Shown: piece after piece, positions 1-64,000 of the stretch
Layout: each line of letters opens with the position of its first letter
Position numbering within the stretch: the first letter of the stretch is position 1
Source of the DNA: Cellulophaga algicola DSM 14237
GTDB taxonomy: Bacteria; Bacteroidota; Bacteroidia; Flavobacteriales; Flavobacteriaceae
DNA length: 64,000 nt
NCBI RefSeq assembly: GCF_000186265.1
Contig: NC_014934.1
Span: forward strand, 3,844,001 to 3,908,000
Reading direction: 5' to 3'
Program-made: the position numbers and the translations under genes
The notes under the pieces: generated by a model
What the model was told of the DNA's origin: nothing
Seen by the model: only the letters and a program-made list of their open reading frames with translations
Databases searched by the model: none

Positions 1-76
1 AGAATCAATAAAAACGTATAACAACAAAAGACCACACTTGAGTCTAAAATATAAAACACCTAACTTTGTACATAAC

Positions 77-107
77 AAAAAACCAGAGAAGCTAGCTTCT
101 CTGGTTT
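77..107 (-). terminator. Rho-independent terminator downstream of the GNAT gene
   Basis: A perfect 28-bp palindrome (two 14-nt arms, 80-93 and 94-107) lies 22 bp past the stop codon of the 130-498 gene. Read on the minus strand it is followed by a run of T (complement of the A run at 77-80). It would end the minus-strand transcript of the two genes at 130-1168. Confidence 0.8.
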
Positions 108-129
108 AATATTAATTATTTAAAAACTG

Positions 130-498
130 TCAACCTATTTTAGGACGACTCACTTCTAAGCCAAATTTTTTGTAATAACTGGTTTTGTTAGCTCTAGCAT
201 TACACCACAATTTTTTGGCATTGTTCTTTTTTGCGTAGGTAATTATAAAATCTAGAAGCTTAGAAGCATGGCCTTGACCTTGCTCAGATTCTAAGGTAGC
301 AAGCTTACGAAATTGGGCACTATCATTTTCAAAAAACAGAGAAACTACAGTGACGTTTTTTGCTTTCTTTACTACTGCAAAGTGCGTGCCTTCTTGGTCT
401 TTTGGCAGTTTTATATACTCAAAAGGATGATTAGGGTACATCACCTTATGCCGCAGAGGATAGGTCTCCTCTGCGGTAATTTCTTTTATTTCAATCAT
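130..498 (-). CDS. GNAT family N-acetyltransferase
   Basis: A 122-aa protein with the acetyl-CoA binding motif A of the Gcn5-related acetyltransferases (QGQGHA, residues 73-78, preceded by a hydrophobic strand and followed by a helix) and a late YKKFGL segment typical of motif B. It should transfer an acetyl group from acetyl-CoA to an amine; the substrate cannot be read from sequence. It is short for the family, with a minimal N-terminal part. It starts one base after the stop of the TIM-barrel gene upstream, so the two are probably cotranscribed, and a strong terminator follows it. Confidence 0.85.
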   Translation of the reverse strand: MIEIKEITAEETYPLRHKVMYPNHPFEYIKLPKDQEGTHFAVVKKAKNVTVVSLFFENDSAQFRKLATLESEQGQGHASKLLDFIITYAKKNNAKKLWCNARANKTSYYKKFGLEVSRPKIG

Positions 499-499
499 T

Positions 500-1168
500 T
501 TATTCGTCTCTATAACGGGTCATAATTTCTTTAAATAACTCTCCCGTAGAAGGCGGGGTGTAAGATATAGCATTGGCACCAGCTTCTATGGCTTGAAATA
601 TAGTATCCTCAGATTTTCCTCCAGTAGCTAAAATAGCAACATTCGGATCTATGTCTTTAATTCTTTTAATAATATCTGTAGTCTTACTAGCTCCGGAAAC
701 GTTAAATATATCTACGCCCGCTTTAATCCTGCCGCGAATATCATCTTTATCAGATACGATTGTTATGGTAACGGGAATATCTATTTTTTCTTTTAATTCT
801 GCAATTAAACTATTTGGAGTGGGTTTGTTGAGCACAACCCCCATTGCACCTTGAAATTCCGCATGTATGGCTAACTCCAAAGAACGAATCCCTGTGGTAA
901 GTCCGCCACCTACACCACAAAAAATAGGTTTATCTGCTGCTAAAATAAGGGCATTGGAAATTACAGGTTGGGGTGTAAATGGGTAGACGGCTATGATTGC
1001 ATTTGCATTGGTGTTTCTGATAATCGCCACATCGGTGCTGAATAAAAACGATTTTAATACCTGGCCAAAAACACTAATTCCTGAGCATTGATCGATAATT
1101 TCTGGTACTGTTACGATGTTTCTTCTAAGGCGACTGCCAAACGATGGGATTTTATCCATAAGATTCAC
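500..1168 (-). CDS. Conserved TIM-barrel protein, function unassigned
   Basis: A 222-aa soluble protein with alternating beta strands and helices and glycine-rich turns characteristic of phosphate-binding TIM barrels: VGGGLTTG near residue 86, VSGASKT in the third quarter and LATGGKSEDT near the C-terminus. The order resembles small single-domain barrels of the phosphoribosylanthranilate isomerase or nitronate monooxygenase fold, but I see no diagnostic catalytic motif and do not assign a reaction. The chosen ATG has a second in-frame Met three codons later (MNLMDK) that could equally be used. It is coupled to the downstream GNAT gene by a 1-bp gap. Confidence 0.7.
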   Translation of the reverse strand: MNLMDKIPSFGSRLRRNIVTVPEIIDQCSGISVFGQVLKSFLFSTDVAIIRNTNANAIIAVYPFTPQPVISNALILAADKPIFCGVGGGLTTGIRSLELAIHAEFQGAMGVVLNKPTPNSLIAELKEKIDIPVTITIVSDKDDIRGRIKAGVDIFNVSGASKTTDIIKRIKDIDPNVAILATGGKSEDTIFQAIEAGANAISYTPPSTGELFKEIMTRYRDE

Positions 1169-1249
1169 GAATCTTTTTAATCAAGAATTCAAGATTAAAG
1201 ATATAGTAAATTATTATTTACTATATAACTTTAACATCATGAGTTTAAT

Positions 1250-2560
1250 TTAAGATAAAGCTTCTTTATACGTTTTTAAGCAACGTTCTCTTGCCATCTT
1301 ATGATCCACCATTTTATCAGGATAGCTCAATTCTTGTAAATCTGAAACCCATGTGTTGATGTATTCTTTTTGTTTATCAAATTTATCCACCTGTGTCATT
1401 GGGTTAAAAATTCTAAAATACGGAGCAGCATCAACACCACTACCAGCAGCCCATTGCCAATTACCAACATTAGCACTTAAATCAAAGTCTAAAAGTTTTT
1501 CAGCAAAATAAGCTTCTCCCCAACGCCAATCTATTAATAAGTGTTTACATAAAAAACTAGCCACCAACATACGCACTCTATTGTGCATGTATCCTGTAGT
1601 ATTTAGTTCACGCATACCAGCATCGACCAGAGCATAACCCGTTTCTCCATTTTTCCATTTTTCAAATTCAGCTTCATTGTTACGCCATTCAATTCGGTCA
1701 TATTTTGGTCTAAAAGCATTTTTAGTTGTATGAGGGAAATGCCAGAGAATTTGCATAAAAAATTCTCTCCAGATGAGCTCACTCCAAAAAACTTCATTTT
1801 TCTCAGCGATAGCGCGTTTTGTTATTTCACGAATAGAAACGCTGCCAAAGCGTAAATGTGGTCCTAAACGTGAAGTTCCATTTTCAATAGCAGGGTAGTT
1901 GCGGGTATCCTCATAATTTTGAATCACTTTAGAACCTGCGCTATAGTTGGGGACTTTTATTTTAGAAGTTTCAAATCCCATATCAGATAGACTCAAATTA
2001 GGGAGCCTACTGTGTGCAATAAAATTTTTAAAATATTTTTTAGTGTTATAGGTTTCTAAATCTTTTTTTGCATCAAAAATAGTCTTCCATTTGTTTTTGT
2101 ACGGCGTGTACACCACATAAGGATCGCCATCGTCTTTCAAAACATCGCCTTTTTCAAAAATCACTTGATCTTTATAGGAGTGAAAATCAACTTGCTTATC
2201 TTTTAAATAGTCTTGAATTTTTGTGTCTCTCTCCGTAGCATATGGTTCATAATCATGATTGGTATATACGGCTTGTACTTCATAATCTTTTATAAGACTT
2301 TTAAAAATCTCTTGTGGAGTTCCATGATAGATAGCCAAAGAGCTTTCCACCTCCTCTTGCAGCGTATTTCTCATGCTTTCCAGTTGCTCAAAAATAAAAC
2401 TCACACGAGCATCGTCTTTAGGAAGATTTTCGAGAATTTCTTTATCAAATATAAAAATAGGTAAAACTGGATAATCTCCTTTTAAAGCTTGGTATAATCC
2501 GACATTATCTTCTAATCGTAAATCTCTTCGAAACCAAAAAATTGAAATTTTATTTTGCAT
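1250..2560 (-). CDS. phr: Deoxyribodipyrimidine photolyase / cryptochrome family protein
   Basis: A 436-aa flavoprotein of the photolyase/cryptochrome family, which uses blue light to split UV-induced pyrimidine dimers. The N-terminal antenna-binding alpha/beta domain starts with WFRRDLRLEDN (residues 9-19). The C-terminal FAD domain shows RLGPHLRFG, WREFFMQIL, YMHNRVRML and GNWQWAAG..DAAPYFRIFNP, the flavin- and lesion-contacting core. The length is normal for a class I CPD photolyase, without a cryptochrome tail. It is the last gene of a three-gene operon with an SDR-like and an SRPBCC protein (gaps of 20 and 3 bp), a partnership typical of light- or stress-induced photolyase loci. CPD specificity over (6-4) is inference. 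Confidence 0.93.
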   Translation of the reverse strand: MQNKISIFWFRRDLRLEDNVGLYQALKGDYPVLPIFIFDKEILENLPKDDARVSFIFEQLESMRNTLQEEVESSLAIYHGTPQEIFKSLIKDYEVQAVYTNHDYEPYATERDTKIQDYLKDKQVDFHSYKDQVIFEKGDVLKDDGDPYVVYTPYKNKWKTIFDAKKDLETYNTKKYFKNFIAHSRLPNLSLSDMGFETSKIKVPNYSAGSKVIQNYEDTRNYPAIENGTSRLGPHLRFGSVSIREITKRAIAEKNEVFWSELIWREFFMQILWHFPHTTKNAFRPKYDRIEWRNNEAEFEKWKNGETGYALVDAGMRELNTTGYMHNRVRMLVASFLCKHLLIDWRWGEAYFAEKLLDFDLSANVGNWQWAAGSGVDAAPYFRIFNPMTQVDKFDKQKEYINTWVSDLQELSYPDKMVDHKMARERCLKTYKEALS

Positions 2561-2580
2561 TAATTTGTTTTAAAAAGAGG

Positions 2581-3273
2581 TTAATTAATATTTAAGGTAG
2601 ACATTCCTCCATCAATGCCCACAATCTGTCCTGTCATCCAAGTGCTGTCATCGCTCAATAAAAACACCGAAAAAGCAGCAATATCTTCAGGTTGTCCAAC
2701 GCGTTTTAGTGGGTGCCTCTCAGACATCATTTCAATTTTCTTATCATTACTTAATAACCGCTTTGATAAAGGAGTAGCTACTAAAGAAGGAGCGATAACA
2801 TTTACTCTTATTTTTGGAGCATATTCTGCTGCCATTGATTTTGCAAAACCTTCAATAGCTCCTTTTGCTGCAGCTACACTGGTATGAAAAGGCATGCCTG
2901 TACCCACTGCAACGGTACTAAAAAAGACCATGCTAGAATTATCAGCCATCTTTGAAATAATGGATTTAACCACTCTAACCATGCTAAAAAAATTAAGTTC
3001 CATGTCTTCATGAAACGTATCTAAACTCATCATTTTAAATGGTTTTAAATTGATGCTGCCTGGGCAGTAGACAAATCCGTCTAGGGTATCGGGTAGGAGT
3101 GAAGTATCTAATTCATCATTCAAAGCATCAAAAGGAATATGAGTTACAGAAAGTCCTTCTAATTCTTCTTTGGTTCGTGATGCAACAAAAACGGTATGTT
3201 TTTCTTGTATTATTTTAGCGATAGCCAACCCAATACCATGGGAACCTCCTATAAGTAATATGTTTTTTTTCAT
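2581..3273 (-). CDS. SDR-family protein of the photolyase operon, catalytic Tyr replaced
   Basis: A 230-aa Rossmann-fold protein of the short-chain dehydrogenase/reductase family. The cofactor motif GGSHGIG is at residues 9-15 and the C-terminal VGQPEDIA...FLLSDDSTWMTGQ...DGG block is classical. The catalytic serine region is present (FFST, Ser119) and so is the Lys (K137), but the residue four before the Lys, normally Tyr of YxxxK, is Val133. By family knowledge this should abolish or greatly reduce ordinary redox catalysis, so the protein may bind nucleotide without reducing a substrate, or use another residue. It sits between the SRPBCC gene (3-bp gap) and the photolyase gene. Confidence 0.85.
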   Translation of the reverse strand: MKKNILLIGGSHGIGLAIAKIIQEKHTVFVASRTKEELEGLSVTHIPFDALNDELDTSLLPDTLDGFVYCPGSINLKPFKMMSLDTFHEDMELNFFSMVRVVKSIISKMADNSSMVFFSTVAVGTGMPFHTSVAAAKGAIEGFAKSMAAEYAPKIRVNVIAPSLVATPLSKRLLSNDKKIEMMSERHPLKRVGQPEDIAAFSVFLLSDDSTWMTGQIVGIDGGMSTLNIN

Positions 3274-3276
3274 CTT

Positions 3277-3774
3277 TTAAATCTTTTTTATTTCAAGAAG
3301 ACTCGGTTTCCCATCTACTTGTCCAAAGAGTTCTATTAATTTTTCTTCTCGATATTTAAAAATTGTAGCCAATTGCTTTTTTATAAATAGACCGTGCGCG
3401 AATTGTCCTAATAGTCCAAATGGAATTTTATAATCAATAATATCTTCCATTACTACGCCATTTTCCGTTGGATGGATAAAGTGTTTATGATGCCAAAGAG
3501 CGTAAGGACCAAAACGTTGTTCATCTACAAAATAATTACCTTGATCTACGTGGGTTATTTCTGTAACCCAGCGCGTCTTAATCCCTGCAATGGGAGATAC
3601 ATTATATTGGATGATCTGCCCTGCATACATTTCTTTGTCGGCTCCGGATAAAATTTCAAACCCCATGGCTTCAGGAGTAATCACTTTTAAATTAGCAGGA
3701 TCGGACAGGAAGCTCCAGGCTTTCTCCTTAGCTATAGGTAATTGTTGCTTTGAATGTAATCTGTAAAGTCGCAT
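3277..3774 (-). CDS. SRPBCC (START-like) ligand-binding protein
   Basis: A 165-aa protein with the features of SRPBCC/CoxG-like hydrophobic ligand-binding domains: an N-terminal strand followed by AWSFLSDPANL (helix after the first strand), the WVTEI strand, YFVDEQRFGPYALWHH and a long C-terminal helix. Proteins like this are often next to photolyase genes and are sometimes mislabelled cell-division inhibitors; no ligand is known to me. It is the first gene of the operon leading through the SDR-like gene to the photolyase. The ATG is 11 bp from the nearest of three TGTTTAA repeats upstream. Confidence 0.82.
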   Translation of the reverse strand: MRLYRLHSKQQLPIAKEKAWSFLSDPANLKVITPEAMGFEILSGADKEMYAGQIIQYNVSPIAGIKTRWVTEITHVDQGNYFVDEQRFGPYALWHHKHFIHPTENGVVMEDIIDYKIPFGLLGQFAHGLFIKKQLATIFKYREEKLIELFGQVDGKPSLLEIKKI

Positions 3775-3785
3775 TCTATTAATTT

Positions 3786-3832
3786 TGTTTAAAGTTACAA
3801 ATTAATGTTTAAACAAAAATTACATTGTTTAA
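3786..3832 (-). promoter_or_regulatory. Three 20-bp-spaced TGTTTAA repeats upstream of the photolyase operon
   Basis: On the plus strand TGTTTAA occurs at 3786-3792, 3806-3812 and 3826-3832, an exact 20-bp period (about two helical turns); the middle copy extends into the palindrome TGTTTAAACA. A near-consensus minus-strand -7 element (TAACTTTA, complement of 3790-3797) with a TTG 16 bp upstream lies inside the array, so a protein bound there would touch RNA polymerase. This is seen directly; the operator role is inference. Confidence 0.5.
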
Positions 3833-3870
3833 TAATTTTTAAGAATTCTTATTTAAGGATTTGTTAACAA

Positions 3871-3898
3871 TTGATGGATTCCTTTATTAGTAGCTTTG
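3871..3898 (+). promoter_or_regulatory. Perfect Bacteroidota housekeeping promoter for the DUF2911 gene
   Basis: TTG at 3871-3873 and TAGCTTTG at 3891-3898 are separated by 17 bp, exactly matching the TTG-N17-TANNTTTG consensus. Transcription should begin near 3905, giving a leader of about 17 nt before the ATG at 3922. Confidence 0.85.
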
Positions 3899-3921
3899 TT
3901 AAAATTAAATAACTAATTATT

Positions 3922-4767
3922 ATGAAAAGAACACTATTTTTATTTTTAGCACTTTGCACTGGTATTGCAGTGAATGCTCAAATAACAACCCCACAAGCAA
4001 GCCCTGCTGCTAAAGTGACACAAGTTGTTGGTTTAACAGATGTAACCTTGGAATACTCTAGACCAGCAATGCGTGGTAGAACGGTATTTGGAGATTTAGT
4101 ACCTTTTGACAAAATGTGGAGAACAGGAGCTAATAAAAACTCAATAGTTACTTTTAGCAATGATGTAAAAGTTGCAGGGAAAGAACTTAAAGCAGGTTCA
4201 TATGCTATTTTTACAGTACCAGGAGAAGCCGTTTGGGAAGTTAATTTTTACACGAACACAGAAAACTGGGGAACTCCAGAAAGTTGGGATGCAAGTAAAG
4301 TTGCTGCGGTAGTAAAAATAAACCCTACGACAACTGCTGATAAAGCAGAATCTTTTACATTGGCAATCAATCATATTTCAGATAATGGTGCGCACTTAGA
4401 AATATCTTGGGATATGACTAAAGTAGCTATTCCTTTTGAAGTTCCTACTGATGCTACAGTAATGGAAGGAATAAGTAAAGTTATGGCTGGTCCTGGTGCT
4501 GGTGATTATTATGCATCTGCAGTATACTACTTAAATTCTGGTAAAGATATTAAGCAGGCTAAAGAATGGATGGACAAGGCTATGTCAATGACTGAAAAAC
4601 CAGCATTTTGGCAACTAAGACAACAATCGCTAATTTATGCAAAAGCAGGAGATAAAAAAGGTGCTATTGAAGCAGCTAAAAAATCTTTAGCAGCAGCGGA
4701 AATAGCTAAGAATATGGATTATGTTAAAATGAATAAAGATTCATTAAAAGAATGGGGAGCAAAATAA
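3922..4767 (+). CDS. Secreted DUF2911 protein
   Basis: A 281-aa exported protein. A signal peptide (MKRTLFLFLALCTGIAVNA, cleaved before Q20) is followed by the DUF2911 domain, recognisable from TLEYSRPAMRGRTVFGDLVP, WRTGANKN and AGSYAIFTVPG. The C-terminal 90 residues are helical and tetratricopeptide-like (YLNSGKDIKQAKEWMDKAM, YAKAGDKKGAIEAAKKSL). No enzymatic role is established for the family. It is a single-gene transcript: strong promoter at 3871-3898 and strong terminator at 4791-4824. Confidence 0.9.
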   Translation: MKRTLFLFLALCTGIAVNAQITTPQASPAAKVTQVVGLTDVTLEYSRPAMRGRTVFGDLVPFDKMWRTGANKNSIVTFSNDVKVAGKELKAGSYAIFTVPGEAVWEVNFYTNTENWGTPESWDASKVAAVVKINPTTTADKAESFTLAINHISDNGAHLEISWDMTKVAIPFEVPTDATVMEGISKVMAGPGAGDYYASAVYYLNSGKDIKQAKEWMDKAMSMTEKPAFWQLRQQSLIYAKAGDKKGAIEAAKKSLAAAEIAKNMDYVKMNKDSLKEWGAK

Positions 4768-4790
4768 TAGCGACGTATTAAAAATTTAAA

Positions 4791-4824
4791 AAAGCTTCAT
4801 AACGTGTTATGAAGCTTTTTTTTT
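4791..4824. terminator. Bidirectional rho-independent terminator
   Basis: Arms 4791-4803 and 4806-4818 pair perfectly over 13 bp, flanked by A runs on the left and an eight-T run on the right. It serves the plus-strand DUF2911 gene and, read in reverse, the symporter gene whose stop codon (4823-4825) touches it. Confidence 0.85.
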
Positions 4825-6562
4825 ATGCTTCTAGTGACGGTGTCTTAAGGATATTATCAAACAATTGTAAAAAAATTGAAATACCCATTACCAGTAAACA
4901 ACCAATTAAATTTAAAAGAAGGTAACTTATTTTTTCTTCTCCCTCAGGCATAATGTAAATGAAGAAGTAATAGGTGGCAATAACTAAAAATTGCGTAATT
5001 ATAGCCCCTATAAAAACAGCATTGCCTTTGACAAATTTAACAAAAAAGGCTAGTAAGAAAATACCAAGTACATTGCCGTAAAAAATGGAACCTATAATAT
5101 TTACTAACTGTATTAAGTTATCAAATAAATTAGAGACACATGCAATACAAATGGCTATAACGCCCCATATAAGCGTAAACCATTTAGATGCGGCAACATA
5201 GTACTCTTGGGGTTTTTCACCATTTTTCTCAGTATGTCTTTTAAAAATATCTAATGCGGTAATTGTACCTAAAGCATTTAGTTCTGATGCCGTAGAGGAC
5301 ATAGCTGCAGATAAAATAACAGCAAGTAGTAAACCTATAAGTCCTTTTGGTAGATAGTTTAAAATAAAATGGATAAAGACATAATCTTTATCATTAGTCT
5401 CTATAGTAGGGGCTGCCTCACTAATTACTTCACGAGCAGCAGCTCTGTTTTTTTTATCTTTAGCATTTACAGAGATGATATGTTGCTTTGCTTCCATAGT
5501 GGCATCATACTCTTTAATATCTAATGCTGCTGAAAATTCATCTTGCGCAATTTTTTTCTCAATTGCCAATTCATCATGTGCTTGTTCTAATAATTTATAA
5601 TCTTGAGCATACTTAGAATTGTATACTGCAGTGGTCGCAGCAGGATTAAAATTTAATGGAGAAGGGTTGTATTGGTAAAAAACAAAAACCAAAACACCTA
5701 GAAGTAAAATAAAGAACTGCATAGGAATTTTTAGTATGCCATTGAAAATAAGCCCAAGCTGACTTTCTCTTACTGATTTTCCTGAGAGATAGCGCTGAAC
5801 CTGACTCTGATCTGTTCCAAAGTAAGCTAAGAATAAGAAAAGGCCTCCTGTAATCCCATTCCAAAAAGTATATCTTTTAGAGGTGTCAAAACTAAAATCT
5901 AAAATATCTAATTTTCCACTTGCTCCTGCAACTTTTAAGGCTTTACTAAAGGTGATATCTTCTGGTAAATAGCCTAGAATATAGAAGAATGCCACAAACA
6001 TACCAAGCATAATGATAAACATTTGTTGCTTTTGTGTAACGTTTACCGCTTTAGTACCACCAGAAACGGTATAAATAGTTACAATAGTCCCAATGATTAT
6101 ATTTAGGGTTAATAGATCCCAGCCTAAAACAGCAGATAGAATAATAGATGGGGCATAGATAGTAATCCCTGCAGCCAAACCTCTCTGTATTAAAAATAAT
6201 AAAGCGGCTAGCGTTCGTGTTTTAACATCAAAACGTGTTTCTAAAAATTCGTAAGCGGTGTATACTTTTAGCCGATGATAAAGTGGAACAAAAACAATAC
6301 ATATGATAACCATGGCTAACGGTAAACCAAAGTAAAATTGAACAAATCCCATCCCATCATGGAATGCTTGTCCCGGAGTAGATAAAAATGTAATTGCACT
6401 GGCTTGAGTTGCCATCACAGATAAACCAACAGTAGCCCAATTAGCTTCTTTACCGCCTAAGACGTAATCCTTAACATTTTTACTCCCCTTTGTTTTCCAA
6501 ACACCATAACCCACAATAAAAGTTAAGGTTCCAATTAAAATACTCCAATCAATCGCTTCCAT
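4823..6562 (-). CDS. Sodium:solute symporter (SSS/SLC5 family)
   Basis: A 579-aa inner-membrane carrier with 13-14 predicted membrane segments. Family marks include GGKEANWATVGLSVMATQASAITFLSTP in TM2 (written as two parts: GGKEANWATV and SVMATQASAI), the RF..KTRTLAALLFL loop and SAAMSSTASELNALG (TM8 sodium-site region). A charged loop of about 90 residues between TM7 and TM8 (rich in AQDE/KEYD/KDKK) is unusual. It is the last gene of a PIG-L deacetylase / 33-aa peptide / symporter operon. Coupling to a deacetylase of amino sugars suggests uptake of a sugar, sialic acid or similar acid, but this is inference. Confidence 0.88.
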   Translation of the reverse strand: MEAIDWSILIGTLTFIVGYGVWKTKGSKNVKDYVLGGKEANWATVGLSVMATQASAITFLSTPGQAFHDGMGFVQFYFGLPLAMVIICIVFVPLYHRLKVYTAYEFLETRFDVKTRTLAALLFLIQRGLAAGITIYAPSIILSAVLGWDLLTLNIIIGTIVTIYTVSGGTKAVNVTQKQQMFIIMLGMFVAFFYILGYLPEDITFSKALKVAGASGKLDILDFSFDTSKRYTFWNGITGGLFLFLAYFGTDQSQVQRYLSGKSVRESQLGLIFNGILKIPMQFFILLLGVLVFVFYQYNPSPLNFNPAATTAVYNSKYAQDYKLLEQAHDELAIEKKIAQDEFSAALDIKEYDATMEAKQHIISVNAKDKKNRAAAREVISEAAPTIETNDKDYVFIHFILNYLPKGLIGLLLAVILSAAMSSTASELNALGTITALDIFKRHTEKNGEKPQEYYVAASKWFTLIWGVIAICIACVSNLFDNLIQLVNIIGSIFYGNVLGIFLLAFFVKFVKGNAVFIGAIITQFLVIATYYFFIYIMPEGEEKISYLLLNLIGCLLVMGISIFLQLFDNILKTPSLEA

Positions 6563-6563
6563 A

Positions 6564-6665
6564 CTACCTATTTCCTGTCATGATGAAGTAAAATATTATG
6601 ATATAAATAATATTTAATATTAAGACTACGGAATATTCATTTTTCCAAGTAAATTTATTTTCCAT
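6564..6665 (-). CDS. 33-aa single-span membrane peptide between deacetylase and symporter
   Basis: A small gene read as ATG...TAG: a polar aromatic N-terminus (MENKFTWKNEYS), one hydrophobic span (VVLILNIIYIIIFYFIM) and a short TGNR tail. The start is 5 bp after the deacetylase stop, preceded by AAGGG, and the TAG ends one base before the symporter ATG, with an AGG just ahead of that ATG, so the three genes look translationally coupled. Small membrane partners of SSS transporters are known elsewhere (for example the DUF485 protein beside ActP), but this one is far shorter and I do not recognise a family. A shadow reading is unlikely given its perfect fit in the gap. Confidence 0.72.
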   Translation of the reverse strand: MENKFTWKNEYSVVLILNIIYIIIFYFIMTGNR

Positions 6666-6670
6666 GGCCC

Positions 6671-9202
6671 TTAATCATTTAATTTTTTATCAGTATTTAT
6701 GGTAGACTTTCCTACTGATAACATATTGGCAAATAATTTATAAGCACCTGTTACACCAGCCGGTAATTCTCTAAAGAAACTAAGTCCTGTATAAATATAA
6801 GTTCCTTTTCCGTAAGGAGCGACAAGTAAGCTTCCTTTTTTTTCTGATTCTCCCTCATCATGCATTCCTAAGATAGGGGTAAATGCTTTATCCCAGGCCT
6901 TTGGGAAGTATAATCCCCTTTCTTGAATCCAACCATTAAAATCGTCATTAGTTATTTTATTTGGAAAATTCAATAAAGAATGTTTTTTAGCTAAAATAGT
7001 TACCACAGCATTTTCATCAGTAACACGGTCATTAGACAAGGTTAGGTCAAAAGGGGCAATGTTTTCAAATTGCTCATCCCACCTACCAGCAGTATTGTAT
7101 TGCACAATCATGGTACCACCATTTTTTACGTAATCTAAAAGATTTTTTTGTTTAAATTTTAATTCAGGCAGTACGTTGTAAGCTCTTATACCCATAACAA
7201 TGGCATCATATTTTTTTAGGGATGCATTTGAAATAGTTGCGGGATCTATCTTATGCACAGTATACCCTATTTGTTCTAAACTTTCAGGAACATTATCTCC
7301 AGCACCTACAATATAACCTATATGTTGTCCTGCTTTTTGAATGTTTAAGCGTACCACCTTTGTTTCTGATGGCATTAATACCGTTTGCTGCGGAATGTGA
7401 TCGTAGTTTATCGTGATTAATTCTCTAGCAATTTCCTGACCATTTATTTTTACAACGGGAGTAATATAACTTTCATCTTGATTTGAAGGCGGAGTGACAG
7501 TAAAAATAAGCGTCTGTGCATCATTCTTTTTAGCGATAGTAAAAGCTTGTGTAGGATTGTCAATTGTCCAACCTATTGCATGTGCTAAGGTTACACTTCC
7601 TTCTGCCGCATCTTTATGTGCTTTTACAAGTACAGTTATTTGCTTTGGAGTTCCATCAGCAAAAATTAAGACCTTATCTTTTATAGCGGCGGTAGCGGCA
7701 GGAACTATTTCAAAAGGTTGGTATAATTCTCCTTTATCGGGTTTAGAGTATCTGTAAATTACAGGTTTTTTTATAGTAATGATTTCTCCCTCAATGTTTA
7801 AAGTAAAATAAACATGAAAAGGTCTAGGGGTTTCTGGCTTACCAATTAGTTCTTGGTCTTTTATCGTATAGGTTCCAAGTGTTCCTTTTTCATTTAACCA
7901 ATAAGGATTCGTATAATTTTCAGATGCAGGTACATTCAATACTAATGTATTTTTGTATTCAACATTATTTTTCAGTGGCGTACCATCAATGACCACTTCA
8001 TCAGGATTTAGCTCTAGTGCTTGTAATTGCATACTAACAGTACTTCTATTGATAGCTTCGATAGCGATGTCAATACTTTCTCCAGGAACGGCAGAAGCAG
8101 CAGTTGCAGAGGCTTCCAAATAAAGACCAGTGACAGCTTCAATAATGGCTAATAATTCTTTTTCTTTATCTTCTTTCCAATCTTTGTCTTTGCTGTTTTG
8201 AAGTAATTTATAAGCTTTAATTAATTCTGGAAGATGGGCAGAAGGATTTTTAAAATTGAAATTTTCTTGAACCTTGTAAAGTATATCTCCGATGGCTTTA
8301 CCACCGTCTATACGACTCCATGTTGTATTAATTCCGTCAAAAAGATTGGTTTTGTCTTCTGGTAAATCTCCTTTTAAAAGTTCTATATATTCTGTTTCTG
8401 AGCCTCTAGAAGTAAGTCTTCCAAAACCTTGACACAAATGTTGACTTCTTGCAACATCTGCTATTTCGTTATTGGAGAGCCCTAAATTAGGGTAATATAT
8501 ACCTGTATCTACACTTAATAAATTTGTTTTATCCGCTTCATCAAATTTTTCTTGACTTCCGTAAAACCACCAAGACGTATTAAAAAACAAACGCTTTGGT
8601 TGCCATGTACTTGTTTGTGAAAGTTGTTCGGGGTAACTAGTTGCGCTGCCTGCTAAATCAAAGGCTTCAAAACTTAACATTGCCGAAGAAGTGTGGTGTC
8701 CGTGTGTGCTTCCTGGAGATCTGTGATCAAATCGATTTACAATTACATCTGGTTTAAAATTTCTAATGACCCAAACAACATCGCTTAAAACAAGATCTCT
8801 ATCCCATATTTTAAGGGTTTCATTAGGATGTTTAGAATATCCAAAATCTTTAGCTCGAGTAAAAAACTGACTTCCGCCATCAACATTTCTAGCGGCTAAT
8901 AACTCTTGCGTTCGTAATACACCTAATAATTCTGATAATTCTGTACCTATTAAATTCTGCCCACCATCACCTCTTGTAAGAGATAAATAGGCCGTTTTGG
9001 CCTTTACATTATTTGATAAATAAGAGATTAACCGTGTGTTTTCATCATCAGGATGGGCAGCTAAGTATAAAGCCTTTCCTAAGAAGTTTAATTTTTCAAG
9101 AGAATGGTAAATATCTGAAGAAGAACTTTTCTTCGGTGCTTGAGCAAATGTGAAATTTGATAATAGTAGAACTGATGCAAACAACGTGGTTATTTTGCGC
9201 AT
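6671..9202 (-). CDS. Secreted PIG-L family deacetylase
   Basis: An 843-aa exported zinc-dependent deacetylase. The zinc motif AHPDDE is at residues 49-54 and the distal HGHHTSS completes the PIG-L (LmbE-like) active site, which removes acetyl groups from GlcNAc-type substrates. The long C-terminal part has beta-rich NPCBM/immunoglobulin-like and glutamine-amidotransferase-like segments (YDAIVMGIRAYN, GGTMIVQYN). I chose the ATG at 9202 because it begins a clean signal peptide (MRKITTLFASVLLLSNFTFA); the upstream GTG at 9229 lies almost on the -7 element of the promoter at 9231-9262. It is the first gene of the operon with the 33-aa peptide and symporter, suggesting periplasmic trimming of an imported sugar derivative. 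Confidence 0.9.
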   Translation of the reverse strand: MRKITTLFASVLLLSNFTFAQAPKKSSSSDIYHSLEKLNFLGKALYLAAHPDDENTRLISYLSNNVKAKTAYLSLTRGDGGQNLIGTELSELLGVLRTQELLAARNVDGGSQFFTRAKDFGYSKHPNETLKIWDRDLVLSDVVWVIRNFKPDVIVNRFDHRSPGSTHGHHTSSAMLSFEAFDLAGSATSYPEQLSQTSTWQPKRLFFNTSWWFYGSQEKFDEADKTNLLSVDTGIYYPNLGLSNNEIADVARSQHLCQGFGRLTSRGSETEYIELLKGDLPEDKTNLFDGINTTWSRIDGGKAIGDILYKVQENFNFKNPSAHLPELIKAYKLLQNSKDKDWKEDKEKELLAIIEAVTGLYLEASATAASAVPGESIDIAIEAINRSTVSMQLQALELNPDEVVIDGTPLKNNVEYKNTLVLNVPASENYTNPYWLNEKGTLGTYTIKDQELIGKPETPRPFHVYFTLNIEGEIITIKKPVIYRYSKPDKGELYQPFEIVPAATAAIKDKVLIFADGTPKQITVLVKAHKDAAEGSVTLAHAIGWTIDNPTQAFTIAKKNDAQTLIFTVTPPSNQDESYITPVVKINGQEIARELITINYDHIPQQTVLMPSETKVVRLNIQKAGQHIGYIVGAGDNVPESLEQIGYTVHKIDPATISNASLKKYDAIVMGIRAYNVLPELKFKQKNLLDYVKNGGTMIVQYNTAGRWDEQFENIAPFDLTLSNDRVTDENAVVTILAKKHSLLNFPNKITNDDFNGWIQERGLYFPKAWDKAFTPILGMHDEGESEKKGSLLVAPYGKGTYIYTGLSFFRELPAGVTGAYKLFANMLSVGKSTINTDKKLND

Positions 9203-9230
9203 ATATTGATTGTTGAATTTAGTTGGCACT

Positions 9231-9262
9231 CAAATATAGAAAGATTAACTGCTAGAGTGCAA
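9231..9262 (-). promoter_or_regulatory. Promoter of the PIG-L / peptide / symporter operon
   Basis: On the minus strand TTG (complement of 9260-9262) and TATATTTG (complement of 9231-9238) are separated by 21 bp, within the 17-23 bp range of flavobacterial housekeeping promoters. Initiation near 9224 supports the ATG at 9202. Confidence 0.65.
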
Positions 9263-9290
9263 TTTTTTAAAACTTCTTTAACAGGGTTAA

Positions 9291-9842
9291 TTACAAATCC
9301 TGAGTATCTTCATTATAGGTTTGTACTAAGGCAACCCCTTTTTGTAATACTAAGCTATTAGGGTACGTTAATATTTCTCCATTTCTTCGTCTTAAATGTA
9401 AATGGAAGGCACGGATATCTTCGATTACAAAGGTTTCTTCTCCATTTTCATCTGTTTTATGAATTTCCTTGTCAAAAATACGGATGGTGTTTCCAATTTT
9501 AAACGGGTACGAAAAGAAGATGATTACCCCAGCAGTAATATTACTTAAAATAGACCACTGTGCAAATAAAGCAACACCAATTACGGCAAAAATTGACGCC
9601 AGTAATGCGCCTAAATCTTTGAAGTTAACACTCCATATTAACGTTAACACTGCTACAGATATAATGGTTAAAGCAATAGAAATGTATTTGATGATTAAGT
9701 TGGTTCTAACCTTGTTAAAATCGCCTAGTTTCGCTACTTTTTTTACAGCTTTTGTGAAGACAAATTTTAAAATTAAGACCACCATAAAGGTGATTAAAGA
9801 TCTTAGAAATTCTTCTTGATGGTGAATAAAAAAAGTTGTCAT
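9291..9842 (-). CDS. Small mechanosensitive channel (MscS family)
   Basis: A 183-aa membrane protein with three N-terminal membrane spans and the MscS pore/beta domain: the Gly/Ala-rich pore helix (GALLASIFAVIGVALFAQW), the ITAGVIIFFSYPFKIGNTI junction and a beta domain ending GEILTYPNSLVLQKGV. It should open on membrane tension to release solutes under hypo-osmotic shock. It is shorter than E. coli MscS (286 aa), lacking most of the C-terminal vestibule, as is common in this lineage. It ends the five-gene minus-strand operon with a 3-bp gap to the lipoprotein gene. Confidence 0.88.
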   Translation of the reverse strand: MTTFFIHHQEEFLRSLITFMVVLILKFVFTKAVKKVAKLGDFNKVRTNLIIKYISIALTIISVAVLTLIWSVNFKDLGALLASIFAVIGVALFAQWSILSNITAGVIIFFSYPFKIGNTIRIFDKEIHKTDENGEETFVIEDIRAFHLHLRRRNGEILTYPNSLVLQKGVALVQTYNEDTQDL

Positions 9843-9845
9843 AAA

Positions 9846-10796
9846 TTATAATCCTAAACTATCGCGCAAAAATAAGTCACTATTCTTATTTTGTTGCCAA
9901 TATGGTGTTATAATTGTCTTATTTTTAATAGCTGTTGTTGTTAATGATTTTGCTTTATTCCCGTAGCCGCTAATATAAGTTTCCGACCACCCTTCTATGG
10001 TGTGTGGAAACGCTTTTGTGAAGTCAATTTTAAGAGTGCGTTCTAATTCTGGATACGTTAATGTGTACGTTTGTAACGTGTCATTTTTAGCTTCTAGACT
10101 CAGAGTAGCAGGATATGCTTTTGGTGTTTTGTGTGTTTGTCTGATGTATTCCAAAGAAGGAATTACGTCATAAGATCCTACAGGTAAATTTTCCGGGTTT
10201 ATTCTAATTTTATTCCAGAGTTCATTTTCAAGAATTGTTTTTTCTAAACTGAATTCTTGATCTGCTTCACTTTCAAAATAAGAATGCGATACAAGCTCAA
10301 ATTGTTCTCTGTTATTTAATTGTGCATAGATGTGTCCGCACCATTCTTGAGCAGAAAAAGATAACTTTACTGCGTGTGTATCGTCTTGAACAGGATAAAA
10401 ACTACTCGTCATTAAGGAATATGGATAGATTCCTGTAATATAGTTTTTAACGCTGTTCAGTTTTAAAACAGGAATATTGGTAGGATTGCTACCATCTGCT
10501 TTTACTTGTTTATCTGCTAAAAAAGGTTCGGTTACATAAATTAAAACAGCATTACCACCTCGCATTTCGCCATACCTAGCTTGGTCTAATTTATATGAAG
10601 TAATTTCGGCATTCCCTGAATACCAATACGTTTTAAATTCTGCAGATAAATTTTTCTTAGTTTTTGTGCTAGCTTTTTCTGCTGTAGTGGTCTGCTCAGG
10701 CTTTTCTTTTTTCTCACTTTGGGCGCAAGATTCTAAACTAATAACACTTAGCGAGAAAATAATTAGTAAGAACTCAAATTTCATCCACTTCATCAT
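9846..10796 (-). CDS. Conserved flavobacterial lipoprotein next to maf
   Basis: A 316-aa protein with a lipoprotein signal: KFEFLLIIFSLSVIS followed by the lipobox LESC and then a charged linker (EKKEKPEQTTT). The mature domain is beta-rich without a motif I can name. Similar proteins in this family of bacteria are sometimes labelled septum formation inhibitor Maf purely through proximity; the sequence has no Maf motif. ATG codons at 10796 and 10793, and one at 10784, are all possible; a TTG at 10805 is less likely. It lies 37 bp after maf and 3 bp before the MscS gene, suggesting an envelope role. Confidence 0.75.
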   Translation of the reverse strand: MMKWMKFEFLLIIFSLSVISLESCAQSEKKEKPEQTTTAEKASTKTKKNLSAEFKTYWYSGNAEITSYKLDQARYGEMRGGNAVLIYVTEPFLADKQVKADGSNPTNIPVLKLNSVKNYITGIYPYSLMTSSFYPVQDDTHAVKLSFSAQEWCGHIYAQLNNREQFELVSHSYFESEADQEFSLEKTILENELWNKIRINPENLPVGSYDVIPSLEYIRQTHKTPKAYPATLSLEAKNDTLQTYTLTYPELERTLKIDFTKAFPHTIEGWSETYISGYGNKAKSLTTTAIKNKTIITPYWQQNKNSDLFLRDSLGL

Positions 10797-10833
10797 AACG
10801 TTCAATATTTATTTTAAAATTAAAGAAATAAGC

Positions 10834-11421
10834 TTAGTTAACCATATCCATAAGCATTTTATGTACTAAATGCGTAGGTAAGCCAACGACATTGGCATGA
10901 GAACCTTTAATCTCTTCTATGCCAATAAGGCCTATCCATTCTTGAATACCATAACCTCCCGCTTTATCAAAAGGTTTGTAAGTATTTATGTAATACCAAA
11001 TTTCTTCGTCGCTTAACTCTTTAAATCTTACAAGGGTGGTGCTATTTACTACTTCTTGCTTTACTGCGGTGGTAAAACAAACAGAAGTAATAACCTCGTG
11101 CCAATCATTAGACATTTTTCGTAGCATTTGGTACGCTTCCTCTGCATTTTCTGGTTTGGCTAGAGATTCGTCTTTATACCATACCACAGTATCAGAAGTA
11201 ATAACCACGTCATTTTTATTCAGTGTTTCTTTAAATTTTGATGCTTTTAATACCGCTAAATAATCAGGGATTTCACTCCCTTTTAAATGTTCGGGATAAA
11301 CCTCTTCTACAGGTCTTACATCGATAGAAACTTTTAAGTCAAGTTCTTCAAAGAATTTTTTTCTTCTAGGAGATCCTGACGCTAAAATTATAGTAAGGCT
11401 TTTTAATTTTTCGTTCCACAT
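10834..11421 (-). CDS. maf: Maf family nucleoside triphosphate pyrophosphatase
   Basis: A 195-aa cytosolic enzyme with the signature LASGSPRR at residues 13-20, the TSDTVV catalytic-acid strand, and the conserved KPFDKAGGYGIQ and GSHANVVGLP segments. Maf proteins hydrolyse dTTP/UTP or modified nucleotides to the monophosphate and pyrophosphate, preventing their incorporation. The KAGGYGIQ form fits the YhdE-like dTTP/UTP pyrophosphatase branch, but substrate is inferred. It is 3 bp downstream of kdsC in the operon. Confidence 0.93.
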   Translation of the reverse strand: MWNEKLKSLTIILASGSPRRKKFFEELDLKVSIDVRPVEEVYPEHLKGSEIPDYLAVLKASKFKETLNKNDVVITSDTVVWYKDESLAKPENAEEAYQMLRKMSNDWHEVITSVCFTTAVKQEVVNSTTLVRFKELSDEEIWYYINTYKPFDKAGGYGIQEWIGLIGIEEIKGSHANVVGLPTHLVHKMLMDMVN

Positions 11422-11424
11422 AGG

Positions 11425-11952
11425 TTATGCATTATAAGCATCAAAATTTTCATACCAATCTCCACGAACTTTTAAAACTTGTTCGATAACATCACGTACA
11501 CAGCCATTACCACCGGCTTTATGTGAAATATAGCTAGAAATAGCTTTTACTTCTGGCGTAGCATCTTGTGGACATGTAGCTAGGCCTACTTTTTTCATTG
11601 GAGGAATATCGGGTAGGTCATCACCCATGTATAAAACATGTTCAGGTAAAAGACTATTGTTGTTTAAATAGTCATTTAGAATTTCAATTTTTTGATGCGC
11701 TCCTAAGTGAATATCTTTAACGCCTAAAGAGATCATGCGTTGGCGAACCCCTTCATTTGTACCGCCAGAAATAATGCACACATTGTAGCCTTTATTTAAT
11801 GCCGTTTTTAATGCGTACCCATCTTTTACGTCCATGGTTCTAAGCATTTCACCCTCGGTAGTTATTAGTAACTTACCATCCGTAAAAACACCATCAACAT
11901 CAAAAACAAATGTGGTAATATTTTTCAGGTACTCTTTATAACTTTTTTCCAT
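11425..11952 (-). CDS. kdsC: KdsC-like HAD phosphatase (KDO 8-phosphate phosphatase)
   Basis: A 175-aa HAD-IIIA hydrolase of the cap-less KdsC type. Motif I is FVFDVDGVFTDG (nucleophile Asp18, acid Asp20), motif II IISGGTN and motif III LYMGDDLPDIPPM. KdsC removes phosphate from KDO 8-phosphate during lipid A inner-core synthesis. KdsA or KdsB are not in this window, so specificity rests on family resemblance. Its start overlaps the end of the DUF2520 gene by 17 bp. Confidence 0.88.
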   Translation of the reverse strand: MEKSYKEYLKNITTFVFDVDGVFTDGKLLITTEGEMLRTMDVKDGYALKTALNKGYNVCIISGGTNEGVRQRMISLGVKDIHLGAHQKIEILNDYLNNNSLLPEHVLYMGDDLPDIPPMKKVGLATCPQDATPEVKAISSYISHKAGGNGCVRDVIEQVLKVRGDWYENFDAYNA

Positions 11953-12700
11953 ATTTTTTTTGAATTGATTCGCTTAGTAATTTATAAATCTGTTTTTTAT
12001 CTTTAGTCTTTAATTGCTCTAAATGACGCTGCATAGTAGCTACATCATTGCGTCTTGCAGGACCCGTTTGTGCTTCTTTTGGTTTTAGAGTCAGAATTTT
12101 AGCAGATGTTTCTTTAATTAAAGGCTCTAGAATTTCAAAAGGTACTTTGTGATCATCACAGATTTCGTTTCCTATGGTGTACATATAATTTGTGAAATTA
12201 TTTACGAAAACAGCCGCCAAATGTAAATGACTTCTTTGTTCCGTAGAAATTTGATATACCTTGTCAGAAATAGTTTCTGCAAGAAAAGAAAGTGTTTTTA
12301 AATTATCTTCATTTTCAGCTTCTATACAAATTGGTATAGGTCTAAAATCTACTTTTTTACCTTTTGTAAAAGTCTGTAAAGGGTAAAATACGCCATAGTT
12401 TTTACAAGTGTTTAATGCGTTTATAGAAACACTGCCAGAGGTGTGCACAACCAAACCAGTAACATGTTTTAATTTAGAAGAAACTTCAGGGATAGCATCA
12501 TCACTTACCGCAATAATGTATACATCTGCTTTTTTGAGTGTGTCGCTCAAAAGGCAGGTCTCGGTTTTCTGACTAAAATAGTGTAGGGATTCATTACGTC
12601 TTCCTACAACTTGTAAAACATTAAGCATGTCATATTGCAGGAATGTATCAAAAAAATGCGTTGCAATATTTCCAGTACCAATAAGAACAATTGAAATCAT
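11936..12700 (-). CDS. Rossmann/DUF2520 domain oxidoreductase-like protein
   Basis: A 254-aa protein from the ATG at 12700, with an N-terminal Rossmann motif IVLIGTGNIATHF and the two-domain layout of pyrroline-5-carboxylate reductase-like DUF2520 proteins (YIIAVSDDAIPEV, VVHTSGSVSI, RSHLHLAAVFVNNFTNYMY, GPARRND). The substrate is not known to me. An ATG 24 bp upstream (12724) would place eight residues before the dinucleotide-binding strand, so I prefer the internal one. It is the first gene of the DUF2520-kdsC-maf-lipoprotein-mscS operon. Confidence 0.85.
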   Translation of the reverse strand: MISIVLIGTGNIATHFFDTFLQYDMLNVLQVVGRRNESLHYFSQKTETCLLSDTLKKADVYIIAVSDDAIPEVSSKLKHVTGLVVHTSGSVSINALNTCKNYGVFYPLQTFTKGKKVDFRPIPICIEAENEDNLKTLSFLAETISDKVYQISTEQRSHLHLAAVFVNNFTNYMYTIGNEICDDHKVPFEILEPLIKETSAKILTLKPKEAQTGPARRNDVATMQRHLEQLKTKDKKQIYKLLSESIQKKYGKKL

Positions 12701-12874
12701 ACCCAAAAGTACTAATTTTCGCAAAATTGCTCTAGAAATATGAGACTTCTTCGTTTTATTTACAATTTTAGAGAATATAGCATATTGAGGCTGAATCCTT
12801 TCAGAAAGAATTGCTGTAGAAATTATAAGAAATAATTAACATCTTAAAGCAGTTATTTGCAATAGCTAGGTTTT

Positions 12875-12902
12875 CTTTTAGTACTAAAAGGGCGTACTTT
12901 TG
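12875..12902 (+). promoter_or_regulatory. Palindromic operator overlapping the ccsBA promoter
   Basis: A perfect 16-bp palindrome, CTTTTAGTACTAAAAG, occupies 12875-12890, four bases before a consensus -7 element TACTTTTG at 12895-12902. No good TTG is found 17-23 bp upstream of the -7 element, so this promoter may need an activator, or the palindrome may be a repressor site. The leader to the ATG would be about 20 nt. Confidence 0.6.
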
Positions 12903-12930
12903 TAGACCAAAACTCAATTGGTTATTATCC

Positions 12931-15900
12931 ATGAAAGCACTTCTTCAAAAGTTTTTTTTCTCTACCAGATTAATGTCCGTTTTATTTATTGCATTTGCTA
13001 TCTCTATGGGGATAGGAACTTTTATAGAAAGTTGGTATAGTACAGATACCGCTCGTATTTACATCTACAATACCACGTGGTTTGAGGCTATAATGGTATT
13101 TTTTGTAATCAATTTTTCAGGTAATGTTTTCAGATATCGATTGTTAAGAATAGAAAAGTGGCCCGTACTATTGCTTCATTTATCTTGGATTTTAATTATT
13201 ATAGGGGCTTTCGTTACACGATACATAAGTTTTGAGGGAATGATGCCTATTCGTGAAGGGCAAACTGAAAAAGTTTTCTATTCTGATAAAACATATTTGA
13301 GTGCTACTATTGATGGAGATATTGATGGAGAACGCTTGCGCAAACCTCTTGAAGATGATCTTATAGTAACTCCAGAAGGTATAAAATCTAGTTTGCCTTG
13401 GAAAATGGATTTTAACGGTCAGCCTTTTAAAATTTCATTCGTAGAATTTATAAAAGGAGCAGAAGAAGGGTTGTTGCCTGATGAGAAGGGAAATGAATAT
13501 TTAAAAATTGTAGAAGCTGGTGATGGTGAACGTCATGATCATTATCTAGAAAGCGGGCAAGTGGCAAGCATTCATAATGTATTATTTGCTCTAAATAAAC
13601 CAACAGATGGCGCTATAAATATTATGCTTACCAATGGGGAGTACCAAATAAAATCTCCTTTTGAAGGCGATTTTATGCGTATGGCAGATCAATTTAAAGG
13701 AACCCTTTTAAAAGATAGCCTACAAACCTTACAACTACGCTCTTTATACAATACAGCAGGAATGCAATTTGTAATTCCTGATCCAATAATGAAAGGTTCT
13801 TACGGAATTATAAAAGTTCCAGAAGCAGAAGTAACTGAAAAAACAAGAGATGCCATTGTTGTAGAAATAGAAACAAAAGGAGAGAAGATACAACAGACCT
13901 TACTTGGCGGTAAGGGTTCTGCTAATTATTCTGATAAAGTTACTATTGGCGGGCTAGATTTTTCCTTACGTTATGGGTCTAAAGTCTATGAATTGCCCTT
14001 CGGAATTAAATTAAACGACTTTATAGCCGAAAAATATCCAGGAACAGAAAGAGGATTCTCTTCTTTTATGAGTAAAGTTACTATTGAAGACGAACGCCCA
14101 TTTGATTATGATATTTATATGAATCACGTTTTAGACCACCAAGGATATCGTTTTTTTCAAGCAAATTTTGATCCAGATGAAAAGGGAACAGGACTTTCTG
14201 TAAACCATGATTTCTGGGGAACATGGATTACATACATTGGTTACTTTCTTCTGTATAGTGGATTAATGGGAATTATGTTTTTTGGCCAAACACGCTTTAA
14301 AGATTTAACGGCTTCCTTAAAAAAGTTGAATGCGAAAAAAATAGCTTCAACAATTGTATTGTTTATCGGGTTAAGCTTTAGTGTCTCTGCTCAATCTGGT
14401 CACACCGATGACGATGGTCATGGGCATAATGCAGCACCTACAGCACAGCAAATAGATTCTATGATGCAAGAAACCATTGTATCTAAAGAGCATGCTTCGC
14501 ATTTTGGGAAACTAGTAATCCAAGATGATGGTGGGCGTATGAAACCTATAAATACCTACTCTTCTGAGTTGTTACGAAAACTTAGTTTTAAGGATAAATT
14601 TAATGACTTAAATTCAGATCAGGTATTGCTATCCATGATGTTAAACCCTTCTATTTGGTACAATACTGAGTTTATAGCCTTAGATAAGAAGGGTGTAAAT
14701 GATAGTATTAGAAAAATTATAGAAATACCAAGTGATCAGCGTTACGTAAAAGCAACAGATTTCTTTGATGCAAACGGACAAACTAAATTTGAGCCTTTTT
14801 TAGATGATGCTTTTAATACTACAAACCCTAATAAGTTTCAATCAGATATAAAAGACACCTATTTGCGATTGGGCTTATTAAACCGAGCTTTAGGGGGAGA
14901 TATCATTAAAGTTTTTCCTTTATTAGATGATGAAAATAACAAATGGATTTCTGCTGTAGAATTCCGTTCTGGCAAATATCAAGTGAGTGATACGTTATAC
15001 GGTAACTTTATCAGTAATGCTTTGCCTTTTTATTTAATGACTCTGAAAACGGCAATAGCGACTAAAGATTATACGCAAGCAGATAAATTACTTCAAGCTT
15101 TTAAACAAAACCAAAAGAACCATGGGGCAGCGGTGTTGCCTTCAGAGAATAAGGTGAATGCAGAAGTTTTTTATAATAAAGCAGATATTTTCAATAAACT
15201 ATATAAGTATTATGCCTTAGCGGGTATCATCATGTTCTTTCTTTTAATTTTTCAAATATTTAAAGATAGAAAAGGACTTAGAATTGGAGTGACAACGTTT
15301 AAAGTTGTTATTTGGATGTTATTTGTTTTTCATACTGCGGGGCTTATCTTGCGATGGTATGTTTCTGGGCATGCACCATGGAGTGATACTTATGAAAGTA
15401 TTTTGTATGTAGCATGGGCAACTATGGGTATTGGTTTAGGTTTTAGTAGCCGAAGTAATTTGACCATTGCATCTACAGCTTTTGTTACTTCAATGTTATT
15501 ATGGGTAGCACATATGAACTGGATAGACCCTGCTGTTGCAAATTTACAGCCCGTATTAGATAGTTATTGGTTAATGATCCATGTAGCTGTAATTGTAGGG
15601 AGTTATGGCCCGCTTACTGTAGGGATGATTCTTGGAGTAGTTGGTTTAGTTTTGATTTTGATGACTAACGAAAAAAATAAAAAAAGGATAGAATACAGCC
15701 TTAAAGAAATTACGATAGTTAATGAGATTGCTTTAATTACAGGATTGGTAATGTTAACCATCGGAAACTTTTTAGGAGGGCAATGGGCCAATGAGAGTTG
15801 GGGGCGTTACTGGGGTTGGGATCCTAAAGAAACTTGGGCTTTAATTTCAATTATGGTATATGCATTTGTAATACATATGCGCTTAGTGCCTGGTTTGCGA

Positions 15901-16113
15901 AGTAGATGGTTGTTTAACTTTATGAGTGTTGTAGCCTTTGCAAGTATTATGATGACTTATTTTGGCGTAAACTTTTATTTAGCAGGTTTACATAGTTATG
16001 CAAGTGGTGCGCAAGTAATTACACCAACTTTTGTTTATTATACCATAGCAGCGGTTTCTCTGTTAGGCGGATTAAGTTTTTGGAAATATAAAAAGTACTA
16101 TTCTAAAAAATAA
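12931..16113 (+). CDS. ccsBA: ResB-CcsA fusion, cytochrome c synthase
   Basis: A 1060-aa membrane protein joining two halves of the system II cytochrome c synthase, which carries haem to the periplasm and attaches it to apocytochromes. Residues 1-470 are ResB/Ccs1-like, with membrane spans near the N-terminus and around residues 430-450. A signal-like hydrophobic stretch leads into a His/Asp-rich linker (HTDDDGHGHN, about residues 491-500). From about 755 on, the CcsA part has eight hydrophobic spans and the haem-handling WWD motif (WGRYWGWDPKETW, about 955-967) with flanking His residues. The fused form is usual in Bacteroidota. It is first in a plus-strand run and has its own promoter at 12875-12902. 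Confidence 0.94.
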   Translation: MKALLQKFFFSTRLMSVLFIAFAISMGIGTFIESWYSTDTARIYIYNTTWFEAIMVFFVINFSGNVFRYRLLRIEKWPVLLLHLSWILIIIGAFVTRYISFEGMMPIREGQTEKVFYSDKTYLSATIDGDIDGERLRKPLEDDLIVTPEGIKSSLPWKMDFNGQPFKISFVEFIKGAEEGLLPDEKGNEYLKIVEAGDGERHDHYLESGQVASIHNVLFALNKPTDGAINIMLTNGEYQIKSPFEGDFMRMADQFKGTLLKDSLQTLQLRSLYNTAGMQFVIPDPIMKGSYGIIKVPEAEVTEKTRDAIVVEIETKGEKIQQTLLGGKGSANYSDKVTIGGLDFSLRYGSKVYELPFGIKLNDFIAEKYPGTERGFSSFMSKVTIEDERPFDYDIYMNHVLDHQGYRFFQANFDPDEKGTGLSVNHDFWGTWITYIGYFLLYSGLMGIMFFGQTRFKDLTASLKKLNAKKIASTIVLFIGLSFSVSAQSGHTDDDGHGHNAAPTAQQIDSMMQETIVSKEHASHFGKLVIQDDGGRMKPINTYSSELLRKLSFKDKFNDLNSDQVLLSMMLNPSIWYNTEFIALDKKGVNDSIRKIIEIPSDQRYVKATDFFDANGQTKFEPFLDDAFNTTNPNKFQSDIKDTYLRLGLLNRALGGDIIKVFPLLDDENNKWISAVEFRSGKYQVSDTLYGNFISNALPFYLMTLKTAIATKDYTQADKLLQAFKQNQKNHGAAVLPSENKVNAEVFYNKADIFNKLYKYYALAGIIMFFLLIFQIFKDRKGLRIGVTTFKVVIWMLFVFHTAGLILRWYVSGHAPWSDTYESILYVAWATMGIGLGFSSRSNLTIASTAFVTSMLLWVAHMNWIDPAVANLQPVLDSYWLMIHVAVIVGSYGPLTVGMILGVVGLVLILMTNEKNKKRIEYSLKEITIVNEIALITGLVMLTIGNFLGGQWANESWGRYWGWDPKETWALISIMVYAFVIHMRLVPGLRSRWLFNFMSVVAFASIMMTYFGVNFYLAGLHSYASGAQVITPTFVYYTIAAVSLLGGLSFWKYKKYYSKK

Positions 16114-16166
16114 AAAAAACTAACTAAATTAGTGACCTTTAATTAATATAAGATACTACAGCAATT

Positions 16167-17318
16167 ATGGAAAATAAAAAAGCAGGATTCAATACCATCT
16201 GTACACATTTTGGAGAATTGAAAGATGAAAAGTATAAAGGAGCTATTTCTCCACTTTATATGAGTACGTCTTATGCTTTTGATGATGTTGAAGTTAAAAG
16301 ATATCCTCGCTATTTTAATACTCCAAATCAAGTTGCCTTATCAGAAAAAGTAGCGGCCTTAGAGCACGCAGAAGCTGCAATGATCTTTGGTAGCGGTATG
16401 GCTGCAGTAAGTACAGCGCTCATGGCGTTCTTAAGAGCTGGTGATCATGTTGTGCTTCAAAAAACATTGTATGGCGGGACTTATAATTTAGTTACAGAAG
16501 AGTTTGAGAAATTCGGAATTTCATATTCTTTTACAGAAGGTCTAAAACCTGAAGATTTTATTGCTAAAATAAAAGAAAATACAAAGGTTATATATATAGA
16601 AACACCATCTAATCCATTACTAACGATTACCGATTTAAAAGCAGTTAGTGCAATTGCTAAAGAACATGGTTTAGTTTCTATGATAGACAATACGTTCGCT
16701 AGCCCTGTAAACCAAAACCCTATAGATTTCGGTATTGATATTGTAATACATAGTGCAACAAAATATATGGGAGGTCATTCTGATATCTTAGCAGGTGCAG
16801 TGGCTTCTACAAAAGAGAATATGGAACGCATATTTCATTTAGCAAAAAATTTTGGAGGTAGTTTAAGTGATTATACTGTTTGGCTCTTAGAGCGCAGTAT
16901 TAAAACTATGGGTATACGCGTAAAGGCACAAAATGAAAATGCCCAAAAGATGTCGGAATATTTGTATGAAAACAAGAATGTTCAAGCCGTTTTTTACCCA
17001 GGACTACCTAGTCATGCAGATCATCAATTAGCAAAATCTCAAATGCGTGGTTTTGGAGGAATGCTTTCTTTTGAACTAAATGCAAGTATAGATTCTTATA
17101 CTTTTCAACAAGCCTTAAAGCTCATCAAATCTTCTATGAGTTTAGCTGGCGTAGAAAGCACCCTGTTATCGCCTTCAAAAACATCTCATGGTTTATTGAG
17201 TCCTGAAGAAAGAGAAAACCAAGGAATAGCAGATGGTTTAATTCGTTTTTCATTAGGTATTGAAGATATTGAAGATTTAATTGAAGATATAGAACAGGCT
17301 ATTGCTGTTGCAACGTAA
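16167..17318 (+). CDS. Cys/Met metabolism PLP-dependent enzyme (cystathionine gamma-lyase/synthase type)
   Basis: A 383-aa fold-type I PLP enzyme. GSGMAAVSTALMAF (residues 75-88) is the phosphate-binding loop, YIETPSNP and IDNTFASP lead to the cofactor Asp, and HSATKYMGGHSD carries the Schiff-base Lys199. GVESTLLSPSKTSHG is the substrate-binding loop. The family covers cystathionine gamma-synthase, gamma- and beta-lyases and methionine gamma-lyase; sequence alone does not decide, and I leave the symbol blank. It follows ccsBA by 53 bp and precedes bshB1 by 44 bp, so a thiol-metabolism link is plausible. Confidence 0.88.
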   Translation: MENKKAGFNTICTHFGELKDEKYKGAISPLYMSTSYAFDDVEVKRYPRYFNTPNQVALSEKVAALEHAEAAMIFGSGMAAVSTALMAFLRAGDHVVLQKTLYGGTYNLVTEEFEKFGISYSFTEGLKPEDFIAKIKENTKVIYIETPSNPLLTITDLKAVSAIAKEHGLVSMIDNTFASPVNQNPIDFGIDIVIHSATKYMGGHSDILAGAVASTKENMERIFHLAKNFGGSLSDYTVWLLERSIKTMGIRVKAQNENAQKMSEYLYENKNVQAVFYPGLPSHADHQLAKSQMRGFGGMLSFELNASIDSYTFQQALKLIKSSMSLAGVESTLLSPSKTSHGLLSPEERENQGIADGLIRFSLGIEDIEDLIEDIEQAIAVAT

Positions 17319-17362
17319 GTAATTGGTTGTGTAGTGCGACAGATTAATTTTAAAACTAAATT

Positions 17363-18079
17363 ATGAAATTAGATATATTAGCTTTTGGTGCACACCCGGA
17401 TGATGTAGAACTAGGTGCTGGAGGTACTATTGCTAAAGAAATTGCTGCTGGTAAAAAAGTAGGCATCGTAGACCTTACTCGAGGAGAATTAGGTACAAGA
17501 GGTAGTGCTGAAATTAGAGATGCAGAAGCAGCAGCCTCTGCAAGAATATTAGGAGTGTCAGTTCGCGAGAATTTAGAATTTGCTGATGGTTTTTTTGTAA
17601 ATGATAAAGAACATCAATTGGCTGTTATAAGGATGATCCGAAAATACCAACCAGAAATAGTACTTTGTAATGCTGTAGATGATCGTCATATTGATCATGG
17701 AAAAGGGAGTAAATTAGTGAGTGATGCTTGTTTTTTAAGCGGGTTGATAAAAATAGATACCAAGTTTGATGCGGCTAATCAAGCTCCTTGGAGACCTAAG
17801 CAAGTATACCATTACATTCAGTGGAAAAATTTAGAACCAGATTTTATAGTAAATGTATCAGGATATATTGAAAAGAAAACAGAAGCTATTTTAGCTTATG
17901 GTTCTCAGTTTTATGATCCAAAAAGTAAAGAACCAGAAACACCTATTAGTAGTAAGAACTTTACAGAAAGTGTAAATTACAGAGCTAGGGATTTAGGTAG
18001 ATTAATAGGAGTGGAGCATGGCGAAGGCTTTAATACAGAGCGTTACCCAGGGGTAAATAGCCTAGATGATCTTATTTAA
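17363..18079 (+). CDS. bshB1: Bacillithiol biosynthesis deacetylase BshB1
   Basis: A 238-aa LmbE/PIG-L enzyme that deacetylates GlcNAc-malate in bacillithiol synthesis, the main low-molecular-weight thiol route in many Bacteroidota. Zinc ligands lie in AHPDD (residues 10-14) and in the DDRHIDHG segment. LTRGELGTRGS and GVEHGEGFN are typical of the BshB1 branch rather than mycothiol MshB. Length is normal. bshA and bshC are not in this window. A strong terminator follows at 18111-18140. Confidence 0.93.
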   Translation: MKLDILAFGAHPDDVELGAGGTIAKEIAAGKKVGIVDLTRGELGTRGSAEIRDAEAAASARILGVSVRENLEFADGFFVNDKEHQLAVIRMIRKYQPEIVLCNAVDDRHIDHGKGSKLVSDACFLSGLIKIDTKFDAANQAPWRPKQVYHYIQWKNLEPDFIVNVSGYIEKKTEAILAYGSQFYDPKSKEPETPISSKNFTESVNYRARDLGRLIGVEHGEGFNTERYPGVNSLDDLI

Positions 18080-18110
18080 TTGTAGTTTTCAAAACATATA
18101 GAGTTAATTA

Positions 18111-18140
18111 AAAAACAGCGGCCCTAAGGCCGCTGTTTTT
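18111..18140 (+). terminator. Rho-independent terminator of bshB1
   Basis: Arms 18115-18123 and 18128-18136 form a 9-bp GC-rich stem around a CTAA loop, preceded by an A run and followed by T5. It ends the ccsBA/PLP/bshB1 run. Confidence 0.9.
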
Positions 18141-18162
18141 AGTTGTAGTGGTTTTTTAAAGA

Positions 18163-18255
18163 AAACACCATACTAATGGTGTTTGAAATAATTAGGATGA
18201 ATATAGAAAAGGGTATATTTTAACCAGCTAACTGGTGTCTTTTTCTAAAATATAC
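18163..18255. other. Cluster of stem-loops in the long gene-free region
   Basis: Within the 716-bp gap between bshB1 and the FAS1 gene (18080-18795) there is a stem of 8 bp (18163-18170 with 18177-18184) and then a two-tier hairpin: outer arms 18213-18222 and 18246-18255 (10 bp, perfect), inner arms 18223-18227 and 18232-18236 with a CTAA loop. I see no protein-coding sequence here. Whether this is a structured RNA or decayed sequence is undecided. Confidence 0.4.
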
Positions 18256-18323
18256 TCAAAGCTTAATGTTTATGTTTCATGTTCTTACACAGGAGTATAA
18301 AAAAGCATACCTGAGTTCGTGAT

Positions 18324-18349
18324 ATTATTATTATTATTATTATTATTAT
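18324..18349. repeat. ATT trinucleotide microsatellite
   Basis: Eight uninterrupted ATT units plus AT. It lies outside any gene, about 450 bp upstream of the FAS1 gene. The rest of the gap up to 18795 is AT-rich without a recognisable gene; a 9-mer TGAAATGCA is repeated at 18671 and 18745. Confidence 0.85.
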
Positions 18350-18795
18350 AAGGAAGTATTACTAGTATTCTAATTTATTATTTTGGGTTTGCTAGGGATC
18401 TTTAATTAGCGAAAGCGCTTCCTGCTTTTGTTAAATAATAAAATTACGATGTATAGCTTATGGGGGATTAGTTTTAAGCTTTTTATCTAAAGTAAGAGAG
18501 TATTAATAGTATAGAAAAAAGGTTGGTGCTACTTTATTTTTTTTTTTCGAATGTATTCTAGAACAAGTATAAAAAGAGTAGAGCTTCTAAAAAATGGTAT
18601 TCACAAAATTAATAAATTCCAAAATTTGAGCATTACAACTAATTTCTTGTTAATATTATGTTAATTTCTATGAAATGCACTTTCTGTACTATGAACTACA
18701 TATTATTAGGTGTATCTTGTCGTTATTATGATGTATTTCATCGTTGAAATGCAAACCCAAAACTTTAAATTGTATAAATTATAATACCTACTTTA

Positions 18796-19353
18796 ATGAT
18801 GAAGCAACTAAAATCCCCTCTTTTAGTGCTATTAATGCTTGCGATGCTAAGTATTACCGCGCAGAAAAAAAATAGTAATATTAAAATGGATCCTGAAAAA
18901 TCTATTCTTAAAAATGCTGAAAATTCCGGAAATCACGAATTATTACTTGCTGCAGTACATGTTTCCGAATTAGAAACATTATTAGATGGTGAAGCTCAGT
19001 TTACAGTTTTCGCCCCGAGTGATTTTAATTTTGACTCTTCGACTAAAGCAAGAATTATTGACTTAGTGAAAATTAAAAACAAGAAAGAAATTCAATCGAT
19101 TTTAGGATACCATATAATTGCAGGTAAACTTACGGCCTCAAAAATATTAAGAGCATTATGTAGTGGTAAAGGAAGAACAACATTTACGACAATCACAGGT
19201 GATATTCTTGTTGCAACCATGAAAGGTTTAGATATTATTTTAACCGATAAATACGGACAACAATCGATTATTACTAAAGCCGATGCAAACCAATGTAATG
19301 GTGTTATTCATGTAATAGATAGTGTAAATCACATTGCAGCAAGTAAAGCTTAA
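18796..19353 (+). CDS. Secreted fasciclin (FAS1) domain protein
   Basis: A 185-aa exported protein: hydrophobic signal peptide (LLVLLMLAMLSITAQ, residues 9-23) followed by one FAS1 domain, identified by the H1-type FTVFAPSDFNF (about residues 68-78) and the late VIHVIDSV motif preceded by GVIH. The YH pair of the family is present as LGYHIIAGKL. FAS1 proteins act in adhesion or as surface-associated domains; no specific role follows here. It stands alone, facing pheT, and is preceded by the long gene-free region. Confidence 0.92.
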   Translation: MMKQLKSPLLVLLMLAMLSITAQKKNSNIKMDPEKSILKNAENSGNHELLLAAVHVSELETLLDGEAQFTVFAPSDFNFDSSTKARIIDLVKIKNKKEIQSILGYHIIAGKLTASKILRALCSGKGRTTFTTITGDILVATMKGLDIILTDKYGQQSIITKADANQCNGVIHVIDSVNHIAASKA

Positions 19354-19368
19354 GATTAAGCTTTACTT
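19341..19368. other. Stem-loop between convergent FAS1 gene and pheT
   Basis: Two perfect 13-nt arms (19341-19353, 19356-19368) including the stop codon of the FAS1 gene. There is no T run on either side, so it is not a standard intrinsic terminator, but it may still block 3' exonucleases or separate the two converging transcripts. Confidence 0.5.
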
Positions 19369-19387
19369 GTAGTGCTATAGTGTTTTG

Positions 19388-21814
19388 TTATCTTAATTCT
19401 GCGCCAAGTTTTGTTTCAAAATTTTGCTTGAATTTAGACATAATTTTTTCAATCTGTTTATCTGTTAACGTTGCTTTTTCAGATTTTAAGGTGAAACTTA
19501 CCGCATAAGATTTTTTACCTTTTGGTAGTTTTGATCCTGTATATACATCAAAAAGACTTACTTCTTTAAGTATTGTCTTTTCCGTTTCAAAAGCTATGTT
19601 GTGAATATCTTCAAAAGATACTTCATTATTAATAAGTAATGCAAAATCTCTTTTTACTTCTGGGAATTTAGAAATCTCTTTGTAGCCTATTTTTTGATCC
19701 TTAATAAGGGTTAAAATTTCATCCCATTTAAAATCAGCATAAAGTATTTCATTCTTTAAATCAAAACTCTTTAAAATAGATTTTTTTACGGTACCCAGAT
19801 TAACAATTTCTGTTTTTCCTGACTTCATGGCAATTGCTTCAGAAAAATCATCACTCTTAGAAATTACAGTAGATAGATTTTTTATACCTAAACGATCTAA
19901 GATACTTTCTACATTAGATTTTAAGGTAAAGAAACTTGTTTTAGCAGCAGGTGCAATCCATGAACCTTCATTTTTATTACCTGTAAGGAAGAGTACTAAG
20001 TGTTTATTCTCTTCTTGTTGTCCGCTGTAATTATGATAGCTTTTTCCAAATTCAAAAAACTTTAAATTCTGTCTTTTTCTATTGCTATTATAAGAAATGG
20101 CTTCTAATCCAGAAAATAATAATGTTCTTCTTAATACAGAAAGATCGTTACTTAAAGGATTGATAATTTTTACAGTATGTTCTTCTTTTAACTTTTCAAG
20201 TTGTTCATTATATATTGGAGAAGTTAAACTGTTGGTCATAATTTCATTAAAACCTTTTGCAGCTAAAAAATCACCTATAATAGATTGTATTTTATAATCT
20301 TCAAAAGGACTTGTCGTCGCAACAGATGCGTTTAATTTTTCTTTGAAATTTATGTTATTATAACCGTAAACTCTTAAGATTTCTTCAATTACATCAACCT
20401 CTCTACGAACATCAACTCTATAAAAAGGAATAGTTAAACCTAATCCAGTTTCTGTAACGTTGTTAAGTTTTATATCTAAAGAAGCTAGTATAGATTTTAT
20501 AATATCTTGTGGAATTTCTTGTCCTATTAATCTATTAATTTTTTTATAGGTTAAGAAAACTTGGTAATCCTTTTCTTTATTAGGGTATAGGTCAATAATA
20601 TCAGATGTAATATCGCCACCCGCAATTTGTTGGATTAAAATAGCAGCTCTTTTTAAGCAATACTCAACACTGTTAATGTCAATACCTCTTTCAAAACGAA
20701 ATGATGCATCTGTATTAAACCCATGTCTTTTTGATGTTTTTCTTACGGAAATTGGATCAAAATAGGCACTTTCTAAAAAAATTGAGGTAGTGTCTTTTGT
20801 AACTCCAGAATTTAAACCACCATATACACCAGCGATGCAAAGAGGTTTTTCTGCATCACAAATCATCAAATCATCTTCGTGTAACTCAATTTCTACTCCG
20901 TCTAAAGTTTTAAATTTAGTACCCGTAGCCAAAGTTGTTACTTTAATTTTGTTGTCCTTAATTTTATTAGCATCGAAAGCATGTAATGGCTGCCCTAATT
21001 CGTGTAGTACATAATTTGTAACATCTACAATGTTATTGATAGGGTTTAAACCTATTGCTTTTAGTCTGTTCTTTAACCAATTAGGAGATTCTTGAACGGT
21101 AAGATTGTTAATGGTTATTCCTGCATATCTTGGCGCAAGTTTATTATTAAGAACATCAACATCAATCTTTAAAGATCTATTGGTAATATGAAAATTACTT
21201 ATAGAAGGTGTAATAAGCTCTAATTGAATATCTTTTTGTTTAAGACCAGCTTTCAAGTCTCTAGCCACACCTAAATGACTCATAGCATCTGCTCTATTAG
21301 GTGTAAGGCCAATTTCAAACACCGTATCATTTTCCACTTCAAAAATAGTAGAACAAGGGGTTCCAGCAATCAATTCATCACTTAAGACCATGATACCATC
21401 GTGACTTTCACCAAGACCTATTTCGTCTTCAGCGCAAATCATTCCATGACTTTCTTCTCCTCTAATTTTACCTTTTTTAATAGTCCATTCTTCACCTTCT
21501 TTAGTGTAAAGCTTTGTGCCAATAGTAGCAACAGGTACTTTTTGTCCTTGTGCAATATTAGCTGCTCCGCATACTATTTGTATAGGGTTTTCTGCTCCTA
21601 TATCTACCGATGTAATTTTAAGTTTATCAGCGTTAGGATGCTTTTCGCAAGATAAAACATGACCTACAACTATGCCTTTTAAACCACCCTTAGTAGATTC
21701 AAATGCTTCAATTCCTTCTACCTCTAAACCAAGATCGGTTAGTAATTCCGCAGTTTGTTCGGCTTCCCAGCTAATCTGTAAAAATTGTTTTAGCCAGTTG
21801 TAAGATATTTTCAT
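19388..21814 (-). CDS. pheT: Phenylalanine--tRNA ligase beta subunit
   Basis: An 808-aa protein of normal length for bacterial PheT, which with PheS charges tRNA-Phe. Domains in order: N-terminal tRNA-binding EMAP-like domain (residues about 40-150, LSCEKHPNADKLKITSVD), B3/B4 editing domain (about 210-370, NIVDVTNYV, GRPLHAFD-like LGQPLHAFDA), B5 (about 400-475), the catalytic-like core (about 490-680) and the C-terminal anticodon-binding FDX-ACB domain (SKFPEVKRDFALLI). The start MKISYNWLKQFL is the classical PheT N-terminus. pheS is not in the window. Confidence 0.97.
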   Translation of the reverse strand: MKISYNWLKQFLQISWEAEQTAELLTDLGLEVEGIEAFESTKGGLKGIVVGHVLSCEKHPNADKLKITSVDIGAENPIQIVCGAANIAQGQKVPVATIGTKLYTKEGEEWTIKKGKIRGEESHGMICAEDEIGLGESHDGIMVLSDELIAGTPCSTIFEVENDTVFEIGLTPNRADAMSHLGVARDLKAGLKQKDIQLELITPSISNFHITNRSLKIDVDVLNNKLAPRYAGITINNLTVQESPNWLKNRLKAIGLNPINNIVDVTNYVLHELGQPLHAFDANKIKDNKIKVTTLATGTKFKTLDGVEIELHEDDLMICDAEKPLCIAGVYGGLNSGVTKDTTSIFLESAYFDPISVRKTSKRHGFNTDASFRFERGIDINSVEYCLKRAAILIQQIAGGDITSDIIDLYPNKEKDYQVFLTYKKINRLIGQEIPQDIIKSILASLDIKLNNVTETGLGLTIPFYRVDVRREVDVIEEILRVYGYNNINFKEKLNASVATTSPFEDYKIQSIIGDFLAAKGFNEIMTNSLTSPIYNEQLEKLKEEHTVKIINPLSNDLSVLRRTLLFSGLEAISYNSNRKRQNLKFFEFGKSYHNYSGQQEENKHLVLFLTGNKNEGSWIAPAAKTSFFTLKSNVESILDRLGIKNLSTVISKSDDFSEAIAMKSGKTEIVNLGTVKKSILKSFDLKNEILYADFKWDEILTLIKDQKIGYKEISKFPEVKRDFALLINNEVSFEDIHNIAFETEKTILKEVSLFDVYTGSKLPKGKKSYAVSFTLKSEKATLTDKQIEKIMSKFKQNFETKLGAELR

Positions 21815-22092
21815 TTAATAGTATTTTCAATTCCGAGTTTTAAATAAACTGTAGTGTTCTAGTATTTAGAACTATATAGGCATATTTAAAGACCCTTATC
21901 GGATAATTAGTTTTGGTTTTTGATTTTTATTCTTGTAAACCTTGCTATTATTAGTTTTTAATAATTTGCAGCTAACAGCCAACAAATATAAAACAATGTG
22001 TCAAGACATTCAATAGCTATTTAATTGATTTGTTTTTTATTTTTAATTGTAACAATTTAATTGTTATTTCGGCCTTGATAAAAGAAGGAATT

Positions 22093-23313
22093 ATGAAGAA
22101 GTTGGGATTTGTTATGTGTTTTTTACTATTATTTTTTTCATGTACTGAAGATGAAAAAACACTAAAAGAAGGAAATTGGCTGGTGGAATTGCAAGTTATG
22201 GATCATCAAAAACTTCCTTTTAATTTAAAACTAATTAAAGAGACTAATACTAACTATTCTGCAGAAATATATAATGGGGATGAAGTAATACATACTAATG
22301 AGATTGATATAGTAGATAATACCATCATTATTAGGCTTCCGGTATTTGAAGGGTATTTGAAAGGTACGTTTGATGACAGCACAATAAAAGGTGATTTTAT
22401 TAAAGAAAGTTTAGATAGGGTAGTGCCTTTTATAGCTACCTATGGTAAAACAAATAGATTTGAAGTTGCCAATGAGGCTAAGACTTCTGTATCTGGAATT
22501 TGGGAAACTAAATTTAGTCCCAATACCAAAGATGCTTATATAGGGAAGGGTATTTTTGTTCAAAATAATACTAGTGTCCATGGTACTTTTAGAACCACTA
22601 CAGGTGATTATAGGTATTTAGAAGGAGTTTTAGATGGAGATTCTTTAAAATTATCGGCATTTGATGGAGCACACGCTTTCTTGTTTAAAGCCAAAGTAAA
22701 CGATAGTTTACTAGAGGGGACTTTTTATTCTGGTAATCATTTTAAGGAGCCATTTACGGCAATTAGGAATGAAGTATTTGAATTGCCTGATGAAGACGCT
22801 CTTACGTATTTGAAAGAAGGTTATGATAAGTTTGACTTTTCTTTTCCTAATGAGGAAGGCAAGATGTTATCATTGTCTGATGAAATTTTCAAAGATAAAG
22901 TAGTAATTATACAAGTGATGGGGACCTGGTGCCCTAATTGTTTAGATGAAACCAAGTTTTTAGTAGACTTTCTTAAAAACAATAGAACGCTTGAATTAGA
23001 GGTTGTTGCATTGTCTTTTGAATATGCTAAAACAGAAGAAGATGCTTATAAGTCCATCAACCGTTTAAAGAAGCGTGTAGGTATTAATTACCCTGTTCTT
23101 TTAGCGCAATACGGTACGGCTGATAAAGAAGAAGCGCAAAAGAAACTACCAATGTTAAACCATGTCCTATCTTATCCAACAACTATATTTATTGATAAAC
23201 AAGGCGTGGTACGTAAGATTAAAACAGGATTTAATGGTCCAGCAACAGGAGAAAAATATGCCGAATTTAAAACCGAATTTACAACACTAGTAACGGAGTT
23301 AGCTCATGAGTAA
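22093..23313 (+). CDS. Thioredoxin-like (TlpA/redoxin) lipoprotein
   Basis: A 406-aa envelope lipoprotein from the ATG at 22093, which has a good AAGAAGGA ribosome site and opens a lipoprotein signal ending FFSC (Cys17). An earlier ATG at 22030 would put 21 unrelated residues in front of the signal and is rejected. Residues about 20-240 form a beta-rich region like the DUF4369-type N-terminus of Bacteroidota TlpA proteins. The thioredoxin fold follows with the redox site WCPNC and a cis-Pro loop (SYPTTIFID). It is likely a periplasmic thiol oxidoreductase tethered to a membrane. A TAACAAT/ATTGTTA inverted repeat lies at 22050-22066. Confidence 0.88.
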   Translation: MKKLGFVMCFLLLFFSCTEDEKTLKEGNWLVELQVMDHQKLPFNLKLIKETNTNYSAEIYNGDEVIHTNEIDIVDNTIIIRLPVFEGYLKGTFDDSTIKGDFIKESLDRVVPFIATYGKTNRFEVANEAKTSVSGIWETKFSPNTKDAYIGKGIFVQNNTSVHGTFRTTTGDYRYLEGVLDGDSLKLSAFDGAHAFLFKAKVNDSLLEGTFYSGNHFKEPFTAIRNEVFELPDEDALTYLKEGYDKFDFSFPNEEGKMLSLSDEIFKDKVVIIQVMGTWCPNCLDETKFLVDFLKNNRTLELEVVALSFEYAKTEEDAYKSINRLKKRVGINYPVLLAQYGTADKEEAQKKLPMLNHVLSYPTTIFIDKQGVVRKIKTGFNGPATGEKYAEFKTEFTTLVTELAHE

Positions 23314-23318
23314 AGCCG

Positions 23319-23350
23319 AAAAAGCCTTTCAAAATTTAATTTGAAAGGCT
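23319..23350 (-). terminator. Terminator of the leuA-leuB transcript
   Basis: Arms 23323-23333 and 23340-23350 pair over 11 bp. The A run at 23319-23323 gives a T run on the minus strand, so it acts downstream of leuB; it may also stop the converging thioredoxin-like gene. Confidence 0.75.
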
Positions 23351-23376
23351 TCTAACGGACTAATTCTGGGTATAAT

Positions 23377-24495
23377 TTAAATAATAGTGGATTTACCCAA
23401 TCCAATATTTTCGTAATTCATAGTAAGGCTGTCATCAGTATCAACAATGTTATTCGCAATAAAATCGCCAACATCATTGGTACCATGTTTGCTCTTAGAA
23501 CTTATATCGGGGGTAACTATTTTTTTCTTTAATGATTTGTTTACAGCAGATACAACAGCTCTGGATTCTTCTTCTAAACCAAAATGTTGAAGCAACATGG
23601 CTGCAGAAAGTATAGCCGCTATTGGGTTGGCAATATCTTTACCAGCAGCTTGCGGATAAGAACCGTGTATGGGTTCAAACATAGCGATACCATCTCCTAT
23701 AGATGCAGAGGGTAGTAATCCAATAGAACCACCAATAACACTTGCTTGGTCAGAAATAATATCTCCGAAAAGATTCGGTGCTAAAATAACATCAAACCTA
23801 CTTGGGTTTAGTATCATTTGCATAATAGCATTGTGTAAATAAATACATTCTAATTCTACTTCAGGATAACTAGCACTGATTCTTTTTACTACTCTACGCC
23901 ATAATCGTGAAGTCTCTAGAACATTAGACTTATCAATTAAGGTAATTTTCTTACTTCTCTTTTTTGCTGCTTTAAAGGCTAAATGCGTAATTCTACTAAT
24001 CTGACTTTCGGTATACGAAGCAATGTCAGTAGCCGTTGTACCATCTCCACTTAAAGTATGTGCTCCGCCATAAATCCCACCAGTTAACTCTCTGTAAATT
24101 ACAAAGTCGGTTCCTTTTAAAACAGCTTCTTTTAAAGGCGATTTTTTTAGTAGCGTAGGAAATACGGCTACAGGTCTAATGTTAGTAAATACACCTAATG
24201 CTTTGCGTAATTCAAATAAACCATTTTCTGGTCTAATTTTAGCATCAGGATTATTGTCATATTCAGGTAATCCTATGGCTCCAAAAAGAACTGCATCAGA
24301 ATCTAGACAAAGTTTTATAGTATTTTCAGGGAGTGCTTTTTTAGTTTCAAGTATTGCTGCGCCTCCAATAAGTTCGGTAGTAAACGTAAATTGATGGCCG
24401 AATGTTTCTTCTACCGCTTTCAAACATTTTACAGCTTGAGCGATTACTTCTGGTCCAATACCATCTCCGGGTAAAAGTGCAATGTTAATATTCAT
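23377..24495 (-). CDS. leuB: 3-isopropylmalate dehydrogenase
   Basis: A 372-aa NAD-dependent beta-decarboxylating dehydrogenase, third step of leucine synthesis. Family marks: LLPGDGIGPEV near the N-terminus, RELTGGIYGG (substrate-binding Arg region), KSNVLETSRLWRR and GDIISDQASVIGGSIGLLPSAS with the metal-binding Asp residues, then FEPIHGSYP. It starts one base inside the leuA stop (TAATG), implying translational coupling. Confidence 0.95.
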   Translation of the reverse strand: MNINIALLPGDGIGPEVIAQAVKCLKAVEETFGHQFTFTTELIGGAAILETKKALPENTIKLCLDSDAVLFGAIGLPEYDNNPDAKIRPENGLFELRKALGVFTNIRPVAVFPTLLKKSPLKEAVLKGTDFVIYRELTGGIYGGAHTLSGDGTTATDIASYTESQISRITHLAFKAAKKRSKKITLIDKSNVLETSRLWRRVVKRISASYPEVELECIYLHNAIMQMILNPSRFDVILAPNLFGDIISDQASVIGGSIGLLPSASIGDGIAMFEPIHGSYPQAAGKDIANPIAAILSAAMLLQHFGLEEESRAVVSAVNKSLKKKIVTPDISSKSKHGTNDVGDFIANNIVDTDDSLTMNYENIGLGKSTII

Positions 24496-25667
24496 TAGGC
24501 GATGCTTTCAATATTAATAGTGCTTGTTTCAATAATTTGATGAATATCTTCATCAACTATTTCTTTCTTTCTATCTGCATAGACTAAAAATTCTTGGTAA
24601 ACTACGTCTAACTGTGTTTTTGTTAATTCGTATCCAACAATTTTTGCTCTATATGCCAAGGCAGCTCTACCACTTCTAGCTGTTAATATAATTGATGATT
24701 CATCAACACCAACATCCAAAGGGTCTATAATTTCGTATGTTTCTCTATTTTTAATGACCCCATCTTGGTGTATTCCAGAACTATGAGCAAAAGCATTAGC
24801 GCCAACAATTGCTTTGTTAGGCTGTACAAGCATTCCCATTTTCTGAGAGACCATACGGCTTGTGTCATTTAATAATTTACTGTTGATGTTGGTATCTAAA
24901 CCTAGGGTAGGATGTTGTCTTAAGATCATGACAACTTCTTCTAATGCCGTATTACCAGCGCGTTCGCCGATACCATTTATAGTACATTCTATTTGCCGTG
25001 CACCATTAATAACACCAGCAATAGAGTTTGCTGTGGCTAAGCCTAAATCATTATGACAGTGACAAGAAATGATAGCTCTATCAATACCATTTACGTTTTC
25101 ATACAGATACTTAATCTTAGCACCATATTCATCAGGCAAGCAATACCCTGTAGTATCAGGAATATTAACTACCGTTGCACCTGCTTTAATTACCGCTTCA
25201 CAGACTCGAGCTAAAAATTCATTATCTGTTCTACCAGCATCTTCTGCATAAAATTCTACGTCTTCTACAAAAGATTTAGCATATGAAACGGCCTCAATGG
25301 CACGTTCTATTATAGCATCTTTATTAGAATTAAATTTAAATTTTATATGAGATTCTGATGTTCCTATACCGGTATGTATTCTTGGTCGCTTCGCAAATTT
25401 TAATGCTTCTGCGGCAACTTCTATATCTTTTTTTACGGCTCTTGTTAATCCGCAAACAGTTGCGTTTTTAACAAGTTTTGCAATTTCTTGAACCGATTTA
25501 AAATCGCCAGGACTAGAAACAGGAAAGCCTGCTTCAATAACATCTACGCCAAGAAGTTCTAAACGTTCAGCTATCACCAATTTTTGTGTGGTGTCTAATT
25601 TACATCCAGGAACTTGTTCTCCGTCTCTTAGTGTTGTATCAAATATTTGTACTATATCTTTGCTCAT
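24495..25667 (-). CDS. leuA: 2-isopropylmalate synthase, short form
   Basis: A 390-aa DRE-TIM metallolyase that condenses 2-oxoisovalerate with acetyl-CoA. [14 protein letters not shown] (residues 9-22) gives the Arg/Asp of the active site, and the metal-binding HCHNDLGLA motif is present. It ends after the catalytic barrel and a short helical subdomain: the C-terminal allosteric leucine-binding domain of long LeuA enzymes (about 120 residues) is missing. Short forms occur in Bacteroidota, so feedback control must be absent or work differently. Coupling to leuB supports LeuA over homocitrate or citramalate synthase. leuC and leuD are not adjacent. Confidence 0.9.
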
Positions 25668-25813
25668 TATATTTGCGTAGTTTTACTAGTCTATACGAAT
25701 ATAGATGTACTCTTATTAATTAAAGCTGATGTAAAAATTCATTTACAACGTTTAGATGGTTTTTACGATACTCAAGTAATGGGTAATCAGATAGTTAAAT
25801 TATATTTTTTACG

Positions 25814-27358
25814 ATGACAAATGCCAATAAAGATTCTTTATTTGTTCTTATAAAATCACTTTCTAAGTCAGAAAAGCGACAATTTAAATTATATGTAGGT
25901 CGTTTAGGCGTAAATACCGATGCGAAATTTTTAGCATTATTCAATTTGTTAGATAAGGTAAGAGAATATGACGAAAAAGTTATATTAGAAACAGGAATTG
26001 TAAAAAAAGCGCAGCTTTCAAACTTAAAAGCACATTTGTATAAGCAAATTCTAATTAGCCTTAGATTAAACCCTGTTAACCAAAATATTCGTGTTCAAAT
26101 TAGGGAACAGTTAGATTTTGCTACTATTCTTTACCAAAAGGGTCTGTACAAGCAGAGTCTTAAAATTCTAGATAAAGCAAAGACTACTGCTATTGAAAAT
26201 GAAGAAAAAAATATAGCCTACGAAATTGTAGAGCTAGAAAAAATTATTGAAACTCAATACATTACGCGGAGTATTCCTGATCGTGCAGATGAGCTAGCGA
26301 TCCAAGCTAAAGAGCTTTCTGCTCAGAATGTAATGACCAGTAAACTTTCAAATTTATCATTGCAATTATATGGGCAGATGCTAAAAATGGGCTATGTACG
26401 TAGTGATGAAGATTATCAGTATGTAAAGAATTATTTTCAAAGCCATTTACCAAAATACAAAATAGATGCATTGGGTTTTCGAGAAAAATTGTGGTTGTAT
26501 AAGGCGCATTTATGGTATAGCTTTTTAATACAAGATTTTTTATCGTGCTATAAGTATGCTAGCAAATGGTCAGATTTGTTTTATGAGCATAAGGACATGA
26601 TTTATTTAAATCCTGTGTTTTATTTAAAAGGGAGTAATTATTTATTAGAATCATTATTCTATGTACGCTACAGCTCCCAATTTAAAGAGGTTTTAGAAAA
26701 GTTAGAAGTTACGATAAATGAGAAAGATTTTCCTCAGAATGACAATGTTACCTCATTGGCTTTTTTATATATTAATAGTAATAAACTAAACTTACATTTC
26801 TTAGAAGGTACTTTTGAAAAAGGGGTATATTTAGTAAAAATTATTGAGTATGGCATTGTCAAACATAAAGACCGTATTGATGAGCACCATATTATGTTAT
26901 TCTATTACAAAATTGCTTGTCTGTATTTTGGAATGGGAGATAATAAGACCTGTATTTCTTACCTAAAGAAAATTATAAATAATAAAAATCTTAAAATGCG
27001 AGAGGACTTAATGTGCTTTGCGCGGGTTTTAAGTTTGGTGGCGCATTATGAAGCAGGAATGGATTATCATTTAGAAGTACAACTTAAAAGTACGTACAAG
27101 TTTCTATTGAAAATGAACGACTTACATGCTGTCCAAAAAGAAATGATTAAGTTTTTAAGAGGTTTAGGAGATATTTACCCGAATGAACTGCGCAATGAAT
27201 TTCAGAAATTGTATGATTCGCTTAAGAAGTATGAGGATCATCCTTATGAGAAAAGAGCTTTTTTATATTTAGATATATTGTCTTGGTTAGAAAGTCATTT
27301 AGAAAATAAACCAGTTGCCCAAATCATAAAAGAAAAAGCAGCGACTCTAACCAGATAG
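25814..27358 (+). CDS. Conserved helical-repeat protein, function unknown
   Basis: A 514-aa soluble protein made almost entirely of amphipathic helices arranged like tetratricopeptide repeats (for example YQKGLYKQSLKILDKAKTTA, YYKIACLYFGMGDNKTCI). No signal peptide, membrane span or enzymatic motif is visible. The N-terminus SLSKSEKRQFKLYVGR is basic. Such proteins usually serve as scaffolds. It is divergent from leuA (147 bp apart) and followed 11 bp later by a transporter gene. Confidence 0.75.
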   Translation: MTNANKDSLFVLIKSLSKSEKRQFKLYVGRLGVNTDAKFLALFNLLDKVREYDEKVILETGIVKKAQLSNLKAHLYKQILISLRLNPVNQNIRVQIREQLDFATILYQKGLYKQSLKILDKAKTTAIENEEKNIAYEIVELEKIIETQYITRSIPDRADELAIQAKELSAQNVMTSKLSNLSLQLYGQMLKMGYVRSDEDYQYVKNYFQSHLPKYKIDALGFREKLWLYKAHLWYSFLIQDFLSCYKYASKWSDLFYEHKDMIYLNPVFYLKGSNYLLESLFYVRYSSQFKEVLEKLEVTINEKDFPQNDNVTSLAFLYINSNKLNLHFLEGTFEKGVYLVKIIEYGIVKHKDRIDEHHIMLFYYKIACLYFGMGDNKTCISYLKKIINNKNLKMREDLMCFARVLSLVAHYEAGMDYHLEVQLKSTYKFLLKMNDLHAVQKEMIKFLRGLGDIYPNELRNEFQKLYDSLKKYEDHPYEKRAFLYLDILSWLESHLENKPVAQIIKEKAATLTR

Positions 27359-27369
27359 AATATTTTTTT

Positions 27370-28233
27370 TTGAAGAATTCAAATCACCTTAGTCATTTAG
27401 TAGAAATAAATTTGGCCATGCTTTTTGTGAGTACTTCAGGTACCTTAGGACGGTATGTAAATTTACCTGTACCTGTTACAATTGGTCTTCGGTCCGTTAT
27501 TGCAGTTCTTCTGTTGGTATCCTACTGTAAATGGAAAAAAATATCCCTACGGATAGATAAAAAACATTTACTTCCTGTCTTAGTAAGTGGGTTGTTGCTA
27601 GGCTTGCATTGGATTACTTACTTCTATGCACTCCGCTTGTCTAATGTCGCTATTGGTATGATTTCTTTGTTTACATATCCTATTTTAACTGCATTTTTGG
27701 AACCGATATTGCTAAAAACAAAATTTCAAAGAATTCATCTCTTCTTAGCGCTATTGGTGTTAACCGGAATCTATTTTTTAGTACCTAATTTTGATGTTAC
27801 CAATAAGTATACACTTGCTGTTTGTATCGGAGTCCTGTCAGCATTGTTTTATTCCTTGAGAAACCTATTATTAAAAGCTAAAGCAGCAACATATAATGGG
27901 TCTATGCTAATGTGTTATCAATTAATAGTGATAGGTGTTTTATTAGCACCATTCTATTTTACGGTAAATTTTAATGTTGTATTAGCTGATTGGAAAGGCT
28001 TAGTGGCATTGGCTTTACTAACTACAGCCATAGGGCATACGCTATTTTTAAATAGTTTTAAAAATTTTTCTATTACGACGGTGAGTATTTTAAGTAGTGT
28101 GCAACCAATTTACGGTATCATCTTAGGGGCAATTGTATTGAGTGAGTTTCCTGAAAAAAATACACTGATAGGTGGTTTTTTAATTTTAAGCTCTGTCGTG
28201 ATAGAAAGTATCCGTTCTTCAAAAAAAGCATAG
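27370..28233 (+). CDS. EamA/DMT family transporter
   Basis: A 287-aa inner-membrane protein with ten hydrophobic spans in two EamA repeats (LSNVAIGMISLFTYPILTAFLEP and TTVSILSSVQPIYGIILGAIVLSE, each quoted in part: YPILTAFLEP; QPIYGIILGA), typical of drug/metabolite exporters. The substrate is unknown. The start is a TTG at 27370; the first ATG (27418) would cut away most of span 1, so TTG is preferred. It lies 11 bp after the helical-repeat gene and probably shares its transcript. Confidence 0.85.
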   Translation: MKNSNHLSHLVEINLAMLFVSTSGTLGRYVNLPVPVTIGLRSVIAVLLLVSYCKWKKISLRIDKKHLLPVLVSGLLLGLHWITYFYALRLSNVAIGMISLFTYPILTAFLEPILLKTKFQRIHLFLALLVLTGIYFLVPNFDVTNKYTLAVCIGVLSALFYSLRNLLLKAKAATYNGSMLMCYQLIVIGVLLAPFYFTVNFNVVLADWKGLVALALLTTAIGHTLFLNSFKNFSITTVSILSSVQPIYGIILGAIVLSEFPEKNTLIGGFLILSSVVIESIRSSKKA

Positions 28234-28234
28234 A

Positions 28235-28759
28235 TTAATCATTCTTAATAGCAGAGCTCTTAATATTAAATTGCTGAATTAAACCATTGGTTGGCTCGTC
28301 AAATTTTGCATTCTGAGCCATTTCTTGCACTTTTATTTGTTGAAAATCGAATTAAAGTAAAGAACCTTGTTGTTTATTATTGTTGTGAATCAATATTTCT
28401 ATGACCACATTTTGCACTTTATCACAGCGATCACATTGCGTTTTAAATCATCATTTTTATGGTATATTTCAATAAATTTTGATCTAGCAATGCTATTTAT
28501 TTGGTATTGAGAAAATTGGTTTTGTCTGCAGTGGTATTTGGAAACTTAATATAACGTAGCTCTTTCGTATCTCCGATTAGCGCCTCAGTTTTAGGAGAGA
28601 TACTACATAATAGGGTAAGCATAAAATGAGGTACGCTATCGGCACTAATTTGATGGTTATTCTTGTGGGCAGCATAAAAACTGTTCATATTGTTGTGACT
28701 TGCACAAGAAACAAAGCAAATGATACATAGGGTAGGGTGATTTTATTAAAGGAGATCAT
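28235..28759 (-). pseudogene. Decayed lipoprotein gene (possibly DUF4252-like)
   Basis: A coherent protein can be read only by changing frame. From ATG 28757-28759: MISFNKITLP, then a shifted lipoprotein signal (CIICFVSC), SHNNMNSFYAAHKNN..., an intact 63-codon stretch down to 28497, then another frame (INSIARSKFIEIYHKNDDL) and a third (DKVQNVVIEILIHNNNKQQ) that runs through an in-frame TAA at 28352-28354 to FDEPTNGLIQQFNI and the final stop at 28235-28237. At least two or three frameshifts plus one stop are needed. The fold resembles DUF4252 lipoproteins, tentatively. It abuts the DMT gene (1 bp) and lies downstream of rluA. Confidence 0.7.
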
Positions 28760-28790
28760 GGTGCTTGTATTTCTTAAAAAGTAAGAAGAT

Positions 28791-29489
28791 TTACAAACAA
28801 GCATTCCAAATAGCCTCATTAGGCGGTTCTGCAATTATGGTGATAGCCTCTTTTTTTACAGGATGTATAAACGATAGTTTTCTTGCGTGTAAGTGAATAC
28901 TTCCATCTTTATTACTCCGGTCTGCACCGTATTTTAAATCGCCCTTAATTACACAACCAATCGCTGTTAATTGAGCGCGAATTTGATGATGTCTTCCCGT
29001 GTGTAAATCAATCTCTAAAAGAAAATAGTTGTCTAGTTTCTTAGCAATTGTATAACTTAGAATGGCTTTTTTGCTTTCGGGGACTTCTTTTGTGTTTGCG
29101 TATGATTTGTTCTGTTTGGTATTGCGTTTTAGCCAATGGGTAAGCAAATCGTTTTGTTTTGGTGGTTGATTTTTTACCACAGCCCAATAGGTTTTTTTTG
29201 CCTCTTTTTCTGCAAATAACTTATTTAATCTAGGCAATGCTTTTGATGTTTTTGCAAAAACAACAATTCCTGAGGTAGGTCTGTCTAAGCGATGAGCAAC
29301 CCCTAAATATACATTACCTGGTTTATTATATTTTATTTTGATGTACTCCTTTACAACATCACTTAAAGGTGCATCACCAGTTTTGTCTCCTTGAACAATA
29401 TCACCGGGGCGTTTATTAATAGCAATTAAATGATTGTCTTCATAGATTACTAGAAGATTGTTGGCTGTTGATAGTATTTTGTTATCCAC
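28791..29489 (-). CDS. RluA family pseudouridine synthase
   Basis: A 232-aa RNA-modifying enzyme. HRLDRPTSG contains the catalytic Asp, and the LEIDLHTGRHHQIRAQL motif (HTGRxHQIR) is diagnostic of the RluA family. It isomerises uridines in rRNA or tRNA; the target cannot be assigned. It lacks the S4 domain of RluC/RluD, starting directly with the catalytic core. Its ATG overlaps the lspA stop by one base, so the genes are coupled. Confidence 0.92.
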   Translation of the reverse strand: MDNKILSTANNLLVIYEDNHLIAINKRPGDIVQGDKTGDAPLSDVVKEYIKIKYNKPGNVYLGVAHRLDRPTSGIVVFAKTSKALPRLNKLFAEKEAKKTYWAVVKNQPPKQNDLLTHWLKRNTKQNKSYANTKEVPESKKAILSYTIAKKLDNYFLLEIDLHTGRHHQIRAQLTAIGCVIKGDLKYGADRSNKDGSIHLHARKLSFIHPVKKEAITIIAEPPNEAIWNACL

Positions 29490-29968
29490 TAAAATTCAAG
29501 TTTTTTATGACGTAAGCTTAAAATAAAAATAAGAATAACTCCAACAGTTACCGAAACATCGGCCATATTGAAAATCCCTGTTTTAAAGATACCGACTTTC
29601 AATATAAAAAAATCAGTGACACTACCAAAAGCAATCCTATCTATTAAGTTGCCTATTCCTCCTCCAATTACAAAAGAAAAAGCGAGTATCAGCCACTTGT
29701 TTAAATGTGTCTTTCTTAAAATATTTATCAGAATAATAACGAGTACAAGTACGGGTAGAATCTGCAATAGAATAATTTTTAAAATAGGAGGAAAGCTTTG
29801 TCCAAAACCAAGCATGGCTCCTGTATTTTCTACATTAGTAAGAATAAAATTATCTTGCACTAATTGAATATAATCATTTTTGTCTACGGTGTTACGGACC
29901 ATCTTTTTACTGATTTGATCACAACCAATATTTAAAAAAACGAGAATAAGAATGGCTATTTTTTTCAA
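29489..29968 (-). CDS. lspA: Lipoprotein signal peptidase (signal peptidase II)
   Basis: A 159-aa inner-membrane aspartyl protease that removes lipoprotein signal peptides. Four membrane spans and all marks are present: CDQISKKM (N-terminal D), NVENTGAMLG, GGIGNLIDRI...VTDF and FNMADVSVTVG carrying the catalytic Asp pair. It would process the lipoproteins encoded in this window. It precedes the rluA-like gene with a one-base overlap. Confidence 0.95.
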   Translation of the reverse strand: MKKIAILILVFLNIGCDQISKKMVRNTVDKNDYIQLVQDNFILTNVENTGAMLGFGQSFPPILKIILLQILPVLVLVIILINILRKTHLNKWLILAFSFVIGGGIGNLIDRIAFGSVTDFFILKVGIFKTGIFNMADVSVTVGVILIFILSLRHKKLEF

Positions 29969-30060
29969 AAAGTAAAATGGGTTATTAGCTATTAAAATTT
30001 TTAGTTAATGAGATTTTTTGACAAGTTAGTTATAGAACTCAAATTTGGGATAACGTTCTA

Positions 30061-30101
30061 TTAAATTCTTGAATTCATTTTTTTTAAATTCAAGAATTTA
30101 A
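30061..30101 (-). terminator. AT-rich stem-loop between panB and lspA
   Basis: Arms 30061-30075 and 30087-30101 pair perfectly over 15 bp around a T-rich loop. There is no T run after it on the minus strand, so termination is possible but weak; it could instead mark an RNA-processing site in a panB-lspA-rluA transcript. Confidence 0.45.
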
Positions 30102-30118
30102 AAACTTAACGATTCAAA

Positions 30119-30937
30119 TTAATACTGCTCATCATCACTAGGAAAATCTCTGCTTTTTACATCGGATACATAATCAGATATAGCTTTTCCCATTTCTTCA
30201 TATAAGTTCATATACCTACGTAAAAATCTAGGGTTAAACTCTTGAGTAAGTCCTACTAAATCATGGACCACTAATACTTGGCCATCAACACCATTACCTG
30301 CACCAATGCCTATGACTGGAATAGTAACGAGCTCAGCAACTTCTTTAGCCAATGTAGCTGGAATTTTCTCTAAAACGATTGCAAAACACCCTGCTTTTTC
30401 AAGCATTAAAGCATCTTCTTTTAGTTTAATAGCTTCTTCCTCTTCTTTGGCGCGTACCGTATAGGTGCCAAATTTATATATAGATTGTGGCGTTAATCCT
30501 AAATGCCCCATTACAGGAATCCCTGCATTTAATATTCTTTTTACAGATTCTTTAATTTCTAAACCACCTTCAAGTTTTACAGCATGGCCTCCGCTTTCTT
30601 TCATGATTCTAATAGCAGAACGTAAGGCTTCTTTAGGGTCGCTTTGGTAGCTTCCGAAGGGTAAATCTACCACAACTAAGGCTCTATTTACCGCTCTAAT
30701 TACAGATGATGCATGATAGATCATTTGATCCAAGGTAATAGGTAGCGTTGTTTCATGCCCAGCCATTACATTACTTGCAGAATCGCCAACAAGGATGACA
30801 TCTACATTCGCAGCATCAACAATTTTAGCCATAGAATAATCATAGGCTGTTAACATTGAAATTTTTTCACCGTTCTTTTTCATCTCTATAAGAGATTTCA
30901 CAGTCACTCTTTTATATTCTTTTTTTGCAACAGACAT
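30119..30937 (-). CDS. panB: 3-methyl-2-oxobutanoate hydroxymethyltransferase
   Basis: A 272-aa enzyme of pantothenate synthesis that adds a hydroxymethyl group from methylene-tetrahydrofolate to 2-oxoisovalerate. Typical segments: [48 protein letters not shown] and IGIGAG...GQVLVVHD. It shares its substrate with leuA in this window. panC is not adjacent. Confidence 0.96.
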
Positions 30938-31131
30938 TAGTTCTTTTATTTGGTGCGTTAAAAGTAAGGAAATTGATTCGGTTTTTTGAGCTTCATGTAT
31001 TGCAGTTTTAAATTTTTATTACCGTATAAAAAATGAATGTTTAGTAGGGTGTATAATTTTATATAGATTAAATTCGGCATAATTCTTGTGTCTTAGCATG
31101 GAATCATCATAACCTTCTTTAAATATAGAAA

Positions 31132-31695
31132 ATGAAAACATTTTTAGCAACATTAGCTTTCTGTAGCCTTTGTTTAGTAGTGCATTCTCAAAATGCTAGT
31201 GTGGAGCAATCTACCTACGGCATTCAAACAGGGTTTCTAGGAATTTGGGTTCAAAACGAATCAAAACTATCAGCTACAATAGCCTTGCGTTCAGAAATAG
31301 GCTTTGATACAGGTATCTGGGGAGGCGCTTTTTATGATGGAACAGGTTTTTTATTAGCGCCGGTATTGACCTTAGAACCAAGGTTGTATTACAATTTGAA
31401 TAAACGAATCAACAAATCACGTAGAATTGATGGGAACAGCGGAAATTTTATCAGCTTAAAAACGTCCTATCATCCAGATTGGTTTGTTATCTCTAACTAT
31501 GAAAATATTAGAATCATTAGTGATATCGCTATTATTCCTACTTGGGGAATTAGAAGACCTATTGGCAAACACTTCATCTATGAGGCAGGAATAGGTATTG
31601 GTTATTTGTATACTTTTGCTAAAAATGCGGGCTATTTGGAAAATGATAGTGATGCTGTTGCAAATTTACATTTAAGGATTGGATATAGATTCTAA
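31132..31695 (+). CDS. Putative outer-membrane beta-barrel protein
   Basis: A 187-aa exported protein with signal peptide MKTFLATLAFCSLCLVVHS (cut before Q20) and alternating hydrophobic strands ending in a terminal Phe (LRIGYRF), the usual C-terminus of outer-membrane barrels recognised by BamA. The number of strands fits an eight-stranded barrel. Function unknown. It stands alone; a poor sigma54-like sequence lies upstream (see rejected items). Confidence 0.75.
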   Translation: MKTFLATLAFCSLCLVVHSQNASVEQSTYGIQTGFLGIWVQNESKLSATIALRSEIGFDTGIWGGAFYDGTGFLLAPVLTLEPRLYYNLNKRINKSRRIDGNSGNFISLKTSYHPDWFVISNYENIRIISDIAIIPTWGIRRPIGKHFIYEAGIGIGYLYTFAKNAGYLENDSDAVANLHLRIGYRF

Positions 31696-31717
31696 GTCTT
31701 TACGGGGTAAAACCAAT

Positions 31718-32203
31718 TTAGTTTTTCAATCGGATAGGAATCCAAATTTCTTCTTCAGAATTAGGATTTGTATTACTATATTTTTCACCTAGTAATTCAA
31801 AATGTTCCCGATCATCCAATACATAATCAGACTGGGGTAACCATTCTATAAAAATAGCCTCAAAAGTTTTTTGAAATGCTGTAGCAGATCCTATATGTTT
31901 AAAAACGGCATACAATCCGCCTTTGAGTATATAGGTTTCAAAAGCATTTGGCACCATATCAAAATTAGTAACTTCTATGGCAGCCCATTTTGTATACAGC
32001 GTATTAGGATCAAAATCTTGATAATTAAAACCCTCAGGATACTTTTGTATACTATATAGATCTGTGCCCATAGTATTTAGGATTAACTTTTTATGTGGCA
32101 TAAAACTCTCCCAAAGTTTTGGAGTGCTATCGGTAGTAAAAGACATAGTTAGTTGTTTGCCTACCATCTTTTTCTCTGGAAGCATTTCAATGCGATAGTC
32201 CAT
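31718..32203 (-). CDS. GyrI-like / effector-binding domain protein
   Basis: A 161-aa soluble protein with the layout of stand-alone GyrI-like small-molecule-binding domains: MDYRIEMLPEKKMVG at the start, KWAAIEVTNFDMVP in the centre, GGLYAVFKHIGSATAFQKTF and a late IWIPIRL strand. The domain occurs fused to AraC or MerR regulators or alone; here no DNA-binding part is present. It follows the DUF3050 gene by 9 bp, so the pair is likely cotranscribed. Confidence 0.83.
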   Translation of the reverse strand: MDYRIEMLPEKKMVGKQLTMSFTTDSTPKLWESFMPHKKLILNTMGTDLYSIQKYPEGFNYQDFDPNTLYTKWAAIEVTNFDMVPNAFETYILKGGLYAVFKHIGSATAFQKTFEAIFIEWLPQSDYVLDDREHFELLGEKYSNTNPNSEEEIWIPIRLKN

Positions 32204-32212
32204 TTTAGAATC

Positions 32213-32998
32213 TTATTTCTTTGGAGCCTTTTTTTGTTTCAGGATTAATTGATTGATGCCATCCCAAAGTTCAATGCGTTTTTGCAAGGCCTCTTTAGCT
32301 ACGACTAATGTTTCTTCCCATTTGGTCGTGTCATCCCCACATAATTCTGAAATCATTTTTAAGGAAAGCGGGCCGTGTTCATCGCCATCTAATTCTATAT
32401 GTCGCTCTAAATAGTACCTTAGTTTAGTATACTCCGTATTTTCCTTATCAGCTTGTTTTAATATTTCAAAAAATATATCTGGAATTAAATCTTCACGCCC
32501 AAAAGTAAAGGCAGAAGCAACTACATGTGTTTTCTTCGTGTAAATAGCATCAAATGAAAAGGTAACAAAATCTGAAACCGATTGGTCAATATCAATTGTC
32601 GCTAATGCAGCTGTAACAGATTTACCTGTTTCGATAGCCTTTATAAATGAATTGATGGTGGCTGTACTTGCGCCCACTTGATTCATGGCCTCTAAGTACA
32701 TTTCAAAATGACTTTTAGGCTCTCCTAGTTCATTAATGTCACTTTCTTCACCATGAACAATCTCATTGATAAAACGTGCTAAAGTGGCATTTTTTCTAGG
32801 AATCCATGGGGTAGTGGTGTTCGTCAAATCTATTTGTAATGCTTTTAAAAGCGACATAAAGTCCCAAACAGCAAATACATGATGTTCCATAAAGATCTTA
32901 ACATCATCTAAATCGTTAAGATTCGTGTAAAGCGCGTGAAATTTTAAGTGTTGCCGTAAACTGGATAGTTCACTTTCAATATGTTTTAATCTATTCAT
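32213..32998 (-). CDS. DUF3050 family protein (haem-oxygenase-like fold)
   Basis: A 261-aa all-helical protein. [32 protein letters not shown] and [18 protein letters not shown] (quoted in part: [26 protein letters not shown]) supply the conserved His and acidic residues of the DUF3050 family, whose fold is that of haem-oxygenase-like metal-dependent enzymes. No substrate is established. Full-length for the family. It pairs with the GyrI-like gene. Confidence 0.9.
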
Positions 32999-33101
32999 CT
33001 TTCAATATTTTTATAGTGAAGTAACAAGAAAATCGCTACAAAAAAAAATAATATATTTTTAATAAACGAGTATTGATCTTGACCATAAAAGTGTGAGCAA
33101 T

Positions 33102-33138
33102 AAAAAAAATCTCTGAAGAATAATTCTTTCAGAGATTT
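33102..33138 (-). terminator. Terminator after the 31-aa basic protein gene
   Basis: Arms 33107-33117 and 33128-33138 (11 bp) with a 10-nt loop, followed on the minus strand by a T run (complement of the A run at 33102-33109). It lies 12 bp after the stop of the small gene. Confidence 0.8.
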
Positions 33139-33149
33139 AAATAGTGCTA

Positions 33150-33245
33150 TTACTTTTTCTTAGCTCTTTTTTCTTCTTTTTTTTCTTTAGCCGTTTTTAA
33201 GGGCTCTTTTTTTACGTTCTTCTTCGCATCTTTACTTTTTGCCAT
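33150..33245 (-). CDS. 31-aa highly basic small protein
   Basis: A small gene reading MAKSKDAKKNVKKEPL followed by KTAKEKKEEKRAKKK and TAA. Fifteen of 31 residues are Lys or Arg and there is no hydrophobic segment, so it is a soluble, probably disordered, nucleic-acid- or ribosome-associated peptide; I recall similar short Lys-rich proteins across Flavobacteriia but no function. It starts 26 bp after the sdaA stop and is followed by a proper terminator, which supports it being real. Confidence 0.75.
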   Translation of the reverse strand: MAKSKDAKKNVKKEPLKTAKEKKEEKRAKKK

Positions 33246-33271
33246 GTTTCTTTTTTTTAGTTTTAATTAAT

Positions 33272-34696
33272 TTAACAATCACTCAAGAAAACACCTACAG
33301 CTAAGCCACCTTCAGAGGTTTCTTTATATTTAGAGTTCATATCTTTTGCAGTTTCCCACATGGTTTGTACTACTTTGTCTAAAGGAACTTTAGCATCTTT
33401 AGGGTCTGAGCCTAGTGCTAATTCTGCAGCATTAATTGCTTTAATGGCGCCCATAGAGTTACGCTCAATACAAGGTATTTGTACCAAACCACCAATTGGG
33501 TCACAAGTTAAGCCTAAATGATGTTCCATTGCAATTTCTGCTGCCATTAATACTTGTTCGGGGCTACCGCCTAATAATTCAGTAAGCGCTCCTGCTGCCA
33601 TTGCAGATGATACGCCAATTTCAGCTTGGCACCCGCCCATGGCTGCAGAAATAGTAGCTCCTTTTTTAAAGATACTTCCAATTTCTCCAGAAACCAATAA
33701 GAATTTTTTAATATCATCAAAACCTGCTTTATGGTCTTCAATCACTAAATAATACATAAGAACGGCAGGTATTACACCAGCACTACCATTTGTAGGAGCG
33801 GTAACTACACGTCCTAAAGAAGCATTTACTTCATTAACAGCTAAAGCAAAACAGCTTACCCATTGTAAGATTTGTCTAAATTTAACTTCAGTTTTTCTGA
33901 TGGCAGAAAGCCATTCTTGAGGAGATGTATAGGGTTCGCTATCTTTTAATTTTTTATGGATATCAAATGCACGTCTGCGTACATTTAGTCCGCCAGGTAA
34001 AGAGCCTTCGGTATGGCAACCTATATACATACATTCTAACATGGTATCCCAGATGCGATGTAACTCGTGGTCAATTTCAGCATCCGTACGCAAAGAGCGT
34101 TCGTTTTCTAAAACAATTTCTGAAATAATTTTGTTTTCCTTTGAACAAAAGTCTAGCAACTCTACTCCATTTGTTACGGGAAAAGGAAAGGCTTTAAACT
34201 TTTCAATATTTTTCTTAGCTCTTTTTCGCTCTTCTTTTACTACAAACCCACCACCGATAGAATAATACGTATTCTTAATCTTTTTACCCGTGTATAAAGT
34301 GGCTTCAAAAGTCATCCCATTGGCATGGAACGGAAGGAATTCTTTTTTAAAAATTATATTTTTTTCAGGATTAAAGGGAAGTGTACGTTTCCCGCCTAAT
34401 TCAATTCTCTGTTCCTCTTTAATGCGTTGTACGATACTAGTTATATGTTCTATAGGGATATATTCAGGATCTTGTCCAGACAAGCCTAGCATAATAGCAT
34501 AATCCGTAGCATGTCCTTTACCAGTAAGTGATAACGAACCGTAAATAGATACATTTATTTCTGCAACATCTAAGAAGTTTTCACTTTCTTGTAATTCTCC
34601 AATCCATTTTTCTGCAGCACGCCAAGGTCCTAGGGTGTGCGAGCTTGATGGTCCCACCCCAATTTTAAGCATATCAAAAGTACTGATTGACTCCAT
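33272..34696 (-). CDS. sdaA: L-serine ammonia-lyase (iron-sulfur, single chain)
   Basis: A 474-aa enzyme that deaminates serine to pyruvate. The N-terminal beta domain begins SISTFDMLKIGVGPSSSHT; the alpha domain carries the cluster-binding Cys residues in GGCQAEIG, GLTCDPIGG and QIPCIERN. Both domains are in one chain, as in Gram-negative bacteria. It is divergent from umuDC and followed by the 31-aa basic protein gene. Confidence 0.95.
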   Translation of the reverse strand: MESISTFDMLKIGVGPSSSHTLGPWRAAEKWIGELQESENFLDVAEINVSIYGSLSLTGKGHATDYAIMLGLSGQDPEYIPIEHITSIVQRIKEEQRIELGGKRTLPFNPEKNIIFKKEFLPFHANGMTFEATLYTGKKIKNTYYSIGGGFVVKEERKRAKKNIEKFKAFPFPVTNGVELLDFCSKENKIISEIVLENERSLRTDAEIDHELHRIWDTMLECMYIGCHTEGSLPGGLNVRRRAFDIHKKLKDSEPYTSPQEWLSAIRKTEVKFRQILQWVSCFALAVNEVNASLGRVVTAPTNGSAGVIPAVLMYYLVIEDHKAGFDDIKKFLLVSGEIGSIFKKGATISAAMGGCQAEIGVSSAMAAGALTELLGGSPEQVLMAAEIAMEHHLGLTCDPIGGLVQIPCIERNSMGAIKAINAAELALGSDPKDAKVPLDKVVQTMWETAKDMNSKYKETSEGGLAVGVFLSDC

Positions 34697-34773
34697 AATT
34701 TTTTTGTTATAAATGCAACTTTAAAAGGTAAATGTACTGACTAATTTCACAATTACTAAATTTATTTATTTCG

Positions 34774-34812
34774 GGATAATATCCATTAATTAGGAATATA
34801 TCCATATTTTTG
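34774..34812 (+). promoter_or_regulatory. Twin palindromes and -7 element of the umuDC promoter
   Basis: GGATAATATCC (34774-34784) and GGAATATATCC (34793-34803) are two imperfect palindromes with centres 19 bp apart. They cover the expected -33 region and abut the consensus -7 element TATTTTTG at 34805-34812. The ATG comes only four bases later. They are the obvious candidate for a damage-responsive repressor site; no LexA-type consensus is assumed. Confidence 0.6.
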
Positions 34813-34816
34813 CATC

Positions 34817-35185
34817 ATGGAACTATTTTCTCACGGAAAAATTAAAAAAGCAGAAAAGCGTCATGCGCCTGAAGTATCAAAACAAACTGGATTTCCAAGT
34901 CCCGCTACACATTATTTAGAACCTTCTATCAACCTAGAGCAGGAACTTATTAGCAATGGCGATGCAACTTTTTATGTGCGAATAGATAGCGATGAATTGG
35001 CAGATTTTGCTATTTATAAACATGATGTTTTAATTATAGACCGTTCTTTTTATCCGAAGGAAAATAATTTAGCGCTAGTTATTGTAGAAGGGCAATTTAA
35101 GGTTATTCGGATTCCGCCTAAACAGACACAAGAAGAATTTACCCTGTGGGGTGTAATTACTTATATAATACATTCGTGCAAATGA
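34817..35185 (+). CDS. umuD: UmuD-like protein without the catalytic Ser/Lys dyad
   Basis: A 122-aa S24-fold protein aligned without gaps to E. coli UmuD through residue 98: the cleavage region TGFPSPA (E. coli CGFPSPA, site between 24 and 25) is at 24-30. Where UmuD has GDSM with nucleophile Ser60, this protein has SDEL with Glu60. Where UmuD has Lys97 (TVKK), this has Ile97 (KVIR). The loop before the last strand is about 17 residues shorter than in the 139-aa enzyme. So the fold is kept but self-cleavage should be impossible. The promoter (34774-34812) implies a leaderless mRNA. It overlaps umuC by ATGA. Confidence 0.88.
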
Positions 35186-36447
35186 TAGCATTAGTAGATT
35201 GTAATAGTTTTTATGCCTCTTGTGAATTGGTGTTTAGGCCAGATCTTATAGGAAGACCTGTAGTTGTATTAAGTAATAATGATGGATGTATTATTGCAGC
35301 AAATAAAGAGGCGAAAGCGCTAACTAATATCCCCATGTTTGAGCCTGTTTTTAAAATTAAAAAACAGCTGCTAGAACATAAGGTCGTTTTTTTTTCATCG
35401 AACTATACCTTGTATGGAGAAATGTCACAACGGGTGATCAATATTTTAAAGACTTTTTCGGCGCGGGTAGAAATTTATAGCATTGATGAGTCTTTTTTAG
35501 ATTTGAGTGATGTTCCAGAAGAAGAGTTAGAGCAATATGCACATCAAATTAAAGATACTATTTTTAAATATACAGGTTTGCCCGTTGGAGTGGGGATAGC
35601 ACGAACAAAAGTATTATCAAAATTAGCTAATAAAATAGCGAAGAAAGTACCTGATAAAAACTACGTGTGTGTCATCAATTCAGAAAAAGACCGTATAGAC
35701 GCCTTAAAATGGTGTGCTGTTAAAGATGTGTGGGGAATTGGCAGAAAACACAGTGAGCGTGTCATGAAAATTGGTGTGGCTACGGCTTATGATTTTTCTA
35801 AGCTTCCTTTGGCATGGGTTCGTAAAGAAATGACCGTCGTTGGAGAACGTACGTGGCGAGAACTTAATGGAGAAATAGCGATGGACTTTAGTATTGATTT
35901 AAAAAAGAAGAAAGCTATAGGTACGGCAAAATCATTTGGAAAAAAATTATCGGAGTTAGCTATTATAGAAGAAGCATGCTCTTATTATGTGGGCGAAGTT
36001 ACAGAAGTGCTTCGTGCACAAGGTTCTTGCGCAAGTGCATTACAAGTTTTTGTTACCACTAATTACCACAGCAACAAAGACAAGCAATACGCTAATAGTG
36101 TTACGGTACAATTAACTATTCCTACGAATGATACCTTTGTATTAATAAAGGAGGCTAAAAAAGCATTACACCTTATATATAGGTTAGGCTTCCGCTATAA
36201 AAAAGTAGGTGTTAATCTTTTAGGGATTATTCCAGAGCATTATGTACAAGGTAATTTGTTTGAAATTCCATCCGCATCAAAAAGTAAACTAACGAAAGTA
36301 GTAGATAGTTTAAACCTTAAATTTGGAAAATCTAAAGTGTCATCTGCCTTGGTAGGAACCCGAATTAAAGAATGGGAATTGATAAAAGAAGAACGAAGTC
36401 CTAGGTATACAACCCAGTGGAAAGAAATGTTACACATAAAAGGCTGA
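35182..36447 (+). CDS. umuC: Y-family DNA polymerase V catalytic subunit UmuC
   Basis: A 421-aa translesion polymerase. Palm motifs [15 protein letters not shown] and SIDESFLDL hold the catalytic Asp/Glu; [14 protein letters not shown] is the fingers region; [17 protein letters not shown] and a little-finger domain follow; and the tail [12 protein letters not shown] matches the DUF4113 end typical of UmuC. I chose ATG 35182, which forms an ATGA overlap with the umuD stop and begins the canonical MIALVDCN; an ORF opening 36 bp earlier would run through umuD. Full length and apparently active. Confidence 0.95.
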
Positions 36448-36538
36448 AATAGTAGCAGTACTAACGTCTATTATTTTTTATAAAAGTGTCAGCTATGGTT
36501 AAAAAACACCTCTCTTTGCAGTGATTAGCTTTTAAAAA

Positions 36539-36578
36539 TGACATCCTGTCAGTTTTGTTCTCTTGGCATATTGTTTGC
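36539..36578 (+). promoter_or_regulatory. Sigma54-like promoter with adjacent palindrome, dnaK
   Basis: TGGCAT-N5-TTGCC at 36564-36579 matches the -24/-12 layout of sigma54 promoters (GG at 36565-36566, GC at 36577-36578). The palindrome TGACA-TCC-TGTCA lies at 36539-36551, 12 bp upstream. No TANNTTTG element is found between 36448 and the ATG at 36629. No CIRCE (HrcA) site is present. Confidence 0.55.
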
Positions 36579-36628
36579 CAAATAGATAAGAGAATATAAA
36601 AAGCACTAATAATTAAATATAATAAGAG

Positions 36629-38533
36629 ATGAGTAAAATTATAGGAATAGATTTAGGAACTACAAACTCTTGCGTTTCTGTAATGGAAGGTAATGAAGCT
36701 GTTGTAATCCCTAATGCAGAAGGAAAAAGAACTACACCATCAGTTATCGCATTTGTAGAAGGTGGTGAGATTAAAGTAGGAGATCCTGCAAAAAGACAAG
36801 CAGTTACAAACCCAACCAAAACGATTTATTCTATTAAACGTTTTATGGGGAACAAATTCTCTGAATCTAGTACAGAAGCAAAGAGAGTACCTTATAAAGT
36901 AGTAAAAGGAGATAATGACACTCCAAGAGTAGATATTGATGGTCGTTTATATACGCCACAAGAATTATCTGCAATGATTCTTCAGAAAATGAAGAAAACT
37001 GCAGAAGACTATTTAGGTCAGACTGTAACAAGAGCGGTAATTACGGTTCCTGCATATTTTAACGATGCGCAAAGACAAGCAACAAAAGAAGCTGGTGAAA
37101 TTGCTGGTTTAACGGTAGAACGTATTATCAACGAACCAACTGCTGCATCTTTAGCATATGGTATGGATAAGAAAGATACCGATCAAAAAATTGTTGTTTT
37201 TGATTTTGGTGGTGGTACGCATGATGTTTCTATCCTTGAATTAGGAGATGGCGTTTTTGAAGTATTGGCTACAGATGGTGATACTCACTTAGGTGGTGAT
37301 GATGTTGATCAAAAAATTATTGATTGGTTAGCGGATGAGTTTAAAGGGGAAGAAAGTATTGATTTACGTGATGATGCAATGGCTTTACAACGTTTACGTG
37401 AAGCTGCTGAAAAAGCGAAAATTGAATTATCTTCTTCTGCATCAACAGAAATTAACTTGCCATATGTAACGGCTACTGCTAGTGGACCTAAGCATTTAGT
37501 TCGTACATTGACTTTAGCTAAATTTAATCAATTAATTGATGATTTAGTAAAAAGAACTATTGAGCCTTGTGCTACAGCATTAAAAAATGCAGGTTTATCT
37601 AAAAGTGATATCGATGAAATTATCTTAGTTGGTGGTTCTACAAGAATCCCTGCTGTTGTTGAAGCTGTTGAGAAATTCTTCGGTAAAAAACCATCAAAAG
37701 GTGTTAACCCTGATGAAGTTGTAGCGGTAGGTGCTGCAATTCAAGGTGGTGTTTTAACAGGAGATGTTAAAGATGTATTATTATTAGATGTTACTCCATT
37801 ATCATTAGGTATTGAAACTATGGGTGGTGTAATGACAAAGTTGATTGAAGCGAATACAACGATTCCTACTAAGAAATCTCAAGTATTCTCTACAGCTGCA
37901 GACAATCAGCCATCAGTAGAAATTCACGTTTTACAAGGTGAAAGACCAATGGCGGCAGATAACAAAAATATCGGACGTTTCCATTTAGATGGTATTCCAC
38001 CAGCACAAAGAGGAACACCTCAAATTGAAGTAACTTTTGATATTGATGCTAATGGTATTATTAAAGTATCAGCAACAGATAAAGCTACGAACAAAACGCA
38101 GGATATTAGAATTGAAGCTTCTTCAGGTTTAACAGAAGAAGAAATTAAGAAAATGAAAGCAGAAGCAGAAGCTAATGCTGAGTCTGATAAAAAACTTAAA
38201 GAAACTGCTGATAAATTAAACGAAGCTGATGGAATGATCTTCCAAACAGAAAAGCAATTAGCTGAATTTGGTGATAAATTATCTGATGATAAGAAAAAAC
38301 CAGTAGAAGATGCTTTAACGGAATTAAAAGCAGCATATGAGTTGAAAGACATCGCTGTTATTGCTCCAGCTTTAGATAAGATTAACGAAGCTTGGAAAGT
38401 TGCCTCTGAAGAAATGTACAAAGCGCAAGCTGAAGGACAAGGTGGTGCTGCTCCAGGACCAGATGCTGCTGCAGGTGCAGAATCAGCTGAAGGTGATAAC
38501 GTAGAAGACGTAGATTTCGAAGAAGTTAAGTAA
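36629..38533 (+). CDS. dnaK: Molecular chaperone DnaK (Hsp70)
   Basis: A 634-aa Hsp70: ATPase domain (residues 1-380) with [34 protein letters not shown] and the LVGGSTRIP motif; interdomain linker [13 protein letters not shown]; substrate-binding beta domain; helical lid (about 505-600) and an Ala/Gly-rich tail ending in EDVDFEEVK. It folds and protects proteins with DnaJ and GrpE, neither of which is next to it. It is transcribed alone from a sigma54-like promoter and closed by two tandem terminators. Codon use looks like that of a highly expressed gene. Confidence 0.98.
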
Positions 38534-38621
38534 GCAACAAACTATTTTCGTTACAAACGAAAATATGTGAATCGCTTATCCCGATGCAAATCTGGATCTT
38601 TTGAAAAAACACGATTAGAAG

Positions 38622-38654
38622 AAAACTCCAACGGTATTAGTTGGAGTTTTTTTT
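38622..38654 (+). terminator. First dnaK terminator
   Basis: Arms 38622-38632 and 38640-38650 (11 bp, perfect) with a 7-nt loop and a run of eight T. It lies in the first copy of the tandem duplication. Confidence 0.88.
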
Positions 38655-38729
38655 GTTTGTAAACGAAAATGTGTGAATCGCTTATCCCGATGCAAATCGG
38701 GATCATTTAAAAAAAAAATACGATGAGAA

Positions 38730-38765
38730 AATAACTCCGACTATATCAGTTGGGGTTATTTTTTT
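38730..38765 (+). terminator. Second, diverged dnaK terminator
   Basis: Arms 38730-38741 and 38749-38760 pair over 12 bp with two G-U wobbles, followed by a T run. It is the equivalent of the 38622 terminator in the second repeat copy; both differences from the first keep pairing. Confidence 0.8.
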
Positions 38766-38882
38766 GTTTTAAAAGGAAGTAAGAAATGTGTAATTGTGCT
38801 CAGTTTTTGAGTATATAGTTATTGGTTTTAGAATTATCACAATTAATTAATATTCCTTAAATGCTTTTCATAGAATAACTAC

Positions 38883-38890
38883 TAAATTTG
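38883..38890 (+). promoter_or_regulatory. -7 element directly before the 38895 gene
   Basis: TAAATTTG matches TANNTTTG and is separated from the ATG at 38895 by four bases, the same arrangement as at umuD and the CvfB-like gene. No clear TTG is seen 17-23 bp upstream. Confidence 0.5.
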
Positions 38891-38894
38891 TGGT

Positions 38895-39836
38895 ATGATA
38901 AAAAACTACCCTTTAAAAATGTTGAGAACTTTTCTGGTACCAGCTTTTATGTTTGCGGCTTTGACGGCAAGCGCCCAAAAGGCAAAAATTTTTACGATTT
39001 CTGATTTTGATTTAGTAGGAAAAGTAAAGACCTGTTTTGTAATTACCGATTACGGAAAAGAAGAATTCAATTTTAATGAGAAGGGAGTACTCACAAAGCT
39101 TACCACGCGTTATAATGAGGCCGATTATGATATTACGTATTACCGATTCGTAAATGAGGAAATAAGCGAAAAAAGAGTTGAGAATTACCGAGATGGTGTT
39201 TTTGATAAAAGTACTTCAATTGCTAATATTTATAGTTACGATAGCATTCCATCCGGTAAAAAAATAACAGAAAACATAATTTCATATACCAAAGAATTTT
39301 TAGATCAGTACGAGTACTTCTATGATGCAGCAGATAAGTTGGTAGAAATTAAGCGGAATAATGACAGTGGTATAGAAAGTACAATGGTAACCTATACCAC
39401 AGATAAAGGAGAAGCAACAACGACATACACGATAAATAATGAAGTACAAAAAACGGTGCGTGTGTCGGACCGTAAAACAAAATTGAAAGGCGTACAACGT
39501 ATTGAGTTAACTAAAGAATTTTTAGAAGGAAAGCCTTCAAAAGCACTAGAGCAAATTTTTAATCAACAGGATAAGGTAGTTTCCGAGAATTTCTTTGATT
39601 TTGATACAAGCACTAATGCTTTCTTTTCAAAAGAATTAAAGACCTACAGCTACAATACGTTAGGTATGCTTACCGAAGTAAAAACACAACATGGTAAACT
39701 GGTAAGCACAAAAGAATATATCTACCAGTATGACAATGGTGATAAAGGCAATTGGATCAAACAGATTATAACCCCAGACAATACATTTATCAGCCGTAAA
39801 ATAAAATACTATGAGGTGGCTGCAATAGAAGAGTAG
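38895..39836 (+). CDS. Secreted protein with YD-like repeats, function unknown
   Basis: A 313-aa exported protein. A signal peptide ends at ...ALTASA before Q28 counted from the first ATG. The mature part is a series of short strand-turn units with Tyr/Asp pairs (FNFNEKGVLTKL, YEYFYDAADKLVEI, YSYNTLGMLTEV), reminiscent of RHS/YD-type repeats. No enzymatic motif. Two starts are possible: 38895 fits a leaderless mRNA, while 38919 gives a shorter n-region (MLRTFLVPAF). Confidence 0.75.
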   Translation: MIKNYPLKMLRTFLVPAFMFAALTASAQKAKIFTISDFDLVGKVKTCFVITDYGKEEFNFNEKGVLTKLTTRYNEADYDITYYRFVNEEISEKRVENYRDGVFDKSTSIANIYSYDSIPSGKKITENIISYTKEFLDQYEYFYDAADKLVEIKRNNDSGIESTMVTYTTDKGEATTTYTINNEVQKTVRVSDRKTKLKGVQRIELTKEFLEGKPSKALEQIFNQQDKVVSENFFDFDTSTNAFFSKELKTYSYNTLGMLTEVKTQHGKLVSTKEYIYQYDNGDKGNWIKQIITPDNTFISRKIKYYEVAAIEE

Positions 39837-39911
39837 GTTTCTTATTTTTTTACTGAATATTTTGAGGGTTTTTATAAAATAATTTGAAAAAAAAACAATT
39901 AAATTAAATTG

Positions 39912-40706
39912 ATGAAACGACTGCGAAATACCGGAATTTACTATCTATTTTTTGGTGTTTTATTGGCCTTGAGTTTTGTTTTTACCAACTTATGGCCTAT
40001 AGCTATAGTGGGGTTTCTGCTTTTAATTCTGTTTTTTATTTTAAAATATATTTTCAGAAAATCGGTAGTTCAAACTTCGCTTAACAAGCGTAAACTTCAA
40101 CTATCGGACTTCTTTTTAATTATTTTTCCATTTATATATGTGATATTAATTTCTTGGTATGTTTGGAGGCCCTATAGGCAGACTATTATTTTACCAAATT
40201 CTTACAAAGGTATTGTTGCCATAAAATACGATGAAATTAAGGCTCAAAATGAAATCTGGACGAACACTTTTTTCGGCCTATGTGGTTCTAGATTGATAAA
40301 AGTTAATACTTCTGGAGTGGCAAGAACTTCTTTTAAGTTTCATAACAATTCAATTCCCATTCTCGGTATAAAGCAGTTGAATTATAATCGCGGAGGATTA
40401 AAAATTTATCATGAAAATAATCTTGACGATGAAATAGTAGAAGGATTTGATGGTACTTGGTTTGTTGGTGCTAGCGCTAAAGAAGGTGGGAAACAAATTT
40501 ATAGCACTAATTATAGCTATTATCCTTTGATGATTTTTGTAGTGGCACCACCAGAAAATTATTTTGATTATTTTATGACAGAAAAAGAAATAGAAATTTG
40601 GGTAGCAGAAGAAAAGAAGAAGCATCCTAATTCTTATATAGAACGGCCAATCACTAAATTAAATGCTAAAAACATTGAGTTTTTAAGAAGGGTTGGTATT
40701 TTATAA
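39912..40706 (+). CDS. Membrane-anchored protein of unknown function
   Basis: A 264-aa protein from the ATG at 39912 (a TTG one codon earlier is ignored). Two hydrophobic spans cover about residues 8-47 (YYLFFGVLLALSFVF; IAIVGFLLLILFFIL) and a third about 65-82, followed by an extracytoplasmic beta-rich domain of about 170 residues without a recognised motif. Similar domain organisation to the genes around it is not evident. The gap after it holds a weak hairpin at 40719-40746. Confidence 0.7.
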   Translation: MKRLRNTGIYYLFFGVLLALSFVFTNLWPIAIVGFLLLILFFILKYIFRKSVVQTSLNKRKLQLSDFFLIIFPFIYVILISWYVWRPYRQTIILPNSYKGIVAIKYDEIKAQNEIWTNTFFGLCGSRLIKVNTSGVARTSFKFHNNSIPILGIKQLNYNRGGLKIYHENNLDDEIVEGFDGTWFVGASAKEGGKQIYSTNYSYYPLMIFVVAPPENYFDYFMTEKEIEIWVAEEKKKHPNSYIERPITKLNAKNIEFLRRVGIL

Positions 40707-40718
40707 CGAAAACAGAAC

Positions 40719-40746
40719 CTGTTATTTCAGTATGCTGTGATAACAG
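40719..40746 (+). terminator. Weak stem-loop, possible terminator
   Basis: CTGTTAT (40719-40725) pairs with ATAACAG (40740-40746) around a 14-nt loop; an imperfect T-rich stretch follows (40750-40757). It lies between two plus-strand genes. Confidence 0.35.
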
Positions 40747-40771
40747 ACATTATTTTTTAATTATTTATTTT

Positions 40772-41146
40772 ATGGCTATCAAAACAGTAGAAGGAATATA
40801 CGAGATTATAGGTTATAATCAAGATAAAGATCATTCAGGTTATACTGGATACTTGCGATTAATTGTGACTAGTAAGAACCGTGTAGATGCTATCTGGACG
40901 ATAGGAGGTGAGCAAACGCAAACTGGAAAGGGGTTTTTTAAAGATGACGTTCTAGTCATTAACTTTTCATATCGTGGAGAATTAAAAAATAGACCTAAAA
41001 CCTTTAAAGGTGTTGTGGTGTACAAAATTATAAATGACAATGTTCTAGATGGCTTTTGGTCCGAGAAATTTGGGGATGATGACTATTTGGGTTTTGAAGA
41101 AGGGAGAAGACTATCGGTAGAAGAAGTTTCTCAATTGAAACTGTAG
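40772..41146 (+). CDS. Small beta-rich protein, function unknown
   Basis: A 124-aa soluble protein, no signal peptide or membrane segment. It is predicted to be mostly beta strand, with a repeated aromatic-Gly pattern (GYLRLIVTSKNRVDAIWTIGG, quoted in part: GYLRLIVTSKN) suggesting a small barrel. The C-terminus is acidic. I do not recognise the family. Confidence 0.65.
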   Translation: MAIKTVEGIYEIIGYNQDKDHSGYTGYLRLIVTSKNRVDAIWTIGGEQTQTGKGFFKDDVLVINFSYRGELKNRPKTFKGVVVYKIINDNVLDGFWSEKFGDDDYLGFEEGRRLSVEEVSQLKL

Positions 41147-41260
41147 CGGTTTTAATTAGACTTGCTTCATCACTCTAATTGACCGTGTATTTTTATTTTA
41201 CATTTGATTCTTGAATGTTTTTATTTACTACTTGTTAGTGAGACTCAAATTTTTGAACTT

Positions 41261-41349
41261 ACCATCAACCATCAACCATCAACCATCAACCATCAACCAT
41301 CAACCATCAACCATCAACCATCAACCATCAACCATCAACCATCAACCAT
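41261..41349. repeat. Heptanucleotide tandem repeat (ACCATCA), 12.7 copies
   Basis: 89 bp of perfect period-7 sequence, unit ACCATCA on the plus strand and TGATGGT on the minus strand. It begins in the convergent gap after the 41146 stop and runs into the last codons of the GNAT gene at 41328-41888. The unit resembles the short tandemly repeated repetitive sequences known from cyanobacteria. Copy number is probably variable. Confidence 0.95.
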
Positions 41350-41888
41350 TCTTCTTTTAAAAGTCCGTAGCAGCACGTATTACGTTTAAATCCATCTAAT
41401 AAATACACATTATTCCGTAAGACACCTTCTAGAACGCAGCCCAATTTTTCTACTGCTTTACGGGAGGCAATGTTGCGTTCATCTATCCTAAATTCTATTT
41501 TTTCCATGTGTAATGTTGTGAAGGCGTACTGGAGCATTAAAGCTTTCATTTGAGTATTTAATCCGGTGCCATGAAATTCTCTCCCAATCCAAGTAGCGCC
41601 AATCTCTAGTGTTTTATTTTTCCAATTGATGTTCATGAAACGGGTGCTGCCAGCATAGCTGCTAATTCTTTTATCATATACAATAAACGGAATGCTAGTT
41701 TCTGCATCTTGGTATTGTAAAGCAATCTTCACATAGTTTTCTAAAGCTGCGGGAGTTTCAATTGCAGAGGGGGAGTATTGTACCAATTTAGGCTGTTTAG
41801 CAATAGAGTAGAGGTATTGAAAATTTTCCAAGCTCAGTGGTACAAGTTTTACAAAATCGTTTTCTAGTATAATGGCTTCTGTTTTCAT
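41328..41888 (-). CDS. RimJ/RimL-type GNAT acetyltransferase with repeat-encoded C-terminus
   Basis: A 186-aa acetyltransferase of the RimJ/RimL type (N-terminal acetylation of proteins or small amines). EIGATWIGREFHGTGLN is the strand and acetyl-CoA loop, KIEFRIDERNIASRKAVEKLGC the characteristic helix. The final residues (LMVDG after EEW) and the TGA stop are all encoded by the heptamer repeat at 41261-41349, so the original end has been replaced. It overlaps the esterase gene by 4 bp. Confidence 0.85.
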   Translation of the reverse strand: MKTEAIILENDFVKLVPLSLENFQYLYSIAKQPKLVQYSPSAIETPAALENYVKIALQYQDAETSIPFIVYDKRISSYAGSTRFMNINWKNKTLEIGATWIGREFHGTGLNTQMKALMLQYAFTTLHMEKIEFRIDERNIASRKAVEKLGCVLEGVLRNNVYLLDGFKRNTCCYGLLKEEWLMVDG

Positions 41889-42532
41889 TTAACTAAACTA
41901 TTAATAATATCTTTCCTTACTTCATGTCCTCCTTCAAAAGTGATGATTTCTGCTTTGTCATTGAACAAGGTTGCTATTCTTTTAGATTCAGATTGCATAC
42001 GTTCTTCATTTAAATATTCATCTTTAGTGCCAATAATAACTTTTACTTGCGTTTTATGGTCTTCTAAAAACTTAAATTTTTCAGGAGTTATTTCGTTAGG
42101 TATTCCTCCGGCATACAGTATTAGTTGCGTACATTTTATGTGGTTTAAGGTGGCCCATCTGGAGGCTATGGAAACTCCTTGAGAAAATCCGAAAACAATA
42201 ATATTAGTGTTTTCTGGGATTTCTTCTGCAGCAAGGACAGCATCTAAATAATTAGAAACATTTTTCATTTCTAATAGAGTATTCTCTTTGGTAAGCCAAC
42301 TAGCGCCAACATGTACATACTTTTTGTTTAAATAGTATTTAGAAGGTGCTTGCGGAGCAATGATATAGTTTTCTTCTGGATTCAATTCATTAAAATACTT
42401 TAGAAAGTACCTACTCAAATAACCAATACCATGGAAAACAATCCAAACATTTTTTGTTTTTTTAGTACGTGTATTTAGGGTTTCATAGGTATTGCTTGTG
42501 GTATAGGAAACTTGTTTTTCTGTGGTGTTCAT
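41885..42532 (-). CDS. Alpha/beta hydrolase (carboxylesterase/phospholipase type)
   Basis: A 215-aa cytosolic hydrolase. The nucleophile elbow is FGFSQGVS, the catalytic Asp lies in IGTKDEYL and the His in EGGHEVR; the N-terminal FHGIGYLSRYF provides the oxyanion hole. The layout fits the YpfH/LYPLA-like carboxylesterases acting on short acyl esters. It is cotranscribed with the GNAT gene downstream (4-bp overlap). Confidence 0.88.
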   Translation of the reverse strand: MNTTEKQVSYTTSNTYETLNTRTKKTKNVWIVFHGIGYLSRYFLKYFNELNPEENYIIAPQAPSKYYLNKKYVHVGASWLTKENTLLEMKNVSNYLDAVLAAEEIPENTNIIVFGFSQGVSIASRWATLNHIKCTQLILYAGGIPNEITPEKFKFLEDHKTQVKVIIGTKDEYLNEERMQSESKRIATLFNDKAEIITFEGGHEVRKDIINSLVK

Positions 42533-42562
42533 TTCAATTTTTTATAGAATAGGTATTCAGTC

Positions 42563-42641
42563 ATGAAATTTAAAAAAGAATATTCAAATTGCGCTTGTAA
42601 TCATTGCTTTTGTTGTTCTAGGAATCGTTAATTTTACATAA
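42563..42641 (+). pseudogene. Possible frameshifted small membrane peptide
   Basis: From ATG 42563, frame 0 gives an unlikely 22-codon Cys-rich peptide. If the A6 run at 42571-42576 is read one base short, the frame becomes MKFKKNIQIALVIIAFVV and then LGIVNFT*, a well-formed single-span membrane peptide of 25 residues ending ten bases before the thioesterase ATG. It may be a recent one-base insertion, a sequencing error or slippage on the A run; the present frame is broken. Confidence 0.35.
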
Positions 42642-42650
42642 AATGATTTT

Positions 42651-43073
42651 ATGGAAGATTTTAAAGAGAAAATACTAAAGATTTGCAATGATACTACCAA
42701 AGGTACATTGATGGAAACTTTAGATATTACTTATGTTGATGTTGGAGAAAATTATTTAGTAGGTAAAATGCCGGTAACACCAAAAGTGTTTCAGCCAGAC
42801 GGTATTTTGCATGGAGGAGCTATGGTGGCTCTTGCAGAAAGTGTAGGAAGTGCGGCATCGTATATATTTTTAAATGCACAAGAAGTTACCGTTCGGGGAT
42901 TAGAAATCTCTGCAAATCATGTAAAAAGTATTCGTGAGGGTTTTGTCTATGCAAAAGCAATAATCATTCATAAGGGGAGAACCACCCAAGTTTGGGATAT
43001 TAAACTTACTGATGCCAATGATAATTTAATATCTATTTGTAAACTTACGACCATATCATTACCTAAAAAGTAA
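42651..43073 (+). CDS. menI: PaaI-type hotdog thioesterase, likely DHNA-CoA hydrolase
   Basis: A 140-aa hotdog-fold thioesterase. PDGILHGGAMVALAESVGS holds the HGG and Glu of the PaaI/YdiI family. It directly precedes menF (1-bp gap), so it most likely releases 1,4-dihydroxy-2-naphthoate from its CoA ester in menaquinone synthesis. The specific role is inferred from position. It is the first gene of the men run; its start is divergent from the esterase gene. Confidence 0.8.
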   Translation: MEDFKEKILKICNDTTKGTLMETLDITYVDVGENYLVGKMPVTPKVFQPDGILHGGAMVALAESVGSAASYIFLNAQEVTVRGLEISANHVKSIREGFVYAKAIIIHKGRTTQVWDIKLTDANDNLISICKLTTISLPKK

Positions 43074-43074
43074 T

Positions 43075-44181
43075 ATGTTGCACGATTTATTTTATAAAGC
43101 AAAAAATCATTTTAAGACTTCAAAACCATTTGTTTTGTATAGGAAACCTTCAGAATCTACTGTTAATGGGGTTTTCCAAAAGGACGATGTGCTTCATTAT
43201 GTAGAAGACTTTTCTAAAACAGGTTTTATTTTTGCTCCGTTTAATACGGACGATAGGATTGTTTTGTTACAGTCTGATGAAAAACATGAAGCTGAATATA
43301 TAGCTTCAGAAAGCATAAAGGATCTTGCTAGTTTATCTGTTGTCCAAGATGACGCTCAAAAAGAATTTCATATCAATTTAGTACATAAAGCTATTGAAGC
43401 GATTGAAAATGCCGGAGTAAAGAAAGTAGTGCTTTCCAGAAAACTGGAAGTAGGTACTCGTAAGTCGGCCTTTACATTGTTTGACGCTTTACTTGCAAGT
43501 TATTCAAATGCTTTTTGTTATCTCTGGTATCACCCTAAAGTGGGTTTATGGTTGGGGGCAACTCCTGAAATTTTACTTAGAACAGAAAATAAACAGCTGA
43601 AGACTATGTCTCTGGCAGGGACCAAAAAAGTAGAAGAAGGTAAAGCTCCTGTTTGGGGAACAAAAGAATTAGAGGAACAGAAATTGGTTACGGATTATAT
43701 CGTAGCTGCCTTAGAAAGTAGTGTAGATAATTTAACTATTTCTGAAACAGAATCCGTGAGAGCAGGAAGTCTATGGCATTTAAGAACATCGGTTTCTGGA
43801 AGATTAGCTACCTATAATCTAAAAGAAATTATTGCAGCTTTACATCCTACGCCAGCAGTATGTGGGTTGCCTAAAGCACAAGCCAAGGCTTTTATTTTAG
43901 AAAACGAAAATTACGCTAGAGAATACTACACGGGGTTTTTAGGTGAGCTTAATTTTAAAGAAGAGAATTTTAGATCAAGCAATAGGCGCAATAGAGAGAA
44001 TCAGGCTTATAAAACGGTCAAAAATACAACGTCGCTATACGTAAACCTTAGGTGCATGCAGTTAAAAGATAAAAAAGCACTGGTATATGTTGGTGGCGGA
44101 ATTACGCATGAATCAGATCCCGAAAAAGAATGGGAAGAAACGGTAGCAAAAAGTAATACAATGCTTAAAGTTGTATTGTAA
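43075..44181 (+). CDS. menF: Isochorismate synthase
   Basis: A 368-aa chorismate-utilising enzyme, entry point of menaquinone synthesis. The conserved core shows KVVLSRK, LLASYSNAFCYLWYHPK, LWLGATPEILL, MSLAGTK, LHPTPAVCGLPK and YTGFLGE, and the late KALVYVGGGITHESDPEKEWEET. The N-terminal 100 residues are variable as usual. Adjacent genes (thioesterase, menD) support menaquinone rather than siderophore use. Confidence 0.93.
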   Translation: MLHDLFYKAKNHFKTSKPFVLYRKPSESTVNGVFQKDDVLHYVEDFSKTGFIFAPFNTDDRIVLLQSDEKHEAEYIASESIKDLASLSVVQDDAQKEFHINLVHKAIEAIENAGVKKVVLSRKLEVGTRKSAFTLFDALLASYSNAFCYLWYHPKVGLWLGATPEILLRTENKQLKTMSLAGTKKVEEGKAPVWGTKELEEQKLVTDYIVAALESSVDNLTISETESVRAGSLWHLRTSVSGRLATYNLKEIIAALHPTPAVCGLPKAQAKAFILENENYAREYYTGFLGELNFKEENFRSSNRRNRENQAYKTVKNTTSLYVNLRCMQLKDKKALVYVGGGITHESDPEKEWEETVAKSNTMLKVVL

Positions 44182-44205
44182 TTTTGTTCCCATAAAATAA
44201 TTAGA

Positions 44206-45960
44206 TTGAAATACTCTACAATACCCTCAGCACAAACCGTTGCCCACTATTGCAAAATATATGGCATAAAAGAAATTGTTATTTCTCCAGGTTCACGAAA
44301 TGCACCTTTAACCATTACGTTTACAGAAGATGACTACTTCAATTGCTTCAGTGTGGTAGATGAACGTTGTGCTGCTTTTTTTGCATTAGGTATGGCACAG
44401 CAACAACAGAAGCCCGTTGCGGTGATATGTACTTCTGGGAGTGCACTTTTAAATTATTATCCTGCTATTTCAGAAGCTTTTTATAGTGATATTCCATTAG
44501 TGGTAATTTCTGCGGATAGACCGCCTTATAAGATTGATATTGGAGACGGACAAACCATTCGTCAGGATCATGTTTTTGATCGCCATATTGGGTATTCGGC
44601 TAATTTAAAACTAGATGTAAGTCACGCTACAGAAACTATAAAAAAACAAGGAAAAAGTTTACTTAGTTCAAGTACGTCGCTAGAAAATCAACAAGCGCAA
44701 ATTGAGGCTTATAATGATAAAGAATTGGGGCAGGCGTTTCAATTAGCTATTGAAACCATGTCTCCTGTGCATATAAATGTGCCATTTGAGGAGCCGTTGT
44801 ATAATGCCACAACGGTACCAAATCATCAGCCAGCTCTAGTGTATAAAAAGCCTGAGCTTGATGCTGTAGAAGATTTGACAGCCTTTGCAACTAGTTGGAA
44901 CCAAGCAAAACGAAAATTAGTTTTGGTAGGTGTAGCATACCCAAATGCGGTAGCTCAAGAATATCTTGATTTTCTAGCTACTGATAAATCGGTCATCGTA
45001 TTAACAGAAACAACATCAAACTTACACCACCCCAATTTTTTTACGAGTATCGATAGTCTTATTGCTCCTATAGAAAAATCTGTTAACAGTGATGAGTTAT
45101 TTAAAAAATTACAACCCGATATAGTGCTTACTTTTGGCGGACTCATAGTATCTAAGAAGATAAAGAATTTTTTACGTACCTATAAAGCTGGAGTGCATTG
45201 GCATATTGATGCTAAAAAAGCATACGATACTTTTTTTTCTATTACACATCATTTTGAAACTTCAGAAAACACTTTTTTTAGGTCTTTTATACCAAAGCTT
45301 AAAGCTATTGAAAGTGATTATTATTCGTATTGGTCTGCGGTGAAGAGAAATTATGAAGTCAAGAGAAATCAATATTTAAATGAAATTCCTTTTTCAGATA
45401 TGTTGGCCTTCTCTAAAATCGCAAAATCAATTCCGAAAAATTACCAACTGCATTTGGCAAATAGTTCTACCGTACGCTATGCACAGTTATTTGCCATAGA
45501 CCCAAGTATTACAGTTTTTTGTAATCGGGGCACCAGTGGTATAGACGGGTCTACGTCTACAGCTGTAGGAGCAGCTATTTACCATCAAGAACCTACCTTG
45601 TTAATTACTGGAGATATTAGTTTTTTATACGATAGTAATGGTTTATGGAATAAAAATATACGGTCAGATTTTAGAGTTATTGTTCTTAATAATGATGGCG
45701 GAGGAATCTTCAGGATTTTACCTGGTCAAGAAGATACCGCAAATTTTGAAACCTTTTTTGAGACTACTCATGCTATTGATATAGCTAAACTTTGTAGCGG
45801 TTATAATATTCTTCATGAAATGGTTGATAATGAGAAAAACTTAGAAAAAGCCTTAATTAATTTTTATAAAGGCAGTAAAATGCCTAAATTGTTAGAGATA
45901 AAAACGCCTAGACTTATTAATAATAAAATTTTGCTTAGTTACTTTGATTTTATATCTTAG
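44206..45960 (+). CDS. menD: SEPHCHC synthase MenD
   Basis: A 584-aa thiamine-diphosphate enzyme that joins isochorismate with 2-oxoglutarate. EIVISPGSRNAPLTI and the ERCAAFFALG region (catalytic Glu) begin the chain; the cofactor motif GDISFLYDSNGLWN...NNDGGGIF is complete. The start is a TTG (44206) giving MKYSTIPSAQT, the usual MenD N-terminus; there is no ATG nearby. It lies 24 bp after menF. Confidence 0.95.
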   Translation: MKYSTIPSAQTVAHYCKIYGIKEIVISPGSRNAPLTITFTEDDYFNCFSVVDERCAAFFALGMAQQQQKPVAVICTSGSALLNYYPAISEAFYSDIPLVVISADRPPYKIDIGDGQTIRQDHVFDRHIGYSANLKLDVSHATETIKKQGKSLLSSSTSLENQQAQIEAYNDKELGQAFQLAIETMSPVHINVPFEEPLYNATTVPNHQPALVYKKPELDAVEDLTAFATSWNQAKRKLVLVGVAYPNAVAQEYLDFLATDKSVIVLTETTSNLHHPNFFTSIDSLIAPIEKSVNSDELFKKLQPDIVLTFGGLIVSKKIKNFLRTYKAGVHWHIDAKKAYDTFFSITHHFETSENTFFRSFIPKLKAIESDYYSYWSAVKRNYEVKRNQYLNEIPFSDMLAFSKIAKSIPKNYQLHLANSSTVRYAQLFAIDPSITVFCNRGTSGIDGSTSTAVGAAIYHQEPTLLITGDISFLYDSNGLWNKNIRSDFRVIVLNNDGGGIFRILPGQEDTANFETFFETTHAIDIAKLCSGYNILHEMVDNEKNLEKALINFYKGSKMPKLLEIKTPRLINNKILLSYFDFIS

Positions 45961-46000
45961 GCAAACATTAATATTCTTAAATAAAAGAACACTAACAATT

Positions 46001-46345
46001 ATGAGTAAAAGAGACGAATTAATCGTAAAGTATGCCGCGGACATTAAAGATAAATTTGGTGAAGCTGCTGACATGGATTTATTAACAAAAGTTGCCATAG
46101 GATTAGGTCCGGCAATATATAATGCAGATGCTTCTAAAGTTTCTGGAGGAGATCAAAAAGAAAAAGATACCGTAATGAATAACTTTTTAATTAAAAAGTT
46201 AGGAATGACGGAAAACGCAGACATGATGCCTGCGATTGAAAGTGTTTTAGAAAAGTACGGTTCTTCTAACCGCAATAAGCACAGAGCTGTTGTTTATTAT
46301 ATGCTAGCAAAACACTTTAAAAAAGAAGCTGTTTACAACAAGTAA
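46001..46345 (+). CDS. DUF2853 family protein
   Basis: A 114-aa helical cytosolic protein from the ATG at 46001, matching DUF2853 (MSKRDELIVKYAADI, GLGPAIYNADASKVSGGD, NFLIKKLGM). An upstream ATG at 45944 lies inside menD and would add 19 unrelated residues. Function unknown. It follows menD by 40 bp and is closed by a strong terminator. Confidence 0.9.
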   Translation: MSKRDELIVKYAADIKDKFGEAADMDLLTKVAIGLGPAIYNADASKVSGGDQKEKDTVMNNFLIKKLGMTENADMMPAIESVLEKYGSSNRNKHRAVVYYMLAKHFKKEAVYNK

Positions 46346-46361
46346 ATCAACATATAGAATT

Positions 46362-46396
46362 AAAAGCCGTTTCACTAAAAATGAAACGGCTTTTTT
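46362..46396 (+). terminator. Rho-independent terminator after DUF2853
   Basis: Arms 46362-46374 and 46382-46394 (13 bp) with a 7-nt loop, followed by a T run. It separates the menI-menF-menD-DUF2853 transcript from the CvfB-like gene. Confidence 0.88.
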
Positions 46397-46420
46397 GTTT
46401 CTACACTTCAACGAATATTT

Positions 46421-46453
46421 TTGATAAAATTTATGTTATAAAACGTACTTTTG
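46421..46453 (+). promoter_or_regulatory. Promoter of the CvfB-like gene (leaderless)
   Basis: TTG at 46421-46423 and TACTTTTG at 46446-46453, spacer 22 bp. The ATG at 46458 begins four bases after the -7 element, so transcription should start at or next to the start codon. Confidence 0.65.
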
Positions 46454-46457
46454 CAAC

Positions 46458-47288
46458 ATGATAGAATTAGGTAATTACAACACATTAGAAATTTTAAGAG
46501 ATACCAGTGTTGGACTTTTTTTAGGTGATGATGAAGGTAATGATGTTTTGTTGCCCAATAAATATGTTCCAGAAATTTACGAAATAGGAGAAAAGCTTAC
46601 TGTTTTCTGCTATTTAGATTTTGATGAGCGCCCAGTAGTGACTTCTTTAACGCCTTATATATTTAGAGATACTTTTAGACTTTTAAAAGTTGTGGAAGTA
46701 AATAATATTGGCGCATTTTTAGATTGGGGGCTAGAAAAACATCTTTTAGTTCCGTTTAGAGAGCAACGAGAACGTATGCAAGAAGGTCAGTGGTATGTTA
46801 TTTACTGTTATCTTGATGAAAAATCATTCAGGCTAGTAGGATCAAACAAACTAGATAAATTCTTAGATAATGAAGAATTAACGGTAGAAGTCAATGATGA
46901 AGTAGATTTGGTGGTTACTAGACAGAATGACTTAGGTTGGGATGTTATCATCGATGATAAGCATAAGGGGCTAGTTTATACTGATCAAGTATTTAAGAAA
47001 ATTGCAGTGGGTGATACTCTTAAAGGGTATATAAAACACATTAGACCTGATCATAAAATAGATGTAAATCTAAAACCAATCGGGTATGAAAGTATAGAGC
47101 CTGCGGCTAATATAATTTATAATAGATTAGAAAAAGAAGGTGGTTTTTTAAACTTACATGATAAATCTTCTCCTGATGAAATTACGGCTAAATTACAGAT
47201 GAGTAAAAAGGTTTTTAAGAAGAGTATCGGTACTTTATATAAAGATCGTAAAATTGCTATAAAGCCAGACGGTATTTATTTGCTTTAA
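46458..47288 (+). CDS. CvfB-like S1-domain RNA-binding protein
   Basis: A 276-aa protein with S1-type OB-fold modules (FRLLKVVEVNNIGAFLDWGLEKHLLVPF is the clearest, quoted in part: VEVNNIGAFLDWG; DDKHKGLVYTDQVF the next) and a C-terminal winged helix (MSKKVFKKSIGTLYKDRKI). CvfB proteins bind RNA and affect virulence or stress expression in other bacteria. It lies where menB is often found in relatives of this cluster. Its mRNA is probably leaderless (promoter 46421-46453). Confidence 0.85.
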   Translation: MIELGNYNTLEILRDTSVGLFLGDDEGNDVLLPNKYVPEIYEIGEKLTVFCYLDFDERPVVTSLTPYIFRDTFRLLKVVEVNNIGAFLDWGLEKHLLVPFREQRERMQEGQWYVIYCYLDEKSFRLVGSNKLDKFLDNEELTVEVNDEVDLVVTRQNDLGWDVIIDDKHKGLVYTDQVFKKIAVGDTLKGYIKHIRPDHKIDVNLKPIGYESIEPAANIIYNRLEKEGGFLNLHDKSSPDEITAKLQMSKKVFKKSIGTLYKDRKIAIKPDGIYLL

Positions 47289-47442
47289 AAAGTAAGCTTA
47301 TATTATCTTATCTGCAATAACATGATTTTCAGTGAAATAATAAGGTAAAATGTTTCCTTTCCTTTTAAGAAATATATACATTTACAATTAAACGAACAGT
47401 TTTTATTTGAAATAGAAATAATTCCCCTAATACAAGTTTAAT

Positions 47443-48042
47443 ATGCCATTTATTGAAGAAAGCGATTTACTTGACTTACATAAGGATATCGATAAGGCTC
47501 AAATACTTAATGAACGTCTATTAGATCAAATTAAGTACAAGAATAAAGAGCTTAAAACAAATAAAATACAAAGAAATATTCTTGCAGGGGTTACCAGTGT
47601 ATTTCTATTAGGAATTTTTGCCTTGTATGTATTTAATGCAGGCAGAAGAAGTAGTGCGCCTGACACTAACAATAAATTGGTTGTTTATGATTTAGATAGT
47701 TTGGATGCTATTAAATCTAGAATGGACAATTTAAAATTAAAAAATGAGGAGCTTAGTAATGTAAAGGAATTTTATCTTGCTAAAGAATTTTTAGATAAGG
47801 AAAAAATATATTCTGTTCAAATAAAATCATTTGTAGATAATAATGTAACCTTAGCTTCAGAATCATTAACAAACACCTTGTTTGTAAAAACAAATCCGTT
47901 TTACTCGTATTCCTTAGGTAATTTTGAAACAATTGAAGAAGCACGATCATTTCGGTATCAGTTAGTGAAAATGGGCTTTGATGATGCTTTTGTTGCATCT
48001 TACCAAAACGGAAAACGCATACAAATAGAAGATCCTTACTAG
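47443..48042 (+). CDS. Single-span protein with coiled coil and SPOR-like domain
   Basis: A 199-aa membrane protein: cytoplasmic coiled-coil start (DLHKDIDKAQILNERLLDQI), one span (ILAGVTSVFLLGIFALYVF, about residues 47-65), a second short coiled coil and a C-terminal domain resembling SPOR (IYSVQIKSFVD... YSLGNFETIEEARSFRYQLVKMGF). SPOR domains bind denuded peptidoglycan at division sites, so a role in envelope biology is possible. It ends one base before menA's start. Confidence 0.72.
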   Translation: MPFIEESDLLDLHKDIDKAQILNERLLDQIKYKNKELKTNKIQRNILAGVTSVFLLGIFALYVFNAGRRSSAPDTNNKLVVYDLDSLDAIKSRMDNLKLKNEELSNVKEFYLAKEFLDKEKIYSVQIKSFVDNNVTLASESLTNTLFVKTNPFYSYSLGNFETIEEARSFRYQLVKMGFDDAFVASYQNGKRIQIEDPY

Positions 48043-48043
48043 A

Positions 48044-48952
48044 TTGACAAAATTTAAAGCATGGCTTAACGCAGCTAGACTGCGTACGTTGCCATTATCT
48101 ATCTCTGGAATTATTGTAGGTGCCGCATTAGGAGACTTCTACGGACATCAAAACTGGATTATTTTTGTTCTGGCACTTTTTACCACTATTGGTTTTCAAG
48201 TTACTTCTAACTTTGCCAATGATTATGGCGACGGTGTTAAAGGCACGGATAATGAAGAAAGGGTAGGTCCTAAGAGAGCATTGCAAAGTGGAATTTTAAC
48301 GAGAGAAGAGTTAAAAAAAGGAATTATTATTTCTATAATCATAGATTTATTTCTTGCAATCACTTTGTTAATTGTAGCCTTTGGAATAGAAAATTATCTT
48401 TTAATAATATTGTTTTTTGGTATGGCCCTAGCTAGTATTTGGGCAGCTATAAAATATACCGTAGGAGCATCTGCTTATGGCTATAGAGGTTTAGGAGATC
48501 TTTTTGTTTTTATCTTTTTTGGTTTGCTAGCCGTATTAGGGTCATTGTTTTTATTTACTAAATTTCTGACTTTTTCTTCGGTGTTACCAGCAATAACCAT
48601 TGGTTTATTGAGTACTGCAGTGTTAAATTTAAACAACCTAAGAGACGCAATTTCTGATAAAAATGCAGGTAAAAATACCTTAGTTGTTAAAATGGGATAT
48701 GCTAATGGTAAAATATACCATTATTTACTTTTAGGGGTGTCTTTTTTAAGTATGTTAATTTTTACTTTATTGAATTACAATTCTTGGTATAATTTTATGC
48801 CTTTATTTTTATTTATTCCTCTTATCTTACACGCAATACGTGTGTCCAGTGTAAAAGAACCTTTTTTATTAGATCCTGAGCTGAAAAAAGTAGCATTAAA
48901 TACATTTTTTCTTGCCGTTATCTTTTATTTAAGTTTTAATATTTTTTCGTAG
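48044..48952 (+). CDS. menA: 1,4-dihydroxy-2-naphthoate polyprenyltransferase
   Basis: A 302-aa UbiA-superfamily membrane enzyme that attaches the isoprenoid tail to DHNA. Eight to nine spans; the Mg-diphosphate motif is NFANDYGDGVKGTD, with the second acidic motif in NNLRDAISDKNAGK. WLNAARLRTLPLSISGIIVG is the usual MenA N-terminus (quoted in two parts: WLNAARLRTLP; SISGIIVG). The start is a TTG at 48044, one base after the preceding TAG. Confidence 0.94.
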   Translation: MTKFKAWLNAARLRTLPLSISGIIVGAALGDFYGHQNWIIFVLALFTTIGFQVTSNFANDYGDGVKGTDNEERVGPKRALQSGILTREELKKGIIISIIIDLFLAITLLIVAFGIENYLLIILFFGMALASIWAAIKYTVGASAYGYRGLGDLFVFIFFGLLAVLGSLFLFTKFLTFSSVLPAITIGLLSTAVLNLNNLRDAISDKNAGKNTLVVKMGYANGKIYHYLLLGVSFLSMLIFTLLNYNSWYNFMPLFLFIPLILHAIRVSSVKEPFLLDPELKKVALNTFFLAVIFYLSFNIFS

Positions 48953-48989
48953 CTTTGGCTTACATAACTTTAATAAACTAAAACCAAAT

Positions 48990-49754
48990 TTGGAGCAGCC
49001 CATTAAAATTCTTATAGTAGAAGATAACGTTATCATTGCTGATGATATGCAATCAATGTTAGAAGAGATTGGTTATGAAATTGTTGATAATGTTATCGTT
49101 TATGAACAAGCGATAGAAGTTTTGAAAACAAAGCAAGTAGACCTAGTTTTGATTGATATTATTCTTGCTTCTGATAAAACAGGAATAGATTTAGGAAAAC
49201 ACATTAGAGAAAAATATAATATTCCTTTCATTTTTGTAACATCAAACTCAGATCGTGCAACAGTAGAAAATGCTAAAACCGTAAAACCAAATGGTTATCT
49301 TGTAAAGCCTTTTGAGCAACAAGATTTATATACTTCTATAGAGATTGCATTATCTAGTTTTAATTATAATGAGAAAGGATCAGAAAACAATAATGCGCCT
49401 GTAGAAGAGGTTGCTGATGATAAACTAGTCTCAAACAGTGTTCTTAAAGATTCAATTTTTGTTAAAAAACAACATCTTTATTATAGAATCCAATTTGGAG
49501 ATATTCAGTTTATAAAAGCGGATAATGTTTACTTAGAAGTAAATACTGTAGATAAGAAATTTTTAGTGCGTTCTCCTCTAAAAGATTATTTAGAGAAATT
49601 GCCTTCAAATAAGTTTTATAGAGCTCATAAATCATACATTGTTAATGTAGATCATATTGAAGCTATTAATTCAAAAGATATTTTAATAAACAATAATTTA
49701 ATACCAATCTCTAAAGAGTTTAAAGAATTTATTATTTCGGCAATGAATTCTTAG
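48990..49754 (+). CDS. LytTR response regulator
   Basis: A 254-aa regulator. The REC domain (residues 5-120) has EDN, phosphoacceptor Asp56 (LVLIDIIL), the Thr/Ser switch (FVTSNSD) and Lys in YLVKPF. The LytTR DNA-binding domain is at about 150-254 (RIQFGDIQFIKADNVYLEV, FYRAHKSYIVNVDHIEAI). The start is TTG at 48990, the third TTG start in the men region. A -7-like TAGCTTTG overlaps the menA stop (48950-48957). Its likely partner is the HisKA_2 kinase at 50194, 439 bp downstream. Confidence 0.92.
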   Translation: MEQPIKILIVEDNVIIADDMQSMLEEIGYEIVDNVIVYEQAIEVLKTKQVDLVLIDIILASDKTGIDLGKHIREKYNIPFIFVTSNSDRATVENAKTVKPNGYLVKPFEQQDLYTSIEIALSSFNYNEKGSENNNAPVEEVADDKLVSNSVLKDSIFVKKQHLYYRIQFGDIQFIKADNVYLEVNTVDKKFLVRSPLKDYLEKLPSNKFYRAHKSYIVNVDHIEAINSKDILINNNLIPISKEFKEFIISAMNS

Positions 49755-49781
49755 CTGTAAAAATTTATTGAATGATTATTT

Positions 49782-49813
49782 AAAGCTGGTTAATTTATTA
49801 ACCAGCTTTTTTT
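49782..49813 (+). terminator. Terminator of the LytTR regulator gene
   Basis: Arms 49782-49793 and 49798-49809 (12 bp, perfect) with a TTTA loop and T run. Confidence 0.88.
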
Positions 49814-49896
49814 GTTTAAAAAAGTACGATGTAATACCTATAAAAACCTAAAATGAATTGTTTACCACATAAATTAAAGGGTACACAACAAAATGA

Positions 49897-49926
49897 TTGC
49901 CACTTTGAAGTATAGACATACCTTTG
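49897..49926 (+). promoter_or_regulatory. Consensus promoter in the regulator-kinase gap
   Basis: TTG at 49897-49899 and TACCTTTG at 49919-49926 with a 19-bp spacer, matching TTG-N17..23-TANNTTTG at every defined position. Nothing coding follows within 250 bp except the tiny ATG-ATT-AAA-TAA beginning four bases later. Confidence 0.7.
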
Positions 49927-49930
49927 AGAC

Positions 49931-50010
49931 ATGATTAAATAAAAGATCCCAAATCTTATCATTTTCATAATCAAATACAAAGACCGAGCAATGCATTGTT
50001 CGGTCTTTTT
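49931..50010 (+). ncRNA. Candidate small RNA or leader/attenuator of the kinase gene
   Basis: An 80-nt unit bounded by the promoter at 49897-49926 and a strong terminator: arms 49979-49992 and 49995-50008 (14 bp, one G-U) with T5 to 50010. A smaller hairpin (AAGAT-CCCAA-ATCTT) lies in its first half. It could be a free small RNA, or a terminated leader that controls read-through into the kinase gene at 50194. It opens with a possible three-codon leaderless ORF (MIK). The remaining 180 bp to the kinase hold a -7-like TAATTTTG at 50052-50059 and a TGTAA...TTACA repeat near 50132. Confidence 0.55.
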
Positions 50011-50193
50011 AATTTAAGCTAAATCTATTTCCACTTTAAGGGAATAAGACCTAATTTTGATTTTTTTGTAAATTGATTTTATGACATACGCAACAACATC
50101 ATTCAATTGACAATAATAGTACCTGTAAGTAGTAGTATTTACAATATGTATAAATAACACAACGCACCATAAACCAATAATATTAAGAAGCGC

Positions 50194-52176
50194 ATGCACT
50201 CTAAACCTATAAAACTGTTTTGCAAGAAAATACTTTTACAGTTTTTATTTCTTTTCTTATATACCGCTGCCTTCGGTCAAGAAAATGGAAATGATGATGT
50301 AAATTCATATGCAGCGTTCCAAAGCGCTAGTAATGCTTCTGAACGATTTGTACTTTTTTTTAATTCTCATAATAGGTACAATCAAACATCTCCTTATGAT
50401 TGGAAGAAGACATTAGAAGAATATATAGAAGAGGCAGAGGACTCAAAAGATTCTATAGAAATTTTCCAGTACAAAACCATGCAGAGTCAGCTTTTTTTTG
50501 ATTTAGGAGAGTATTCTAAAAGTGTAGAATTGGCAAACAACCTTTATCAGACCAACGAAAAAATGTCTGTGCCAGAAAAAAAAATACTACTAGAACTTCT
50601 AGATAAAAGCTACGAGAAACTTAGGCTTTATATAAAGCAATCGGAAGTACGAAAAGAAAGAAAAGAACTTGGTATTTCAGAAGATATTATTTTTTACGAT
50701 ATCTATTCTAATTTAGGACTGCCTAATAAGGCAATGACAGATTATATTCAAGAGGTAAGTAAAACGATAGATCCAAAAGATTACTACGCAAATGCTGTTT
50801 ATAATAATAATGTAGGAGATTACTTGTGGTTAGATAAATCACCCCCAACGGCAATCACTAAATTTAAAAGTGCAGAATCATTCATCAATTTATATCTGGG
50901 TGATGTTATGTTGGCTAAAACAGAGAATGATATTGTTAAAGGTAATTTACTAAAGGGTATAATTGTTGGGAATATAGGAAAGTGTTATGCAGATTTGAAA
51001 AATTTTAAAGATGCAGTTTTTTATTTAAATAAAAGCATTGAGGCTATTAATGAATTTAAGATGGGAGCATATTCTTCTGATCTTATTGAGAATACGTTAT
51101 ACTTAGCAGACTGCGAACTGCAAACAAATGAACTTAAAAGCGCAAAAAAATTATTAGATAAAGATTTTAAATACGTAGAATCTGAACACCAATTAAAAAG
51201 GAATAGGTTATTAGCGGCATATTATGATAAAGTGGCCGATTTTTCAACAGCATCATTTTACTATAAAAAAAATATTAGGTTATTAGATTCTGTAGCATTA
51301 AATGAAAGGATTATAACGGGGCAACAATTAGAAGCCTTAGTTCAATCAGATATAGAAAACTCTAAAGCCATGTACAGGAAATCTAAAGAAAGTTTAGAGG
51401 CAAAAAGTAAAGAGTTAGATGCATTAGATAATGAAATATCTTATGTCTATATATCTTTAATTTTTACGCTTTTAGGTTTTGCAGGTTTGGTATATGCCTA
51501 TTTAAGGAGTATTAAAGTACAGCGAATTATTGTACAGCAAAAACATATTATCGAAGCCTCATTAGTAGAAAAAGATTCGCTTTTAAAAGAGATTCATCAC
51601 CGGGTTAAGAATAACCTTCAGATGGTTTCTAGTTTATTGAGTCTACAAACTAAAAACACGAAAAGTAAAGCTGCTATTGAAGCTTTAGAAGAAGGAAAAA
51701 GTAGGGTGAAAGCTATGGCTTTAATTCACCAAAAATTATATCAGAATGATGATCTTTCTGTTATAGAAATGCAAGGGTATATAGAGAGTTTGGTAAATAG
51801 CATACAGTCCGTTTACAAGAAAGGCGGACATAAGATTAATATAAATATTGATGCAGAAGGTATTGAGTTAGATATTGATAGAGCAATACCATTTGGATTG
51901 ATATTAAATGAGCTGGTATCCAACTCTTTTAAATATGGTTTCCCGGATGATGATGGAAACGGAAAAATCTATATTCATTTACGAAAAACAACAGAAGAAG
52001 GAGGCGGTTATTTTGAATATTCTGATAATGGAGTAGGTATGCCATCTGATATGGAAGAACGCGCAGGAGAATCTATGGGTATCCGATTAATGAATCGTTT
52101 GGTCAATCAGCTTCAATCTACTTTAAACATAGATAAAGTAGAAGAAGGCGTTAAATTTTGGTTTAATTTTAAATAA
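50194..52176 (+). CDS. HisKA_2 sensor histidine kinase with TPR sensor domain
   Basis: A 660-aa kinase. Signal peptide (FLFLFLYTAAFGQ), a periplasmic TPR-like helical sensor (about residues 30-400), one membrane span (about 417-440), a coiled coil, the HisKA_2 dimerisation domain with phosphoacceptor His in KEIHHRVKNNLQ (about residue 467) and a HATPase_c domain (NELVSNSFKYGF, DNGVGMP, GIRLMNRLV). It probably phosphorylates the LytTR regulator at 48990. A candidate small RNA separates the two. Confidence 0.92.
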   Translation: MHSKPIKLFCKKILLQFLFLFLYTAAFGQENGNDDVNSYAAFQSASNASERFVLFFNSHNRYNQTSPYDWKKTLEEYIEEAEDSKDSIEIFQYKTMQSQLFFDLGEYSKSVELANNLYQTNEKMSVPEKKILLELLDKSYEKLRLYIKQSEVRKERKELGISEDIIFYDIYSNLGLPNKAMTDYIQEVSKTIDPKDYYANAVYNNNVGDYLWLDKSPPTAITKFKSAESFINLYLGDVMLAKTENDIVKGNLLKGIIVGNIGKCYADLKNFKDAVFYLNKSIEAINEFKMGAYSSDLIENTLYLADCELQTNELKSAKKLLDKDFKYVESEHQLKRNRLLAAYYDKVADFSTASFYYKKNIRLLDSVALNERIITGQQLEALVQSDIENSKAMYRKSKESLEAKSKELDALDNEISYVYISLIFTLLGFAGLVYAYLRSIKVQRIIVQQKHIIEASLVEKDSLLKEIHHRVKNNLQMVSSLLSLQTKNTKSKAAIEALEEGKSRVKAMALIHQKLYQNDDLSVIEMQGYIESLVNSIQSVYKKGGHKININIDAEGIELDIDRAIPFGLILNELVSNSFKYGFPDDDGNGKIYIHLRKTTEEGGGYFEYSDNGVGMPSDMEERAGESMGIRLMNRLVNQLQSTLNIDKVEEGVKFWFNFK

Positions 52177-52204
52177 AATTAAGTATAAAATAAGCACTTA
52201 AAAT

Positions 52205-52885
52205 ATGAAAATTACTTTTCTGGGTCATGCAACTTTATTGATTAAGACTACAACGTCAACTATTTTAATAGATCCATTTATTTCTGGTAATGAATTAGCA
52301 GCAGGTAAAATTGATTTGAATGATTTAAAACCTGATTTTATTTTACTTACACACGCGCATCAAGATCATGTTTTAGATGTAGAGTTAATTGCAAAGAATT
52401 CTGGTGCTACTATAGTTAGTAACTATGAAATTGCTACATATTATGCAAATAAAGGTTTTACAACGCATCCTATGAATCATGGTGGGAGTTGGAATTTTAA
52501 CTTTGGAAAGCTTAAATATGTAAATGCTATTCATACGTCTTCCTTTGCAGATGGAACGTACGGAGGGCAACCAGGAGGGTTTATTCTTTCTGCAGATGAA
52601 AAGCACATCTATATTGCGGGAGATACTGCCTTGCATATGGATATGAAACTTATACCGTATACTTACGAACTTGACTTGGCCATTTTACCGATTGGGGATA
52701 ATTTTACCATGGGTATTGAAGATGCTATCTTCGCTTCTGATTTTGTAGAATGTGATACAGTTTTAGGGTACCATTATGACACCTTTGGGTTTATTAAAAT
52801 AGATCATGAAGCAGCAAAAAAGCAATTTTCTACAGCAGACAAAAAATTATATCTCTTAGAAATAGGGAAATCTATTCTAATCTAA
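52205..52885 (+). CDS. UPF0173 metal-dependent hydrolase
   Basis: A 226-aa metallo-beta-lactamase-fold protein. HAHQDHVLD (His50, His52, Asp54, His55) is the dinuclear metal motif; AGDTALHMDM provides a further Asp and GYHYDTFGFI the last His. It matches the UPF0173 (YtkL) group, whose substrate is not known. It lies 28 bp after the kinase gene and converges with the SDR gene, whose stop is 2 bp away. Confidence 0.92.
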   Translation: MKITFLGHATLLIKTTTSTILIDPFISGNELAAGKIDLNDLKPDFILLTHAHQDHVLDVELIAKNSGATIVSNYEIATYYANKGFTTHPMNHGGSWNFNFGKLKYVNAIHTSSFADGTYGGQPGGFILSADEKHIYIAGDTALHMDMKLIPYTYELDLAILPIGDNFTMGIEDAIFASDFVECDTVLGYHYDTFGFIKIDHEAAKKQFSTADKKLYLLEIGKSILI

Positions 52886-52887
52886 TA

Positions 52888-53688
52888 TTAGCGTACTTCA
52901 CTTTTAAGAACAATCTTATGCAGAAGTTTTGGGAAAAATCGTTTTACGTAAATTCCCAAAATTTCTTTTTTACCAATATAGGCTTCAAATTTTTCTTTAT
53001 CAATAGCTTTTTTCATTCGAGCAGCAAATACGGTAACAGGTAAACCGTTTTTAGTAGCGTTATCTTCTGTATTATTTTTAGAGCCATCTCCCACAAGTGC
53101 ATTTTTAGCTACATCTGTTTGTATAAAACCAGGGCAGATTAGTGTAACCTTTATACCGTCTTTTTCATGCTCCATGCGTAAGGCATCAAAAAAGCCATGT
53201 AATGCATGTTTAACGCCGCAATACCCAGAACGATAAGGCGATGAGAATTTACCCATTAAACTGCTAACAGTAGCAAATTGCCCTTTCTTCTGCTGTATAA
53301 ATAAAGGCAATATGGTTTTTGATAATGCCACGGTGCCTAAATAATTAATGTCCATTAGTTTTTTATAAACTTCAAGATCTGTATCAATAATTAAAGAGCG
53401 TTGACTGACGCCAGCATTATTTATGAGTATATCAATGGCGCCAAAGGCATTCCAAGCTTCCTTAGTTTTAAACTCAAATTCTTCGGTTTTGATGAGATCA
53501 AGGGGCAATACATAAATATTTTCAGGATGAATACAATTTTGTTTTACAGCAGCTAAACCTGCTGTATTTCTTGCAGAAATAATCACCTTTGCACCAGAAT
53601 TTGCATAGGTATAAGTTAATGCTTCTCCAATTCCTGATGAAGCCCCAGTAATCCAAACAATTTTTTCTTGACCCAATCCCATTTCCAT
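52888..53688 (-). CDS. SDR family oxidoreductase (DHRS7-like)
   Basis: A 266-aa Rossmann enzyme with TGASSGIG (14-21), NNAGVS, Ser142-Ser143 and a complete Tyr156-x3-Lys160 (SGYCGVK), unlike the SDR of the photolyase operon. The hydrophobic C-terminal tail (VKRFFPKLLHKIVLKS) suggests membrane association. Substrate unknown. It is divergent from menC (42 bp apart). A second Met (residue 3) is an alternative start. Confidence 0.9.
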   Translation of the reverse strand: MEMGLGQEKIVWITGASSGIGEALTYTYANSGAKVIISARNTAGLAAVKQNCIHPENIYVLPLDLIKTEEFEFKTKEAWNAFGAIDILINNAGVSQRSLIIDTDLEVYKKLMDINYLGTVALSKTILPLFIQQKKGQFATVSSLMGKFSSPYRSGYCGVKHALHGFFDALRMEHEKDGIKVTLICPGFIQTDVAKNALVGDGSKNNTEDNATKNGLPVTVFAARMKKAIDKEKFEAYIGKKEILGIYVKRFFPKLLHKIVLKSEVR

Positions 53689-53730
53689 TCTATTTAGACC
53701 TAAAATATAGTTAAATTTGATCTCTAAATT

Positions 53731-54783
53731 ATGGAAGCAACCTACAAAAAATATATTTTAGACTTTAAGCGTCCTAGCGGAACTTCTCGCGGCGTACTGA
53801 AACAGAAAGAAACCTGGTTTATTATACTTAAATCTAAAGGGAAATTCGGAATCGGGGAATGTGGAATATTACGTAGTTTAAGTATTGATGATGTTCCTGA
53901 ATATGAAGATAAACTAAAATGGACTTGTGAGAATATTCATTTAGGGAAAGAAACACTTTGGATTGCATTGATGGACTTTCCTAGTATTCAATTTGGAATA
54001 GAACAAGCTTTTTTATCGCTTGCCTCTTCAGATAAATTTATATTATTTCCTTCTGATTTTGTAACAGGAGGAAAGCCAATACCAATCAATGGATTAATAT
54101 GGATGGGTGATGAAGTGTTTATGCACGAACAAATTCAGCAAAAAATAGAAGATGGTTTCCTATGTATTAAAATGAAAATTGGTGCTATCGATTTTGAAAC
54201 AGAATTAAAATTGTTAGCCTCTATTCGTGCGAAATATAGTCCTGAAGAAATAGAATTAAGGGTAGATGCTAATGGAGCATTTAAACCAGAAGAGGCATTG
54301 GCTAAATTAAATAAGTTAGCTACATTTAATCTTCACTCCATAGAACAACCCATTAAACAAGGTAATATTCAGGAAATGAAACTCTTGTGTGCAAAGACAC
54401 CACTACCAATTGCTTTAGATGAAGAATTAATTGGTGTTTTTGATGTAACAAAAAAACAAGAACTGCTACAAACTATACAACCACAGTATATTATTTTAAA
54501 ACCAAGTTTGGTTGGAGGAATAAAAGGGTGTGAAGAGTGGATTTCAATTGCCGAGAAAAACGGAATAAAATGGTGGGTGACTAGTGCATTAGAGAGTAAT
54601 GTAGGATTAAATGCTATAGCACAATGGACATTTACTTTAGAAAATGACTTACCACAAGGTCTAGGAACTGGTGGATTGTACACAAATAATTTTAAAAGTC
54701 CGTTGGCTGTTGAAAATGGCAAATTGTACTATAAGAAGAATAAAAATTGGAATGCTAATTTGATAAGTGATTTATGTATATAG
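53731..54783 (+). CDS. menC: o-Succinylbenzoate synthase
   Basis: A 350-aa enolase-superfamily enzyme that dehydrates SHCHC to o-succinylbenzoate. CIKMKIG has the catalytic Lys, ELRVDANGAF the first metal ligand, SIEQP and ALDEELIG the second and third ligand strands, and ILKPSLVGG the second catalytic Lys. Sequence is typical of Bacteroidota MenC, which diverges from E. coli MenC. It overlaps the CPBP gene by 10 bp. Confidence 0.93.
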   Translation: MEATYKKYILDFKRPSGTSRGVLKQKETWFIILKSKGKFGIGECGILRSLSIDDVPEYEDKLKWTCENIHLGKETLWIALMDFPSIQFGIEQAFLSLASSDKFILFPSDFVTGGKPIPINGLIWMGDEVFMHEQIQQKIEDGFLCIKMKIGAIDFETELKLLASIRAKYSPEEIELRVDANGAFKPEEALAKLNKLATFNLHSIEQPIKQGNIQEMKLLCAKTPLPIALDEELIGVFDVTKKQELLQTIQPQYIILKPSLVGGIKGCEEWISIAEKNGIKWWVTSALESNVGLNAIAQWTFTLENDLPQGLGTGGLYTNNFKSPLAVENGKLYYKKNKNWNANLISDLCI

Positions 54784-55733
54784 AACAAGCGTACAATGGG
54801 TTAAGAGATTCTTGGAGGTATATTTTGGGCTTTGTTATTATAATAATAGGCTGGCAGTTTATAGGTTTGATCCCACTTTTAATGGGTATGGCTGTGCATG
54901 CTACAAATGGTGGAGGGATGGCAGCAACGATTCCTGAGATGGCAAAGGCTCTTGGGAATAATATGTTTGTTTTTCTGATGCTTATTTCATTTGCTATAGG
55001 GTTGGCTTTTTTATTTTTTGTAGTGCGTTTTTTGCATCACCAATCCATAATATCATTAACAACGTCTAGAGCTAAAATAGATTGGAAACGTATCTTTTTA
55101 GCGTTTGCTTTTTGGGCTGTGATTACTATTTTAATCACAGGTGTGGATGTCTATATGTCTCCAGACAATTATGTTTTGAACTTTGATTTAAATAAGTTTT
55201 TGATACTTGCAGTAATAGCTATTTGTTTAGTGCCCTTGCAAACAAGTTTTGAAGAGTATTTATTTAGAGGATACCTTATGCAGAGTCTTGGTATTCTTGC
55301 AAAAAATAGATGGATACCATTAGTTGTAACTTCTACCGTGTTTGGTTTAATGCATATGTTTAATCCGGAAGTAGCAAAACTAGGTTATGGTATTATGGTT
55401 TACTATATTGGTACGGGTTTCTTTTTAGGTATCTTGGCACTTATGGATGAAGGTTTAGAGCTTTCCTTAGGCTTTCATGCTGCAAATAATTTAGTAACAG
55501 CCTTGTTAGTCACTGCAGATTGGACTGCTTTTCAAACAGATTCTATTTATATAGATATATCTAAACCAGAATTGGGGTGGGATGTTTTTATTCCTGTTTT
55601 AATAATCTATCCTATTCTTTTAATTATTTTTTCTAAAGTATATAAATGGACCAATTGGAAAGAAAAGTTAACAGGAAAAGTACTTACAGAAGAAGCATTT
55701 TTAGCATTAGAAAATAATGAGCCTCAATCATAA
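54774..55733 (+). CDS. CPBP family intramembrane metalloprotease
   Basis: A 319-aa protein with about eight spans and all CPBP (Rce1-like) motifs: EEYLFRG (EExxxR), FGLMHMFN (FxxxH) and GFHAANN (HxxxN). Such proteases cleave prenylated or membrane substrates or inactivate bacteriocins; no substrate is evident. It is locked between menC and menE by overlaps of 10 and 17 bp, a puzzling position for a protease in a quinone operon. Confidence 0.92.
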   Translation: MYIEQAYNGLRDSWRYILGFVIIIIGWQFIGLIPLLMGMAVHATNGGGMAATIPEMAKALGNNMFVFLMLISFAIGLAFLFFVVRFLHHQSIISLTTSRAKIDWKRIFLAFAFWAVITILITGVDVYMSPDNYVLNFDLNKFLILAVIAICLVPLQTSFEEYLFRGYLMQSLGILAKNRWIPLVVTSTVFGLMHMFNPEVAKLGYGIMVYYIGTGFFLGILALMDEGLELSLGFHAANNLVTALLVTADWTAFQTDSIYIDISKPELGWDVFIPVLIIYPILLIIFSKVYKWTNWKEKLTGKVLTEEAFLALENNEPQS

Positions 55734-56790
55734 ATATATTCATCCAGATTTTAAATTAAACGGAATTTCATTTTCATTCATGGATCTGAAAGAAGTAGGG
55801 TACAGCCTAATAAAAGAAGGATTATTCTATGAAATTTCAATAGGCAATTTTCTTTTAGACTGGGGCAATGAGGAGGACTATTTAGAGGTTTCAACCTCAG
55901 GGTCTACAGGGGTTCCTAAAAAAATACGATTGCAGAAACAATACATGGTAAATTCTGCTATGGCTACAGGATCTTTTTTTAAGCTACATGTAGGGAACAC
56001 TGCTTTACTCTGTTTACCTGCAGATTATATTGCAGGGAAAATGATGTTGGTTCGGGCTATGATTTTGGGTTTATCACTTGATACGGTAGCTCCAAACTCA
56101 AGCCCCTTAGAGGGTACTACTAAAAATTATGACTTTGGTGCAATGATTCCATTGCAACTTGAGAACTCAATCGACAAAATAAACCAACTACAAACATTGA
56201 TTGTTGGCGGAGCAAAAATGTCGGATAATCTTAAAATTGCTATTCAAAATAAAAGCGTTAGGGTGTTTGAAACCTATGGAATGACGGAAACGATTACACA
56301 TGTAGCTCTAAAAGCGGTAAATCACCTAGAAGCTACTTCTGATAGAAGCTTTAAGGCATTACCTAAGGTTAGCTTTAAACTTGATGAACGTGGTTGTTTG
56401 GTTGTTAAAGCACCTAATATTTCGGACCAAGAAGTAGTAACTAATGATTTGGTTCAGCTAATTTCTTCTACAGCATTTGAATGGTTGGGGCGCTATGATT
56501 CTATAATTAATTCAGGAGGCGTTAAGTTAATTCCAGAAAAGATAGAGTCTAAACTATCAAAAGTAATTGCTGCTAATTTCTTCGTAGCGGGACTTCCAGA
56601 TCAGAAATTAGGTCAAAAACTAATCCTACTCGTAGAAGGTGAAATGAATAAAGCAGACCTTCTAAAAAAACTTCAGAACCTTAGTGCATTAGATAAATTT
56701 GAAGTTCCTAAAGAAATTCATACGGTAGCCTCATTTCTTACAACTGCAAATGGTAAAATCCAGCGTAAAAAAACGCTAAACCTCATATAG
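55717..56790 (+). CDS. menE: o-Succinylbenzoate-CoA ligase
   Basis: A 357-aa adenylate-forming enzyme, shorter than average but with all key motifs: STSGSTGVPKKI (P-loop), YGMTETITH (A5), GRYDSIINSGGVKLIP (A8) and the A10 lysine in ANGKIQRKK. It activates o-succinylbenzoate to its CoA ester in menaquinone synthesis. It starts inside the CPBP gene and is the end of the men run; menB, the next enzyme, is not here. Confidence 0.92.
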   Translation: MSLNHKYIHPDFKLNGISFSFMDLKEVGYSLIKEGLFYEISIGNFLLDWGNEEDYLEVSTSGSTGVPKKIRLQKQYMVNSAMATGSFFKLHVGNTALLCLPADYIAGKMMLVRAMILGLSLDTVAPNSSPLEGTTKNYDFGAMIPLQLENSIDKINQLQTLIVGGAKMSDNLKIAIQNKSVRVFETYGMTETITHVALKAVNHLEATSDRSFKALPKVSFKLDERGCLVVKAPNISDQEVVTNDLVQLISSTAFEWLGRYDSIINSGGVKLIPEKIESKLSKVIAANFFVAGLPDQKLGQKLILLVEGEMNKADLLKKLQNLSALDKFEVPKEIHTVASFLTTANGKIQRKKTLNLI

Positions 56791-56792
56791 GA

Positions 56793-57398
56793 CTATCTCT
56801 TAATATCATAAAAAACTTTTTCATCAAAAAGATTTCGAATTTCATCTTTTCCCATGAAATATGAGGGTTCTGTATAATTGGCTAACTTATCAATTTCATT
56901 TACATCACTTTTTTTATTCGTTTCATAATCATTTTGAATTACAAAAACGGAGTCGGCTGTAATAGAAGTTATTTTTAGTGTAGTAAAATATCCAGATTCA
57001 GAATTTTTATATTTAATGACATCACCTACGGCAGGCTCATTTATATAGTCCTGTAAATCGCCCGAGTGTTTTAGGTTAGTGAAAATTATCACACCAATTA
57101 TTGCAAGTATTATTCCCAATCCAGACCAATACCAAATTGGTGTTTTAGTATTTTTACTTACCTCTTTAGAAGCGTTTTTAAGTTTTTCATTCATACCATT
57201 TTGCTCTAAAGTAACCTTGCAATTTGTGCATTCAGAAAACGATTTTCTTCCCATAGGAAAAACAGGTATCCAATAGAGGTATGCATATTTTCCATAAACT
57301 GATAGGTTATGAACTGTATTCTCATTGCAATTATCACATTTTATACCGCTTTTTCGTTCGCTGTGTAGATGTGTTCCTTTAGTTCCGTAAAAAATCAT
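56793..57398 (-). CDS. Zinc-ribbon membrane protein
   Basis: A 201-aa protein: MIFYGTK and two Cys pairs (CDNC near residue 21, CTNC near 57) form a zinc ribbon of the type found in YgiT/zinc_ribbon_15-like proteins; one membrane span lies about residues 88-107 (GLGIILAIIGVIIF), followed by an extracytoplasmic beta domain. Function unknown. It converges with menE (2 bp apart). Confidence 0.82.
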   Translation of the reverse strand: MIFYGTKGTHLHSERKSGIKCDNCNENTVHNLSVYGKYAYLYWIPVFPMGRKSFSECTNCKVTLEQNGMNEKLKNASKEVSKNTKTPIWYWSGLGIILAIIGVIIFTNLKHSGDLQDYINEPAVGDVIKYKNSESGYFTTLKITSITADSVFVIQNDYETNKKSDVNEIDKLANYTEPSYFMGKDEIRNLFDEKVFYDIKR

Positions 57399-57723
57399 AG
57401 ATTATATTTTATCTAAATATATACAAAAAAAATAAATAATGAAGGTTAATATTTTTGCTTAGCCTATAGATCATATATTTTAATTCCTATGTTTTGATTA
57501 ATTTTTATTAGAAAAGATACGCTTATGAAGGGTAATTTAGAATTTGAAAATTTGAAGAAAATTAATGGGCTTACATTGGCGTTAAGCTAATTCTATAGCT
57601 AGTAAATTATAGTATTCTTACTATAAAACACCGTTTACTCACTCAAAGGTGCACTTCCCTAATTTCTTATTTTAATTTGCTTTTTAGTCTTGTAGGTTTA
57701 TATCACTCTTAAAAACGATAAAG
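57399..57723. other. 325-bp gap without a recognised gene
   Basis: AT-rich sequence upstream of the VWA gene and of the zinc-ribbon gene. I find no consensus promoter, only a 21-codon ORF at 57524-57589 with no coding support. It should hold the promoters for both divergent genes. Confidence 0.5.
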
Positions 57724-59835
57724 ATGAAAAACACGTTACTACTATTTTTTATTGCAATGTTAAGCAATACAATCAACGCACAAGTAAAAACCATAAGTGG
57801 CATTGTATCAGACCAAACAGGACCCTTACCAGGAGTACAAGTATATATAGATAAAGCGGCTAGTGGTACTGAGACCGATTTTGATGGCAAGTATTCTATA
57901 AGTGCATCAAAAGGAGATAAACTCGTGTTTGCCTATTTAGGCTATGATACGAAAGAAATAAGCGTTACAGATACTTTAATAATTAACGTTATACTTGAAG
58001 TCGCTTCAAATCAACTAGATGAAGTAGTTATTGTAGGATATGGAGTTCAAAAAAAACGAAGTACAACTGCTGCCCTTACCGTAGTACATTCGGAAAGTAT
58101 TCAGCGTAGGACAAGGTCTAGGAACGTTAAAAATAACAGTCCTCAACCGGTACATAATCAGCTAGCAGAGTCTCAATTATCAGGGATTTCATATAGTCCG
58201 GCAGAAATTAAAATTAGTGGAAATAAAACGGTTTCAGAAAATAATCTACCGCTCTACATCGTAGATGGGGTGGCAATTCATACTAAGAACAATAGTATCG
58301 TTGCAAATTTAGATCCTGATACTATTGATAAAATTAAGGTGTATAAAGGAAATAAAGCAATTGGCCTGTATGGTAGTTCTGCTAAAAATGGGTGTATTGT
58401 TATTCGTACTAAAAGAGGAAATTATAAAATTACTAATGATGAAAAATATGCTCAACTAACAGAGAATCCGTTTAAGCGATTAGCTTTAAGTCCACTTTCT
58501 ACATTTTCTATAGATGTAGATAAAGCGGGGTATAGTAATATTCGTAGGCTAATTAATGCAGGAAGTCAAATTCCTATTGATGCTGTGAAGATTGAAGAAA
58601 TGATTAATTATTTTGATTATGACTATCCGCAACCTTTAGGAGAACATCCTTTTTCTATTAACCTTGAGGCCGCTAAAACTCCTTGGAATGCTGCTACTAA
58701 AATAGTGCGCATTGGGTTGCAGGGTAAAGAATACTTAAATGAAGACTTGCCAGCATCTAATCTTACGTTTTTAATTGATGTTTCAGGGTCTATGAATAAT
58801 CAAAATAAATTACCACTTTTAAAATCGGCTTTCAAGCTATTGGTACATCAACTGCGAGAAAAAGATAGAGTTTCTATAGTCGTTTATGCAGGAGCAGCTG
58901 GTGTCGTTTTAGAACCAACAGGTGGTAATGATAAGGAAAAAATAATAAAGGCATTAGATAATTTAAGCGCGGGTGGTTCTACAGCAGGAGGAGAGGGTAT
59001 AGAATTGGCTTATGCATTAGCAGAAAAGAATTTTAAACCGAATAAAAACAATAGGGTTATTATGGCAACCGATGGCGATTTTAATGTAGGAGCTTCTTCC
59101 GATAAGGATATGGAAACCCTGATTGAAGAAAAACGTAAATCAGGAATTTTCTTATCTGTATTAGGATTTGGAATGGGGAATTATAAAGATTCTAAATTAG
59201 AGAAATTAGCAGATAAAGGAAATGGGAATCATGCGTATATAGATACGATGCAAGAGGCGCAAAAAATATTTGGAGAAGAGTTTGGAGGAACCTTATATAC
59301 CATTGCTAAAGATGTTAAAATACAGATAGAATTTAATCCAACAAAAGTACAAGCTTACCGCTTAATTGGGTATGAAAACAGATTGTTAGCAGATGAAGAT
59401 TTTATCGATGATAGAAAAGATGCAGGAGAATTGGGTAGCGGTCATACGGTTACGGCACTCTATGAAATAATTCCTGTTGGTGTAGAAAGTGAATTTCTTA
59501 AAGAGATACCAGACTTAAAATACACCCAACCAGAATTAAAAAATGAGTATTCGGATGATCTTTTTACCGTAAAATTTAGATATAAAAAGCCGAACGAAGA
59601 TAAAAGTATAGAAATGGTAGCGGTATATAAAAATCAATTTACAGAAATGACTCCAGATTTTAAATTCTCTTCTGCTGTAGCACTTTTTGGAATGCATTTA
59701 AGAAAATCTCAGTATTTAAATAATGCGAACTTAAACGATGTATTGACTTTAGCAACTTCGGGAAAAGGAACAGATCAGAAAGGATATCGATCAGAATTTA
59801 TTCGTTTAGTGAAAACAGTAGATAGTAGTCTTTAA
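57724..59835 (+). CDS. CarboxypepD_reg / TonB-plug / VWA chimeric protein
   Basis: A 703-aa exported protein (signal peptide 1-20). Residues 21-97 are a CarboxypepD_reg-like beta domain; 98-113 read DEVVIVGYGVQKKRS, the hallmark before the plug of SusC-like receptors, and 173-235 (LYIVDG, IKVYKG, GLYGSSAKNG) are a reduced plug. No barrel follows. Instead 235-703 is a YfbK-like von Willebrand A unit with MIDAS motif DVSGS (351-355) and a DUF3520-type C-terminus. The assembly is known in Bacteroidota but its function is not. It is single and closed by a terminator. Confidence 0.88.
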   Translation: MKNTLLLFFIAMLSNTINAQVKTISGIVSDQTGPLPGVQVYIDKAASGTETDFDGKYSISASKGDKLVFAYLGYDTKEISVTDTLIINVILEVASNQLDEVVIVGYGVQKKRSTTAALTVVHSESIQRRTRSRNVKNNSPQPVHNQLAESQLSGISYSPAEIKISGNKTVSENNLPLYIVDGVAIHTKNNSIVANLDPDTIDKIKVYKGNKAIGLYGSSAKNGCIVIRTKRGNYKITNDEKYAQLTENPFKRLALSPLSTFSIDVDKAGYSNIRRLINAGSQIPIDAVKIEEMINYFDYDYPQPLGEHPFSINLEAAKTPWNAATKIVRIGLQGKEYLNEDLPASNLTFLIDVSGSMNNQNKLPLLKSAFKLLVHQLREKDRVSIVVYAGAAGVVLEPTGGNDKEKIIKALDNLSAGGSTAGGEGIELAYALAEKNFKPNKNNRVIMATDGDFNVGASSDKDMETLIEEKRKSGIFLSVLGFGMGNYKDSKLEKLADKGNGNHAYIDTMQEAQKIFGEEFGGTLYTIAKDVKIQIEFNPTKVQAYRLIGYENRLLADEDFIDDRKDAGELGSGHTVTALYEIIPVGVESEFLKEIPDLKYTQPELKNEYSDDLFTVKFRYKKPNEDKSIEMVAVYKNQFTEMTPDFKFSSAVALFGMHLRKSQYLNNANLNDVLTLATSGKGTDQKGYRSEFIRLVKTVDSSL

Positions 59836-59860
59836 AAAAAGTGCCGAAAGGCACTTTTTT
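59835..59860 (+). terminator. Rho-independent terminator of the VWA gene
   Basis: Arms 59835-59845 and 59850-59860 pair over 11 bp around a stable GAAA tetraloop; the A and T runs form part of the stem. Confidence 0.9.
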
Positions 59861-59924
59861 CTTCTTTAATAAGTTGTATTTTCAGGGTTAAATTTTTTAA
59901 TTATAGACCAATAACATTCCACCT

Positions 59925-61271
59925 ATGAAAAAAATAACGCTAACCTTAGCCTTGTTGTATTCCTTAATTAGTCTCGCGCAGCACATATTACCAGAGAAAG
60001 AAAGAGCTCTAGTAATCGATGAAATCCTAGAAGAACGCTTTGATGTATTGCTCCCTACTTTGATGGATGCTGCAGCTATTGATATGTGGATTGTGATGTC
60101 TCGGGAATATAATGAAGATCCTGTTATTAAGACCATGTTGCCTGCAACTTGGTTAAATGCGCGTAGAAGAACCATCCTTTTATTTTATAGAAACAAAGCA
60201 AAGAATACCATAGAGAAATTGGCGATAGCACGTTATGATGTGGGTAAAAGCATTGTTTCTGCTTGGGATAAAAAAAAGCAACCAGATCAATGGAAAAGAC
60301 TTATAGAATTAATTCAAGAACGAAACCCAAATAAGATTGGACTTAATTTTTCTAAAGACCATAATATCGCTGATGGTTTGGATAAAACAGATTATGACGA
60401 GTTCATGAGCTATTTACCTAAGAAAATGCATTCCAAAGTAAGCTCTGCAGAACAACTTGCAGTGCGATGGATAGAAACGCGAACGCCACGTGAAATGATT
60501 ATTTATAACCAATTAGTAGACATAACACATGATATTATCGCAGAAGCATTCTCAGAAAAAGTAATTACTCCAGGTGTTACAACCACAACAGAAGTGGAGT
60601 GGTGGATGCGCCAAAAAGTTACCGATTTAGGCTTGGAGACATGGTTTCATCCTACGGTAGATGTGCAACGCAGTAGCGAAAAATTAGTAGCTCATTTGTA
60701 TTCATTTTCAGGCAGACCCGATGGTTTAACTATTGTACCGGGAGATCTATTGCATTGCGATTTTGGGATTACGTATCTAAGGTTAAATACCGATTGTCAG
60801 GAGTTAGCCTATGTTTTAAAACCAGAAGAGAGAACAGCACCTAAATTTTTAGTAAAGGGATTAATGGAAGGGAATAAAGTTCAAGATTTTCTGACTAAAA
60901 ATATGATAGAAGGAAAAACAGGGAACGAAATTTTGGCAAAAGCATTAAAAGAAGCAAAAGCTGATGGATTAAAACCATCAATATACACACATCCGTTAGG
61001 GACTTACGGACATTCTGCAGGGACTACTATCGGAATGTGGGATTCGCAAGATGGAGTTATGAAAGATGACGGTGAAAATTATCCATTAAATAAAAATACC
61101 GTTTACGCTATAGAATTGAATACAACGATTACGATTCCTGAGTGGAATAGAGATATTCGTATTATGCTTGAAGAAGCAGGTTTCTATGGCGAAAACGGAT
61201 TTAGATATGTAAATTGGCGACAAACGGAATTACTATTAATTCCGCGTGTTAAAAATTATCAAGGCAACTAA
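59925..61271 (+). CDS. Secreted M24 (Xaa-Pro aminopeptidase-like) metallopeptidase
   Basis: A 448-aa exported peptidase: signal peptide KKITLTLALLYSLISLA, an N-terminal creatinase-like domain and the pita-bread catalytic domain. Metal ligands are visible: Asp pair in LHCDFGITYLRLNTDCQ, His in GTYGHSAG, Glu in YAIELNTT and Glu in IMLEEAGF. It probably removes N-terminal residues before proline in the periplasm. Its stop overlaps the convergent carboxylase gene by 4 bp. Confidence 0.92.
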   Translation: MKKITLTLALLYSLISLAQHILPEKERALVIDEILEERFDVLLPTLMDAAAIDMWIVMSREYNEDPVIKTMLPATWLNARRRTILLFYRNKAKNTIEKLAIARYDVGKSIVSAWDKKKQPDQWKRLIELIQERNPNKIGLNFSKDHNIADGLDKTDYDEFMSYLPKKMHSKVSSAEQLAVRWIETRTPREMIIYNQLVDITHDIIAEAFSEKVITPGVTTTTEVEWWMRQKVTDLGLETWFHPTVDVQRSSEKLVAHLYSFSGRPDGLTIVPGDLLHCDFGITYLRLNTDCQELAYVLKPEERTAPKFLVKGLMEGNKVQDFLTKNMIEGKTGNEILAKALKEAKADGLKPSIYTHPLGTYGHSAGTTIGMWDSQDGVMKDDGENYPLNKNTVYAIELNTTITIPEWNRDIRIMLEEAGFYGENGFRYVNWRQTELLLIPRVKNYQGN

Positions 61272-62896
61272 ACCTGTATAACCCCTAAATTAAATGGTTT
61301 TTCTATCGGTGCATGATTCGCAGCATCAATCCCCATAGAAATCCATTTTCGGGTATCTAATGGATCGATGATACCATCGGTCCATAAACGCGAAGCCGCG
61401 TAATACGGAGAAACTTGATCATCATACCTATTTTTAATTTTATTAAACAGTTCAGCCTCTTTCTCAGGCGTAATTTCTTCGCCTTTTTTCTTTAAGGAAG
61501 CCTTTTCTATTTGTAATAATACTTTCGCCGCTGAGTTACCACTCATAACCGCTAACTCTGCACTGGGCCATGCTACAATTAAGCGGGGGTCGTAAGCTTT
61601 ACCGCACATGGCATAATTACCAGCACCGTAACTATTACCTATAATGATAGTAAATTTTGGTACTACAGAGTTACTTACGGCATTTACCATTTTTGCACCA
61701 TCTTTTATAATACCACCGTGTTCACTTTTGCTTCCTACCATAAAGCCAGTAACATCTTGTAAAAATATTAATGGAATTTTCTTTTGGTTACAATTAGCTA
61801 TAAATCGGGTAGCTTTATCTGCAGAATCAGAATAGATAACTCCGCCAAATTGCATTTCACCTGTTGTCGTTTTTACAACTTTACGTTGGTTTGCGACAAT
61901 ACCAACAGCCCAGCCGTCAATACGCGCATACCCCGTTAATATCGTTTTTCCGTAACCTTCTTTGTATTGTTCAAAATCAGAATCATCAACCAAACGTTTG
62001 ATGATTTCAACCATATCATATTGATCAGATCTTGATTTAGGTAAGATTCCGTAAATGTCTTGAGGATTTTCTTTTGGTTTTTCGGACTTAATTCTATTAT
62101 AACCCGCTTTATCAAAATCACCAATCTTACTCATGATATTTTTAATCGTATCTAAAGCATCAGCATCGTCTTTTGACTTATAATCTGTTACCCCACTAAT
62201 CTCACAATGAGTTGTGGCACCGCCTAATGTTTCGTTATCAATACTTTCGCCAATAGCAGCTTTTACCAAATAACTTCCCGCTAAAAATATACTCCCGGTT
62301 TTGTCTACAATTAAAGCTTCATCACTCATGATAGGTAAGTATGCTCCACCAGCCACACAGCTGCCCATTACAGCAGATATTTGGGTAATTCCCATGCTAC
62401 TCATGACTGCGTTATTTCTAAAAATACGCCCGAAATGCTCTTTATCTGGGAAAATTTCATCCTGTAAGGGCAAATAGACGCCAGCACTATCTACTAAATA
62501 AATTATGGGAAGTTTATTCTCAATAGCAATTTCTTGAGCTCTTAAATTCTTTTTTGCGGTAATAGGGAACCATGCACCTGCTTTTACAGTAGCATCATTA
62601 GCAACAACAATACACTGCTTGCCTTTTACATATCCTATTTTTACGACTACACCACCAGAAGGGCAACCTCCGTGTTCTTTATACATACCGTCGCCGACAA
62701 AAGCACCAACCTCTATAGATTCCGCTTTGTCATCTAATAAATAATCAACCCGCTCTCTAGCGGTCATTTTACCTTGAGCATGTTGCTTGTCAATTCGGCT
62801 TTTTCCACCACCTAATTTAACAGTAGCTAGTCTTTTCTTTAATGCTGATAAAAGTAATTTATTATGATCTTCGTTTTTATTGAAGTTGATATCCAT
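61268..62896 (-). CDS. Acyl-CoA carboxylase carboxyltransferase (beta) subunit
   Basis: A 542-aa biotin-dependent carboxyltransferase of the crotonase fold: GKMTARERVDYLLD, CPSGGVVVKIGYV, VDSAGVYLPLQDEIFPD, GSCVAGGAYLP and DVTGFMVGSKSEHGGIIKDGAK. The VYLPLQDEIFP form resembles methylcrotonyl-CoA carboxylase beta (leucine breakdown), though propionyl- or geranyl-CoA use is possible. The biotin carboxylase subunit is not in the window. Confidence 0.9.
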   Translation of the reverse strand: MDINFNKNEDHNKLLLSALKKRLATVKLGGGKSRIDKQHAQGKMTARERVDYLLDDKAESIEVGAFVGDGMYKEHGGCPSGGVVVKIGYVKGKQCIVVANDATVKAGAWFPITAKKNLRAQEIAIENKLPIIYLVDSAGVYLPLQDEIFPDKEHFGRIFRNNAVMSSMGITQISAVMGSCVAGGAYLPIMSDEALIVDKTGSIFLAGSYLVKAAIGESIDNETLGGATTHCEISGVTDYKSKDDADALDTIKNIMSKIGDFDKAGYNRIKSEKPKENPQDIYGILPKSRSDQYDMVEIIKRLVDDSDFEQYKEGYGKTILTGYARIDGWAVGIVANQRKVVKTTTGEMQFGGVIYSDSADKATRFIANCNQKKIPLIFLQDVTGFMVGSKSEHGGIIKDGAKMVNAVSNSVVPKFTIIIGNSYGAGNYAMCGKAYDPRLIVAWPSAELAVMSGNSAAKVLLQIEKASLKKKGEEITPEKEAELFNKIKNRYDDQVSPYYAASRLWTDGIIDPLDTRKWISMGIDAANHAPIEKPFNLGVIQV

Positions 62897-62946
62897 AGGT
62901 ACTAAAATTTCTTTAATGGGTATAAATATAAGGAGTAATTATTGAT

Positions 62947-62954
62947 TAACTTTG
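62947..62954 (+). promoter_or_regulatory. -7 element of the Gfo/Idh/MocA gene
   Basis: TAACTTTG matches TANNTTTG and lies 19 bp before the ATG at 62974. A TTG at the correct distance is not found. Confidence 0.5.
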
Positions 62955-62973
62955 ATAATATATAAAGAGATAT

Positions 62974-63957
62974 ATGAAACAGAAACTACGTTGGGGAATA
63001 GTTGGTTTAGGGAGTATCGCAAATCATTTTGTAAAAGATCTTGCTTTAGTTGAAGCATCTGAATTGGTAGCGGTAGCATCTAGAAATCTTGATAAAGCTC
63101 AAGAATTTTCTAAAACCTATGCCTCTAAATATGCATTTGGTAGTTATGAGGAATTATTTAAATGTACTGAAGTAGATGTTATCTACATTGCCACCCCACA
63201 TTCATTTCATGCCAAAATAGCTATTGATGCTATGTATTACGGAAAGCATATTTTATGTGAAAAACCCTTAGGAGTGAATACTGCTGAAGTAGTTAAAATG
63301 TTTGAAGCTGCTAAAGAAAATAACGTGTTTTTAATGGAAGCCTTATGGAGTCGGTTTAATCCAAGTATTCAAAAAATAACTGAGCTGATTGCAGAGGGTG
63401 TTATTGGGGACATAAAATATGTTCATGCTGATTTTGCTTTTCCAGCATTGCATAGAGATGATGAGAATAGACTTTTAAATCCAAATTTGGCAGGAGGTTC
63501 ACTTTTAGATATAGGTATTTACCCTGTATTTTTAGCGTATTTGTTGTTAGGAAAACCTGATGATATTATGGCGTCTTCTAAGTTTTACAAAACAGGAGTA
63601 GAAATGCAGACGGCTATGATTTTTGATTATCCAGATGCACAAGCTGTTTTATATAGCGGATTAAATTCTAAGTCAGCAATGAAAGCTGAGATTTCAGGAA
63701 CTAAAGGAGCTATTTATATAAATCCAAGATGGCACGAAGCACAAGGTTTTGAGTTGGAACTTAACGAAAAAATTACGAAATTTGATTTACCGACGAAAGG
63801 TAGGGGGTATTATTATGAAATTTTGGAAGTTCAAAATTGTATAGGTAATAAGGAATTAGAAAGTACGTTATGGAATCATGAGGATAGCAGGAGTCTCATT
63901 GGGTTATTAGATAGTATTAGAGCTAAAACAGGAGTTGTTTTTCCTTTTGAAGAATAA
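62974..63957 (+). CDS. Gfo/Idh/MocA family oxidoreductase
   Basis: A 327-aa NAD(P)-dependent enzyme: Rossmann motif WGIVGLGSIANHF at the start, HILCEKPLGVN (EKP motif with catalytic Lys) at about residue 97, and the GG..LDIGIYP segment. The family oxidises sugars, inositols or dihydrodiols; the dihydrodiol/xylose dehydrogenase branch fits the GLGSIA start best, without proof. It is complete, ending 43 bp before the end of the window; nothing is seen in that tail. Confidence 0.9.
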   Translation: MKQKLRWGIVGLGSIANHFVKDLALVEASELVAVASRNLDKAQEFSKTYASKYAFGSYEELFKCTEVDVIYIATPHSFHAKIAIDAMYYGKHILCEKPLGVNTAEVVKMFEAAKENNVFLMEALWSRFNPSIQKITELIAEGVIGDIKYVHADFAFPALHRDDENRLLNPNLAGGSLLDIGIYPVFLAYLLLGKPDDIMASSKFYKTGVEMQTAMIFDYPDAQAVLYSGLNSKSAMKAEISGTKGAIYINPRWHEAQGFELELNEKITKFDLPTKGRGYYYEILEVQNCIGNKELESTLWNHEDSRSLIGLLDSIRAKTGVVFPFEE

Positions 63958-64000
63958 AACTTAGCGTTTCTAAATAGAAAACTCCTTAAAATAACGATAT

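Follow-up and report, generated by a model that had tools for sequence, protein, structure and literature searches.

Cleavage of UmuD is the textbook post-translational lock on the error-prone Pol V. In Cellulophaga algicola, umuC is preceded by a umuD whose product has lost both residues of the catalytic Ser-Lys dyad, which raises the question of how such a polymerase would be controlled. The operon lies in the window, i.e. the whole stretch of 64,000 nucleotides that was analyzed (3844001-3908000 in a genome of 4.89 Mb that is assembled as a single contig and 100% complete).

A UmuD without catalytic residues beside an intact UmuC

The umuD gene (34817..35185, + strand) encodes a 122-aa, catalytically dead S24-type UmuD, and its stop codon overlaps the start codon of umuC (35182..36447, + strand; 421 aa) as ATGA. 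UmuC was found to be intact, as the initial annotation had stated: the IMS, IMS_C and DUF4113 domains are present, and so are the catalytic residues D6, D101 and E102 and the QxxLF clamp motif. In a phmmer comparison with E. coli UmuD (8gmt, E 1.7e-12), residues 23-105 of the window UmuD matched the same positions of the E. coli protein with no gap. The gap-free alignment that had been claimed holds for this part, but not for residues 1-22, which were unaligned by phmmer and gapped by MAFFT. Both the phmmer alignment and a direct residue count placed E60 on S60 and I97 on K97 of E. coli UmuD, which confirmed the replacement of the two catalytic residues.

The protein matched PF00717 at 28.5 bits (cut-off 23.3) although the S24 Ser-Lys dyad is absent, so that passing the Peptidase_S24 cut-off does not guarantee that a protein can cut. 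The match to NF007621 (84 bits) was under the cut-off of 110. In the AlphaFold model the core was confident and had five strands, compared with seven in a cleavable-type control, and the confidence of the arm was low in both models (38-49 in blocks of the dead form, 47-61 in the control). The top Foldseek matches were UmuD' (1umu, 1ay9), followed by UmuD and LexA, all with high rmsds. By these relationships of sequence and predicted fold, the window protein can be regarded as a UmuD.

The dead UmuD and its partner UmuC form clades within Flavobacteriaceae

The window UmuD was searched in 299 genomes of the family, its own included. A match was present in 170 genomes, in two separate groups. 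The first, here called dead-type, comprised 32 genomes, again with its own, in which the match was near full-length with an E value of at most 3e-27. The next match had an E value of 2.8e-18, and the majority of the weaker matches listed ended near residue 100. The UmuC matches split likewise, with 31 at 524 bits or more and then a fall to 385 bits; the 32nd dead-type partner (L015) is truncated where its contig ends and was left out of the UmuC tree and residue counts. In a tree of 66 UmuD sequences the 32 dead-type proteins formed one clade (support 0.999), and in a tree of 64 UmuC sequences their 31 partners did so too (support 1.0), with the partners of cleavable-type UmuD falling outside. 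The umuD gene stood directly before umuC in 32 of 32 dead-type loci, including the one with the truncated UmuC.

Among named genomes, at least 38 dead-type loci (L084-L121) were found within the best 80 of 558 matches, labeled as Flavobacteriaceae, Flavobacteriales, Bacteroidia or by genus. The genera among the matches listed were Aequorivita, Ulvibacter, Mesonia, Maribacter, Cellulophaga, Leeuwenhoekiella, Dokdonia and others. A class-wide search drew few Flavobacteriaceae, and its best outside match (L172) was cleavable-type. No phage or plasmid record reached 60% identity (one search covered the best 5000 records), and a recent mobile origin of the dead umuDC thus finds no support in these comparisons.

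In the window, an L-serine dehydratase gene (33272-34696) is divergent to umuD, and in the short flanks that were fetched, an sdaA homologue occurred at 17 of 32 dead-type loci and at 15 of the 38 named loci but at no cleavable-type locus, which likewise gives no support to a recent mobile origin. At one dead-type locus (L036, G236:C1:4264451-4265710) UmuC is read with one in-frame TGA. In about 18 of the family genomes, counted by eye (e.g. G017, G034, G040 and G262), a cleavable-type UmuD match was accompanied by only weak UmuC matches, and a UmuD that lacks a umuC partner may be frequent in Flavobacteriaceae.

Loss of the dyad, the cleavage bond and the hairpin

Residues were scored in 60 distinct dead-type proteins, window UmuD included, i.e. 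the 32 of the first set and 28 further, non-identical named ones. For comparison 37 non-dead loci (L037-L073) were taken, a non-random sample mostly from the tops of the match lists; 33 of these gave a UmuD reading frame, and L043, L046, L051 and L070, which gave UmuC only, are absent from the cleavable-type UmuD set. Ser60 was found in 7 and Lys97 in 3 of the first 32 dead-type proteins, and in 3 and 5, respectively, of the further 28. Thus 10 of 60 had Ser60, 8 had Lys97 and none had both, whereas all 33 flavobacterial cleavable-type UmuDs had the complete dyad. From cleavable- to dead-type, column entropy rose from 0 to 2.6 bits at position 60 and from 0 to 2.8 bits at position 97.

The cleavage bond is altered as well. 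The residue before the scissile bond, at position 24, was Thr in 60/60 dead-type proteins, compared with Ala (32) or Cys (1) in the 33 cleavable-type ones; the Cys/Ala-Gly bond at 24-25 is therefore absent from the dead type, which has Thr24-Gly25 throughout. Finally, E. coli positions 105-117, with the conserved L-P-N-Y-PI stretch, were gaps in 32/32 first-set and 38/38 named dead-type proteins, and the strand pair (hairpin) that follows Lys97 was missing in all of them (32/32 in the first set). The UmuD fold, annotated as kept, is thus kept only in part.

Since the dyad is lost, Thr precedes the scissile bond and the hairpin is deleted, the impossibility of self-cleavage is strongly supported, and the window UmuD has almost certainly lost this activity. 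The initial annotation had proposed control of the polymerase without RecA-stimulated cleavage of UmuD; the loss of self-cleavage behind that proposal is upheld, but it is not a trait of one genome and extends across the clade.

The dead-type genes appear to be maintained. In five of the six closest dead-type pairs dN/dS was 0.03-0.15 (one of these, L004/L005, with a saturated dS of 1.87). The sixth pair (L030/L032) had a dN/dS of 0.43 on ten changes, and more distant pairs gave values up to about 0.5 and were saturated.

The N-terminal arm and the likely functional state

Loss of cleavage could leave UmuD permanently full-length or permanently UmuD'-like, a choice that the initial annotation had not made, and the N-terminal arm bears on it. 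The 24-aa N-terminal extension is retained at the E. coli length in dead-type UmuDs, with H16 present in 27/32. The arm from Q23 to Y33 (QTGFxSxATHY) was near-invariant except at positions 27 and 29; nearly or fully invariant were Q23, T24, G25, F26, S28, A30, T31, H32, Y33 and E35. Within the extension, however, the composition differs between the two types. Counted by offset from Gly25, position 17 was aliphatic or aromatic in 31/33 cleavable-type vs 3/32 dead-type proteins and position 18 in 23/33 vs 7/32, while position 14 showed a small difference (6/33 vs 1/32). The last 12 residues before Gly25 were 50% hydrophobic in cleavable-type and 17% in dead-type proteins, and the 24-aa extension carried a mean net charge of -1.7 and +2.9, respectively. 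The relatives compared are not independent, and p-values for the arm residues, as for the boxes and the repressor described below, are nominal.

In E. coli, the arm of the UmuD variant T14A L17A F18A (3A) docks weakly, and the variant has been termed a UmuD' mimic (PMC5342242). In a recent model of E. coli Pol V, an arm of UmuD' enters between the UmuC palm and little-finger domains (PMC12926913), and the C-terminal tail of UmuC is described as the major UmuD' binding site (PMC6511836). By eye, this tail reads GTR or GNR..EW.LIK in the UmuCs of the clade instead of SQDL-GRTWKMKQ. Because the arm has lost most of its docking residues across the clade, a UmuD'-like state is favored over a full-length, inhibitory one, and the dead UmuD would be locked in the former.

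The opposite state, in which UmuD always functions as the full-length form, like E. coli S60A, and holds UmuC back or serves as a damage checkpoint factor, so that the polymerase is mostly non-mutagenic, is considered unlikely. The extension has the same length and is partly conserved, so that it may restrain UmuC, and full-length UmuD S60A greatly reduces UV mutagenesis in E. coli (PMC3901139); some probability of full-length inhibition is therefore retained. However, besides the loss of the hydrophobic docking residues, the region that would accept the arm lacks the dyad and the hairpin, and a UmuC that is kept off would hardly retain its catalytic and clamp residues, which were intact in all 31 dead-partner UmuCs examined.

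Cleavage control could also survive if another S24 protein, or an unrelated protease, cut the dead UmuD in trans. Such cutting has a precedent in E. coli UmuD S60A, which is cut by an active partner (PMC5342242), the Thr24-Gly25 bond and TGF site are kept in 60/60 proteins, and a cleavable-type UmuD co-occurs in 6 of the 32 dead-type genomes. In the other 26, however, no second UmuD match was found. The search for a second S24 protease in the C. algicola genome revealed no second UmuD; the two further proteins that matched with an E value of 0.001 or lower were the SOS repressor and one with a helicase-fused domain. The uniform Thr24, where the cleavable type has Ala or Cys, and the loss of most docking residues further argue against cutting in trans, which we regard as improbable. 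The helicase-fused domain is an S24-type match at the C-terminus of a protein that appears helicase-like on inspection (L002 1300-3228).

A shifted catalytic pair is very improbable. Ser58 and Lys95, which could restore cleavage, both occur in the window UmuD, but Lys95 was found in 13/32 and Ser58 in 5/32 dead-type proteins, 15/32 have no Ser anywhere at 56-63, and the hairpin is missing in all 32. Sequencing error or a decaying gene, to which the substitutions themselves and the dN/dS of L030/L032 might point, is in effect ruled out by 60 distinct proteins that share the loss of the dyad in one well-supported clade, by tight coupling to umuC and by the low dN/dS of the five other pairs.

SOS boxes, repressor and transcriptional control

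Upstream of umuD, TATTTTTG (34805..34812, + strand) fits TAnnTTTG, which we take to be the consensus of the Bacteroidetes -7 element, and ends 4 nt before the ATG. This spacing supports the assigned start codon and thereby the presence of the 24-aa extension. TAnnTTTG ended 3-5 nt before the ATG in 24/32 dead-type loci. Two putative SOS boxes precede the element: a distal one, GGATAATATCC (34774..34784), and a proximal one, GGAATATATCC (34793..34803), which lies 19 bp from the distal box and one base before the -7 element. Their motif, GGA-N5-TCC, was taken from a study according to which Bacteroidetes lack a canonical LexA, phage-repressor-like S24 proteins run the SOS response, Flavobacteriaceae use mainly GGA-N5-TCC, and a umuDC operon is already listed as a putative member of that regulon (PMC8565304).

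Counted by operon, GGA-N5-TCC occurred within 150 nt of 25/32 dead-type operons, 21 of them with two boxes, whereas mononucleotide shuffling gave an expectation of 0.2/32. Boxes also lay ahead of 21 of the 28 further dead-type loci. Control by CTAA-N5-TTAG was rejected (0/32 within 150 nt). In the C. algicola genome the paired-box pattern was found in four places, namely at the repressor gene, umuDC, a Y-family polymerase gene and a UvrD-type helicase gene; this is with the pattern loosened once, and the stricter version had three matches, none of them at umuDC. The reversed control pattern had no match in this genome. A DnaE-like reading frame, so named by inspection, follows the boxed Y-family polymerase gene.

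The SOS repressor of C. algicola (L001) has 251 aa with HTH_3 and S24 domains, and on inspection it retains the residues for its cleavage, in AAG-Y, GDSM and VKK. A strong orthologue (at least 299 bits) was found in 25/32 dead-type genomes, and one of at least 274 bits in 6/33 cleavable-type genomes, two of which (G263 and G144) also carry the dead type. In this non-random sample, the dead form is found mostly in repressor-bearing genomes. For the comparison of repressor and boxes three dead-type genomes (64-76% complete) were set aside. Among the remaining 29, a box lay within 150 nt in 23/25 genomes with the orthologue and in 0/4 without it. At a limit of 350 nt, set after inspection of G227 (single box at -164) and G236 (pair at -328/-309 before a small reading frame), the figures were 25/25 and 0/4.

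Four near-complete genomes with a dead-type umuDC thus have neither a strong repressor orthologue nor boxes; three of them do encode lower-scoring homologues of the repressor, at 77-108 bits and 32% identity. These orthologue-less genomes, G125, G193, G294 and G091, also carry a cleavable-type UmuD (L164 5438-5875, L165 5688-6128, L166 5466-5906 and L167 60-500), and no umuC was seen in the fetched flanks, that of L167 being cut by a contig end.

Cleavable-type operons were boxed in 4 of 33 cases (G263, G144, G174 and G257), all in repressor-bearing genomes, which amounts to 4/6 with the repressor and 0/27 in the others. The idea that boxes distinguish the dead form (25/32 vs 4/33) was therefore rejected, as they follow the presence of the repressor. 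Since they do not follow the dead state, transcriptional SOS control is taken to be common to both UmuD types; SOS transcription would be shared with the cleavable-type operons of repressor-bearing genomes, and the dead form would have lost only the second, proteolytic lock. For the window umuDC, SOS induction is predicted from the boxes and the repressor gene.

Reading frames of about 90 aa were seen directly before umuD at L117 (2188-2463), L114 (2189-2458), L116 (2183-2455) and L036 (reverse strand), each preceded by two GGA-N5-TCC boxes. Of two tested, one had no Pfam match and the other had a sub-threshold match to PSP1 (E 0.023).

Proposed explanation: a Pol V operon with a pseudoprotease UmuD

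Our preferred explanation is a clade-specific Pol V operon with a pseudoprotease UmuD that is in a UmuD'-like active state and subject to transcriptional control only. We give it a probability of about 0.63, lowered from 0.66 because the boxes follow the repressor and not the dead state. UmuD would need no RecA-stimulated cleavage. Cleavage of the SOS repressor would allow the dead UmuD to be made, and its undocked arm could then interact with UmuC much as UmuD' does. The remaining lock would be SOS control of transcription, probably together with RecA loading of UmuC.

More tentatively, the uncut extension might be a positively charged working arm that is needed for lesion bypass near the UmuC active site or DNA, with the repressor alone in control; we consider this possible, but doubtful. 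If true, the lineage would have rebuilt Pol V around a peptide that other bacteria have to remove from UmuD, and would have given up the proteolytic lock on mutagenesis. A conserved natural clade in which this lock was dropped in three ways at once, with a polymerase clade of its own and an altered arm, offers a comparison for the purpose of cleavage, for its necessity in mutagenesis and for the reach of control by transcription alone.

Relation to known systems

The dead UmuD resembles E. coli UmuD/UmuD' of Pol V in residues 23-105, in UmuD' as best fold match, in the umuD-umuC order and in the arm that follows residue 24. Unlike E. coli UmuD, it lacks Ser60 and Lys97, has Thr24 for Cys24, is 17 residues shorter, with E. 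coli positions 105-117 missing, and its extension arm is basic, where that of E. coli is hydrophobic. The cleavable-type UmuDs of the same bacterial family have an adjacent umuC in 28/33 cases. In contrast to the dead type, the order is umuC-umuD in 15 of these 28 operons (L044, L045, L048, L055, L057-L061 and L063-L068), the reverse of E. coli.

The nearest precedent for a putatively cleavage-free UmuD is the phage protein HumD, which has no N-terminal extension. Like the dead type, P1 HumD (L181 198-587) and N15 gp26 (L182 198-584), both UmuD' homologues, lack Ser60 and have His there in the alignment; the P1 database record states that HumD functionally complements UmuD'. The phage proteins differ in that they start at Met-Gly25, whereas the dead UmuD keeps 24 aa before this position, and in that they keep Lys at 97; P1 HumD also has a Ser one position from 60. 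The 754 bases fetched around P1 humD contain no umuC annotation, while the dead-type umuD is part of a chromosomal operon with a UmuC clade of its own.

Self-cleavage was also lost, and the protein kept, in the S24 family member LexA of Synechocystis, which lacks the nucleophile and the cleavage bond (PMC2921402). That LexA is a transcription factor, whereas the dead UmuD is a polymerase subunit. The non-canonical LexA regulon of Bacteroidetes (GGA-N5-TCC) has a umuDC operon as a putative member, and the parts of that study covered here are silent on a loss of UmuD catalysis (PMC8565304). Among the open-access papers listed, no description of a catalytically dead UmuD in Flavobacteriaceae was found.

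A further dead UmuD-like reading frame was observed before umuC in a Caldisericia MAG (L141 2390-2827). It is without Ser60, Lys97 and the hairpin, a Met stands three residues ahead of a 10-residue stretch, and it is possibly an independent, HumD-like case.
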